DNA from: Sialis fuliginosa | Lineage: Eukaryota > Arthropoda > Insecta > Megaloptera > Sialidae | Direction: 5' to 3' | Assembly (NCBI GenBank): GCA_961205875.1 | Contig: OY540813.1 | Location: forward strand, 2,761,001 to 2,825,000 | DNA length: 64,000 nucleotides | Shown: piece by piece, positions 1 through 64,000 of the stretch | Numbering within the stretch: the first letter of the stretch is position 1 | Layout: each line of letters opens with the position of its first letter | Notes under the pieces: model-generated | Told to the model about the DNA's origin: nothing | Seen by the model: only the letters and a program-made list of their open reading frames with translations | Database searches by the model: none | Translations under genes and position numbers: made by a program

Positions 1-850
1 ACATCGTTGCGGGTTAAAACCCAACAATATAATTTTTATTCATATTTTAAATATTATACCTAAAGAAATATTTTGCAAGTTTTATAAGATTTTGTTTTAT
101 ATACTCGCTATAAAAATCCTTTTCGGCTTTTAATTAAAGTATATGGAGGCAGTGATGATGATTATCTTGTAATATAGCGGCCTTAATCCTAGTAAAAGGT
201 GGGGAAAGGGGGGATAACATTGTCCACGCGCGTTAAAGGCAGAGGTGACAATCTGAAAGTTGGTAGTTCAAAAGGTCACCACGTTATTACTATTCATTAG
301 GGTTGACCAAAGATTTCAAAATAATAATATCAAATGTTATTTGATTCATATCTAATCAAATTTTATTTTTTTAAATTCAGAATACAATTTTCATTCAAAA
401 TAACGAAAAAATTTCAAAAACTCCACCATTGTGGGTATTTACATCATAAATATTTCTCGGTCCATTTTAGGATGTGCGTTGATGAGTCAGTCAGTTACGT
501 ACAGTCACGAGTTACGAGTCAGTCAGTACAGGTTGTTATTTTAAGCGAAAAACTGTTTTTCTTCGTGAGGGAGCTATACTCCTTTAAAAATTTATAAAAT
601 TTGGTGATCGGTTTAATATTATTGAATTTTATCGATTTTTAGTATCGACCAATAATTATTTAGCACAGGAGTGTATGTAGTAAGTAAATAACAAAAAAAT
701 ACAAGACAAAAATCGAAAAACCAGTTAGTTGATAATACTTAAAATCAATGACACTTATTAATACTAAATCGACTATCAAATTTCATAATTAGATCAGAAT
801 GGGTTCTCCTGATATTAAATAAAAATAAATAACTTTTGAAGGACTATAGC

Positions 851-1138
851 CAGGGCCGTAACTACCACCGAGGCAGCGGGGCAGTGCCACGGGCCCCCCG
901 AGGGTAGGGGGGGGGGGGGGCGTGGCAGAGTAAAACATTTTTTTATTTGGTTCTAGCTTGAAAATGTTACACTTAAGTATTACAAATTTTGATTTTAATT
1001 ACCTTTTCTTTTCGTTGCCAACTTGAATTTTACACTTATTATTCATTAAAAGGTCTTCAATTTTTATTTTTGCATATTCTGGGGAGGCCCTCGATCACTT
1101 CTTGCCCCAAGGCCCTTGAGCCTCTAGTTACGGCCCTG
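851..1138. mobile_element. Foldback hAT-like MITE, CAGGGCCGTAACTA termini
   Basis: The ends CAGGGCCGTAACTA and TAGTTACGGCCCTG are perfect inverted repeats. The flanks share TATAGC, a decayed 8-bp target duplication as made by hAT transposases. It contains a 14-base G run (907-920) and no coding capacity. Confidence 0.75.
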
Positions 1139-1884
1139 GTTATAGCTTCCTTAAGAAGAATATAAAGTTTGTTGCTTAAAATAATATACACAATCCACTG
1201 TAAAAAAAAATTATATTCGTTGTAAATCACCCTGTATTTTTAGATATGATTAATAAACAATTAACTGAGGTTTTAATTTACATAAAAAACTATAATACAT
1301 AAATTAACTATGAATGAAAAAAAATAATAAATGGGTATAATTCATATAACTATATTCCGTAATTGAAAAAGTGCAAAAAATGCGAACGTAACTCCTCTAC
1401 ACTGTACATTAATTGATAATTCGTTTAAGCACATTTATTTTCAAGATTACTTTTAACTAGAATAATAATGAAAAAGAGACTTTTTGAATTATGTAAATGA
1501 ATTATCTACCTTGGATCATGCTTTATAATGCCCTTATAATAATATTTTAAATTGATTACTAACATTAAAATGCAAATGGGATGCCTTTATTCTACGAAAA
1601 AGTTAAATATACTCAACATATCAGTGCCGTATGCAAAATATTATCAGAGGGGCAAGGTAACATATTTAAATTTGTATAATTATTTATTATTTTTTTACTG
1701 ACTTCAAAAAAAGAGGAGTTTTTCAATTCTAGTTTTTAATTTGTTTATAAATGTATTAAAAATTAAATTTAACATTTTTAAATCGATTTTTTTTTTCTCT
1801 TAAAGTTTTCCAAGTTAATAAAAAAACTATAAGAAAAAAAGAAAACTGACTTTATCTTAATAATAGTATAAGATAAATAAATTG

Positions 1885-1960
1885 CAGTGAAAAATTGACA
1901 GAAATATCCCATCAAAATCGGTTCAGTAGTTTTCATGTCAAGTAAGAACAAAACAGACAG
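1885..1960 (+). mobile_element. 3' tail of an RTE-like retroelement
   Basis: The stretch (AATATCCCATCAAAATCGGT, then TCAGTAGTTTTC) matches the last bases of this window (63964-64000) and the longer copies at 9586-9782 and 31430-31530. Such 'aaatcggttcag' tails are common 3' ends of short non-LTR elements in insects. Confidence 0.5.
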
Positions 1961-2240
1961 ATTAAAAAATATAAAAACTATATAAAAATGGATTCCATAG
2001 ACTAAAAAAAATGTTGAAATTTTACAAGCAAAGCCTACATTGATTATGTTCATATACATTTTTATGAATATCCTGATGAAAATTTATCATTTAATGCAAT
2101 AAATATAGATTCATTACACAGAATTAGTCATCTTAAATTGCTTTCAACGAATTCTTTCTTTTGATATTTTTCTTCTCTTATGTAATAATGTGTTGTCTGA
2201 ATTTCAATTCAAACGACGGCGTTTCTCAATCGGAAAAATA

Positions 2241-2877
2241 TTAAAATTTATAATCAAAAGGAATAGTAATTTCATTTGTCAATTATTTGCCATTTTCGAA
2301 AATAATTCTTGCTTTTATTAATGTTTTTATACTCTTAAATGTTTCTTCAGATGTGATTAATGTTTTTTCATTGATTTTTTAACAGTGGAGTAATGGCCGA
2401 AATTATAAAGAAATCACTTTAAACAATTATATATATAACAAGCACTTTGAAACGGGGTATCAAATTTATATGACAGTTTCATAACATTTATTAACAGCTT
2501 AGTGAAATTTAAGTAATGCAACAAAATGCTGGCGCACCATACAACGAAGATAAAAATATTAAAATTTATACTCAAAAGGAATAGTTATTTCATTTGTCAA
2601 TTATATTTGCCATTTTGGAAAATAATTCTTGCTTTTATTAATGTTTTTATACTCTTAAATGTTTCTTCAGATGTGATTAATGTTTTTTCATTGATTTTTT
2701 AACAGTAGAGTAATGGCCGGAATTATAAAGAAATAACTTAAAAAAATTATATATATAACAAACACTTTGAAACGGGGTATCAAATTTATATGACAGTTTC
2801 ATAACATTTATTAACAGCTTAGTGAAATTTTAGTAATGCAACAAAATGCTCGCGCACCATACAACGAAGATAACAGA
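2241..2877. repeat. Two-copy tandem duplication, 318-bp unit
   Basis: Copy 1 (2241-2558) and copy 2 (2559-2877) differ at only a few positions. Both start TTAAAATTTATA and end with ACAACGAAGATAA. The near identity implies recent origin. No coding function is seen. Confidence 0.85.
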
Positions 2878-3416
2878 ATAAAGTTGGGTGTTAGGTTATA
2901 TATATATTCACACGTGTAGGTAATACAGATTTTTGTTAGTATAGTCGGTAAAACAGTTTTTTAACGTTATTAGTTTTGCATTTGCTCGCTAGAAGAAGTA
3001 TAATTTCTAACGCATTGATGAAACTATACGACAAATCGGAGAAGAGTAAAATTTTATATTTACAATTACTTTTTCAGGGAAGAAAGCCTCCTATTTTTGA
3101 AAAAAAAAATTTACCGGAAACGGATGTTTATTGATTTAATTTTTTGAATTTTTCGAATTATTTTTGAAACGGTGCGAATTTATGGAAAATCATATGGTTA
3201 AAAATTGTAGGTAATACAATTATCTACAATAATTTATATTCTATTCATTTTTTTTCAACAAAAATAATTTAAAATTATGTTTCAAATGGTATCTACTTAT
3301 ATAGTTATTTGTTTGCCAGAAATATTGTTACTAAACTATTTACTGTCAGTTTAACGTATAAGAAAGTCCCGTAGCATTCATGTCAGATATTTTATTATAT
3401 GTTTATTTATTTTTCT

Positions 3417-3776
3417 CAGGGCTTCGAACCGTTATTTTTTTCGTTTCGGTTTTCGTTCCGGTTCGAGTAAAAAAATATATTTCGGTTCGGTTCCGGTTTT
3501 CGTTCCGCAAAAAATAACGGTTTTTATGGTTTTTTCGGTTTTTGGTTCAGTTCCGAGTGATTAATTAAAAAAACATATTTGTATTAAAAAAAATTTTTAT
3601 ACCATAATTTAGAATATTTTATGGTAGGTACTTGTATGATAGTCCAAACGACGCGTATTTTAACATGTACTGAACCGTAAAAACCGATGTTTTTATTTCG
3701 GTTCTGTTCCGGTTTTCGTTCCGGCAAAAAATAACGGTTTTTCCGGTTTTCGGTTCAGTTCCGGTTCGAAGCCCTG
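3417..3776. mobile_element. hAT-like MITE with perfect 8-bp target duplication
   Basis: The termini are CAGGGCTTCGAACCG and its inverse CGGTTCGAAGCCCTG. The flanks are the identical octamer ATTTTTCT on both sides, the mark of hAT insertion. The interior is built of repeated CGGTTTTCGTTCCGG motifs. A truncated relative ends at 26736. Confidence 0.85.
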
Positions 3777-4034
3777 ATTTTTCTAGTCAATTCAACGGTT
3801 ACCTAATCTAAGATCTGACAATTTAATTTTCAGAATCAGTTTCTTACTAACAAGGTAACTCTTTATAAATATGTGTAATTTTCACATACATAATATTAAT
3901 TTTAAAAACAGTAGGCACCAGAAACTAATCAGTGCTTTTTTACGCCGCTAGACATTATTTAATCGCCAGACGCTAAGAAATAAATGATAGTAATTTATCT
4001 TACAGTTTTAATTTACTGAAATTATCTCTCGCAG

Positions 4035-4139
4035 AAAGCCGACTTGGCTGTCGGTTCCATGACGATCAACTACGCCAGAGAGAGTGTCATCGACTTCACC
4101 AAGCCCTTCATGAACTTAGGGATCAGTATTCTTTTCAAG
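4035..4139 (+). CDS. Glutamate receptor exon, end of ligand-binding lobe S1
   Basis: This 35-codon, phase 0-0 exon is bounded by a CAG acceptor and a GTCAGT donor. It encodes [18 protein letters not shown] followed by [17 protein letters not shown]. It holds the Thr and Arg of the T-x-x-x-R pattern (TINYARE) that binds the glutamate alpha-amino and alpha-carboxyl groups in this family. It joins directly to V-P-T of either alternative pore exon. Confidence 0.93.
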
Positions 4140-7100
4140 GTCAGTAAAAAAAATTTCATACTTTTCATATATTTTTTAATAATTGATTTAATTTTATAGG
4201 TTGTTTTTTTAATAATTGTATTATTTTGTACTGTGTAACCTCTATAACTTGAACCAGTTAATTTCTACGAGATTTTTTTTAGGTTGATATATTTCTTATG
4301 TAGGACGTATATAGGTATTAAAAAAATAGCCAAACGAAAGTAACCTAACATTTAATTTGACCAATCAAAGCCTGTAATGTTATGTTCCTATATTCATTTG
4401 AGTGTAACCAACTGTTTAAAAAAAAATAGAGATATTACCGGAAGTAAAACTGTAATGGGCGAATACGAGCTGATAGAAATATAAAATAAGCCGTAGGTTC
4501 GACCCTTGAAGTCCACACAACCAACTTCCCAACATGGTATGACTATAAATTATTGAATACTGGTTTTTTATTGTAAGGGTTGAATTTCGAAAAATCCTTT
4601 CATTCAGAAATAGTGTAAATATACTATTATGTCCTTGAAACGTAAATATATGTTGAAATTTTTGATTTTGATTTTCGGACCGATTACAATAACTTCCTTA
4701 TGGGAAGTTAATAAAGTTAAACCTAAACATTTTTCAATTGTTTCCATGATTTCCCTCATATCCTATGTTTTTAGTAAAGCTAGTTTAGAGCTGTCAGTAT
4801 ACGCCTTCGACCAATCAGATCCCGCTAGACAAAGAAGTTTCCGTTCGTAATTTGTAATGAAATAACAAACAATAGATTGCACTATACGAACATGCATATA
4901 ATGTAATGAAATTACCCCGAATTTGGGAAACACAATTGCTAGATTAGATTAATTTACGTACCCATTCCTGCCCGTAAAGAAGTTAAATAAAACGGCCATT
5001 TTCATTAACATTATCATGAACTAACTCTACTTAATAATACGTATCAAGAGCTATCTCATGTTGACGAAAGTATATAAAAGTTTACTATTTATTAAAAAAA
5101 AAAATTCATAAACTATTTTAGTTATAATTTTCATTGAAAGTACTAATTAAAAGCTACATTGTGGAATTTCTTCAGAGTTCTTCGGCGGTTACATAATTAG
5201 AGGGGGGGGGACACTCTGATAACGTGACTGAAGGGTTAAAATCAAAAACACCTAAACCATTTTTATTGCATTTTAGGAGATCTATTTAAAGACACCGCAA
5301 GATAAACAAACTAAAAATTTAGTACACTTTTAAATCTAAAGGAGGCTGTGCAAAAAAAATATTTTTTCAAAAATCTCATTTCTTTTTTGGGGTTATCAAT
5401 CTACATACGTCCGTATGCTAAATTTCATCTTAATAGGTATATAACAGACAGACAGACTGACTGACCGAAACTATAAATATTCCTAGTTTTCTATGGAACC
5501 CTAGGAATAAAATTATTAACTTGTAAAAGGGAGTGTAAAAGTTTGTATGGGTAAAAATATTGAAAGGGTGAAAACCACCCTCAAAATTTTAATTTTGAAT
5601 ACTAACAAACACGTTTACTAATTCATGTTGCTTTGGAAATCAAACAAATGCAATTAAATTCAAATTGTCAGATTAGTTATTCTAAAAATGTGTATTATAT
5701 TATTATAACTAATATTCATAATATTACAAATTCCATTAAAAGTTTTCATATACATAGATACATATTAAAAAAATATATCCACATAAACTTTATTAAAACA
5801 ATAAATAATCAGTATTCAAGTATTGATAGTCATATCATGTGGGGAAGTTGGTTGTGTGGACCTAAAGGATTTCACCCCATATATTTATTTGCAGTGAAAA
5901 ATTAAAATACACAATAAAATATACTTGAAAATAAATTAAATAAAAATTTCCTAAATTAATGTTGAAAGATTATATTTTTCTCTGGATTATAATAATCTGA
6001 TGACCAGTTAATTTAATGACATTTAGTAAACAATACGAGGTACTCTATAAGATAAAACAGAAGAGTCTTATAAACATTCTGCGTGCTTAGACCATATATC
6101 ATTTTTAATGGAACCTCGTACAAAAAAAACCATCTGCTTACTTTTCCCCGCGTATCTTGTTCAATTTGATTATAGCGCTGTGAGGACCTCTACAGCCAAA
6201 AACCGGAACGAGTCGTGCTTTTTATAATGAAATTGTCAAACATTTAACTTGTGTCCATGTTGTTTTTACTACTTGTTATTTTAAAAACAAAAAATATTTT
6301 TATTTACATTGATATAAACCGGAATTAACTTACAAAGAAATTATGTATAATGTGACAAAAATACGTCAAATGTTTGCTGACATATAACTCGAAAACTATA
6401 AATCAGACAAACTTCGGGTTGGTCTCAAAATGTTTATTATATATTGTAGTTTTATATATTAAAATTGCAAAATATTTTGATGAGTAGTTTAAAAGTTGCA
6501 ACTCTTTTAGGCAGTATTGCGGTGTGACGATTTAAAAAATTTGATTTTTTTTTACATATTATGGAAGTAAAATATATTGAAAGTATTCTGTGAAAATTGA
6601 AGACCAGAATTCAAAGAATTTACGAAGTTATAGCACAAAGAAAAGAAGAGGCCGTGTTAGTGTAATAACTGTTACTAAATTTTTAAATGCGTTTTTCTCG
6701 AAATCACTTTTTTTCGGTTGGTGGGAAGCAGAAATGAAATTCTAATCAACCGATTGGACTATAATTTGAAAATATTGTTCTACACTCTAATAATTATCGT
6801 ATTATCTTGTATTTTTTTTCTCGATTTTCAACGAAAAAAAGTCAAATGAAAATATATTTGATTTTTTTGTTTCAAATCACTATAAGTGGAATGCGCTTCC
6901 CACCCATTTTCCGTAAAAATATTTAGTTTTTCCAGATGCTTAGATGTCTCAAGATAAAAAACTCAGCCTGTATATCAAAAACTACATTCATTTTTTATTA
7001 ATAGTAAGAAAGTCTTAAACTTGGAAATTATTTCATAATTTTTTTTTTACTTTTATAAGATTAAAATAAACATTTTTTTTGTATTTTGTATTTTTCCGAT

Positions 7101-10100
7101 TAAAAAATTCTTGAAAGTCGAAAAATATTATTTTCCGTTAAAAAAATTAAAAAACTTTTACAATTATCATTTTTCTCTAAAACTCGATTTATTTCGAGTG
7201 TCCGATCTTTTTTACCTCACCCTGTATAATATAAAATTTAATTTTATTCAGATTTGAATCACCGTGACCTAATTTTAAAGTATTTTATAGTTGTTTTTTT
7301 AAAGCTTCCACGCATGAAAAAATATCGTCTACAATTAGTCAATATAATTATTATTTTCATAAAGATAAATCGTTTTAAAATTAGATACAAAATGATCACA
7401 CTTTTTCCAAAGTTTGTTCTTTGTAATAATCATAAAGTATCACAAAATTGGTAAAGCTTTAAAATTGTTCTCTTCGCACAAACGGTTTCGTTATTTGTTC
7501 AGAATACAAATCGATTATTATTTTATTGAATTCGCTTTAAAAAGGTGTTTATATAGATATAAAATAATAGAAACATGTTATATTTTGTTTACTACAGATA
7601 AAACGTACTGTGTTTCAATTATAAACATTTTTTATCACCTGATAATATTTTATTTTAAATCGTTATTATGGAACCAATTCACTTTAGAACATATCTACCG
7701 CGTAAAAAGAAACCTGGAATTTTTGTACATAAGGTACTTGCACCAGTCTTCAACAATATACCAGTGTTGGACATTTGTTTAATTAAATGTACTAAATTAG
7801 AAATATTTGTTGATATTTGATTACATACTGCCATTGCTGAATCATAACTGTAAAATCAGCTAATGGATGTCAAAATGGTGGACATTTAAACTAATTAATT
7901 AGTGTAATCTATTTATTTATTATTATATTATCGTAGCATCTGCTTTACATTGTTTCAAATTTTATGATTCTTTATTTTATTACTTTTGTGTCGTAGTACT
8001 TATCGTTTTGTAAACATTAACAAGTGTCCATCATTGGGTGCCCATTACTGGTTTTATTTTGTCCATTACTGGAGAAAAATAAACAAAATAAAATGATATA
8101 ATTTAAAAAACAAACTATATTTGCAACATGAGTTCATGAGAATTACAAAAAAGAAGCCATCGATAAAAAAAAACAGTATTTCTTGCTCTTAAAGTGTCCA
8201 AGACTGGTGCCAGTACCTTATTTAAATATCAAAAATTGTAAAACAATCTAAAGGTTATATTTATTTAAAAAGGTGATAAAAAGAATTTTAAGTATTTAAA
8301 AACCATGTCTTTGATCTTACTTTACGTCCAATTTTAACTTGAATAAATAACTAATTTAATTGTATTCCGAAGCTTTTATGTATCATTATTTGTTCATTAA
8401 CAATTAGATTTTACAATGTTTAAATTATTTATGAATTTAACTGAATATTCGCTTATGAATTTTTTTGTTCACCAACATTTTTTTCGAAATCAAACTTTTT
8501 CAGAGTTCCATTTCCAGTTACCCCATTTGCTTATTAACTTACAAATTTTAGTTGTTTATCTTTTTTCTCCAGTAATGGACAAAGTAAAACACAGTGATGG
8601 ACACTAAGTACTACAATACAAAAGTTATGAAATAAATGATAATATAATAATTAATAAATATATTACACTAATAATTTGTTTAAATGTCCACCATTTTGAC
8701 ACCCATTGGCCTATTGTCAATATATTTATAATTTAGTACATTTAATTAAAGAAGTGTCCAACACTGGGGTATTATCCAGTACCTTTCACCGTATACCAAG
8801 AATACAAAGATATTTTAATGATTCAATTAATATAACTTTGTATTACTGGAAAAACGGAGAAACTCACTTAAACTAAAAATATACACCTTAACCACAATAA
8901 AACAATGTCACTTGTCACTCGACACGTGTTTCGACTTCACAAGAAGTCCTCATCAGGAGCCTAACAGTTCCAGTCTGGAACTGTTAAGCTCCTGATATTT
9001 TATTGTGGTTAAGTTGTATATTTTTAATTTAAATAACTTTGTATATTAATTTTAAATAATAAATACATAAAACAAGATTATATAAAATACATTTTAAGAC
9101 CAATCCGAAATCTCTATGATCTATAGTTCCAAAGTACTATGTCCGCAAAGTATGTTATAACACATATCCTGTTTATTCGTCTGAAATTATTACCTCGCAT
9201 ACGCAAGGTGAGAGCAAACGAGTTAAACAAGGGATCTCGGAAATGCGTTGGTGGGGGAAGAGGGGGGGGTAAGGATTATACAGAAATGAGAACAGGAGAG
9301 GTGGTACGCCTGAAACTCGCTCAGAAACGTTTAAAGTGGCCGCCAACTTCCGGATAACTCGATTAGTGTTTGATGAAATTACCTCGGCAATAAAATAATT
9401 AACCGGAACATTGTTGTTGCTTCTCCCGTTGTTGCAAATTGTATTTTGATCGGCGGTGTTATGTTGCTATACGTTGTTGGGAATTATAATGTAGTCGGGC
9501 CTACCTCAAGGGCAACAAACAGAATGTTATCAATAAATTGTGAACTAGCCTATAATATGTTACTCTAGCATTATTAGAAATAAGCTGTTACCCGCGCCTT
9601 CGTTCGCGTGGACTTTGTATTTTTTTATTTAATCAATTTTTCCGGATACAATGACCTTCCTCAGGATACAAGCTATCTCCCTGCCAAATTTCATCAATAT
9701 CGGTGTAGCAGTTTAGCCGTGAAAAGGTAACAAAAAGACAAACAGATAGAGTTACTTTTGCATTTATAATATTAGTATGAATTGTAATATAAGCAAATAT
9801 ATATGGTCAATCAGAGGTTCCCAATCAATGTGACATGAAAAGTCAACTATTTAAACGTATGGTAACTTTGAATTGTACCTATTTAGGGAATCATAATGTA
9901 CTAGATTTTTAAATAACTATTTACACTAAAATTTAAAATTATTTTAAGGAAATTTTAGAACTGTACAATTCAGAGCTGCACAAACAAACTTAAGCTGCAC
10001 ATTAAATTAACCTTTGCTCAAGTGATCATAGCAGCAGATAATGTGAGCCAAGGGAAATGATTGGTCAAATCAATATTTACTAAACAGTTTGAGATAAACT

Positions 10101-13100
10101 ATAGGTAACTATCGTTTGTGAAACTGGGCATCGGTTATACTATTATATTTTGTGTGAATTTACGATAATCAACAAATTATTGAAAATTCGTTTTTACATA
10201 ATATATATACAGGGGGGGGGGGGGGCGTGAAATGGAAATACAGGTCCGCATTTGAAAAACTTTGGGAAAGGCTGATGTATCGTAAAATAAAGCCTTTTTA
10301 AGTATTTTTAAGCGCTGAAAACGAATATGACAATTAAAAAATGTATATCAATTTTGGTAGCCATTTTTAACCAAATCGAATGAATTATTTTCGTAGATCG
10401 GACTTTTGCTACAATTTACATTTTTTCGAATTTCTGTACAACTACTTTTAAGCGAGTTATTTGCGATCAAAACAAAAAAACACGCTTAACTTTAAATGCT
10501 TATAACTAGGGAACAACTGATCATAAAAAAAATCTAAGGGCAGATTTGGAAAGCTATTACAAAAATCGTTCATAAGATTTGATCTAAAAAAAATATCACG
10601 GCCCATAGAAGCTCCCATAATTATTGTAATTTTTTTTTAAATCAACAAACATTTTTATTTTCAAATTCGTTTTATCAATTTCACAAGATAAACCCATAAG
10701 GTAGTTACGAAAGATAAAAACCCACAATCCCAGGTCCCGACAGACAAAATGTCTACTCTATTCACGTTCCTGAAACCTCTGGACAAGGAGATCTGGCTGA
10801 CGGCCGCAGCTGGATTCTGCTGCGTTGCCGTCACCCTGCTAATAATCGCAAGATTTACGCCGTACGAGTGGGTGGACCCACGGCCCTGGAAACCGGCCTA
10901 CTGCAGGGTTAACCAGTTCAATGCATCGAACAGTTTGTGGTTCGTCGCGGGCACCCTGCTCAGACAGAGCTCTGGGGTCAATCCGCAGGTCCGGCTTACG
11001 TCGTTCCAAAAAGGAATTTGGTTACATCAAATCCAGGAGTTTTGTAGATTTGAAGTAATATCTTCTTTCCCGTTAATCCTACGACCACAATAGTTATTAT
11101 CAATATTATAGAAAATAAAATTTCCTACAATTTTGTTTCCAAACTTAATTTTATAGATTGGATAGTTTTTGGCCCATAGACGTACAAAGAAGATTTTTTT
11201 TTTAACTATCAATTTATACTTAATTATATCATATTGACTTTATCCCGCTGTAGGTCAAAAACTACCCAACCTATAAAAAATCTGTAAGAACCAAAGTTGT
11301 AGACAATTTTCTCTTCTATAACAATGATTTACTATTTTAATCATAAAACCAACCGGAAATAATATATTACCAACAACAACAAAAAAAAATCCCGCGTTTT
11401 TTCACCAAGATCAAAAACTACGTCATAATTTTTAATTTTAAAACTGCTGGATTTATTGTAAAAAAAAATACCTATATACTGGACTATGCATAATAATTCG
11501 ATCGTTCAGAAGCCAAACTGTTTTAATTACACTACTATCGCAAAAAGTTTAACAGCAAACATTTTTTTTTTAATTATTTGTACCGCATTCACATTATTAA
11601 AATAATTTTACTATTTCACTGTTTGTCAAAAACGGACTAAGTGGGGGGGGGGGGGTGCCTTAGGCTCTAGTGCTAAATAAAAACTTTGTCAGATTTTTAA
11701 AAGTGAAAAAATATACCAAATATTTTTTTGGGAAAACCAAACCCGCCACTGCTGTTTCTCGCTTGAAATTAAACATCAATAAATGATTTATTAATCTAAT
11801 AAATATTATAAGCAGACAGACTTTCATTCAATATTTATCAAAACAAAAGATATTAATTCATTCTAACATCTCATATAAATTGTTTATAAAATATAAAATC
11901 ATCAATATTCTTTCGTGTAGTTACTCGTAATAGCTTCTGAATAGGTCAATATATTATTCATAGTAACTAATTAATGTACATATGATTTCTAGTGCAATGG
12001 ATCTATGTGTATATATATGTATAATATTGTATAGTATATGTACAAATGTAAATACGTACATACAAATACTTGGTAGCAATGCTATGCATAATGAAGAGGC
12101 ACTCGTGATGGCTGATTAGGCTTTAGGCCTCTAGAGGCGCTGCTGTTTGTCAATATATGTGCCTCATTATCACAGGCTATAAAAAATAACATTATAAATA
12201 ATAAGTTCGTATATATTTGGTAGAAGATATCGAAATTTTGTTTATTTTTCAGAATTTTTTGACATGTGATTTCTAAACTGACAATTGAGGGGGGGGGGGG
12301 TAAATGAAGATCACTAAATAGCTCAAAGGCCATTTTAAATTTATATTTATCTGCATGGTTTCAATGTATTTTGAATATAATTAAAATTTAGATTAAAAAA
12401 TAATTTTAAAATTTCTTCTGCCAAATAAGTATACAATAAATAAATGTAAAAAAATAAATTGATATTTTAATTTTAAACATAATTATAACACTTAACCCTT
12501 TTCACTACAAAATAAAATGGTACGCACATAATAGGGTTTTTTTTAAGTACAATATAAAATTTAAAAAAATCTAGTGTTCGTTATAATTTTCATTGAAAGT
12601 ACTAATTAAAAGCTATAATCAGGATTTTTTTCAGATTTTTTGCATCGATAATTTAGAAATTATGAGAAACACTGAAAATGACGTAAAAAAGCAAATATAT
12701 CTTGACTGAAGGGTTAAAATCAAAAAGTTCTAAAACCTTTTTTGTTGCATTTTAAGAGACCTATCTATAGACACCCCACTCAATAAAAAAGTAAAAAAAA
12801 AAAAAAGTAAAAAAAATTGAGTACACTTTTCAGTTTATGGAAAGGGAGATCCAAAAAAATTCTTTTTTAATCTTATCATATACATGATAAAATGGGAGGG
12901 CTATAACATACAGACAGACAGACAGATCAAAACTAGATAAATTTATCAACACAACAAATACCTTTGTTTATTATTCGAAAACAAACAAGTCCCAAGGACA
13001 ATAAAACAATAAAAAAAAACTTATTTTTATGCCTTTTTTCAACAAATTCAACTTGTTCATAGTAATAAGCACTCAATCATTGTAAATGACTCTACATCTC

Positions 13101-16100
13101 TATATTTAGACTGAACGAAAGAAAAAAGGAGGTTGTAGACACTCAGCTTAATCTATGGACGATTTAACCCTACGGTCAATTAAATTTGGAATGGAGTCTT
13201 TGCCGAAGGGGGGAAAGCTGTAACAATATCCTGATTTAGATTTTAACGTCGTTACGAGTATTTTTTGGGAAAATTGTATTCCAATTTTGTGGTGTTGTTA
13301 TACAATTTCGATAATGGAATCTGTTTAATAATAGTGTATAGAATGGCTCAGAAGAAACGTTTACACACTATTTCTTTACGACTCTTTCTTACATATGATT
13401 TATCTGAACGAAAAAAAATTTACAGTCATTTAAAACTTCTATAGGGTTCTCCATGTTAATGAAACGATATGCATATTGATGATTTATTTAATGGTACACT
13501 CTGTATATTTTTTATATACATATATTTATTACTAACTTAAGAATACCAACTGTCATAATATATCAAATACAAAATTCTAAGTTACTTAGACTCTAATGAA
13601 TGCTATGAAAACACGTGTAAGTCTAAAACTGTTACAATTTTTATGGTTAGGGGATTATTATTTGATAATAATGTACGAACAGTCTATACGAAATAAAAAT
13701 GTATCTATCTAATATGTATATTGTATAAATTGTATACAGGGTGTTCACCAGAATCGAGTGATCATTGTTAACTTTGTTATTATTGGAGTTAGAAGATCGG
13801 TTAAAGGGACAAAGAATCAGTATTTTTCTGTGATGAATAATGGTGGTGTAAAAAAAATGTCGAACTTAAGAGACACATTTAAATATAACTTTTTTTTAAA
13901 TGGAATGACCTGAATATTTCGATATTTTTTATTAATTTTTTTAATTTGTTTTTTATTCATTTTACCACCATGCACGTACTATACTCTTATAAAAAGAACA
14001 TTCTCAGCTATAAAATCCAATAATAATATACAGGTTATTTCATTTAAAAAAAGTTATATTTCAAGGTATCTCGTAAATTCGACATTCGATTGTTTTTTTG
14101 ACACAAAATAGTATTTTTTAAAATAGTATACAGTGTATTCCAAGTTGATTAAGACATAAGAAATTTTACATGGGGATAATTAGAAATGTTGTAGTAACCT
14201 TTGATCGAACTTAACGATGTGTGATTGGTGCATTTTGAAATGCCGCCTCGAAACTAACTGATAAATTTTAAATTAATCAACAGTATTTTGTTTTCAACTT
14301 TAGTAATGAAATTAAAGTAAGCATCCTAGATAAAATAATAATAATATTTTTTGGCAGATACTTATACATTTGAAAACAAAATGCTATTGACTATTTTATA
14401 AAATTTTGTGGCGGCATTTCAAAATGCACCAATCACACATCGTTAAATTCGATCAAAGGCTACTACAACACTTCTAATTGTCCCTATGTTAAATTTCCTA
14501 TGGCTTAATCAACTTGGAATACACTGTATAAAAAAATAGTACATAAACAAAGTTAGCAATGATCACTCGATTTTTTCAACATCCTGTATATTTCTCATTT
14601 CGATTCGAGCAGATAATTTTTTATTATAAACTTTCTTTCGCTAAATAAAGAGCCATCGATAAATCACCATATATAATTTATATACACATTAAAAAATAAA
14701 TAACTGATAAAGAAAATATACCAATGTACTTATTGTTAATTACAAGACCCGTATTATGTGTATCTATATTAATTTTTAATTTCATTTTCATTTGAAAAAA
14801 AAACTTTCTTTTTACTTTTATTTCTTATTTATAGGATTATAGGTCACATTTATAAAAGTTCTATTGTATTTCACATGATATATGTTTGACTGTATTCATA
14901 TCAAACCTTTAAAAGCTTTCCTATTACAGTCGACTCTCGATAACTTGACACTCGATAATTTTTTTCCGGCCTTTTGAAAAACACTCGATAAATTGAAAAA
15001 AATCCATGTATCATCGTCCCCTCGGTAATTTGAATTTGTAGTAAGGGCATTCTAATGATTATTTTGCAATTGTGTGTTAATTTTTCTTTGACAGTGAATA
15101 ACGCGGACAAATAAAATCGTACGGAGATGAAAAAGAAAGCATTTTCAAGAAAAAAAAACAAGCTTTCGAACGCTTACATTGAATTTTTCCTTTAAAAAAA
15201 AATTACAACTCGTATATGCTTTTAAAGTTTATAAAAAAATAAGAGATAATTTTTCGAATTCTTTAATCCCTTGGCACAAAGTGACAGAGGATAGTAAAAA
15301 AATGAACTTTTGACTTAAAAACTAGAAAGTGCAAGCTTTCAAATGAGCTTTAGATCATGCAAATCTAATCATTTTTTGCGGAGATATAACTGTTTGAAAA
15401 TTTGAAATTTTTTTTGTTTTTCATCCGGTGCTATTTTTGACTTTTTTTGAAAAAAAAACATTTACCTATCATTAAAGGTTCCAACGAGCCAGCCGACGCG
15501 TCTGTTCAGCTTCATGAACCCGCTGGCGGTTGATATTTGGCTGTACGTGTTCGCTGCATACGTGCTAGTCTCTATAACGATGTTCGTTGTAGCGAGATTC
15601 TCACCGTATGAGTGGCACAATCCGCACCCGTGCGATTTCGAGAACGATCTCGTTGAGAACCAGTTCTCTCTGTCCAACAGCTTCTGGTTCACGATCGGCA
15701 CACTCATGCAGCAAGGATCTGACCTCAACCCGAAGGTACCGTCAAATGGTTTGTGTATATATTTACATGGGCACCTAAAAATAAACCTTTTTTTTAAACT
15801 CTCATATCTCTGATATTACTTATCGAATCGGTGATATAAAATATGTTTTGGAATCCACATTTCAATGCCAAAATATTATGTGTCTTGTAATTTTTTGATA
15901 AAATACACCATTTAAAAGATATTTTTTAAATTAAAGTACTTAGCAAAAATATTTTGCAGTTACCAACTGTTAACATTTGAAAAACACTCGTATTTTCGGT
16001 ATTAGTTATCGAATCGGTGATATCGAATATGTTTTGGAATCCTTATTTCAATGCCTAAATATTACGTCACTTGTAATTTTTCGATATAATACACCTTTTA

Positions 16101-19100
16101 AAAGATATTTGTTAAATTAAAGTACTTAGCAAAATTTCTTTGCAGTTACCAACTGTTAACAATTTAAAAAACTCTCGTATCTCCAGTATTAGTTATCGGA
16201 TTGATAATATAAAATATGTTTTGGAATCCTTAATTTTAAACCTACATAATATATATCTTGTAGTTTTTCGATATAAAACACCGTTTAAAAGATAATTGTA
16301 TTTATAAAAATGTTTTGTTGAATTTTTTATATTTTTTCTTTATGCAACAAATTTATATTAGTATATTTTATTATCATAACAAAATGGTGCCCATGTTTTA
16401 TTAAAATGATTTTCAATAAAAAAAACAAGACCTATACAGGGTTAAAGTAAAGATCTGGTGATTTATCCGCGTAACTATCAATTATATCAAAGAAGATTTT
16501 AATAAAAGATTAATAAAAATTTCAAGCCCACTTATACAGCCCTTTTGTTTTTTCCCCCTTCATGACTTCATACTTATGACGTCAATGAAACCTTTTTTAA
16601 ACGGCAATATAGGTTATTTTTATTGACTAATCTTGTATTTGAAAAAATGAAAATCATTTTAATTTCAAATGAATTCTGCATTTAAAAAAAACTTTATTGG
16701 AATACAGAATTTATTAAATATATTTCCTTCTACAGTAAGCACCTATTTTTTTCATTTCTATTCGTATAAATGTACACGTTTCATATTTCATTAGAATATA
16801 CCAATATTCATTAAGCTGGCATTAAATCATTTTCAACAGGGGTGGCCAAAGTCGACTTTTTTTGAGTGATAAAAAAATTGTCAAATTCAAAAGAATTTTG
16901 AATAAATTAAGTTGTTCACCCCTGTTTTACAGCAACGGTCACAATTTTCAGTATTTTTAAGAGTTTTAGTCAATGGCGTACTAGTGGGGGGCACGGGTCC
17001 TTTCTCCCCTCCTGCAGTGTTGTAATTGTAACCAACAAGGGGCTAGATGGTTATACATATCATACCATATAATATATATGTAAAATATATGTTATATGTC
17101 AATGCCCCCCTCCTTAAAAAAAATCTGGTTACGCCACTGGTTTTAGTTAAATTAAATCACGACCGTTACTGTATATTTTTTGTTTTTGTTTGTTGCAGTA
17201 AGCACCTATTACATTTTTCATTGTACACATTACATTTTAGTTTTTTCCATAGGTGCTTACTGTATAAACACAAACGGTACTTTCTGGTTAATGTCAGTTA
17301 TACAGTAGAACATCGGTAACATGATACAGTCAATTTAAACTGGGATATATGTATTTATTTTGATTTATATAAAAACTGCTCTAGAACAAAAAGTAAGATA
17401 ACACTATCTGCGGGGTATCAAATCGTTATAAATTTACTCAGAATGTTAGAGCAGTGCTTTGCATTTTAAGAGGTACACTTGTCACCACTGCTTTAAGAGC
17501 GCTGATTTCTACTTAACGCGTATGCGTCAAGGTTATTCATATAAACCATACAATTCATTAGTAAGTTATCTTTTATAATTGACACCTCGCAGATAGCGTT
17601 AACTTGGCTTTTTCTCGAAAGGAAATTCAGTATAATACCAGACATAAAAGATATTGGTTGAAATATTGCATATAATCGAAGTAGGATAAGAAATAGAACA
17701 CCTAACGAAAAATTATGTTTACTTAAAATATATAGTCGTTTTTTTTTGTAATGTATATTGGTATATTTAAAAACATAATCAATGCATGAATATGGTTTCA
17801 CGCCGAGACTAGATTTTCACCTAATTTTGACGAATCGAACCGTCGAGATTATGATAAATAAATTCTTGATGACTGAAAAATGCACTATCAAATATTTATT
17901 ACAAAAATTATTTTTTTTGTGTAAAAAAAACTTTTTTCGGTCTTGATCACCTGTACGCAGTGATGCACCCATGGGGGGGGGGGTAAGGGTCAGATCTCCC
18001 CTAGAATTTTTATTCAATATACGAGTACATAATTGAATTTAACAATTATAATAGATAAAAAAATGAAAGTTACATATCGTTACAAAAAAAAAATACCTGG
18101 CCTCCCCGAATTTTTTTCTGGGTGCGCCACTGCTTGTACGAAATGAGGCCGAGACGAGAATGATTTTTATACCTAAACCTAGTGACGTCTCATGTGACGC
18201 CCTATTTATGAATAAATATTGTAAATTAATTATTTTCAGATATTATATTAATAACTTATAAATCACACTGTATATATTTATAAAGATATTGTGCGTGTAT
18301 ATATTATTTAAAAAACTGCATGAATATCAAATGTGTATCTATTATTTTTATTAATATGCGGCAGAATAATTAAAAGTAAATTTTCAAAATTACAAAAAAA
18401 TTACAAAATAAAAATTTTTTTTTGGAAATTGAAAAAATGTTCTTATGAGGTCTACCTAAGCCTAAAACCTTGAAGATTATACAATTATAAAATAATCAAA
18501 TATTACAGCCTGTGAAATTTTTTTAAATACTCGATTTTTGTTGTTTTTTTAAATACATACACTTTTAAAACCGAAATTTTTTTACCTAATTTCACGTATC
18601 ATAAAAATTTTATTTTAAATTGAATCAAACTTATGAAATGGATCTTGGCTTCTGGGTGTAAGCCGCGTCGATTTGGTCGTGTCTTCTAAAAGTGCGTTTT
18701 TACAACAGCCAATGTGTGACGAAACGTTGGCCGATAACATGACCAAATCGACGCGGATTACACCCAGAAGTCAAGATCCATATCAAGATCACCGCGGAAG
18801 CCTCAAGACTTGTACAAAACTTACGACACATCGAAAGTCTGCTAAAATAAAATAACTTACAAATAATATAATTAATTTGTCAAATAAATGAGATCCTACT
18901 TTAATTTTCACGAAAGAAATAATAAAATAAATATTAAAATTCTATTCACAGAAATACAAATGCATAAATCGTTAATTACCGCATAACTAGAACTTCGCCT
19001 AAATGTGAAATTTAATTAAACCCAAAGGAAGTGTTTTTAACTCTCTGACATTTCAATGGGAGGTAGGGGGGGGGGGGTCGAAGGGGAATATAGTGATGAA

Positions 19101-22100
19101 AGACTAAAGGAAATGAGATATTATAAAACCCATCCGAAATTTTTATAAAATTATCAAATGATATTACATAAAAATGTACAAACGTATTAGTATTGAAATT
19201 AAAAATTAATTTTCCCATTTGATTAACATGGGAAAAATTACTTTTTTACTTACACGTGAATATCTCGTTGAAAAATTTAATTTCTCAGGGGAATATTTTG
19301 TAGAGAATCTAACAAATTTCAAGAAATGTTTGTTTAAAAATTATCATAAAAATTGGATTTTACTTTTTATGAACGAACATATCTTTAAAAATATTCGATC
19401 TATGAATTGAGCACTTGGGATCTTTTTTGTAAGAAATTTAATTCTCTATAATATGCTGCTGTAATAAATTAAAATAAATACATTTTTCAACGAGATATTC
19501 ACGCATAAGTAAAAAAGTAATTTTTCCCATGTTAATCAAATGGAAAAAAGACTCGGTTTGCGCCGTCCACAGGTTTGATCTATGAGTTTGAAATTTTGGG
19601 ACAATTAACTTTTGATCCAAAGCTAAAACTTAGGCCTGCGGGACCGAAAAAATAAAAATAAAAATAAATTTAAAAAACACACATTTATAGTCCCGTTTTT
19701 TAATCAAGCTAGTAAAATACGAGTAACAGTAATACAACTGGCTATAACTCTATGATGATAAGTATTAGGAGGTATATTTATATCAATTTTTTTATTTTGG
19801 GCAAGAGACTGTAGCTCCCTCGCGAAGAATTTCCGGACATAGTTTCACATAAGTTTTTTTGCTTAAAATTACATCCTCGATCTACTGTAAAATTTGTTTA
19901 CACTAGTTGTAAATAGGGTGACCAGATTTTAGTTTTGGTAAACCCTGAGATGTAAAAGAAGACCCCTTTTTTATTTTATTTTCTCTATTTTATTTTTATT
20001 TTTATTGTCATAAAATTTGTTACCATAATCTAAACTGTTATGTCCCCTGCTCTATTTTTGACGAACTTTTTTTTTAGTCGTCATTTTTTGCAATACCCGG
20101 AGAAATTGCACCCAAACCCGGATCCCGGAGATCCAATGTGCAAACCCTGAGACCTGGTCACCCTAGTTGTAAATCACCCTGTATATAAAATAATTCATAC
20201 TTAAAAACTAACAGAAGTATGTAAATTTTTATGAATCTCCATGACAAAACAAAAATAATAAATTTTATAGCGATATTGTACTTCATATCTGATTTTATAT
20301 ATTTGGTTGTAAAGATGTATTCAGTAATAATGTATATCATATCTATCGACACGGAGAGGAAATATACTGTAAGTTATATATTACAATAATAAAAATAGAT
20401 TTACGTCCAGGAAACTGCGTGGGTTTCTCTTACAATAGCTGCAATGTTAGTTATAATATTTACTATAGATACATAACATATATAGAGAAGTTTTCTTTTT
20501 ATACAATAATAAATTACTTCTCTGTTGAAATTGAAACTGAAAAGAAAAGAGTATAATTACATGGGCGCCTGCATAATACTTTTCTTAGAGAGGGGGGGGG
20601 GGATTTTTAAATCTAGTATGGTTTCAGTTTTTTATATCAAAAATGTATTTATTTTTTACCTGAATAAAAAAATATTTTTTTTAAATAGCCGTTTCCCCCA
20701 TTGTCGGCGCACATGTGTATTTGTGTACCTTCCACTTGATGCATCTTTTAGATTTTCAATTTGTAAAATACGCACAATATAAAAAATATATCTATGGTTT
20801 ACTTTTATACAAATGATTTGTTTACAAAGTTTTATAGAAAATTGTTCAGTATTTTTTTTCATTTGTCAAAATTTGATGAATTGGGAGGGGGGGGTGGATC
20901 GCTTAGAATTTAAATTTATTACTTTAACAACCTAACTAAGGTTTTGGCAACAGTCTCGGACTTTACCCCAGTGTTGGATCATAATATATAGATACTTAAA
21001 TCGCCATATAATTTTATTATTAGTATCTGATTTACATTGTTTCAAATTTTACGATTCTTTATTTTATAACTTTTGTGTCGTTGTCCTTATCTTTTTCTAA
21101 TCATTAGCAAGTGTTCAGCACTGAGTGCTCATTACTGATTTTACTTTGTCCATTACTGGGAAAAAAACAAACAAATACAAGGCTTTAATTTAAAAAACAT
21201 ACTATATTTGCGGACTTTGATAAATAAATTGATTTAATAATGAGGTTACTTCTTTTATTAGTAACATGAGTTCATGAAAATTACAAAAATGAGCCCATCA
21301 ATCACAAAAAAACAGTATATCTTTCTTTCAAAGCGGCCAAGATTGGTGCCAGTACCTTATTGAAGAAAAAATAAATTTGAAACAAAAAATTAAATCGAAG
21401 TTTTACAATATTTATTTATGTATACAATAAATATGAAAAACAAAATCGATCTCTTGTTGAAATTGAAACAAGAGAAACTTAAAATAACAAGAAATGTGAA
21501 AAGTTTTAAAATTTATATTGAAATTGTAATTTACGTAAAATTTACCGCCATGTACTCTGTGGCGTCGCTAGAGGGGGTGAGTGACACCCGGGTCGGAAAT
21601 GGAGTGTCACCCCACACCCCACAATGAAAAAAACATCTGCCAAGTAAATGCACAGTGCTTCCTCGTGCTAAATTCACCAAGTGTTCAAATAACTTGCCTG
21701 ACTATTTCGTAAAAAAAACATGATTTTTTAAAGCAAATTGAGATAAATCTTTGTAAGGGAATGGGATTCAAAGGACAGACAGACAGACACGGAACGAAAA
21801 GATCAATTTAAAATTTCGAAATTGGAGAACAATTTTTTGTTTCATTCTAAAACGATCACAAAGCTTCTCGTATCTTCGATATTGCGAGTCACGGATTCCA
21901 CATTTATTTTTTCCTTAGTACTGCAAAAAGTTAACTTTGAATTTTAAAGCTAGAGTTGCACACAAAAATAACCTATACGGTAAACGTACATACAGGGCCG
22001 GATTAAGAAAGCACGGGGCCCGTAGCAAATGTTATAAAGAGGCCCTTGGCATTGGCGTCGGGGGAGGGGGGGGGGGGTGAAATTCTGGGTATTAACGATT

Positions 22101-25100
22101 GAAATTTCTATATGGACTGAATAATGAGATTTTTTACAAATTATGGAAAATATAATATATATTAAAAACTGATGACCTTTTTTTTTTGTCATACCGACTG
22201 AAATTTCAGATTTTATTTGGACTATAGAAAAATAAAAACTTGAAGAGCTTTTTTTTTTAGTCGCGTTACTCATTTTTTATTTCCCTATTTTTTTTTTTTT
22301 TAATATACTATATTAAACTAAAAAAAATCTAGAGTCCAATAACAGATATTTTTCCGGAAAGTCGCGGGGCCCGTAGCATTTGCTACTCCTGCTACGTTGT
22401 TAATCCGGCCCTGCGTACATATATGAGCGCTAATACCTTAAATCAGTGAGTGCTGACATAATTATTTAAATAAGAGATACACGTTTGATCAAATAACTTA
22501 CAAATATATATATGTGTAGGTAATTACATGTTTACGCACATGCATGAATATTAATTATATCTACTACAGTTCTTTGATCTCAAAGACCGCATTGTGGAGA
22601 CAGATGGAGTCGTATTGGAGCTATGACGACTCTGTAAGATGAGACGCATTTAACCGTAATTAGAAGCAATTGTATCTGTGTTCAGTCGAAATTGTTTTTG
22701 CAATTAAAATACACTTTAACACTAGAAAGACGGGAAAATCTACGGCGACCAGTCAAATGACTACAAATTTAGTAAATATCTTTTTTTATGAGTGGCGAAA
22801 AAAATTTAAAGTAAAGAACTAAAACAAGATCTAATTTTAATATTCACACACAATTTTTACATTTCATCTTCGGGTATATTTTGCAAAATAGAAAGTATTT
22901 CGTTATCTCGAAGCCCTCGAGACATTTTTTCACAAATTACTCACAATAATATTGATCCACAATTACAGGCGGTCGAAACTATACTGACCACTCCTTTGAC
23001 TGATAAAATAAAAGCAATTCATATACGTATTTATTGTTGTACCCTCTCAACAACAATTAAAAACATACAACAATTAAAAACATTTATCAGATCATAACCG
23101 TCAAAAGACCGCCGCCGTCTTTGTCGGTATATCAATATTTTAAACAATAAAGAAAAGACATGTGAATTATTTTGATACATAGTATCATTTAACTACTAGT
23201 ATTAATAAAAGTCACAAAGTCTCAGTACGGTAAGTCAAAGAGTTTTTGAATTATTCAATATTGAAATTGAAATTACCGTCAAATGACTGCTCCCGTCTTT
23301 CTAGTATTAATTGCTACAGACAAACAAATATACTTGTGAAACACATAACCCATTTTTTTGGAGAGGGGAGTCCGAAATCATCTTCGGATATTAAAATTCA
23401 TAATTAATAATAATCGGAGATATTTTAGAAAATTCCAATAAATTTTGGGGAAACTGTATTTTCATTTTTTTTTCAACTTTTTTCAAATTATTTCGATGTA
23501 AAATACCAGTTTTATGATTAATTATTTTTTGCAGATTACAGAAATCTATAAATATTGGGTCTGATTCTTCACTAGAAGTTCATCCTATCACCGCTAGATG
23601 GCAATACATATACAATTACTTTAAAATACTTCTCATCTTGTCTGTTTTTGCTTTATATTGATTGTTGGTGTCTGATGTTGTCTCACACTGTCTGACAGTC
23701 TGTTATGTATCAAGCCTAATATATTATTTTGAACTCAAAAGGCTACTTCTACGCGCATTGTCGGAGGTATCTGGTGGTTCTTCACGTTGATCATCATCTC
23801 CTCTTACACAGCCAATTTGGCAGCGTTTTTGACGGTGGAACGAATGATCACACCCATAGAGAACGCGGAAGACTTAGCCAGCCAGACGGAGATATCCTAT
23901 GGAACGCTGGAAAGTGGAAGTACAATGACGTTTTTTAGGGTATGAAAAAATAGATTTTTATTCAGAAACCTGGATAAAACCTGAATACCCTAAATTTATA
24001 ATTCAAGTTAAACAGTAAATAACGAGTTTTGATTGGTTGATTCATGGAATTTCTGGTGGAATGTATTAGAAATTTAAAGAATGTCATTTTTTACACGTGT
24101 GAGGAAGTGAGAAAGAAGTAACCAGAAAAGGAAAGAAATTAGTGTTCTGGCAGAAATGCTCAACATGAAGTGAACATAAAAGTTATTTGGTTAGTCTGAT
24201 CACTAGTTTCTATCTCTTTCTAGTTAGTTCTTTCTCACTTACTTACACGCTTAAAAAATAACATTCTTTAAATTTCTGGTACATTTCACCAGAAATTCCA
24301 TGAATCAAGTCAGACGTAAACGCTCCCAATATTCACGCGGATTTTTTTATGCATTTTTTGTGGGGTATCAAATGAAAGCTAACAATTCAATGAATTTAAA
24401 TATGTAAACGTTTTGTTATTATTAATATATTCGTTTAACAAGATTTCGTAAACGAACGTGCCGAGTTGTATTTTCAGATAGTGGCGATAATTCTGATAAA
24501 AATTAATAAAAAAATATTGTTACTTTTCAATAAAATTCAAAAACAAACTTATTTTATTTTATTTCAAATTTTCTTCTGAATTTTATTCTTATTTTCGTGA
24601 ATTTTCAGAAACATTTTTATGCGATTTTCGGCCTATTTTCATTAACTGATTTATTTTACGCTGTTTTAGAAAATTACGATTTTTCATATGCAGTTTTCTG
24701 TGGAACGTATCTACCGCGTAAAAAGAGACCCTGCTGTATTTGTTTATTGAAAAAAATCGTATTTTATGTACATATAGTGTAGTAGTGTATGTAACAACAT
24801 ACAACATACTCCTCAACTCCTCCGTTTTGCGAGCTTAATGCCCGGTATTATAAAGGACCTAACAAAATTTGTTAGCTAGCAATTACATTCATATGGGGTA
24901 TTAATACTGTACTAGTATCTATGGATTAGTTATGGAATTTAGAGCAGTGACACTTCAATTAATTGTAACACAGTTGGCATCTTTGACCGTACAAAATAAT
25001 TTTCATAACATCACCACTGTTTTAATACCGTTTGTATTTACCTTCAACGCGTGCGCGAAACTTGTCAAAGTCATCAACAAACTCCAAAAGAACTGTCATA

Positions 25101-27812
25101 TATGTTTGATACCTCAGTTGAAAGTGTTTGTTAGCTAACAAATTTGTTAGGTCCTTTATGATACCGGACATAAGGGAAATTCTAACAAATTCCGTATTAT
25201 ACTTGTTTGAACTCATATTATCTATAGTCCAATCATCAGAAGATTTGAGCTAGAAAAAAATGAGGGAGTACATAATTTTCAGGGTAAGATGTCAATAAAT
25301 ATTTAAAACTAATGACCTTTTGTGGTTATTTAGGACTCAATGATAGAAACGTACAAAAAAATGTGGCGATTCATGGAGAACAAGAAACCCAGTGTGTTCG
25401 TGCCGACGTACGAGGAAGGCATCCAGAGAGTCCTGGAGGGGAACTACGCCTTCCTCATGGAGTCCACCATGCTCGACTACATCGTGCAGCGCGACTGTAA
25501 CCTCACGCAAATTGGCGGCCTTCTAGATACTAAAGGTTTCACATTTTATAGGCCGATTTTTAAAATAGTGGTGTGTTCCTCACCCACATTAGCGCACGGT
25601 TGAAGTGAAACTTCTTTTGTTTTTCTAATTTCTAAATTCTAATTTCAACAATCAAACTATATTCTTTTGAAATAACATATAGGTTTTCAATTAGGACCGT
25701 GGGCATATATGAGTTAATAATCAAAAGTATTCTTTTAACCAGTGGCGCAGGAGCCCGGGGAGGCAGGGGGCAAGATCATTCCAATTCACTAGTCTGGCTA
25801 AAGAAGTTTCACTTCAATCTTCAAAGATTTAATACATTTCTAGGTGCATTTTTTGAGTGTATAAGTAACTTAATGATTTCTGGTTAAAGGTTATGGTATT
25901 GCTACACCGATGGGCAGCCCATGGCGCGATAAGATATCTCTAGCAATCCTCGAACTGCAGGAGAAAGGCGAGATACAGATGCTGTACGACAAGTGGTGGA
26001 AGAACTCTGGAGATACGTGCGTTCGGACGGAGAAGGGTAACAAGGAGTCAAAGGCTAACGCGCTGGGTGTCGACAACATCGGCGGGGTGTTCGTCGTTCT
26101 CCTATGCGGCCTTGCGTTTGCTGTCATTGTCGCAATATTCGAGTTCTGTTATAACTCCAAGAGAAGTGCCCTTTCGGAGAAGGTATGTAGGGTAAGCGAG
26201 ATAGTTTATGGCCCTTATTAACAGATATATTTCATAATAGGAAGAAATTTACACGCATTTTACTCTTTAGGAATTATTTTTCAGTTGAGATAATTGAAAA
26301 AGTGACCTACAAATTATTTAAACTTTAAACAGTATTCCAAAAATTCATATTTGATAGAACTTCCTCCTTTGCTTCAGACACGTTAAATTTTTCGTAAGAC
26401 AATCATTATTGCTTTTTTGATGTTTGTCACTGTTGCTAGTTTTAAAGTTGCAATGGCTGAAAAACAAAAAAAGGTGTTCCTTAACCGTCGCAAAGAAACG
26501 AGAAATCATTAAGTATGTAGACGAGAATCCTACAACGAAAAAAATAGACATCGCTACATTCTTACCTTGTTATAACGAATTGTAGACCAACCTAATCTTT
26601 ATATAACAAACCTCACAGTAACAAATTACTTGGTATAACGATTATTTTCTACTTCCCTTCAGTTTTGTTATATCGAGGTTGCACTGTATATTTTTTTATT
26701 CGAACCGGAACGAAAAAAAAACGGTTCGAAGCCTTGATTTTTTCTATCTAATTTCAGAGGAGTATAGTCCAGCAGTCACTGTGCGCGGAGATGGGCTCCG
26801 AGCTGTGTTTCGCACTTAGGTGTCGCGGGTCCAGACAGCGGCCCGCGTTACGCCGCGCGTGCTCCAAGTGCGTGCCGGGCACCACGTACGTGCCCGCGGG
26901 TTTTGACGTGCCGCCCCCGCCGCCTCCACACCCGCCGCCACCCCCGCACCCCCATCTGCACTCGCGAAACGGCATGCGAATGTCGCACGTAAGTATTGTT
27001 AACTCATTACGACATATAACTAAATTAATTGTATTGTTTTCTCACCAAATCCAGGAAAAAAACTTTCAGTGGCGTAACCATGAATTTTAGGGAGGGGTGT
27101 GATTTTTTTATGGGAGCCATTGACATTGAACATGTATGTTTTACATACAGTGTATTCCAAGTTGATTAAGGCGGCTATTACACTATCAAATAAATATGAT
27201 AAAATTTCTTTGATCAAAGAAATATGACAGTGTAATAAGTCAACTTTTATAATATTTACCTTCATAATATTTCTATGATCATAGTTAATGACAGTCTCTT
27301 ATATTTGATCAAAGTTTTTTGACGTCAAAAACAAAATGGCGACTACCAAGTTATCACTAACAGTTACAGTTATATAACTATTAATATATGAATATCAACT
27401 AAATCCACTATTATATGATAATCTTCTTATTGATTATAAAAACCACAATACACGGTTGTAAATTCAAACCTCGATCGCGTCTATTGACGAACATCCACGC
27501 ACTGATAATCAAAATGCACCAAAAAAAAGAAAATATCCCTATATAATATTGAGAAAATATTATCAAATATTTAATGTAGTGTAATAGAACAAAATCTCAT
27601 ATTTTATCAAAGAAATATGATCAAATCTTTGTCAAAGATCTTTGACATATTTATTTGATAGTGTAATAGCCGCCCAAGACATACCATTTCTGGTTGTATT
27701 ATAGAAATTTTGTTCGATCTATTCTTTTTTTCAGAGAGACAGTTTTGGAGTGCCGGTAGAATTTCATCATCACCATTTACATCAAACGGACTATGACAGT
27801 AGTTTGTCATAA
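4035..27812 (+). CDS. Kainate-type ionotropic glutamate receptor subunit (3' part of gene)
   Basis: This is a ligand-gated cation channel subunit of the postsynaptic or neuronal membrane. The exons read are 4035-4139, then either 10734-10988 (exon A) or 15478-15735 (exon B), then 23742-23939, 25334-25535, 25890-26182, 26758-26988 and 27735-27812 (TAA). All joins keep frame and use GT-AG sites. With exon B the window encodes 454 residues: the end of ligand lobe S1, M1, the pore loop, M3 with [15 protein letters not shown], lobe S2 ([22 protein letters not shown]), M4 and a Pro/His-rich tail. The spacing and motifs are those of kainate rather than NMDA receptors. The amino-terminal domain and start of S1 lie upstream of the window. 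A polyadenylation signal AATAAA is at about 27864. The exons are much richer in GC than the introns. The exact subunit orthologue cannot be named by eye. Confidence 0.93.
5100..5480. repeat. Dispersed repeat, related to 12580-12940
   Basis: Both copies share TTATAATTTTCATTGAAAGT, then CTGAAGGGTTAAAATCAAAA, a run of AT-rich text and a final string of ACAGACAGACAG. The shared order and GACA tail suggest remnants of one non-LTR or other interspersed family. No protein remains. Confidence 0.6.
5628..5700 (+). repeat. Dispersed repeat shared with 29641-29716
   Basis: Both copies carry ATGCAATTAAAT, GTCAGATTAGTTATTC and TAAAAATGTGTATTATA in the same order. The second copy ends exactly where a TA-flanked MITE fragment begins. 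Confidence 0.6.
6650..6780 (+). repeat. Dispersed repeat shared with 59810-59885
   Basis: Both carry GCGTTTTTCTCGAA, CACTTTTTTTCGGTTG or a close variant, GGGAAGCAGAAA and ATTCTAATCAACC. This is an interspersed family without recognisable coding content; one copy is in the receptor gene, the other in the sprint gene. Confidence 0.6.
7731..8785. mobile_element. 1.05-kb foldback element with GGTAC...CCAGTACC ends
   Basis: The left arm (GGTACTTGCACCAG, CCAGTGTTGGACA, TTAATTAAATGTACTAAA) is repeated inverted at the right end, and the arms continue inward for hundreds of bases (GATGTCAAAATGGTGGACA, then CATTACTGG motifs). It is a long palindrome of a non-coding DNA element. A related truncated copy is at about 20964-21360. 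Confidence 0.75.
8888..9013. mobile_element. Palindromic element carrying a hammerhead-like motif
   Basis: The outer arms CTTAACCACAATAAAA and TTTTATTGTGGTTAAG are inverted repeats. Inside lie a second palindrome (AACAGTTCCAG, CTGGAACTGTT) and the hammerhead core described separately. This looks like a fragment of a retroelement family that carries such ribozymes, such as Penelope-like elements; no reverse transcriptase is present. Confidence 0.65.
8915..8958 (-). ncRNA. Hammerhead ribozyme-like motif
   Basis: On the minus strand the bases read CTGATGA (8956-8950), a stem with loop (GGACTTC, TTGT, GAAGTC), then GAAA (8932-8929), ACACGTGT and GTC followed by GAGTG. These are the conserved core parts of the hammerhead ribozyme in correct order: CUGAUGA, stem II, GAAA, short stem III, and a GUC cleavage triplet at 8923-8921. 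Stem III is only ACAC/GTGT with no loop, as in ribozymes proposed to act as dimers. Stem I pairs by only a few bases (CTC with GAG), so activity is uncertain. Confidence 0.7.
9586..9782 (+). mobile_element. Short retroelement (SINE or RTE 3' end)
   Basis: It begins CTGTTACCCGCGCCTTCGTT and includes AGCTATCTCCCTGCCAAATT and AGTTTAGCCGTGAAAAGGTA, ending near TTATAATATTAGTATGA. The same ordered blocks recur at 31090-31530, 45070-45350 and, inverted, 46760-46975. This is a typical insect non-LTR tail family. Confidence 0.7.
10734..10988 (+). CDS. Alternative M1/pore exon A of the glutamate receptor (Arg at Q/R site)
   Basis: This 85-codon, phase 0-0 exon starts V-P-T-D and ends G-V-N-P-Q. It encodes the S1-M1 linker, M1 (about [20 protein letters not shown]), the ARFTPYEW motif, and the re-entrant pore [17 protein letters not shown]. 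It aligns end to end with exon B: ARFxPYEW, NQF, SNSxWF, GTLxxQ and NPx are shared. The Q/R-site codon at 10962-10964 is AGA (Arg), and the acidic residue four positions later is Gly. There is no stop, and the reading frame and GC content look like selected coding DNA. The acceptor has a poor pyrimidine tract, as regulated exons often do. Use of this exon needs RNA evidence. Confidence 0.85.
13733..14590. mobile_element. Inverted-repeat element, TACAGGGTGTTC ends, interrupted by a MITE
   Basis: The left end (TATACAGGGTGTTC, ATCGAGTGATCATTG, TAACTTTGTT) recurs inverted at the right end (AACAAAGTTAGCAATGATCA, CTCGAT, CATCCTGTATA). The inner third is a separate MITE (14131-14526), so the outer element is the older insertion. 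Confidence 0.75.
14131..14526. mobile_element. TA-flanked foldback MITE (family copy 1)
   Basis: The termini CAGTGTATTCCAAGTTGATT and its inverse are flanked by TA on both sides, as for Tc1/mariner insertions. Long arms contain GATGTGTGATTGGTGCATTT, TGAAATGCCGCC and the inverse GGCGGCATTTC. Further copies lie at 34146-34505 and 36364-36695, with fragments at 27148-27169 and 29717-29783. Confidence 0.85.
15478..15735 (+). CDS. Alternative M1/pore exon B of the glutamate receptor (Gln at Q/R site)
   Basis: This 86-codon, phase 0-0 exon encodes V-P-T-S, M1 ([20 protein letters not shown]), ARFSPYEW, and the pore [19 protein letters not shown]. The Q/R-site codon at 15709-15711 is CAG (Gln), and the Asp four residues later is present. 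This is the canonical calcium-permeable form. The GTACCG donor follows NPK. The acceptor (ATTAAAG) is weak. Including A and B together would keep frame but would duplicate M1 and the pore, so mutual exclusion is expected. Confidence 0.93.
15800..16330. repeat. Three-unit tandem repeat, about 187-bp period
   Basis: The block GTTTTGGAATCC recurs at 15844, 16031 and 16218, each preceded by TTATCG(A/G)AT and followed by CTTGTA(A/G)TTTTT, then TTTAAAAGAT(A)ATT and, in the first two units, TTGCAGTTACCAACTGTTAA. The units have diverged by a few per cent or more. It starts within 100 bp of pore exon B. Confidence 0.85.
16975..17142. mobile_element. Small foldback element, GGCGTA...TACGCCA ends
   Basis: The left end AATGGCGTACTAGTGGGGGG and right end GTTACGCCACTGG are related inverted termini. 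The short G-rich left part and C-rich right part are typical of the other small elements here with TGGCGTA-like ends (17958-18134, 34796-34945, 35206-35347). Confidence 0.6.
17400..17655. mobile_element. MITE of the CCCGGTATTATAAAG family, divergent copy
   Basis: It contains GCGGGGTATCAAA, TACCACTGCTTTAA-like text, AGTAGAAATCAG (inverted), CAGATAGCGTTAACTTGGC and TATAATACCAGACATAA. These blocks match 30366-30652 and the arms at 46978 and 50696. Confidence 0.6.
17958..18134. mobile_element. Small foldback element with an 11-base G run
   Basis: The ends GCAGTGATGCACCC and GGGTGCGCCACTGC are inverted repeats. A G run lies at 17973-17983. Confidence 0.6.
18641..18778. repeat. Near-perfect 38-bp inverted repeat with 62-base loop
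   Basis: The left arm begins GATCTTGGCTTCTGGGTGTA and ends CGATTTGGTC; the right arm is GACCAAATCG through CACCCAGAAGTCAAGATC. Only about two mismatches are seen. The loop contains GTGTGACGAAACGTTGGCC. The source element is not recognised. Confidence 0.75.
19195..19660. repeat. Dispersed repeat pair shared with 45449-45805
   Basis: Text such as TTTGCGCCGTCCACAGGTTT, AATTTTGGGACAATTAACTT, TAGGCCTGCGGGACCGAAAA and an (AAAAAT) tail is shared with the intron of the RING gene. The first part (19195-19420) is an inverted version of the second family segment. The A-rich tail suggests a SINE or LINE origin. Confidence 0.6.
20964..21360. mobile_element. Truncated relative of the 7731-8785 foldback element
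   Basis: It shares CCCAGTGTTGGA, TTTACATTGTTTCAAATTTT, TTTGTCCATTACTGG and GGTGCCAGTACCTTA with the longer element in the same order. Confidence 0.65.
21993..22413. mobile_element. hAT-like MITE, CAGGGCCGGATTA ends, perfect 8-bp duplication
   Basis: Ends CAGGGCCGGATTAA and TTAATCCGGCCCTG are inverted repeats. The flanking octamer CGTACATA is identical on both sides. The arms share GGGGCCCGTAGCA. A 12-base G run is at 22066-22077. A decayed relative is at about 51702-52019. Confidence 0.85.
23742..23939 (+). CDS. Glutamate receptor exon, M3 and start of S2
   Basis: This 66-codon, phase 0-0 exon begins [19 protein letters not shown] and contains [15 protein letters not shown], the hallmark of the M3 gate in all ionotropic glutamate receptors. 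It continues into S2 with [15 protein letters not shown]; the GST motif contacts the ligand carboxylate in this family. Confidence 0.95.
23940..25333. other. Glutamate receptor intron with MITE copy
   Basis: No exon is seen. The MITE at 24837-25173 fills the middle. Near 24061-24290 a diffuse inverted pair (AAATTTAAAGAATGTCATTT and its near inverse) marks another foldback repeat. Confidence 0.6.
24837..25173. mobile_element. MITE, ATGCCCGGTATTATAAAGG termini
   Basis: The ends ATGCCCGGTATTATAAAGGA and CCTTTATGATACCGGACAT are imperfect inverted repeats, followed inward by CTAACAAATTTGTTAG on both sides. Copies with the same internal text (TATGGATTAG, TTTAGAGCAGTGACACTTCA) lie at 61275-61578 and 63299-63586. 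Confidence 0.8.
25334..25535 (+). CDS. Glutamate receptor exon, lobe S2
   Basis: The exon begins in phase 0 and ends in phase 1. It encodes [18 protein letters not shown] through [18 protein letters not shown], then [20 protein letters not shown]. The Glu of MEST is at the place of the family's ligand-amino-binding acidic residue. It is flanked by TTTAG and GTTTCA. Confidence 0.94.
25890..26182 (+). CDS. Glutamate receptor exon, end of S2 and M4
   Basis: The exon starts by completing the Gly codon begun in the previous exon. It encodes [20 protein letters not shown], then WWKNSGDTC, then [20 protein letters not shown], which starts M4. It ends in phase 0 at SEK with donor GTATGT. Confidence 0.94.
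26183..26757. other. Glutamate receptor intron, hAT-like repeat end next to acceptor
   Basis: The right terminus of the CGGTTCGAAGCC family ends at about 26736 (ACGGTTCGAAGCCTTG), 21 bp before the exon. The left terminus is not seen. Confidence 0.6.
26758..26988 (+). CDS. Glutamate receptor exon, cytoplasmic tail
   Basis: This 77-codon exon of phase 0-0 follows M4. It is rich in Arg and Cys, then in Pro and His; proline runs PPPPPP and PPPPP alternate with His. Such runs are typical ligands of SH3, WW or EVH1 domains, but no specific partner can be named. The acceptor is only 21 bp downstream of the right end of a hAT-like repeat. Confidence 0.85.
27170..27674. mobile_element. 505-bp TAA-flanked MITE, copy 1
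   Basis: Termini GGCGGCTATTACACTATCAA and the inverse GATAGTGTAATAGCCGCC. The flanks are TAA on the left and CAA on the right, consistent with a 3-bp TAA target as used by PIF/Harbinger transposases. The interior includes TGACGTCAAAAACAAAATGG. It sits inside the end of a TA-flanked MITE (27148-27169). Confidence 0.8.
27735..27812 (+). CDS. Glutamate receptor last coding exon
   Basis: The exon reads [20 protein letters not shown] then DSSLS and TAA at 27810-27812. It has a good CTTTTTTTCAG acceptor. The intron before it holds a 505-bp TAA-flanked MITE. Confidence 0.82.
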   Translation, partial: RDSFGVPVEFHHHHLHQTDYDSSLS

Positions 27813-28830
27813 AATAATGCTCAAATTATTTAAATATACACATACATACACACACCGCCATTAAATAAAAAAAAATCATCTGTATGTAATCAACATGTCT
27901 AGAATAATCGAATACATAGATTAAATTAACATTATACTGCAATAGGTATGATGCCAGTAACAAAGTATCACTGAAATTACGATTTTAAATAATGAAATAA
28001 GTTAAAGAGATTCTAAAAAAAGTATTTATTTTTATATTAAAAGCGAGATTAATATGATTTTTATTAAAATAAAAACACAAAATACAGCAATCCGCCATGT
28101 TTGATAAAATGCCAGACAGAGTGGATGACGTCACGACTACGCAAACGTCATTTTTGTTTCATTTATATCTGCACTGTTTATAAATTATTTTGTGGTTTTA
28201 AATTATCAATTTGCTCAGTTTTGTGTTACCAAAAGTAAAACCGAGGAACATTAGCGATGGAACAAGGATTTATTATAGTTGACAAGGAGTGTTTACATAG
28301 ACGTGACGTCAAAAATACGCCATGACACCTGCGATTAAAATTAACATTTTAAATTATGTATATTATTAAAATATTAACGTAAAAAAAACACTTGATTGTA
28401 TATTTTTGTAACAAATATTATACTATTATACTATATTCACCATTCAGCGATAATGGAACTAGATTTTTCACCACACATTTTTCGATTTTTGCAAGTTTTG
28501 CAAATCTTAAAAAATGTGTACAGTTGTTTCTGCAACGCCCGTTAGTTACAATTATTTTGAATATTTCTTCACCGATTAAAAAAAATATAATGTAATCTAT
28601 GTATTCACTGATATTATAAATAAAATAATTTTAAAATCCCGAACTAGAATATTTAGAAATGTAGTCAAGTAGGCTGTTTTGTATAGGTTGTATATCTAAT
28701 TTTGTTATTGTTGAACAAAGGTTTATAAGTATGCGATCGGAATATAAGCAGTACTATAAACCTGGTAAAAACATTAGTTTTAAATCTACGTTGAGATTTA
28801 AATATATATTTAAGTTGTATATATTATATT

Positions 28831-29185
28831 TACAGGCGATTCTCAACTTACGAACAAAAATAAAATGTTCGTAAGTTGAAAGTATACTTCAAATAACAGA
28901 TGATTCATTTAAGTTATTTAAAATATATCTACAGATAATTCTCCGGCTTACGAACAAAATGTTCGTATGTTGAAATAATACTTAAAACAACTATGTTTTA
29001 TCATCGTAAAGATTCATATAAGTCATTTTAATTATATATACAGTCGATCCCTGACTTACGAACAAAATGTTCGTAAAGTGAAACTATACTTCAATTAGCA
29101 GGCATTGTTAAATTTTATCATCGCAAAGATTTATTCAAATTGTTTTAATTATATATACAAGCGATCCCCAAGTTGCGAACGTAGG
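28831..29185. repeat. Tandem array of hairpin units (CTTACGAACA / TGTTCGTAAG)
   Basis: Four related units start near 28833, 28932, 29041 and 29157, spaced 97-116 bp. The first three carry the hairpin TTACGAACA...TGTTCGTA with a short A-rich loop (28843-28877, 28945-28972, 29054-29078); the fourth is degenerate. The GCGATYCYCAACTTACGAAC ends resemble terminal repeats of pogo/Tc1-type MITEs, a family resemblance only. Confidence 0.7.
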
Positions 29186-30365
29186 AATTACTTTTAAACA
29201 AGATGTATTAATACATTTTCTTTTAAAATGTTTGTATGTGCGAGGTTTTGTGTTCATTAAATATATTGAGAATCGCAATTATTTAATCCAATGTTCGTAA
29301 ATAGGGAATTGTATGTTTTGTTTTTTATTTATTTTTTCATAAATATAAAATAGAGTACATTTAAATTTATATACAAAGAATGTTTGTTACTTTCCCTGGA
29401 AGCTTATATAGAACTATTAGATATAAATTATATTTTTTTATTTCTTCTCACCAATTTTGTAAAAAAAATTACTGGGCTATAAACGGCTGGTGTTGAAAAT
29501 TTATTTAAAAAAATATTTATAGTTTGTTTCATTTAAGATTGCAGCTGAACCTAACATATTAATCATAATACGCCCTCCTGACTGGGCAAAACACCAGGCA
29601 GATTCACAATAACATAATTTTCACTGACGCAATATATCATGTTGCCTTGGAAACAAATGCAATTAAATACAACATCAAACAAAGTCAGATTAGTTATTCT
29701 AAAAATGTGTATTATACAGTGTATTCTAAGTTGATTAAGAAATACGAAATTTAACATGGGGACAATTAGAAATGTTGTAGTACATAGCTTCTTACTATCT
29801 TTATTCTGTGGGCTAGCCTAGTGCAAGAATAGTGCCTGTGTGAATCGTACCTTCTAATCCCCGCCCGCCACTGCCATCTTAAATGAAACAGACTATAGAT
29901 AAATTAATTTAATAAAGTTTCGAATTTACTAATTGGTGAAAAGAACTGGATAATTGTTTTCCTATAAAGAAAGACCTTTTCCGTCCTTATTAGGAAAATA
30001 TTTCACTAATTATAAGTATTTCGTTGTTCATAGAATCGTTTGTTATATTTATTAACATAAAAATGTGTGGGAAATAAACTAAAAAAAAAAAAAACTAGAA
30101 ATGATATAATAAAGTAAAATTAAATTATTCTTAGAACAAGGTTTTCCGCAATGGTATTACAATGATGCTAAATTACAGACTTCTAAAATCAAAAAACCGT
30201 AAAAGAATGTATTCTTTCAAAATAATTACATTACATAATAAGTATTTAATGATATGTGAAAATATGCAATTTTTATGTATACACTCAAGGACGTCATCTG
30301 ATTTTTTTTCTAGGGGGCAGGTTATTTCTTTTATGTAATAAAAAGTAAAGTATTTGCACGCAAAT

Positions 30366-30652
30366 TTACTTCCAGCTAACGCTATCTGCTAGGAGTCAAA
30401 TTGTTATGAAATTGCTCGATATTTTAAATCAGTGGTAATAAATGTATAATAATGTAAATGCTATGCATTTTATAAGGTATCACTTATTGATTTCTACTTA
30501 ATACAAATACGTCAAAGTCATTATATTTACGATTTCATTGGCTACATCTGTCAGTGGTTGTCATTTATATTTAATACCTAGCAGATAGCGTTAGTTGGAA
30601 GTTAATTTGCATTTGCACTCAAGTAAATTCTTTGTAATACCGGGTATAAGAT
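30366..30652. mobile_element. MITE of the CCCGGTATTATAAAG family
   Basis: It has both arms: CCAGCTAACGCTATCTGCTA on the left and TAGCAGATAGCGTTAGTTGG on the right, with unique text between (TAAATCAGTGGTAATAAATG; GATTTCTACTTAATAC). It ends TAATACCGGGTATAAG. It serves as the reference for the interrupted copy at 46978-50696. Confidence 0.75.
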
Positions 30653-31089
30653 GTTCAATTTTGTTTTAAATGAAATTTTTTTAAATGGGTAATAAAATAA
30701 TATAACCATCGATTCTCAAAATACAGAAATGTAAAATAATATATAATAATGATAATGTACGTATAGGTAATATTGATTTGTACATATACAATAGTATACA
30801 AGAATAAATCATAAAGTAGCAAAAGTGTAATTTTTTTTAATACTGTCGTCACCAAGATTTTTTTTTTTTATTATTTAATGACTGAACATTGATCATTGTA
30901 CAAAGTTCTGTAGTCATACAGGTACATTACTTGTTATTATTTTGTCATCTTTCGTTAACACATACATACAGGTGGACAAAAAGTAAGTAACCTAAATTAT
31001 AATAACACAATATGTCTATAAAAAAATTTATTTCAGATTTCACCAATGTTTCTACATCGAATTAGAATATACTATACAAAAATATACGT

Positions 31090-31530
31090 AACTAACTGTT
31101 ACCCTCGACTTCATCCGCGTGGTAATACAGATTTCTGTTATGATAGTCGATAAACAGGTTTTTAGTTTCGCATTTGCACGATAGATATCACTAAATTAAC
31201 CTAATCTGTAATGTAATAATAATATACTATGCAAAAATATAGGTATCTGTTACCCGCGACTTCGTCTACGTGGTAATATAGATTTCTGTTATGATAGTCG
31301 ATAAACAGGTTTTTAGTTTCGCATTTGCATGATAGATATCACTAAACTAACCTAATATATCGCGTGTACAAAATTACACACGCCCATTTTTTTATCTAAT
31401 GAATGTTTCTAGATATATAAAGTAGCCTATGTCCTTCCTCAAGATGCAAGCTAACCCCCTGCCAAATTTCATAAAGATCGGTTCAGCGGTTTAGCCGTGA
31501 AAAGGTAACAAACAGACACACTTTCGCATT
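31090..31530 (+). mobile_element. Retroelement tails, tandemly repeated 5' block
   Basis: The block ACTTCGTC(C/T)(G/A)CGTGGTAATA, CAGGTTTTTAGTTTCGCATT and ATAGATATCACTAAA occurs twice (about 31110-31210 and 31256-31350). Then AAATTTCATAAAGATCGGTT, TTTAGCCGTGAAAAGGTAAC and a terminal TTTATTGTATGGATAAT follow. This is the same family as 9586-9782. Confidence 0.7.
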
Positions 31531-34145
31531 TATTGTATGGATAATAAAAAATTTCTCAAAATTAACATTTTGACGCCCTTTTCAATTTAGCCTTACAGGT
31601 AGGTGCATAGACATAAAAACATGGACTGCGCATTTTGTATTAACAAAATGTGTTCACAAAAGTAACCCAAACAATAGTCTATCTTTTTTTACACTTATGT
31701 TTAAATAAAGACAAGCATAGACTTCAAATAAGTTTTTGAGAAGTGAAAAAAAGGATAACAGTATGAACTTAAACCCATATACTTCTCTCACTTGCTCTCG
31801 CAAGATATCTTAGGATCCTAAGGATCCTAATTTGCCTGGCCCTGCTTTATGTTCAGGGCCAGTCTATTAACCCTAAATTAAAATTGCCGATCGCACTGGA
31901 AAATATTTTCGTTTGCTTTTTTGTGCTAAGATAAAAAAAATACATTTAAATTTAAAAAAAATTATTTGAATCCACCCCTGTTTATGGATTAAAATTAAAT
32001 AATTTTTAACTTAATCCGCCTCTGTATATGCATTAAAATTAAGTAACAGGTACATACATAAAATATGAATTATAATTGTAAATAAATTAACTAATAAAAG
32101 TTTGTTTAATTCTTAAAAAGAACCAATATTACTTAAATAACAATTTAGGGTTAAGTAAACGATGGTTTAAGATAAGTGTCGATATTACCGTAACCTGTCG
32201 TTAACTAGGTCACTTACAAAGGTAAGTGAAAGTAAAATTATTATTGTGTTGGTGTTATCTTTCTTTATTTCTTGTTTATACTTGACATTTTGCAGTTCGA
32301 TTCCCACTTAATATTTTTTTGTAATTTTTTTTAATTTGTTTTTTATGTACTTACATAAAAACAAGCTGATTATAAATACGACTTATATAAAGATGGATTG
32401 TTTTTAAATATGTAAGTAGTTTTTATTTTTTACTAAAAATGTGGAAAAAATTATATTTTAAAAAAATCATTAATGGTTAATTTATAGGAAAGGGGGTCAA
32501 TTAAAAAAATATGTAATTTAACTACGCAATATTTAAAAAAAAATGGAATATGTATTTTTTGTATACTATATTTAATTGATATGTTTATTATTATCAACGA
32601 AAAAATTCCAATTATGCGTATAATTTTTCTCCAAACTAGTTTTTCTGGTAATGACTCAGTTTCTGATATATTTTAAACCAGTGAATCTCAACTTCTTGAG
32701 ATCTTTAGGCATTTATGTATTTTTTATTTTTTATTAAAAAAAAATTATTCTACAGCCCTATTTTTTTAACTCTTTAAGTAATTCTCCTCTCGGATTCTAT
32801 TTTGTTTTTATATAAACTCAATTGAATACATTCAAATATTGTTTTAATTTAAAAATACGATAAATTTTGTTTACATTGTATGTTACAGTTATCAAAAAAA
32901 CTACAATAATAATTATATTGACCCCCCCTCCTCCACGCAATTTTGTAATCAACGAAGGGCCAGATTGTTATAAAGTATAATATATTATATATGTCAATAA
33001 GAAATTCACCCTCCCCAAAAAAAAACTAGTTATGCCACTGCATCTCGGTCTCATCTCTTTAAAATTTAAGTAAATCTCGTTTTTCCCTCGAGACTCAAAT
33101 TGCAATATAACTGAAATTTTTATTAAATTTAATGATAAAATCGTACACTAAATTTTTAATTGAAAAAAATTGTAATATGTTATAGATAATTATGAACAAT
33201 ATACGTGTTTATATTATGTACAAGAATTATTATCTTTTAATGTCACTTGAAATTTTTATTATAATGTTCATATCAGGTGATAGATAATTGATTTAAATAT
33301 AACGCATAAAGGGATGACAATGTTATTAACTTTTATTTATTTTACCATCAAAATATATTTAGAAATAATCATTTGTTTATATACTTTCACAATTTTTAAT
33401 ATGGAAGCTTTTTATTGTTTAAATTATGATACGTTATATAGATAAAGGTACTTGAAATTATCAATTATGTTAAAGGATTTTCTAATCAACTGTATACTGT
33501 GTTTACCCCACTACCTTTTTAATACAGTGATATTGAAGATTGAAAATGTTTTTCAGTTAATATTGGATAACTGTATTTTTATTAATGTAATTATTATTTG
33601 TTACTGTTAAATATGGAAATTATTATGAATAAATAAATAATATGTAAGTACATTAATACATACCTATTATATACAATTATTTTATTAATGCCTAGATATA
33701 ATTTTTATTTTTGTGTTTAATTATTGTATATTATCCATTCAAAATATTTATATATATACAATTAATATTTTTTTAGTAAAAATTTTATAACTGGCCCCTC
33801 GTGGCTTCATCCGCGTTGTTTTCAATTTTATGAACATGGGTGTTGATGAGTCAGTCACTCAGGACTATTTATATTATAATATTCTTGACTAAAATCAATT
33901 TCATACATAAAGTATAAAATTACTGAAAATTTTCGAAATCGAGATTTGTATTAAATAGGACTTTCCTCAACTAATTTTGACTGTGTCTCTACTCTCTATC
34001 TAAAAATTTTAACATAGCAGGGTTAAATTCTATTTCTATAATGTGTTAAAAATAAACAACCAATTTTTAAAGTTTTTTTATAAATTTATTTTTCTTTTGA
34101 ATATGTTATCTACATACTTTACATTCTCTACACCAAATAAATATA

Positions 34146-34505
34146 CAGTATATTCCAAGTTGATTAAGACAGGTTAACATGAAATGTTGTAGTAATCATT
34201 TGGTCAAATTTAACGATGTGTGATTGGTGCAATTTGAAATGCCGCCTCGAAACTAACTAATAAATTTTGAATTAATCAACAGTATTTTGTTTTCAACAAT
34301 TAAATACAATAATGAAATTAAAGTAAGTATCCTAGATAAAATTATAATAATATTTTTTGGCAGATATAAATTTGAAAACAAAATACTAATTACTATTTTA
34401 TTAAATTTTGTGGCGGCATTTCAAAATGCACCAATCATACGTCATTAAATTTCTAATTGCCCCCATATTAAATTTCCTATGTCTTAATCAACTTGGAATA
34501 CACTG
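34146..34505. mobile_element. TA-flanked foldback MITE (family copy 2)
   Basis: It starts CAGTATATTCCAAGTTGATT and ends AACTTGGAATACACTG. The internal text GATGTGTGATTGGTGCAATT and GGCGGCATTTCAAAATGCAC matches copy 1. It ends 31 bp before the first recognised HGSNAT exon. Confidence 0.85.
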
Positions 34506-34536
34506 TGTAATAAATATTTACATATTACAATTTCAG

Positions 34537-37500
34537 ATTGATTGTTGAAAAAACATTACCTAGTAAAAATACCAGTTATTTTATTTACAATTCAACAATG
34601 TCATGGATAGAAGACCCAGGTGTTGAAATATTTGAAGGCCTGTACCTCTACAAACTCTCTGTGGATCAATGTTACTTAAATGTTACAACCAATCTCACAT
34701 CTTTGTGGTTATATTCTTTATACGATGACTGCTACAATGTTAGTATTTTTAAAATTGCAATGTATCTATTTATCATTAATAAGGCTTTACACGCAGTTGC
34801 GTAGCCAGGGGGATAGGGGGGGGGGGGGTCAAAATGATAATATTATTTATTATGTATATATTATGTAAAATATATATGTTATTTGCCAATTGCTCCCTAT
34901 AAAAAATGCCCCCCCCCCTTAAAAAAATTCAGGTTACATCACTGTTCACACGAGATGAGACGAAACTGAGTTTAGATAATTTTAATCTCGATCTCGTGCA
35001 AATTATAATATTTTCTTATAACATAATTAAACCAATAATCTATATTGAATAATTAGGCTAAGCACGTATTAAGAAAAATTGACAGTTTCGAAATTAACGC
35101 GGGCGAAACCGCGGTGAACTTTTATATAGTAAAATAAAATAAATTAAATATTTTATATCGAGACCCTTGACTTAAATACATATATTTAAAACTCATGCCC
35201 ACACAATGGCGTAGTAACGGTGGACGACCCCCCCCCCCCTCAGTGTTCTAAAAAAACGTATGTTTTGAGAAAAATATCAAAATACCTTCAAAAAAATTTA
35301 CTCGCATGTATTTATCCCCCCCCCCCCCCTTCCTGCTTCGCCACTGTGCACATATAAAAAATTCATCTTAAAACCTTGAAACTTTCTTATATTGCATTCA
35401 CTTTGCCAAATCTTCAATTCGAATTTAAATAAGTATGTAAGCGATGAAACATTGAAAATAATGTTACGACTTCTGTTCAGAAACTTAAGCAAAGAAAGAG
35501 CCATACTAGAGTTATGGCAGCGTTGCCATTTTTAGTCAAAATAATTTTTAGCAATCAAAATTAAAATTTTATGAATGAGACTTGCGTACTAACTACAATC
35601 AATCAGAAATCGATTCAGGCTGTCAGAACTCTTACAATGAATATCTTTATGCCATACATAGAAGGGACCTATACATTACAGTACAAAGGGCCCTAATAAT
35701 ATATTATTATTTTTTCAGTGCCCATACAAAAGGGAAGCCAACTTACTAGAATGGAATAAGGGTCATCAGAAATACAAAACACGACCAGGAAAAAAATGGA
35801 GACTTAGGAGTAGAGGAGTTGAAAGAATATCTCCAGTCAACGATGCGCGTTATTTAATTTGTGATGTAGACCCAAATATTGCAGAATTCGGTGTATATAA
35901 CTTAGAAGTCGAGGACAGTAACATTTGCCGCCTTAGAACGTTAAAAGAACCCGTCAATATTTACCTGCGTATGTTAATTTTATTGTACATATGTATATTT
36001 AATACACATTCAATTTAAAAAGTTGAAATGAGCTATATTTTTGAAACTAAAGAATATATAGAAAAATCATCGTTTCGGTAATATAAAAGGGAGTGAGAGG
36101 GGGGGGGGTAGAATGACGTCATATATAACGCGCCCCTTACTAACTCTCTAAATCCCAGTTAGCTACCCCAACTAAAAATCCTAAATGGTTACATATATAA
36201 CCCATAGCTACTTTTCAAAATGATAATAAAATAAAAAAAACTTTCCAAGTAAAATAAGAAATTGCTAACAAAAGCAGTCAAATATACTTCCGGTATATTT
36301 GACTTTTATTATTTAAATTAATTTCTAAAAAATACTTGTAAAATTAGTCGTATTTTCCTTATACAGTGTATTCCAAGTTGATTAAGACATAGGAAATTTA
36401 ACACGGGAACAATTAGAAGTGTTGTAGTAGCCTTTGGTCAGATTTAACGATGTGTGATTGGTGCATTTTGAAATGCCGCCTCGAAACTAACTGATAAATT
36501 TTAAATTAATCAACAGCATTTTGTTTCCAACAATAAAATACATTAATGAAATTAAAGTAAGCATCCTAGATAAAATTATAATAATATTTTGTGGCGGCAT
36601 TTCAAAATGCACCAATCACACATCGTTAAATTTGACCAAAGGTTACTACAACACTTCTAATTGCCCCCATGTTAAATTTCCTTTGGAATACACTGTATGT
36701 TTCTTATTTATTTTGTACTTTCAGCTATTTTAATTCCGTTTTTCTTCTTCCTCGGGCTGTCGATACTTTATCCTATTGTTAGTAAACTTTGGCAAAAATG
36801 GAATGCATCCGACGAAGTTTTAACGAATGTGAATGAAAACGTTTTAAAAGAAAAGCCAAACACTAAAAGAATACGAGCAATAGATACTTTCAGAGGGTAA
36901 GCATTGCACAAATATATACTTACTTATTATATTTATATTTAACAGTTTTTTTAAGTTATACTTCAGGGTGAAATTTTAGTAATGCAACGAAGATAACAGC
37001 AACAGGATAAAGTTAGGTTATTCACTCGTGTAGATAATACAGATATCTGTTATGATAATGAATAAAACAGGTTTTCTGACGTTATTAGTTATTAGTTATT
37101 ACTAATCTCAGCAGTTATTTTTCAACCATGCCAAAGAAGTATAACTTCTAACGCATGTACAGTCGCCTGCATTAATGGTCTTACAGTTTTTATTCATTTT
37201 CGTTTATCACAAACCTAGTAGGCTCCTCCCATTTGGTTATTATAATATTTAAATCATTTCTCCATGTATCAAACAAAGACAGATATTTTGAAATTCATTT
37301 GCTAGATAAAGAACTACTCTTCGTCTATAGTACTCATTCATATTTGTGCGATTAAATTATCTATTGAAAATTGTATAAGTAAATTTTGTGGCAATAAATA
37401 TTTGATATTCCGAATTTTAGTATTTAAATATATTAAACTTGATAGAAAAAGATAACCGATGATGTTTGTCTTTAAATTTGAAATCTGTTGTAAGCGATTC

Positions 37501-40210
37501 TAGCCTTTAGGGTGCCAGACGAGTTCTGCAGGCGACTGTACATAAGTACCGATTTTTTTTCTTTTATAGTTTCTGCATTGCCGGTATGATTTTTGTCAAC
37601 ACCGGCGCTGGAGGTTACGATGTCTTGGAGCACGCCGTCTGGAACGGTCTCCAGTTTTCTGACATTTTCTTCCCCTGGTTCATGTGGATCATGGGAATTT
37701 GTATACCAATATCTGTCGGTTCACAATTGAGGAAAAACGTATCAAAAATTGATCTCATCATCAACACTATACGAGTAATTAATTTTTATTTAAAATTAAT
37801 TTAAAAAAATGAATATTTCGAAATTAAGTTTTTAGTTTAAATAAAATTAATAAAGCATTTTATATTCAATTTTCATTTCAAGTAATTGTTTTAAAATCTT
37901 AAACACAAACTTGTACCCATAAACCAAGAATTATTTTAATTTCCTTTGATTGGAAGTAAAACGAAGTACAAAAGATTTTTAGTTTTTTTATTTTCCATGT
38001 TTATTTTTTTGTGTCAATGGTTATATTATTATTTTTTTGTTTATTGTATTTTTTTGTAATTATATTTCAGAGGTCCGCCATTTTGTTTGGCTTGGGTTTA
38101 ATGCTGAATACAATCGGTGTTGGTTCAAATTTGGAAACTATTAGAATTTTCGGTGTTTTGCAAAGATTCGCTGTTTGCTATCTAGTCACAGCATTTATTG
38201 TTATTGTTTTTACAAAACGAGAAGATACAAAAGAAAATGTAAGTATACACATAAATATTGGAATCCACAATGTACCGGAATAGTGTTATTGAAAAAAATT
38301 TCCGGTTCGTGAATTTTAAAATATGAACTATTAAATATATTACATATCTATACAAAAGAGCATTGCTGACTGTTTTTATTGGAGCTAAAGATTGGTTCAC
38401 TCCCCTCTCCCTCCTCCAGTTTCCCTTCACCCCAGCGAAAAAAAAAAGTTTAACAAATGTAAAAAATAGTGTGTTTTTTTACAGATCCATGCTTGGAGTG
38501 ATATAACAAGAATACTACCCCAATGGATTTCTATTTTGCTGATTGTTTTAGCTCATACATTGATTACATTATTGTTAAATGTACCTGGCTGTCCAAGGTA
38601 GCTATTACTTAAGTTCATAACCTTATGAAAAATATAGGATTTCATATAACATGAAACAAAACTATATAGCTTAAATTGATATCAGACGATACTTACCTTT
38701 TTTACAAGTTTTATATTCATTAACTTTACCTGTTAGTATGTTTAGATCAAATATTACAATCGAAATGACAATGCAATATAGTATTTCTAATATTGTTCTA
38801 AATCTAATATGACAGACGCCTTAATTAAGATGGCGGATTACCTTTTTCTTCACAACCCCCTTGACATGGGTATCAAATGAAAGGATTTGATGAGTAGAAT
38901 ACGATTAGCTATGTGATGTAATTCTAAAACCAATAATAAAAAGTTGTTTGTAAAAAGTATTTTTTACATTTAATTTATTTTATGTTTCAGAGGTTATCTG
39001 GGACCTGGTGGAATACAAGATGACGGAATCTATGAGAAATGTATCGGAGGAGCCACAAAATACGTGGATGCCCTGATTCTGGGTGAAAGCCACATGTATA
39101 AATGGTTGCCTACGGGACATATTTATGATTCAACTATATTTGATCCTGAAAATATATTAGGTACATTAAATAAACTATATAGTTATACTCCATGTGCTTT
39201 ATCAGCAAGCAGATCTTTTCAAGTTAAGGGCTGTACGGAAAGTTTCATGAAAAAAAATGTATTTTTTTTTTCAATAATATACTTACACTTTAATTTTAAA
39301 AAATCTGTAAGCTTCCAAAATGATATTTTTCATTAAAAAACTTACTCAAGACTAATCAAAAAGAATATGGTTGAAATTATCATGACATCATTAGGGACAA
39401 AAAGTTAAGCCCCCATTTAAAAAAACGTTACCAACTCAATTTGTCAAAAATTATTCGAATCTTCATTCCAAATATTTTAATAGTCGATAGTTCTATAGAT
39501 ATATATTATATGTCCATGCGATTTAAAATGGGACATTATGTATAAGTGTTTATTGTTTCCCCATACAGGTTGCTTAACGTCGATATTCCAGGTGTTCCTA
39601 GGGGTACAAGCCGGTACAACGTTGCAGTTATATAAAGCTGAACGTGGACATATGTGGCGTTGGCTTAGTTGGGGAACCGCCACTTCAGTCTGCGGAGGCA
39701 TTCTCTGTCTTTTCAGCCGCGAGAATGGGTGGGTGCCCATCAACAAGAACTTATGGTAAAAAAATCACAAATTTTTTTTTTTTTTTTTTAATTTTGATTA
39801 TTAAAAACCTTCAAAAGGAAACGTCATATTTTGAAAATAAATGTTTAATATTCTCAATTTATAAAACGGAAATGAAAAGCCAAACAATTTAATACAATAC
39901 TTTCTATTTTCTCAGGTCTCTATCCTACGTTCTAGTAACATCAGGGATGGCATTCATCGTCCTATGTTTCCTCTATCAGCTAATAGACTGTTGGAAACTA
40001 TGGTCCGGAAAACCATTCCTGTTTGCAGGAATGAACTCTACTATTATGTATGTGGGACACCAGCTTGGCTACAATCTATTCCCGTTCAGGTGGCAAATCG
40101 GACTAATGAACACGCATTTTATTTTACTTATTGAATCGCTTTGGGCGACGTGTTCTTGGGTGATTGTCGCATTTTGGTTGTATACAAATAAGTTCTTTTT
40201 GAGTATTTAA
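34537..40210 (+). CDS. HGSNAT: Heparan-alpha-glucosaminide N-acetyltransferase (first exon missing)
   Basis: This multi-pass lysosomal membrane enzyme moves an acetyl group from cytosolic acetyl-CoA to the terminal glucosamine of heparan sulphate during its breakdown. Exons: 34537-34738, 35719-35968, 36725-36896, 37570-37774, 38071-38238, 38485-38597, 38991-39160, 39569-39755 and 39916-40210 (TAA). All splice phases match and give 586 residues. Recognition rests on IRAIDTFRGFCIAGMIFVN, EHAVWNGLQFSDIFFPWFMW, FGVLQRFAVCYLVTA, VPGCPRGYLGPGGI, DPENILG, FQVFLGVQAG, VPINKNLWSLSYVL and AGMNSTIMYVGH. The catalytic His of the EHAVWNG motif is at 37631-37633. The N-terminal luminal part (to about residue 150) is less conserved and Cys-containing. 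The first exon, expected to carry a signal sequence, was not found in 27.8-34.5 kb. A polyadenylation signal is at 40260. Confidence 0.93.
34796..34945. mobile_element. Small foldback element with G and C runs
   Basis: The left end CAGTTGCGTAGCCAGGGGGA with a 13-base G run (34816-34828) faces a right end with a C run near 34908-34918 and GGTTACATCACTG. It lies in an HGSNAT intron. Confidence 0.6.
35206..35347. mobile_element. Small element with two C runs, ATGGCGTAG...CGCCACTGTG ends
   Basis: Left ACAATGGCGTAGTAACGG, right CTTCGCCACTGTG. C runs at 35228-35239 and 35316-35329. Confidence 0.6.
36364..36695. mobile_element. TA-flanked foldback MITE (family copy 3)
   Basis: It starts CAGTGTATTCCAAGTTGATT and ends GGAATACACTG, flanked by TA. 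A piece of the right arm (the copy-1 text CTTAATCAA) and part of the middle are deleted. It ends 29 bp before HGSNAT exon 36725-36896. Confidence 0.85.
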
Positions 40211-40594
40211 AACATTGATTTAAAAAAATGTAAATTCCGTCTGTATTTATGTATGCTTTAATAAAAAATAATGTATTAATGTAATTATATTCATAAAAAT
40301 GTACTTAATTTATATTTATGTTACAAATAAATCAATTTTATTATATTTTTCCACTCATTTTAACCCGCACAAACTACCCACATGACTTCTAATTAGCTTC
40401 AGGTTGTTTAAACTCAAAAGTGAGGCTAAATTCATACATAATGAATTGTCAACAGCACGTGTTTTTGATAAATACACGAAAATATATATTAATATAGTTT
40501 TTTAAATATATGTCTATATTATTTATCTAAAATCGTAAGTATCAATGAATTATTTCGACCAAATACAAGTTTTTGACGTTTTAATTTTTAGGTT
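40211..40594. promoter_or_regulatory. HGSNAT 3' end and WDR3 upstream region
   Basis: These 384 bp must hold the end of the HGSNAT transcript (AATAAA at 40260) and the WDR3 promoter and 5' UTR. No TATA box can be called with confidence in such AT-rich DNA. TTTTTAG just before the WDR3 ATG could be a splice acceptor. Confidence 0.5.
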
Positions 40595-43500
40595 ATGGGT
40601 CTCACAAAACAATATCTACGTTACGTGCCCAGTGGAACTTTCAATATTATTGCCAGCCCCAAATGCAATGCTGTTTTTGTTACTCTCGAAGGCCAGGAAG
40701 GTAGATTTGTAGCTGCTGGGGCTTCGGAACATGTCATTATATGGGATATGCGTTTAGGAGAAAAAGTACCGCTCTCATGATTATAATAAAAATTTAACAG
40801 AAAGATTAACGAATATTTATTTCAGGCACAGCTACTGTCTGGTGATAAGTCTGAAGTTACTTGTCTGTGCACTAGCCCAAATAAAAACAACCTCGCTGTT
40901 GGATATGAAGACGGAACAATACATATTTTCGATCTACGTTCTGGAGAGATAGTTACAATATTCTCTGGACATAAGTCGGCTGTTACTAGTCTTGCTTATG
41001 ACCAGTTTGGTCACAAACTTGCGTCTGGTTCTAAGGTAAGCGGAAATGTATTTTTTTACCTCAAAAATTACTAAAAAGTATATTTTAAAACAATTTTCAG
41101 GATACAGAAATTATTGTGTGGGACACAGTCTCAGAGACAGGCTTGCACCGTTTGTCCGGACATAAAGGTGTCATAACGCAACTAGTGTTCATGGCAACAC
41201 AGAATATCCTTATATCCAGCTCGAAAGACAGTTTTGTTAAATTTTGGGATTTAGATTCCCAGTATTGTTTCAAAACTTTAACAGGACACAGAACAGAAGT
41301 GAGTGAATAATATAAACTGTTATATATCACATTCTAACTCGGTCTTTCTCATAGGTTTGGGGCTTGGTCTTAATGAAAGATGAACGGTATTTGATAACTG
41401 GTTGTAGCGATACCGAATTACAAGTTTGGAAAATATCAATCAAAGATACCGATCAAGAGAATAACTTAAATCCAATTAAGACTCCTCTAGAAATTGACGG
41501 ATTTGAAATTGGCCCTGAAGATGATGCAAATGTAAGTTATTTTATCTTTAGTCTGAAATATAATATGTAAATAAATACTCTCTTTGTTTCAGTACCCTTT
41601 ACAGTGTCACAAAGCAGGGTCCCTGCTGCGTTCAGGCAAAGGTCGTGTAGTGTCCCTTACGTCTGACTCTTCAGGACAAGTTATCGGATGCCATGGAACA
41701 GATTCACAGCTAGAAATGTTTCTGTTTTATACGGACGAAGAAGCAAACACCAGGCATAAGAAACGAATCAAAAAACAACGCAAGAAAGAAAGGTACGAAT
41801 AATTTTATTTCAAAGGGAATATATTTTTAATCTTTTTAATTAATTTTCAGTAATAAACCAGAAGAATCGAATGAAACTCTTACAAATGATGAACTTACTT
41901 TACGTGACGAAATAAAACGGCTTCCAACGATCAAACTCTCGACTAAGCCCAAATCCCTAAGCCTAATCCGAGGAAAAGGGGGAGTATTGAGAGTCACAAC
42001 AGTCTTAAACAATAACACACTCGAACTATACTCACTATCAACATCAGATAAAGAAACAGAGATCAAATGTCTGCGCAGTATCACAAACCAGGGTCACCAT
42101 AGTGAAATTAGAAGCGTGTGCTTCAGCAGCGATAATTTGGCTATTGTTTCGGGGAGTGCCGAAAGTGTGAAGCTTTGGAATAGGCCGTCGCAGTCTTGTC
42201 TGAGGACTGTAGAAACTGATTATGTCCTTTCAACGTGTTTTGTTCCAGGAGATAGACATGTTTTGGCCGGAATGAAGGATGGGAGGTTGTTGATTATTGA
42301 TATAGCAGCCGGTGATATTTTGGAAGAGGTACCGGCGCATAAGGATGAACTGTGGACAATTAGTGTTACACCAGATCAGGTATTTTTTTAATTAATATAA
42401 TCTATCGGTTTTACGAATTTTGTATTTTAACAATCGGATTTTTTTTAAGAGGTTATGTTTAAGTCATTTTTATTAGATTTATTGCAGGGATTCTTTAAGT
42501 GTTACATATCACTACGAAGCCCAAGAGTTGTTCTATAATTTAAAATTTAGCTGATTTAAATATCTAGTTTTGTTATCGAAATATTAGTTCTTAAAATCAA
42601 GCTTAACTTTTTCTTTGTAGATTTAAGAATAAGTTACGTTTAAGTCATTTTTAATAAATTTACTGTAGGGATTCTTTAAGTGTTACATATAATTATAAAG
42701 CCCATGAGTTGCTCTATAATTGAAAGTTTAACTCATTTAAATATCTTTTTTTGTTATTGAGATATTAGCTTTTGAAATCGAGCTTAATTTTTTTTCTCCA
42801 TAGAGTTGAGAACATGTTACTTTTTTCAGCGTGGTTGTGTGACTGGAGGCAGTGACAATACAGTTAAATTCTGGCAGTTTGAATTAATCATTGACGAAAA
42901 GAGTGAAAGTAAAGCCAAAGTCCTATCTTTACTTCACACTCGTACGTTAAAATTAGAAGAAAACGTCCTTGCAGTTAAAATCTCTTCAAATAATAAATTC
43001 ATAGCAGTTGCACTTTTGGATTCTACTGTGAAGATATTCTTTGTTGATTCTTTCAAGGTAAGTTATTTTACTTACAAGATGTAACGATTTGATTTTTACT
43101 ATTTTTTTTATAAAATTTTGTATTATTTTTCAGTTTTTCATTTCACTTTACGGTCACAAACTTCCAGTTTTGTGCATGGATATATCCGACGATTCCTCGT
43201 TGATAGTGACAGGTTCTGCCGATAGGAACATCAAAATCTGGGGTTTAGACTTCGGCGATTGTCACAAATCATTATTTGGACACGACGATTCCGTCACTGC
43301 GATACAATTTGTCCCACACACTCACTATTTCTTCTCTTGCGGCAGAGACGGCAAAGTTAAAGAATGGGATGCAGATTCTTTCGATAAGATAATAACTTTA
43401 CAGGGACATTCTGGAGAGGCCTGGTCTTTGGCTGTAAGTCCCGACGGAAAACACGTCGTCTCTAGCGGCTCTGACAAAGTTTTGCGACTGTGGGAACGGA

Positions 43501-44534
43501 CGCAAGAGACGCTGGTGTTGGAAGATGAAGCCGAAGAGGAGAGAGAAAGGAACGAAGAGCTGGCAACTGGTGAGGAAACCGTGGTTCCAGGGAAAGGTGT
43601 CGTCGTTCTGCCATCTAAGAAAACTGTCGGCAGTGAGAAAGCTGTAAGTTATATACTTAGGGGTGCAACTAGTAAACTTGAAATTTTAATACACAAAACT
43701 AGATTATGTAACACACATTTTAAGACTAATTTGGAATTTCTGCAATTTATAATTCCAGAGTACGTTATGTTTATTTGATTGTAGGCTGAATCGATTCTCG
43801 AATGTCTCGAAATCGTAAACGAATACAAAGCCCAGCTACAAGAACACAAAGAACTAGCGGCCGTATCACAATTGAAGCCTCCTCTACCACCTTTACCTCC
43901 GATAATGCAGGCATACCAAGTCAAGACATCTGAAGACTACATAGTTGAAATATTGAAACGGATAAGATCAAGGTAAGAATATTGAAGCAAATATTGTTAA
44001 AGTTTGGTTTAACGTAAATTTATTTTCAGTGACCTAGAAGAAGCGTTGCTTCTTTTACCATTTTCAAACGCTTGTGAACTTCTACGATGGTTAGCGATAC
44101 TAACGACACATAACGACCATGTAGAGCTTATAAATAGGGTCTCTATATTCCTGTTGAGGGTGCATTCTGGTCCAATATCTTCCACCAGTTCTCTACTGCC
44201 CGTTTTGAAGACTTTACGTAGGAATACAACACAACATACTTCACAATTAAGAGTAAGTATTGTTTAATAAAAATAAAATAAAATAAATAAACAGTAAATT
44301 TAAAAATGATTGTACTTTTTTTGATTTGGTCTCAGAGTTTTAACTATTATTTATTTTTTATTTCAGGACCAAATTGGATACAATTTCTATGGCTTCGAGT
44401 TTCTGCAGAGGGAAATAGAGAATTTAGAAGGTGTGCAGTTGTTCCGAGACGCGACTATTGAGAAGAAGTCGCGTGAAAAGAAACGAAAGCAAAGAGAAAA
44501 GAGAAAACGTGCTCTTGTAGTTCTCACTTCTTGA
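40595..44534 (+). CDS. WDR3: WD-repeat protein 3 (UTP12-like SSU processome subunit)
   Basis: This is a nucleolar protein of the U3 snoRNP/UTP-B complex acting in 18S rRNA maturation. Eleven exons: 40595-40765, 40826-41035, 41101-41298, 41355-41531, 41593-41792, 41851-42379, 42830-43057, 43134-43643, 43785-43972, 44030-44252 and 44367-44534. Together they give 933 residues, close to the family's usual length (about 940). The start MGLTKQYLRYVPSGTFNII is typical of the family. Repeated GH...WD units span two propellers, e.g. FSGHKSAVTSLAYDQFGHKL, then SGSKDTEIIVWD, and SLYGHKLPVLCMDISDDSSL, then TGSADRNIKIWG. A Lys-rich linker (KKRIKKQRKKER) and the C-terminal Utp12 domain (from about YIVEILKRIRS) follow. 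An AG directly upstream of the ATG may be the acceptor of a 5' UTR exon. Polyadenylation signal at 44569. No oddity in the coding sequence. Confidence 0.95.
42453..42800. repeat. Two-copy tandem duplication in a WDR3 intron, about 182-bp unit
   Basis: The text CGTTTAAGTCATTTTTA (42635 copy; TGTTTAAGTCATTTTTATTA in the first) is followed in both by GGGATTCTTTAAGTGTTACA, AAGCCCA(A/T)GAGTTG and TTATTGAGATATTAG or close variants. The copies are about 85-90% alike by eye. Confidence 0.75.
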
Positions 44535-44837
44535 ATCAAATCTGTTATTTATGTTTTTACCTAAGCTAAATAAATATTTTTTAAAAATAATGTCTATTTC
44601 ACCATTTCGGGGAAAAATTCTTCAAATAACAATACTTTATAGATGATATTGAGGAAATTTAATTAATTTATTGATTGTACAAAACTTCACTTAAACATTT
44701 ATTACATTTTAATTAACAGACATTAACCAAGTATCAAAGTTGGTTATCATATTTAAAAATTAATACATATGATAAAAATAGTTTATAACAGAAAAAAAAT
44801 GTTTATTTTTATCATATAAGAAAAAAAACAAATTTCT
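44535..44837. other. Convergent 3' ends of WDR3 and the RING gene
   Basis: Only about 300 bp separate the stop codons. AATAAA for WDR3 is at 44569. No gene or repeat is seen here. The minus-strand polyadenylation site is probably in the AT-rich 44640-44820 stretch. Confidence 0.6.
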
Positions 44838-45033
44838 TCATCTCGAATAGCCACTTATTTGCGGACACCCGTTAACCCAATGGCCCCGTCTCCCGCAGTT
44901 ATAGCAGCGCCCGTACCCGCCGTAGTACGCTCTACCGACACCCCGCACTAACTCGTCATTATTATCTTCGGAATCGCTATTCACGTCTTCATCAGTAAAC
45001 CAGTAACCTTCCTCTTGCGTTGAACTATCATCG
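44838..45033 (-). CDS. Last exon of the RNF8-like gene, CCHC zinc knuckle
   Basis: The exon starts in phase 2 with SDDSSTQEEGYWFTDEDVNS, goes through an acidic stretch and a Gly/Tyr-rich linker (GRAYYGGYGR), then CYNCGRRGHWVNGC (about 44862-44909). The last fits the C-x2-C-x4-H-x4-C knuckle, a nucleic-acid or protein binding module. It ends PQISGYSR and TGA. The acceptor is CTTTCAG. Confidence 0.82.
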
Positions 45034-48000
45034 CTGAAAGTATAGAGGTGTATAATTTGAATTATCGTATACTAGCTGTTACCTGCGACTACGTTTGAGT
45101 GAAATTTAGGTTAGGTAATAAGTCGGTAATACAGATTTCTGTTATGATAATCGATAAAACAGGTCGCACATACAAATACACACCCATTTTTTTTAAATAA
45201 TTTTTTTGGTATACAATGTACTCTACGTGCTTCTTTAGGATACGAGCTATCTCCCTACTAAATTTCATCCAGATTGGTTCAGTGGTTTAGCCGTGAAAAG
45301 GTAACAGACAGACACACTTTTGAATAATTATAATATTAGTATAATATATAGTATTAGTAATACCTTGTTCTGTCTTCAAATTCATCTTCTTCCATTGAAC
45401 TACTGTCAGAGCTGAAAATATAGATGTGTATAGTTTGAATTATTAAGATTCCAAGTGCTCAATTAATAGATCAAATATTTTTAAAGATATATTCGTTTAA
45501 ACATTATCATCAAAGTAAAATCCAATTTTTATGATAATTTTTAAACAAACATTTCTTAAAATTTATTGGATTTATGAATTGAGCACTTAATTCTCTACAA
45601 AATATTCCCGAGAAATTTTCAAAAAAAATTTTTTTCTACGAGATATTCACGCGTAAGTAAAAAAGGAATTTTTCCCATGTTAATCAAATGGGAAAAAGAC
45701 TCGGTTTGCGCCGTCCACAGGTTTGACCTATGAGTCTGAAATTTTGGGACAATTAACTTTTGATCCTAAGCTAAAACATAGGCCTGCGGGACCGAAAAAA
45801 TAAAAATAAAAAAAACACCTTAATGTATATAGGTTGGTAAATACCTTGTACTAATATCCGTTGAAGTATCATCACTGCTGAAAATATCAAGATAATATAT
45901 AGTTTAATTATCGTATATTATCTAAATCGTAGATACTACCTTGTACTGTCTTCGAATTCTCTGGCAGCTGCTCTTAACCTGGTCGCTGCATCAGCGGAAG
46001 ATTGCGAAGTGCTTGGGTTCGATTCCAATTTGTGATTCGGTTTTTTTTCTTGAACTGAAATATTTGTATTTTAATTAATTAATTTTTACAAATAAAAGGA
46101 CATTAATTCAAAGCTCTGTAGTTACAGTAAGAATAGTCAGCAAAAAAAAAAAGATTGAAATCTTTACTTTCCGATGCTTTTCACAGATTGAAAATTCATT
46201 CATAAATGCCGTTTTTTTGTAAACTTCGTCAAGAGCGTTAAAAATGACTTTTTTAATAACACCTACCAAATCTCTTTTTGATAATATCCTGCCTTCTCGT
46301 CTTCATATCTTCTGTTAAGTTTTCGACCATTTTTTTGATGAAAGAGTCCAAAGCAAGGATCCGATTAACTGATATAATAACTGTCCGACACACCGGGCAT
46401 TCATTCTTCTGCTTCTTCCACTCTGTGATACAGTACTCGCAGAACGTGTGCATGCAGTTCAAAGCCGATGCTTTCACAAACAGTTCGCTGCAGACTGCGC
46501 ACCGTAGTTCGCTTTCCATCAAGTTCCCGAAGTTGTTCAAAACTTCTTGTCTTTTATTATTTTGCTGAGCTTTAAATTTATCTTCCATTTCTATTAATTT
46601 TTTTTCCCATTCGATTTTCTGCAAAACAATAAAATAAATATACATAAAACTAGGACCTGAAAATAAAATTTAATTATTTTTGTTTGGAGTTTTCCTGGTA
46701 TTTTAGAAACGCTTCTTAAGATACAAAAACCAGTGAGACAAAAATGATACTATAATTTATGTAGTAATCCGTACTAATATTATATGTCTGTTTGTTACCT
46801 TTTTACAGCTAAGTTGTTGAACCGATTTTTATGAAATTTGGTAGGGAGATAGCTTGCATTCTGAGGAAGGGCATAAAGGGTACTTTGTATCCTAAATTTA
46901 TTAGATAAAAAAATGAGTGACATTTGTATGCAATACAAAAACCTGTTTTATCGACCATCATAATATATAATCCATATATGCCCGGTATTATAAAGAAATT
47001 GCATAGGTGCAAATTCGCGCCTGCGCACATTAGCTGTCAAATAACGCTATCTACTGGGTATTAAATGTAAATGACAATCACGCAAAGATGTAGCCAATGA
47101 AATCGTAGATATTATGACTTTCACGCATGCGTGTTATTAAGTAGAAATCAGCAGTCTTAAGGATGTATGGCACGTACAGTCTATGTCGAAAATAACGTAA
47201 ATCTAGGTGAGATGGAACGATCTAAATCAAACTTTTAAATATTCATTTTAAGTGCATGTAGGAAAGTCAAATTTGTTTATAAACTACTTAAACCCTACTT
47301 AAACAATATAAATACTTATGTTTAAAGCTTATTTCTCATTCTTAACTATTATTTTAGAATTTTAGCCAATAAATGAATATTTTTGTTGATAATATGAAAA
47401 CTTTTTACTCTGAATGTCATTTAAATTCATCTGTTAAAAATAAAAAAACCCCAAGTATTTTATTATTATAAATGACTTCAGAAATTAAAATATTATTAAA
47501 TAACACTATTTAGAACATACATTGAACATATAAATGCAATGAAAATAATAATATTAGTAGTATATATGCTTACAAATATGAAAAAATATGTAAGAAAACA
47601 AATAATTACATTTGACAACATCGCATTAGTACCAATTTAATTTACAACAATCATATTTGTGATTGTGATAAATTTGTGAACACATGTGCACGCGTATTCA
47701 ATTTGTTAACGTAAAACACAGAACAATAATACGAGTATAATCAAATATAGTATTGTTAGTTTGTGAAGAGAAAAATGTTTCATTGGAAAGGAAAAATTGT
47801 TAAAGAAACGGTATATAATCAACGACGAGCGAACTCTTTACGATCAAAAAATATAGAGGAAGTACCTGTTACACCCGAGGAGACCGAACAACACGGTTAG
47901 TTCTCTAGCACCCCTCCCCCCAAGTATATCTTATTATTTATTTATATACATATGACTTAATTATTTAAATGCCGAGTTTTGTAATAATTGTGACAGAAAA

Positions 48001-50993
48001 ACGTTAACCTTCAATTGTTTAAATTGAATACTTAAAAATCACGCAAATTTTAATAAAAAATAAATGTTAACGTCTAAAAATAATAAAAATGAATCAATTA
48101 TAAATATATTAATAACAGTAAAATAAAATATTTGGATGTACATATTGTAATAATACAAAAGTTTATACAGCGCGCCCTGGATAATCAGCTGTGCACTGTT
48201 GCCAAGTCAAAATATAATTTTTATAGAGTACGCCATTTTTTTATTTTTTTCGACATTTTTCAGCAATAATTATTTTTTTTCTCACAATTTAGTTCTGTAT
48301 GCATATAATTTTTTTTATGAAACTTGTTGCTAAATATGTAAGTGACGTGTTGTGAAAATTTCAGATTTTTCTCGATGCTTGAACCATGTGTTTTATTGGA
48401 ATTCAACCGTCAATACACCATTCTCCCATAAGAGCTCATGTTAATTTTTTAAAATAATAACTTTTAAACTATGTTGTAAAACCTTTTGAAATTTTGTGTG
48501 GGTACTTTAGATTTATTAAGGAGTAACTTCTCCAAATTTCAACTATTTCTCGTTGAAATTAGATACCTGCCATACATCCTTAAAAGCTGTTGTGATTTTG
48601 TGATATACAGAAAAAATAGACTTCTAGTCAATGTCACTAAAAGGAAACTATTCAATTTGACATTTCTTTATTATGATAAACAACTAAATCAAAATACTAT
48701 AATAAGTACTTATTTTGATGAAGAGTTTATTTAAGTATATAAAAAGAAATTAAAATGAGAGAAAAAGGATACAGTGTGATAATGATAAGCGGTGTTAAAA
48801 TGCATAGATATTATCGAAAATAAGACAACCGATTTAGTAACTACAAATAAAAAAAATCAAACGTGGAATGAAATAGCTAGCGAGTTCAATAATATTACAA
48901 AGACAGGCCAACTACGTAATGGTATTCAATTAAAAAATCTTCACGAAAGTATTAAAAAAAAAGCCAAGAAAGATTGTGCGGATGAGAAGGTAATTAATTA
49001 TTATAAAATAAGTTTTACTAACAAATTACTAATTGAATTAATTTTATAGATGCATTAAAAAAAATATAGATTTTATAAGACGAATTTTTTTTACATACAA
49101 TTGGAAATAAAACTAGGGAGCTACAAAATCCTGTTGGTAGCTGTGCATCTTTCGGTTTGTTTTTTGGTAATTTTTTATCATTTATATATAATTAAAATAT
49201 CAATTAATTTAATTTTTCTTTATTTCAGATGCCTTATTAGAGAAAAGCAGTGACAACGAAATAATATTTGTAAGACCAATCATAACATTGCAATAATAAA
49301 AACATTTTAATCAATATTATACATTTATTTTCAGATTGATTTACAAAACAGAGCATCGCAATATACTTATGTTTTATCTCAAGTACTCTCATCTCCAATC
49401 AGCCGTAATCATAATCGTTCCTTATCGCAAGGTCGGAGAAAACCTCGATCAAGGCTATCACAGATATCCAAGGCGCCCTTGTTTCATAGACAGATCTCAA
49501 GGTTTCCTTCTAGAAGTAATGAATATTTTAGGACTTTTTAGTAACTTACTAGTGTTATGTTATTAATAATGTTTAGTTTATAAATAAAGTGTTTTTTTTA
49601 AATTTATTGTCCATTATCTTTTTTTTCCTTTATTCGCTTTGTCTAAAAAAATAATGACAGCACAAAGCTACAGATTGAAATGTGTAACTACTTTTATGTT
49701 ATGTTATGTTTATATACACATTGTCAGCATTACAGTTAAAATTGTATTCAAAGCTGCCTTAAGAAAGCTTCCGATCAACCTTGAGATAAGGAAGCCTTCG
49801 TAGTCAAGGAAGTTTTATGAAACGTAAATTTAGTAACAAGGAGGAACTATGAATACGGCTGAATATCTTCTCCACTGCTCTCGATTCCTTTATATACATA
49901 ATGCTGCTTTTTGATCAGCTTCTGCTGTATCCAAACCACCTTATGACGCTTGTAAATTCGCTTCTTACCGTATACTTATACCACTTTTCGAACATCTATC
50001 ATTTCCCAGCCACCTTCTGATGCTCATTTTTTAATCTTTTTTTCAATCATTAGGATTGGATCATTTCTTCTATGAACACCTAAGGTTCTCTTGGTATTTG
50101 AATGTTATTTTCAAAGTTATCTGAAAATAATACTGAATATTCATGTGATATAAAATGTCCAGATGATACAGATGAAATTGATGACATTTTGAAACGTTTC
50201 TGTAATATACAAAAAGTTGAGATAAATACTATATATTATAAAAGTATAATATAAAAATAAATTTTATGTGACAATTAAAAGTAAACAATGTTTTTCATCT
50301 TCAAGCGTTTTGTAAAAAATTCCAAATGCAGGAATTGCTTTAAAGAGCTATGATATATATGAATGTGTTATATAAAAGTATATTTACTACTTACCGGCAT
50401 TTTAATTTTCAATTTTTACCACAACACGTTATATTTTTGTACATTAATATCGTATACTTAGGTTATGTGTCAATTTAAATGCAATATACACATCACAGAC
50501 TTAAAATACACATTTGTGTAAACCCATATAATGTACATGCATCGATTACATTATTATGTGTCTATTTATTACCACTGCTTTAAAATATCGAGCAATTTCG
50601 TACCAATTTAATACCCAATTGATAGCGTTATTTGACAGCTAATGTGCGCAGACGCGAATTTGCACCCATGCAATTTCTTTATAATACCGGGCAATAATCT
50701 ATCTGTATTATTTACCTAACCTAACTTCATGGTGTTGTTTTCACTAACTATAAGCTCTACATACTACTACATACCGATTGTTTTTCTAATTCGAATTTGT
50801 TTTCAATTTCTTTATTTTCTTCGATAAGTTTCTGTTGTTGTAAAATTTCATTTTGTAATTTTTTCTCTAGTTCAGCTTTCTCTGTAGCGTGCTCTTGTTT
50901 TAATTTCTTTATGACATCGTTTTCTTCCTTATTTTGATCTGATTCCGAAAGTGTTCTTTTCATTTTTGGAGGAGTTTCATCACTGGAGAACAT
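44838..50993 (-). CDS. RNF8-like coiled-coil RING E3 ligase with C-terminal zinc knuckle (start uncertain)
   Basis: Exons in transcript order: 50993-50775, 46618-46267, 46054-45940, 45877-45845, 45411-45364 and 45033-44838 (stop at 44838-44840). Phases join perfectly and give 320 residues if the ATG at 50991-50993 is used. The first part is a charged coiled coil (KKLKQEHATEKAELEKKL and on). Next is a C3HC4 RING: CAVC, then CMHTFCEYC, then CPVC. A tail like that of RNF8 follows (ILALDSFIKKMVENL, then DMKTRRQDIIKKRF). RNF8 is a ubiquitin ligase of DNA-damage signalling; the family also has an N-terminal FHA domain, not found here. The in-frame ATG overlaps a CCAG that could be an acceptor, so upstream exons may be missing. 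The C-terminus is unusual: Ser/Asp-rich microexons and a CCHC knuckle. A CHFR-like or other RING relative is possible. Confidence 0.8.
45364..46054 (-). CDS. Ser/Asp-rich linker exons of the RNF8-like gene (three exons)
   Basis: Three exons lie between the RING and the zinc knuckle: 46054-45940 (QEKKPNHKLESNPSTSQSSA, then DAATRLRAAAREFEDST), 45877-45845 (SDDTSTDIST) and 45411-45364 (SDSSSMEEDEFEDRT). All exit in phase 2 on an AG dinucleotide, so each small exon can be skipped without frame change. The sequence is low-complexity, acidic and Ser-rich, a likely disordered and phosphorylatable linker. It resembles CK2-type sites (S-D-D/E), an inference only. Confidence 0.75.
46267..46618 (-). CDS. 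RING-domain exon of the RNF8-like gene
   Basis: The exon begins KIEWEKKLIEMEDKFKAQQN, extending the coiled coil of the upstream exon. It then reads LRCAVCSELFVKASALNCMH, TFCEYCITEWKKQKNECPVC and R. All eight zinc ligands of a C3HC4 RING are present. It ends in phase 1 with donor GTAGGT. Confidence 0.92.
46978..47162 (+). mobile_element. Left arm of the CCCGGTATTATAAAG element inside the RING gene intron
   Basis: It starts TGCCCGGTATTATAAAGAAA, then TTCGCGCCTGCGCACATTAG, ATAACGCTATCTACTGGG, GTAGCCAATGAAATCG and AAGTAGAAATCAGCAG. It matches only the left half of the 30366-30652 MITE (read in inverse orientation). The matching right half is 3.4 kb away. Confidence 0.75.
47775..49541 (+). CDS. 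Small three-exon gene of unknown function, nested in the RING gene intron
   Basis: Exons 47775-47895, 49229-49269 and 49335-49541 join in frame (phases 1 and 0) with donors GTTAGT and GTAAGA and pyrimidine-rich acceptors (TTTATTTCAG, TTTATTTTCAG). They encode 122 residues starting MFHWKGKIVKETVYNQRRAN and ending RFPSRSNEYFRTF. Most of the third exon is Arg/Ser/Gln-rich and basic. No domain is recognised. A polyadenylation signal AATAAA lies at 49582, about 40 bp after the stop. It runs opposite to the surrounding gene and lies between two inverted arms of a MITE family (46978-47162 and about 50548-50696), so it may be cargo of a transposon. A Myb/SANT-like segment in its first intron could be an alternative exon. 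It is predicted only from splice and frame agreement. Confidence 0.5.
48785..48989 (+). pseudogene. Myb/SANT-like (zeste-type) DNA-binding domain fragment
   Basis: An open frame reads LKCIDIIENKTTDLVTTNKK, then NQTWNEIASEFNN, then LRNGIQLKNLHESIKKKAKK and DCADEK, followed by GTAATT. The pattern (IIENKKTD, W..IA.EFN, LK..) is that of the Myb/SANT-like domain found in insect zeste-type regulators and in helper proteins of some DNA transposons. The N-terminal helix that should precede it is missing, and a stop lies just upstream. If an exon starts after the AAG at about 48789 its phase would match the 47775-47895 donor, and its end would match the 49335 acceptor. That acceptor lacks a pyrimidine tract, so a decayed copy is equally likely. 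Confidence 0.4.
50548..50696 (+). mobile_element. Right arm of the CCCGGTATTATAAAG element inside the RING gene intron
   Basis: It contains TTATTACCACTGCTTTAAAA, TATCGAGCAATTTCG, TTGATAGCGTTATTTGACAG, CTAATGTGCGCAGACGCGAA and ends TTTATAATACCGGGCA, the inverse of the 46978 terminus. Together the arms bound 3.7 kb. Confidence 0.75.
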
Positions 50994-53190
50994 AAATTGA
51001 AAGATATATATTTTTTATGTGGACCTAATCTTATCCTAGGTAGTTTTCGGTTAGTACATGTGGCCCACAAATGTTCCATACAAGCTCTGAAACGAATATT
51101 TAAGAAATTAACAATGCCATTACCAGTACCTACTTACAATTTTATCCTTACGTTATCCGTTATAAACCATATAATATAATATAATAATACATTAATAATA
51201 TAAATAATACATTATTGAAATTTTATGTCAAAGGTGACTTCAAAATTTATTAATTTCTAGATCCTGTTCAGCATTGATTCTTGTCTGAAGTGTGCGTTAA
51301 TCTTGACAATTAAATTTGAAAATAAATATAGAAGGGTCTCTTTTTATGCTGATTTGAAGTTACGCGATGCGATTTTCATGCAAATTCTGGGATTCCCCGT
51401 TTCAAGGAATTTAAATAGGTTAACGTTTTGTTATACATAATTTAAATCTTCGTTTAATAAAATTTCGAACCAATTCACAAACTGCCGAGTTGTAGTTTTA
51501 GATAGTAACGATAATTCTTTCTTTTTTGACCCAAAAATACTTTTTTCGATTTTTAAATAATTAGATATCGCAACATAAATTTTTATTTTTTTACGTTAGC
51601 AATTATGCAGACATCTGTAACTATTAAAATATGTAGCGCCACTTTTATTTGTTATATCAATGGTTATCATGCCGCACGTGCTTGCCGCACGTGTGCCGTA
51701 CCAGTGCCGGATTAACCATATAGCAGGTGTTAGAGAAAAGAAAACCGACTTCAAAAACTGTTAAATTTAATTATTAGGTATACGTTTCAGTGTTTCTGGT
51801 TTTTTAAAGTCTGTTTTATTTTTGTTTATTTTTTAAGTTTTGAAAGCTAAATCTGCTAACCAATCTTCCAAATAAGATATTTAATACTATTGACTTTTAT
51901 TCGGGCTGGGGCACTATCGATTTCCGCCCTGAGAGTCACCCTTCCACCTAGCGACACCACTACCAATGGCCTCTTTATAACATTTGCTACAGGCCCTGCG
52001 CTGACTTAATCCAGCACTGATGGTTATATGCAATTTAATCTTGTAATAATATACTTGTTTATCTACACAGGTATAACCGGTATAACATTTATTTATTTAC
52101 TTCTAAGCAATTTGATACATTATAAATTTGTATAACATTGTCACGCATAAGAAATTTACAAAAATAATAAATAGTCATAAACTGGAAAAATTGTTAAATA
52201 TTATTAAAAATATTTACAAAAAAATTTACTCACTGAAAATTTTCAGTGGTCATAGACTATAGATGCAGTCAAAAGGAAGATTTTCAGATTATGTTTCTGA
52301 AATACTAATGTAATAAATTTTTTATAATTACAAACGGTAATAATTTACTTACTAAAACCATGAGTCTAGTTTCACTTTGACAAGAGGCTGAAATTTAAAT
52401 AAAATCAGGTATTTTAGTAAAATAAAAGACAGACGTAAGATTTAAAAATTTAATAACAAAATTTTTATAAAAGTAGTATAGATTCACATCATCATCATCA
52501 TCATCGTCCTATGCAAAATCTCACGATCATATAATGGGGCTTATCATCGCCCCCGGTTCACAATCACAGTCGACACAAAATCACATCGCAAACTATACAA
52601 GTGTGACAATATGTTAATACAATAAGATATGGAGGAGTTAAATACAGTAATTGTCAGTTAATAAATATAGTACATGTATATATGTATATATATAAATTAT
52701 TTAAAATTTTCTTATACCTTAATTATAAAAAAACGTGTGATGATTTATTTTAAATTTAATACGTTAAATATGGCGATTTTCATATTTGACATGTTAGCTT
52801 ATTTGAAGGATGATAGGTGGCAGCACTAAAAACTTAACAAAGATCACAAATCAAAAATGCTGTTAAAACGCATATTTTTTGTCTCAGATAAAGGCATTTA
52901 ATATAATATTTTATTGAAATTAAACATTCTTTGTAAATATATAAAACATTTAATTTATAAAGCTGTTTAGTTACTACTGCCACCTATTGCTTTTCACATA
53001 AACTAAAACGTCAAATACGATATTTTTGTAACAATATATGTGTAAAATAATCGTGATTGTTTGAATTATTAAAATATATAAGTACTAACGAAATAAAAAC
53101 TGTTAATTTGTTAAAATATATTAAATTATGTACTTTTTTAAAAAAACGTTTTGAAAACCTATTAACAATATACACAAATATATATTAGTT
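50994..53190. other. Between the RING gene and sprint: no exon recognised
   Basis: It holds the RING gene's upstream region (an FHA-encoding exon was looked for on the minus strand and not found) and the sprint 3' UTR. A decayed hAT-like foldback (51702-52019, CAGTGCCGGATTAA and TTAATCCAGCACTG) is present, as is a short CATCATCATCATCATCATCG run at 52487-52506. Confidence 0.6.
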
Positions 53191-53538
53191 TTAAGTGTCC
53201 CTTTGCTTGGGCCACGCTATTTTCGCGTCTATCCTTTTGTAGACGAGCATTCCGCGTCGGTTTCCTGTTATTTCTTGCGGGCATTCACCATCCATTAGCA
53301 TCGTTTCTGAAAACACAAATTATTAAACAGAGATGACTTAAAATGTACATTCTACAAACTAACCTTCACCGTCGATGAGCCTGTACAGAGCGTAGTCCTG
53401 CGGGTTTGTGATACGTGATTTGTGAGCTATTATCTTGCATATCTGCTTGGTTGTCATGTGCGGCCGAATTGGCACAGTTTTTGTCAGAATGGAGCCGTGG
53501 CGCTCGTCGGGTACAACCACTTTTAATACTGGAGGAAA
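53191..53538 (-). CDS. spri: Ras-association domain exons of the Sprint/RIN gene
   Basis: Exons 53538-53364 and 53306-53191 encode FPPVLKVVVPDERHGSILTK, then TTKQICKIIAHKSRITNPQD, then YALYRLIDGEGETMLMDGEC and a basic end (MLVYKRIDAKIAWPKQRDT). This is a ubiquitin-fold RA domain placed last in the protein, as in RIN proteins. It ends with TAA at 53191-53193. Confidence 0.92.
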
Positions 53539-56500
53539 CTGGAACCAACAAATAACACATATTAATGAAAAAGTCTCCTGTTCTACAACATACAACTCTG
53601 GAACTATAAATTCCACAAACTTTGGAATCTTAAAATGTTAGGTTAGGTATAGAATATTTTAAAGCCACTCACGTCTGAATTAACATCACTATTTTTGTGT
53701 GCATCGTCGTCAGTGCTTGATTTGAAGTTCTTCAAAACATGGACAGCCGATGATAGTGTTGTTAAATAATAACCACCTTCTCCGGATAATAAAGAAGGGT
53801 GGAGTAAACCTATAAAAAACAAAATTCAATTAATTATAAGAGAATATAAATTTAAAATATTTTAACTCACCCCACATATATTCGGCCTCTATTTCAGCCG
53901 CTACAAAATTAGTTTTAACTAAAACCCATACAAACACAGGCAAGAAATCATCAGCGCCTAAAGTCAGAGACGACCGACTTGTATGGGTATATTTAACCTG
54001 AAATACAAAATGGCAATATGAAAAATGTACGTTTTAAGATTAATTTAAAAGACTTACAGAATGGAATATCGTTGCTATTGCTGCCAATAAGTTTTCTAGT
54101 TTGTCAAGTGGAGAATCAGCATCTTGAAGTCTTTGAAGAAAATGCCTTATTGTTTCTAAGTCTGTTTCAGAGGGAGGCGTGATTTTTGGCTTGAAACAAA
54201 ATAAGAAAAAATTAACTGACTGATTTGAGGTTTTATTGATTTGTTTTTATGATCAGTCTAAATTTTTGGAACTATAAGACCTACAAAATTGACACTTACT
54301 CCTACGGCTAGTTCAGACATTGGCCGGGTGTTGGCATACTGTATATTATCGGCAAGAAGTTTAATAGCCCCCGTCTTCGTATAGTAATCCACAAATAGCG
54401 TCTGCAGGTGCGACCGTAGAGGCCTTACAACTAATCGGTGCAACACCCCTTCGAGAATCGCGTCCAGATTTAAGAACTCTGTTTCTTTCAGCTGGAATAA
54501 ATAAATTTTTTTGTAAAATACAATATTAAATTTTGCTTTTGGACAATTTAAATGAGAGAAAATTAGTGTAGTTTCATTTGGGTTTATTGTTTATTACCTT
54601 GCTTCGTTCTTTCTCCACTTCACGTTCGAATCCCCTTTCTCCGTGTTTTACGAGATAGTTTTTCATACCCGACATAAATTGTCTCATATTTCGCATTACA
54701 ATCTATAAAAGAACAGAAAAATATAATTTTTTTAAATAGAAATGTCGAGAAAAGGATCTAATATTATCATTTATTTTTGACAAATGGTACATTTTTCTCT
54801 TTCTCACCTGTGGGTTAGTTTCACGTGACTCCCGTGTACAAGATATAAAATTTTCAATATTCTGAGCAAATGTAGTACTTTTATCTTGTGCTAGTTGAAG
54901 GGCATAGTTCCGGATTGCTATTCCGGCACCAGCAGCACCGGATTCTCTGCTACGAAGCGCCATTACTCTAGGAGGAGCTGTCGGAAATAAACATTTATTT
55001 ATTAGTCAGAAAATGTAGAAATTAATATCGCATAAGCTTACATAAAAGAGGATCAAGTTTATCCCGAAAACTCCTTTCCCTTAATTTCGTTGGTTTGATT
55101 TTTTCAACGTTATCCATTCGAGTATCTTCATCCTAAAATAAATCGATATTAGCTTTCCAATACGCAATTTTTAAATGGACATATTTACGTGTTCATCTTC
55201 GCTTTGAAACACGCTGATCTGTTTAGAGTTATTATTCTGGCTCGGCGACCAGCTGGTCTCAGTCCACGGCTCTGAGAACACAGTGCCTGGCTCGCTGATC
55301 TCCGAAGGAGGTGCTGGGGGCTGTTTCCCCTCCACATTGTCGTATGACGACATTCTGCAATTCATTCCGTCCACTGGATATTTACTGCTTTGAACTAGGT
55401 TCAGTTCGGGAAACTTGCGCGCTATCACTTGCTGCACTGTCACCTTCTCTCTGGGACTTTCGGGGGTATGGGGCGACACGAGGGTCAATGGGGGGAAGGG
55501 GTTCCCCCAATCAGAATCTTCAACACAACTTTCGTCTGATTCGTTTCCTAAAAAATAAAATATTACTTAAACAGCTGCCACTTCTATGAATTATAGTTCT
55601 CGATTTACCTATAAACTGCCAACTGTTATCCAAAGTCCATGAAGTATCATTTTTCTGAAATGTCCTAACCATTGGCGGTTGAATTGGTTTTCCATTTAGT
55701 TTATTATTCTTTAATATTCGTGCAGAGTTGATATTATTTAAATTATCAACCGAAGATGATATTGGACTGGCAAGTATTTCGTTTTGATCTAATCTACTGT
55801 CATCCTGAAGAGTATGTACGTCGAACTTATTATAAAACGAAGAAGGGTTTGAATGCCTTTGAGTTAAAGCAAGAGGGCTAGGCCTTGTGTGACGTTTGAT
55901 TACAGCAATCTAGAAAATATAAATAGTATATGATACTACTGATATCATAAAAATATCTTAAGATAGATCTATTAATGATATCTTAACCTTTTGCACTCCG
56001 TCACGTTATTTCCTATGTCGCCGTGATGGCGCCAACGGAGTGCAAATGGTTAAAGATCTCTTTATGACATCATAAAGCTATCTTAAAGATAACTTAATGA
56101 TATCTTAAATATCTCTTAATGATATTACAAAGGTACATTTATGATGTAATTCTGAAAATCCTAGTACTTACTTGTGCTAATGAATCAGCAGGTTCAGCAT
56201 AAAAAGGACTCCCTTGTTTTGGTTTTGGTATGCCTGATTCCTCTAAGCAAGGACTCAAAGGGCTCTCTTTACAAACAGGACTGTCCATATTCGTTGGAAG
56301 TGAAAGATTCAGCCGATTTTTAGCTTCACTGTAATAAAATAAAGATTATTTTGATTTGGTTAGTAAAAAAATTGACTAAACTACATACCAAGTGGTTGGA
56401 TTGTTATCATGCGGAGAACTTGACTGGCTTCCACTGTTTCCAGATTCCGGTTGAGAATTAGCTGGTGATAATATATTATTGTTTAGTGATATAATGTTCC

Positions 56501-59500
56501 CTGCAGCGAAAACATTAATCAATACAGATTCATTGATTATAAATTTAATTAATACACTTACCGGTGTGTTGTATAAGATCGGGTGAAGCAAATTGATTAA
56601 TTCTCGAAGGTTTAAACGTAGAACAAACAGAATGATCTGGGCCCCAGATATCTTCATAATCACTAGCTTTATCTCCAACTGAACTTCGGTAATAGACAGT
56701 CGGTGAATCTAAGATATCAGATTCTTGATAATGTTTCGAAAACTTCCGCCCGGATTTGGATCTCTTACTGTGCCGTCCCGACGTCCTAGTCAACGGCAAA
56801 GGGGAGACAGCGTCGGGCGTAAGGGGTGACAGCAAGCTCGGGGGACCTGAGCCGGTCTGTGTGGGCGAGATCACGCTGTCCGTGGGCGATAGAACGCTGT
56901 TTGTTGGAGACAGCACGTGTGTTATCTGTTGTTGACTAGATGCACTGACGGTATCACTGGTGGGACTCACAATCTGACTAGTGGAGTTGTTGGACGATGT
57001 TGACGTCTTTGTGATGCAGGATGCGCGACGGATGCTGCCGTGAGACGAGATGGTCGAGACGCACTGGCCTTCGGGAGACAGGCGCTTTGATGGGTCCTGG
57101 AAATATAAAAAGAAATTCTGGTCATATCGAAAAATTATATATTATTAACCTAGTTTTGCTAACCCTTAACCCCCACACCCGGATTCAAGAAATTCTGCAT
57201 TATTTGAAAGTTAAGCAAATTGCATTTTTTGCAAGTATCTAAAAAAATATTGCTTTTATGAAAAAAATGTTTAATAACAAATTATAGATCAGAAAATTTG
57301 CAATAAAAAAGTCCCCATATATTTTTTAAGTAGGACATTTAGTTTTTATGTAAAACATGTTGCAATATTGCTAAAACATATTAAACCTTTTTTTGCGCCA
57401 TTTTTCAGATCGTTTTTACACAGAAAATAAAAGTTTACAAAAAAAACATTATGGAATCTTTTTTATTGAGAATTTTCTGATCTTTACTTTATTATAGAAA
57501 CTTTTTTCCGTGAAACCAGTATTTTTTGTGATATTCGTGAAAAACAATTTTACCGTGCCTGAGATAATTATTATTAATGATACTACAAATTGCCAGTTTC
57601 ACTAATGACTTTTCTCTCTTAAACTTGGTCAAATCGATGTTTGAAGGAAACTATAAATACCTATCTATTTGTTATTTTGAGCTAGTACAGTTAAAATCAG
57701 TGTTAGTACAAGTGAATCAACAACATCGAAAAGCTAGCCACACTAAAAAGCGCTATAAGGAGTATATAACTACAAACAAACAAACAACCAAACATATAAC
57801 AGACTTGCCTCTCTGACACAAGACACCTCAACATGCGATGGACTCGACACGACGTCCCGCTCGTCCGTCTGACTGTTGACGCTGAACGTTACCGTGGTCG
57901 TAACTGTAAAGTTACTGCTGGCCGCGCTGCTGTCGGACCTGGCGCCCGGGGGCTTCGCCCAGCGTGGCGGTGGCGGAGGGGGCGACTTCACGCACCCCTC
58001 CGGAGTGCTGCTTGCGCTCGACGCGCTCGTTATTGCCGGTCTGGTCAGTAAAGCCTGCACAATGTTAGCTCGTGTGTATGTGTTTTTTGAGGTTAAGTTA
58101 CTATAGAATATCGCTGGCTGTCAAAACAGTTGAAAAGGACTAGGATTTTTATAGAAAATGGATAAATATACACGTTGTTGATGACCTATGAGACCTTCAG
58201 AAAGATACTTTACGTTTAACGTGCAGTTACTACCAAAAGTTGCTTTAAAAATTAAAAAAAAATGTATAGTTTTTGAATAAAAAATTATTGAAAATTCAAA
58301 TTATGTTATTTCGAAACTTGGCAACATTTTAAATATTCAGATGTGTCGGTAAAGTGAGTGAGGTATAATTATGCTAAATAACACCAGATACATGAAATAG
58401 CTAAATAAGTAGATACGTACTGTACGTCTGTCTCTCTTTGACAACCAGTAATTAGAGTGAGACAAGTACTTACTCAGTAAAATTTTGACCAATGAGCTTG
58501 GGCACCCCAAATGACGTATTTTCCCCTTCTCGCGCTGAATTATGAAGCTATATTTGTTATGATTGGGCACACCATTCCCCCTCCCCAAATTTAGGCACCC
58601 CAGATGACGTTTTCCCTCTCGCGCCGAGCTACTGAGGCTACCTTGTACTTTACATATCTTTCTTAATATATGTAAAAATAAAAACAGCAGTTCAATATCC
58701 GCCATATTTAAAAAAAAGTAAATTAATTGTCGTATGGGAAAAATATTTTAGACAACAGAAAAACAGATATTTAAACGAGGAATTTGAAAAACATGGGTTT
58801 ACGTTTTTTTCATTAAAAGTTAACTTTACCTAAAATGCAAATTCGTTTCGAGTTTTTTTTCATCAGGTCTCATAGATTCTGAAATAAGGTTATATTATTA
58901 ATTGTCAAGATGCATCTATTTTCTATCAGAATTTTTCAATAAAATGTCGTACCATGTTATCAGATAAGGATTACATAGTTTCTGAGAAAAATATTTTTCC
59001 TTTTGAAAAAAAAAATTTTTTGAGAATCTCGAAAAAAAAATGTTTTTGATGAGATGCTTCTGTTAGAAACTGTATTAATTAAATAAGTAAATTAATTAAT
59101 TAACAATGTATTCCGTTCAATATTAATAAATAATTAGTAATGCAAGAAAATATTTATTTAATAAAAAATAATCAAAATATTATGGTTACTTACAGTTATA
59201 TAATTAATCCAAAATCTTATTTATTTATGTATTTTAATGAAAAAAGAGTTTATAAATGCTTGAAGCAGTAAGTGTATTTACTAATTAAATACTTGACACT
59301 AATAAAATAAAATAAACATTTATAGCAACTAAAAATCAAGCAAAAAAATAATAAACACTCAGAAATTATCAAACACAAAAACTGTTTGTTCAAAAGATGC
59401 AATCACTTAACTATCTTTACTCTTGGCAAGGAAACCACAAAAATTACTGTTGTTAGTTGCTAAGTCAATAATAAAACAGGTTTCAAAAATTTTCATATTT

Positions 59501-62500
59501 TTTTACGTAATGTGAATTAATTCAGAAATCGTAGAATTTTTTGTTCATTGTTTTTTTTTACGTAAAGTAACTAATGTCGGTAAATCATGAATCGAAATTT
59601 AAGAAAAATGTATGAAACGTTCTACCTTAAATTATTTTCAATAATAAGAAATAATACGAATCATTTTTTTTTGTAAATATCTATTAAAATATTGTATTTG
59701 ATAGAGCTGTAACTTGTTAATAATAAAATTAAATTTTCAATGCCTAATACCGGACTACTTACGATTTTTTTTTAATTTTTACGAAACGATTAATTTTCTA
59801 ATAAAAAAAAATCTACAAACGCGTTTTTCTCGAACCCACTTTTTTCGGTTGTTGGGAAGCAGAAACGTAATTCTAATCAACCTAATTTTAAGAGGTTTTT
59901 CTACAAACTAATAGTTATATTAATATAATAAATAAAATTTACAAAAATCCTGAAATAAGTTTAAAATTTTATGCGTTACACCATAAATACTGCCTTTATG
60001 ATTCGTCAAAATGATATGAAATTTTAACAGATAAAACTAGATGAAATAACGACCATTTTAAGCTATTTTCGAAGTTAATGTGATTGATAATTCCAGTTTT
60101 CTATGTATATCATCAAACAGAAGAAAGAAAAAAGTGTACACAAAAATTCACCCTAAAAATAATTTCATCTAACCATAGACATAGAGAATGGACCACGCAT
60201 CTGACTCGAACACAGAGCCGTGTCAAAAGAAAGAGATAGAAACAGGTTTGGAATATACTTGTCCTTTTTTAAACAGGAGTGTAACTATTTCATTCTTGGC
60301 CCCAAATATTAAAAATATTCATAAATGTATATAAAGAGGTTAAAATAATTAACGTTATAAAAAAATTTTATTTAAAAAAAAGAAACAATTATTGATTTCT
60401 AAATAATATAAGTTTCGAATTTTTTTAACCAATTTTAATATCTTCTTCTAATATCATTTTGTAGCAACCATATGGGAATTGATTTAAAACTATTTTTTAT
60501 TAATATATATTTAATATTTTTGGTAGCAAAAATGTTATTTTCCCGGAATATTCGTCCATAATTTTGCAAATTTCTATCAGATCAATTGAGGTTGTTTTTT
60601 TTAATTTCCTCGATGAATTATTGTTTTATATTATTTAATTTTCTAATGAAAAACTTATTGCACAAAAATCACAAAATAGATATACAAAAATATATCTGAC
60701 AGAAATACTACCCTGAACTATAGTAAGCTACCAATCAGATCTTAGAAAAAAAGATAGATATATTCCAAACTACACTTTTTGAACAAATGTTACACCATTG
60801 TGTTAATACAGAATGCACTGTCCATTCTCTATGTCTATGGATCTAACATAAAATCTAAAACGACTAATTCACACACGCTACCCACAATTATATACACCTA
60901 CATCTACACACTCACCATGTTACTGATAATATTGAGCGTGTTCGGAGGTGTAGGTCTCTGAGATCTCGACACAACAGAAGTTAGGGATTCGGTGACGGTC
61001 GTGCTACCTTTGAATGTGCTCATGATTGGATTCAGGTTCAGTGTTACGCTCCCGGTTTCGGGGTTTTGTCCCAGCATCTCGTTTGAGATCTGTTGTGTTG
61101 GAGTGGTTCTGTCAGGAGGCCGCGGGTTCGCCATTGGGTATCGCCAAAACTCTAAGAGAAAATATTTATGTATTCGCGTTAGAAGTTATACTTATTTCTA
61201 CGAAAAATTAACCTAAAATATTTTAAAACACGATATTTTTGTTTGTTTCAAATATACAGATTTCCTAAACGGTAATGTCCGGTATTATAAAGGAGCTAGC
61301 AAAATTTGCTAGTTAACAAGCACTTTCAAATGGGGTATTAATTCTGTACTAATATCTATGGATTAGCTATGGAATTTAGAGCAGTGACACTTCAACTGAT
61401 TGTAATACAGTTGGCATCTTTCACCGTACAAAATAATTTTCATAATATCACCACTGTTTTAATATCGTTGATATTTACCTACAACGCGTGTCAAAGTCTT
61501 CAACAAACTCCAAAAGAACTGTTTGATATCTCATTTGAAAGTGATTGCTAGCTAGCAAATTTTATAATATCGGACATAAGAGATACAGAATCGGTTAAGT
61601 AGAGTAAAAACACGTTCAAATATGCTATAGCCAACTTAGTGACCCATAAGAAAAAATAAAGTTAGGACTATAACTGGGAAACTAAAAATACATAATATAA
61701 AAATTCTAAATACACCAATCAATTCTACACAAAAAGTGCTTTAAGAAACCGCAAACAAAAAATACCTATCTACTTTAACAAAAAAATTATAACCATTTAA
61801 AGAATTTCCGTATTTTCAGATTTTTGGGTAATTATTAATATTTTTTAATGTAGTAATACTCACCCAATCCTTACAAATAATTCATCTCATTTAACCGAAT
61901 CTGTATCTCTTACCTTTTAAGAAATCCCCATGCATTTCACGCTTATCTTGGACACCCTGTATTGTATAGCATCCCCTATCAATCTACGCCCTAGGCATTT
62001 GCCTATATTGCCTACCTTATTATTGAAGGTAAGTATGTAATTTGTGTAGTATTTTTATTTAAATTGAACATACCTTGCCCTAGAAGTGCTAGTGAAGAAA
62101 GTTGCTGTCGAGTTTTTGCTTCTTTGATAGCTCTAGGTAATGTAAGTTGAACTGGTAATTCATCACTGGAAAGTTGAAGGCATTTTATTACAATTAAAAA
62201 AATTATATATTATTATAGATTAATATAAAATATCAAATTGAAAGTTATACAAGTTTCACAGTTTTACTGATGTCAAATAAATTAACACAAACGTCGTCCA
62301 AAATATTTAGAAAAACTCAGGAAAACCAATTTAAAGAGAATCTAAAAGTTGAATTCAGTAATGCTGGGGAATCCTGTATTTCTGATCAATTAATTAATGG
62401 ACACTAACAATAAAGCGGCTATTACACTATCAAATAAATATGTCAAAGATCTTTAACAAAGATTTGATCATATTTCTTTGATAAAATACGAGATTTTGTT

Positions 62501-63916
62501 TTATTACACTACATAAAATATTTGATAATATTTTCTCAATATTATCTAGGGATATTTTCTTCTTTTTTGGTGCCTTTAGAATATCAGTGCATGGATGTCC
62601 GTCAATTGACGCGATCGAGGTTTGAATTTACAACCGTGTATTGTGGTTTTTATAATCAATAAGAAGATTATCATATAATACTGGATTTTGTTGATATTCA
62701 TATATTAATAATTATGTACTTGTAACTGTCAGTGATAACTTGGTAGTCGCCATTTTGTTTTTGACGTCAAAAAACTTTGATCAAATATAAGAGATTGTCA
62801 TTAACTATGATCATAGAAATATTATGAACGTAAATATTATAAAAGTTGACTTATTACACTGTAATATTTCTTTGATCAAATAAATTTTATCATATTTCTT
62901 TGATAGTGTAATAGCCGCTTAAGATGGTTAAAATGTGACTTACCAGCATTGAGAGTAGTAAGCAATAAGTGAAGGAATGTCGTTGAAACGATTCTCTGAG
63001 GTTTCTAGACCTAGCCGGCCCATAGCAGACTGTATGAGGTAGTGCTCTATATAGGGCCCTTTGTCGGCCGGGAGCCTCACAGATAACGCCATCGTGTCCG
63101 GCTGGCTTGACTGCCGGACTACGAAATTCTGCAAAAAAATTATTATTAACGATAAAAAATTTATTCAAAAAAAAAATTCTAAAAAAATTCTCCGTTTTAT
63201 TAGAACAAAATACACAGAAAAAGAATCTCCAATAAGGCCTTTTAAGTTATCTCAAGGTCACGTAAATATTACCATCTAATAGATTTTTTAAACCCTAAGG
63301 TTCGATATTATAAAGGAGCTAGCAAATTTGCTAGTTAGCAAGCACTTTCAAATGAGGTATTAATTCTGTGATAGTATCTATGGATTAGCTATTGAATTTA
63401 GAGCAGTGATACTTCAACTTATTGTAACACAGTTGGCGACTCTGACCGTATAAAATAATTTTCATAATATCGCCACTGTTGGTGTTTACATATCACGCGT
63501 GCGCGAAAACTCAACACTTCATGAAACTTCAAGAGAACTGTCCGATAGATTTGTGCCTGCTAGCTCGTTTATAATACTAGAATAAAACTATTTTGCTAGA
63601 AACTCAACCAACTTTTTTATTATTTACAATATTCCCAACTCCAACTTACCCCCTCCTCCTTGCCCTGCAACAGATGAAATGCCCCCGCACGCTGTATCCC
63701 AGGCAAAAACCATACAGGGTGTGTCCTAACAAGGCGCTCCACCAGACTGATGTCGCATGCGGCCCCGTACCCCGTGTCGGCACTCGACTCAGAGACTCCG
63801 CCCCCCTCAGAATCACCGTCAGACCCGTCACCGCTCCTAGGCCCCCCAGGACCGCTGCTACGCCGTCTGACGATATCATCGTGAACTCCACCTTCTGAAG
63901 AGATCGAATCGTGACT
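53191..63916 (-). CDS. spri: RIN/Sprint-type Rab5 guanine nucleotide exchange factor (5' end outside window)
   Basis: This cytosolic Ras effector activates Rab5 on endosomes. Exons in order: 63916-63650, 63128-62944, 62165-62074, 61151-60916, 58054-57809, 57096-56562, 56500-56389, 56328-56172, 55909-55609, 55547-55189, 55132-55042, 54977-54808, 54702-54598, 54491-54300, 54189-54058, 53997-53871, 53809-53673, 53538-53364 and 53306-53191 (TAA). All phases match, giving 1244 residues in the window. Domains are SH2 (LVERLVRTHPVWFLPGIQRA to LIAYYSQC), a long Ser/Pro-rich region with PPPPPPRWAKPP, the RIN homology and VPS9 region (ILEGVLHRLVVRPLRSHLQT, WGLLHPSLLSGEGGYYLTTL) and a C-terminal Ras-association domain. 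The start and any earlier exons lie beyond 64000. The donor at 57808 would be GC. Other small exons in 58.1-60.9 kb cannot be excluded. Confidence 0.92.
53673..54977 (-). CDS. spri: VPS9 and RIN-homology exons of the Sprint/RIN gene
   Basis: Six exons (54977-54808, 54702-54598, 54491-54300, 54189-54058, 53997-53871, 53809-53673) encode the Rab5 exchange module. Diagnostic stretches are FAQNIENFISCTRESRETNP, MRNMRQFMSGMKNYLVKHGE, LDAILEGVLHRLVVRPLRSH, LGADDFLPVFVWVLVKTNF and WGLLHPSLLSGEGGYYLTTL. The Asp of the GADDFLPV motif belongs to the catalytic surface of the VPS9 family. Confidence 0.93.
57809..58054 (-). CDS. spri: Pro/Ser-rich exon of Sprint/RIN with a possible GC donor
   Basis: The exon reads ALLTRPAITSASSASSTPEG, then CVKSPPPPPPRWAKPPGARS, then a Thr/Val stretch to HVEVSCVRE. 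Its 3' junction is AG followed by GCAAGT, a classic GC-AG donor in phase 0. An alternative GT donor (GAG then GTGTCT) lies 18 bp earlier at 57826, also phase 0; it matches the consensus less well. The two would differ by six residues. The acceptor before GCTTTACTG is weak. Confidence 0.7.
58055..60915. other. Large sprint intron
   Basis: No exon is recognised in 2.9 kb of AT-rich DNA. It includes a repeat shared with 6650-6780 (59810-59885) and, at 58490-58640, two copies of a GGCACCCCA(A/G)ATGACG block separated by about 100 bp. Confidence 0.6.
61275..61578. mobile_element. MITE, ATGTCCGGTATTATAAAGG family, in a sprint intron
   Basis: Left TAATGTCCGGTATTATAAAG, GAGCTAGCAAAATTTGCTAG; right GCTAGCTAGCAAATTTTATA, ATATCGGACATAA. 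The internal text TATGGAATTTAGAGCAGTGA matches 24837-25173. Confidence 0.8.
62414..62919. mobile_element. 506-bp TAA-flanked MITE, copy 2 (inverted)
   Basis: Termini AGCGGCTATTACACTATCAA and GATAGTGTAATAGCCGCT lie between perfect TAA flanks (62411-62413 and 62920-62922). The interior is the inverse of 27170-27674 and similar along its whole length. It sits just downstream of an SH2 exon of sprint (25 bp from its donor). Confidence 0.88.
62944..63916 (-). CDS. spri: SH2-domain exons of the Sprint/RIN gene
   Basis: Exon 63916-63650 carries an acidic Gly/Ser-rich stretch and the first SH2 strand and helix, ending HLLQGKEEG. Exon 63128-62944 continues NFVVRQSSQPDTMALSVRLP, then HYLIQ, then FNDIPSLIAYYSQC. 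The phosphotyrosine-binding Arg of the FLVR-type motif (FVVRQ) is kept at 63114-63116. The intron that splits the domain holds a MITE copy (63299-63586). Confidence 0.93.
63299..63586. mobile_element. MITE copy in the intron that splits the sprint SH2 domain
   Basis: It begins near AGGTTCGATATTATAAAGGA, GCTAGCAAATTTGCTAGTTA and shares TATCTATGGATTAGCTATTG and TAGAGCAGTGATACTTCAAC with the 61275 copy. The right end, GCTAGCTCGTTTATAATACT, is decayed. Confidence 0.75.
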
Positions 63917-63963
63917 CTAGAACAAACAATCAAATTATCATATATGTAGGCTTTTTACAGTGA

Positions 63964-64000
63964 AAGTTTCATCAAAATCGGTTCAGTAATTTTTGTGTCA
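63964..64000 (+). mobile_element. Retroelement tail at the window edge
   Basis: The text AAGTTTCATCAAAATCGGTT followed by CAGTAATTTTTGTGTCA matches the tail at 1885-1960. It is cut by the window end. Confidence 0.5.

Follow-up and report, generated by a model that had tools for sequence, protein, structure and literature searches.

Whether AMPA and kainate receptors pass Ca2+ is decided in vertebrates by Gln or Arg at one pore residue, and the choice is made by RNA editing. The 64,000-nucleotide stretch of DNA analysed here (the window) contains a glutamate receptor gene with two pore exons, A and B, one for each residue, and it raises the question of whether the same choice can be made by exons. 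If a genome encodes Gln and Arg in separate exons, it would reach the Q/R switch by a second route. If both exons were used, splicing, in place of editing, would set calcium entry; the exon route can alter neighbours such as the +4 residue at once, and tissue regulation through splicing factors would be possible. Our reading is that A and B are alternative kainate-receptor pore exons and that a splicing switch between them shifts Ca2+ permeability and polyamine block together, to which we give a probability of roughly 60%.

Two pore exons with different Q/R codons

Judged by its sequence, the window gene is an insect-like glutamate receptor subunit of the kainate rather than the AMPA type. Exon A, exon B and the M3 exon all scored above the Pfam cut-off for PF00060, which covers M1, the pore loop and M3 (Lig_chan; E 2.5e-12 for exon A and 2.1e-19 for exon B). 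The ligand-binding domain is bipartite: PF10613 (S1) was matched upstream on C5, one match falling inside the window, and the S2 exon matched kainate receptor ligand-binding domains. The gene has two S1 ligand-binding exons, both upstream of the pore exons. Kainate receptors were the top solved-structure matches for each pore exon. Exon B matched GluK2 with E 9e-34 versus 2e-22 for GluA4, and the S2 exon matched GluK4 with E 6e-24 versus 1e-13 for GluA2. The S2 exon also matched CG3822. The insect kainate receptors EKAR and KaiRID/CG3822 appear from sequence to belong to the same class; in passages of PMC4382183, however, no choice of pore exon is mentioned.

Exon A (255 nt, 85 residues) and exon B (258 nt, 86 residues) are free of stop codons, are both of phase 0-0, and are each preceded by AG and followed by GT. 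Their proteins are identical at 39 of 86 positions with one gap. We thus have neighbouring homologous exons of similar length, equal phase and compatible splice sites, as expected of a mutually exclusive pair. Frame, compatible splice sites and homology are also the preconditions of the Kassiopeia/WebScipio predictions in Drosophila, although the main text of that report names no glutamate receptor (PMC3923563). Chance or artefact as an explanation of the pair was ruled out by the homology, the phase and the paralog pair described below.

HMMER aligned R-Q-S-S-G of exon A with Q-Q-G-S-E of kainate receptors, which indicates that the Q/R and +4 positions are assigned correctly. The first-pass annotation had described A and B as homologous phase 0-0 exons, with Gln/Asp in B and Arg/Gly in A; sequence, translation, alignment, Pfam and the codons themselves bear out both the description and the boundaries (Table 1). 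It was also right that the AGA codon is not derivable from CAG by editing, since A-to-I editing of CAG would yield CGG. Q/R-site RNA editing makes Arg from a genomic Gln codon, whereas the genomic codon in exon A is AGA. On both strands of the window a six-sequence pore profile picked out A and B and no decayed third copy, the next best match having E 4.4. A structure model of exon A (mean pLDDT 58.8, pTM 0.30) had helices at residues 11-41 and 64-79 and was too weak for structure searching.

Table 1. Receptor exons and key codons in the window, and pore exons of the closest paralog.
Feature	Position	Strand	Remarks
Exon preceding the pore exons, S1 end (...GISILFK)	4035-4139	+	constitutive; 3' phase 0; donor GTCAGT
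Pore exon A	10734-10988	+	linker, M1, M2/pore loop; Arg at Q/R site, Gly at +4
Exon A Q/R codon AGA (Arg)	10962-10964	+	
Exon A +4 codon GGG (Gly)	10974-10976	+	
Pore exon B	15478-15735	+	same segment as exon A
Exon B Q/R codon CAG (Gln)	15709-15711	+	
Exon B +4 codon GAC (Asp)	15721-15723	+	
M3 exon (SYTANLAAF)	23742-23939	+	phase 0; junction partner for either pore exon; 90% identical to paralog exon
S2 exon (ligand-binding domain)	25334-25535	+	3' end approximate; kainate receptors are best solved-structure matches
Open frame containing exon for S2 end and M4	25877-26218	+	frame bounds; exon ends not set
Open frame containing cytoplasmic tail exon	26752-27087	+	frame bounds only; 47-residue paralog match, 66% identical
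Paralog pore exon A' (R/G)	C5:2270698-2270955		
Paralog pore exon B' (Q/D)	C5:2268311-2269105		

A corresponding exon pair in the closest paralog

The closest paralog found lies about 0.5 Mb away and has two pore exons, A' and B', in the same order and phases, with Arg/Gly in the first and Gln/Asp in the second. Its counterpart of the 4035-4139 exon is alike at 35 of 40 aligned residues (87.5%). We found that the last 15 codons of the pore exons are more alike by type (A-A' 0.71, B-B' 0.84) than within a gene (A-B 0.53, A'-B' 0.60), and site patterns there favour grouping by type over gene by 10:1:1; such grouping is absent from the remainder of the exon. Within these 15 codons A and A' share residues that neither B nor B' has, among them Leu at -1, the Arg at position 0 and the Gly at +4. 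The filter codons are CTC AGA CAG in both A and A', ATG CAG CAA in B and ATG CAA CAA in B'.

In the part of the exon that precedes the last 15 codons, A' is nearest to B (0.81) and not to A (0.60). The history of the pore exons is thus mosaic, and part of the A' sequence may be owed to conversion. A' might even have acquired Arg/Gly independently or by conversion, in which case the R/G form would not be an old shared feature. Over its first 20 codons A' matches B at about 93% identity, although four of the four other exon pairs compared between the genes are synonymously saturated. GC3 reaches 0.78 in A', compared with 0.29-0.42 in four other paralog exons, but the paralog S1 exon has 0.68. 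However, several identical codon changes in A and A' are unlikely by chance, and conversion would still have spread or preserved an R/G filter, so that we regard this history as unlikely. Convergent origin of the A/A' filter is likewise disfavoured by the shared codons, although the remaining exon is mosaic.

Somewhat short of even odds, in our estimate, is the broader proposal that, in this lineage, at least two paralogous genes for kainate receptors fix the Q/R and +4 residues jointly through pore-exon choice, as a splicing equivalent of vertebrate Q/R editing. The window gene could then pair either pore exon with either of its two S1 exons, making possible four receptors with different ligand binding and ion permeation. 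No precedent was found in the literature searched, in which part of the search was probably unable to match 'Q/R'.

Expected effects on permeation and block

If exon A is transcribed, one transcript would carry either A or B, joined upstream to the exon end at 4139 and downstream to the M3 exon that starts at 23742. The exon B form, with an ordinary Gln/Asp filter, is expected to be Ca2+-permeable and blocked by internal polyamines. The exon A form, with Arg and Gly, is expected to have lower Ca2+ permeability and conductance, and its Gly to remove the acidic ring needed for polyamine block. These expectations rest on analogy. A-to-I editing at the Q/R site of vertebrate GluA2, GluK1 and GluK2 changes Gln to Arg, and Q to R is described as abolishing Ca2+ permeability (PMC8257547); the GluK2 filter is lined by Q621 and E625 (PMC11599716). 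The first-pass annotation had stated that the acidic +4 residue also shapes permeation. This needs correction: the residue is reported to act mainly on polyamine block, which is lost when the +4 Asp is replaced by Ala, and to matter little for the permeation of divalent ions (PMC12226733).

According to the same report, homotetramers with four Arg conduct poorly, an S642R receptor was poorly expressed, and Arg at the Q/R site of a placozoan receptor increased rectification relative to the native Ser (PMC12226733). Given how poorly such all-Arg channels conduct, the exon A isoform would most likely work in heteromers, with B or other subunits, and because of the placozoan result we expect the effect of Arg to depend on context. 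The poor conductance and expression of such receptors also fit a different use of a real exon A, in which its subunit is mainly a poorly conducting or trafficked partner. Splicing would then control how many receptors there are or how well they reach the surface, and not Ca2+ permeability. At +2, where A' and nine other AMPA/kainate-type pore exons (QQG or AQG motif) have Gly, exon A has Ser. The census behind this comparison read 11 such exons; it covered 33 PF00060 places apart from C9:17613177 and C7:6319825, with no match obtained for L026 and L027. On the other hand, a +4 change accompanying Arg points to tuning of the filter and not to loss, and A' retains the +2 Gly. We give control of receptor number about a one-in-five chance.

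A splicing switch of Ca2+ permeability and polyamine block would resemble vertebrate Q/R editing in the residue, the Gln to Arg outcome and the two forms per gene (PMC8257547). It differs in that the genome itself encodes Arg, as AGA in an exon of its own, and the choice would be made via splicing. It would also exchange the +4 residue and roughly half of the M1-pore segment. Flip/flop of AMPA receptors likewise involves alternative homologous exons within an ionotropic glutamate receptor gene (PMC8257547). However, those exons are in S2 near M4 and affect gating, whereas the window exons carry M1 and the selectivity filter; they are also 115 nt long, so that wrong combinations should undergo NMD, whereas both window exons are multiples of 3.

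Coding constraint and splice sites of the exons

We found that exon A has GC 0.56 and GC3 0.71, while the GC of its flanking introns is 0.29 and does not exceed 0.46 in any 255-nt stretch. Between A and A', pS was 0.59 and pN 0.32; the resulting dN/dS of 0.36, a check named by the first-pass annotation, and the intact frame show that exon A is not degenerate in this genome. On the exon A branch codon positions 1, 2 and 3 differ at 0.30, 0.25 and 0.52 (Fisher p 0.0038, 2 versus 3), the first and second positions also having evolved fast. Openness alone is weak evidence, since 183 of 5000 shuffles of the exon A letters were also open, which makes it only mildly improbable. Under a null that assigned half the A-A' divergence, zero stops were not unusual (P 0.12). 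With all of the divergence on the A branch, neutral runs gave a mean of 3.9 stops, P(0 stops) was 0.017, and 0 of 2000 runs retained the observed amino acid identity or GC. No relative outside this genome was confirmed among 37 viral-contig and 44 genome-contig pattern matches, in collections not meant for insects.

Splice sites were scored against hand-collected ionotropic glutamate receptor exon sites of this genome, the window gene and paralog included. Of 26 contexts each, 24 acceptors and 23 donors were kept; the acceptors of window exon GYGIATP and L010 MMKELL, and two window donors and one of L012, had no AG or GT where expected. The acceptors were middling, exon A outscoring 6 and exon B 9 of the 24, and the donors weak, exon A (GTCCGG) outscoring 1 and exon B none of the 23. 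The 13 bases preceding the AG of exon A are only 8% T, against a mean of 52%. Weak acceptors, as proposed in the first pass, are therefore not the best description, apart from this T-poverty.

The T-poor acceptor, the weak donor and the faster divergence of exon A than of exon B would suit a relic of exon duplication that has lost its splicing. We consider this improbable, because the frame is intact, GC3 is high within AT-rich introns, second positions change less than third, the neutral runs with all of the divergence fail to reproduce the exon, and the donor of exon B scores even lower.

The proposal of a splicing choice at the Q/R site is strengthened by two interchangeable, intact, hard-coded exons and by the paralog pair, but nothing structural enforces exclusion: A and B are 4,489 nt apart and joint inclusion stays in frame, so that neither short spacing nor a frame shift would act. 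In a third gene, set apart in this respect, two pore exons, both with Gln, lie 28 nt apart; this is below the minimal intron length, so normal splicing cannot join both exons. Inclusion of both A and B, giving a subunit with two M1-pore units, is favoured by the phases, the lengths and an intron long enough for splicing, but is very improbable, as the product would break receptor membrane topology and the third gene's pair cannot be joined in this manner. The matching pairs in two paralogs, the sterically constrained pair in the third gene and the extra ligand-binding-domain pair together suggest that insect-type kainate receptors rely widely on exon choice for what vertebrates achieve through editing and gene families.

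For docking/selector pairing, nine pairs of flanks were compared with 12 block shuffles each. Three (preA-preB, up4139-preA and up4139-preB) exceeded all shuffles, each via A/T runs, and we base no claim of pairing on them. The introns of the window gene and the paralog gave many blastn matches resembling dispersed repeats. At the pore exons the matches were the exons themselves only, with B and B' also sharing their first donor bases; the donors of A, B and B' are weak, and GTACC is common to B and B'.

Two pore exons of a kainate-type receptor gene

When we re-read the sequence of the two homologous pore exons, the coordinates, phases and codons that the first-pass annotation had assigned to them were correct. 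Exon A and exon B lie within a single intron, between an exon that ends at window position 4139 and the M3 exon (23742-23939), and their products are identical at 39 of 86 residues. The window itself covers C5:2761001-2825000. Both match Pfam Lig_chan, and for both, as for the S2 exon of the same gene, the best matches of known structure were kainate receptors. Alignment to these receptors fixes the Q/R and +4 positions in exon A, where the filter reads L-L-R-Q-S-S-G; that of exon B reads L-M-Q-Q-G-S-D. Each of the two elements, mutually exclusive exons and the Q/R switch, is known on its own. We found no precedent for exon choice setting both the Q/R and +4 sites in the literature searched, mostly non-subscription papers; automatic insect-genome annotations may list such isoforms.

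Coordinates of pore and S1 exons (window, positions in the stretch; L, loci fetched from the same genome; C, its contigs)
Feature	Location	Strand	Remarks
Exon A	window 10734-10988	+	linker, M1, pore loop; phase 0-0
Exon B	window 15478-15735	+	linker, M1, pore loop; phase 0-0
Exon A' (paralog)	C5:2270698-2270955 (L016:2798-3055)	-	F-L-R-Q-G-S-G; phase 0-0
Exon B' (paralog)	C5:2268311-2269105 (L016:411-1205)	-	L-M-Q-Q-G-S-D; phase 0-0
L010 pore exon pair	L010:4912-5245	-	MQQGCD and MQQGSD
Ala-type pore exons	L012:3816-3962 and L013:3079-3270	+	C9
S1 exons of window gene	C5:2751820-2752023 (L031), C5:2753192-2753389 (L030)		phase 0-0; 53% identical

A matching pair in a paralog and the history of the R/G filter

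Using a Pfam profile search of the whole genome (392 Mb, 20 contigs; 33 PF00060 places), we located a paralog on the minus strand of C5 near 2.27 Mb, about 0.5 Mb from the window gene; the M3 exons of the two genes are 90% identical and their S1 exons 65-67%. The paralog also carries two pore exons, A' then B', in the same order as in the window gene. In exon B', M1 and the pore loop are separated by a stop-free, Ser-/Arg-rich insert that adds 184 codons in frame; none of 5000 shuffles of it stayed open. The insert would be a large cytoplasmic loop or, possibly, a retained in-frame intron. Downstream of the coding region in both paralogs, window 28001-28335 matches L015:861-1259 (minus strand) in short translated pieces, mostly 80-95%, in several frames and on both strands; this may be a conserved 3' region or a repeat common to both.

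Counted over sites at which B and A' agree, exon A departs from them at 21 of 69 first codon positions, 20 of 79 second positions and 25 of 48 third positions (second versus third, Fisher p 0.0038), and its GC is 0.56 against 0.29 for the surrounding introns. We simulated neutral evolution of exon A with all or half of the A-A' divergence placed on it. Under full divergence 1.7% of runs were stop-free and none of 2000 retained the observed amino acid identity or GC; under half, 12% were stop-free and 0.35% attained the observed GC. The lack of stops is by itself insufficient to show coding. Codon-position bias, GC and the simulations together indicate that exon A is very probably coding.

Over the final 15 codons the exons group by type (identity A-A' 0.71 and B-B' 0.84, versus A-B 0.53 and A'-B' 0.60), with 10 informative sites for this grouping and 1 for each alternative; A and A' have CTC AGA CAG in common. 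Upstream of these codons A' is nearest to B (0.81), and 15 sites group B with A', 5 A with A' and 2 A with B. Exons A and B' both evolve fast, and some of this signal may reflect their agreeing by chance. Over their first 20 codons, however, A' and B show about 93% identity, although synonymous sites are saturated in each of four further exon pairs compared between the genes (pS 0.83-0.99). Partial conversion or selection on RNA may account for this 5' likeness. For A versus A', pS is 0.59 and pN 0.32. Judged from these sequences, the R/G filter is common to both loci and retained, whichever its origin.

We read 11 pore exons of the AMPA/kainate type in this genome. At the Q/R site, two of them (A and A') have Arg, seven carry Gln and two carry Ala; at +4, two (again A and A') have Gly, seven carry Asp, one carries Glu and one Asn. 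Arg also stands at the matching place in L023, an ionotropic-receptor-like locus; subfamily labels of the glutamate receptor and ionotropic-receptor-like loci are presumptive, and this gene complement suggests an insect or close relative. The Ala-type filter (MAQGCD) occurs in a pair of receptor genes that lie some 20 kb from each other.

Splicing, duplicated exons and expected function

The reference for splice-site scores was a set of 23 donor and 24 acceptor sites from iGluR exons in the same genome. The donors of A (GTCCGG, 1 reference site lower), B (GTACCG, 0) and B' (GTACCA, 0) ranked lowest, and that of A' had 5 below it; B and B' have GTACC in common. For acceptors, the numbers scoring lower were 6 for A, 9 for B, 6 for A' and 2 for B'. 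The weak donors fit regulated exons. Exons A and B are 4,489 nt apart and both lengths are multiples of three, thus neither spacing nor frame enforces exclusion. A third receptor gene, L010, lies near 13.17 Mb on C9; its two pore exons, with standard donor and acceptor, are separated by 28 nt, a gap that should prevent joint splicing and make the pair exclusive through spacing alone. Each has Gln at the Q/R site and Asp at +4; at +3 one has Cys and the other Ser. Duplicated pore exons are thus present in three receptor genes, with a Q/R difference in two.

In vertebrate receptors a Gln to Arg change is reported to abolish Ca2+ permeability (PMC8257547), and the GluK2 filter is described as lined by Q621 and E625, the latter at +4 (PMC11599716). 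When the +4 acid is removed, polyamine block is reported to be abolished and divalent permeation to change little; receptors with four Arg are reported to be poor conductors (PMC12226733). From these published effects, exon A would be expected to give a Ca2+-poor, polyamine-insensitive subunit working in heteromers. In a placozoan receptor Arg raised rectification relative to the native Ser (PMC12226733), thus the outcome of Arg depends on context.

In a PF10613 profile search, the window gene proved to have two S1 exons 5' of the window, a candidate second pair of alternative exons, here for ligand binding. The donor of the first, CAC|GTTTGT, looks weak. The paralog has one S1 exon for the same part of the profile among the matches listed. 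Within the window, further open frames at 40592-43973 on the plus strand encode WD-repeat-like protein sequence, apparently a separate gene.
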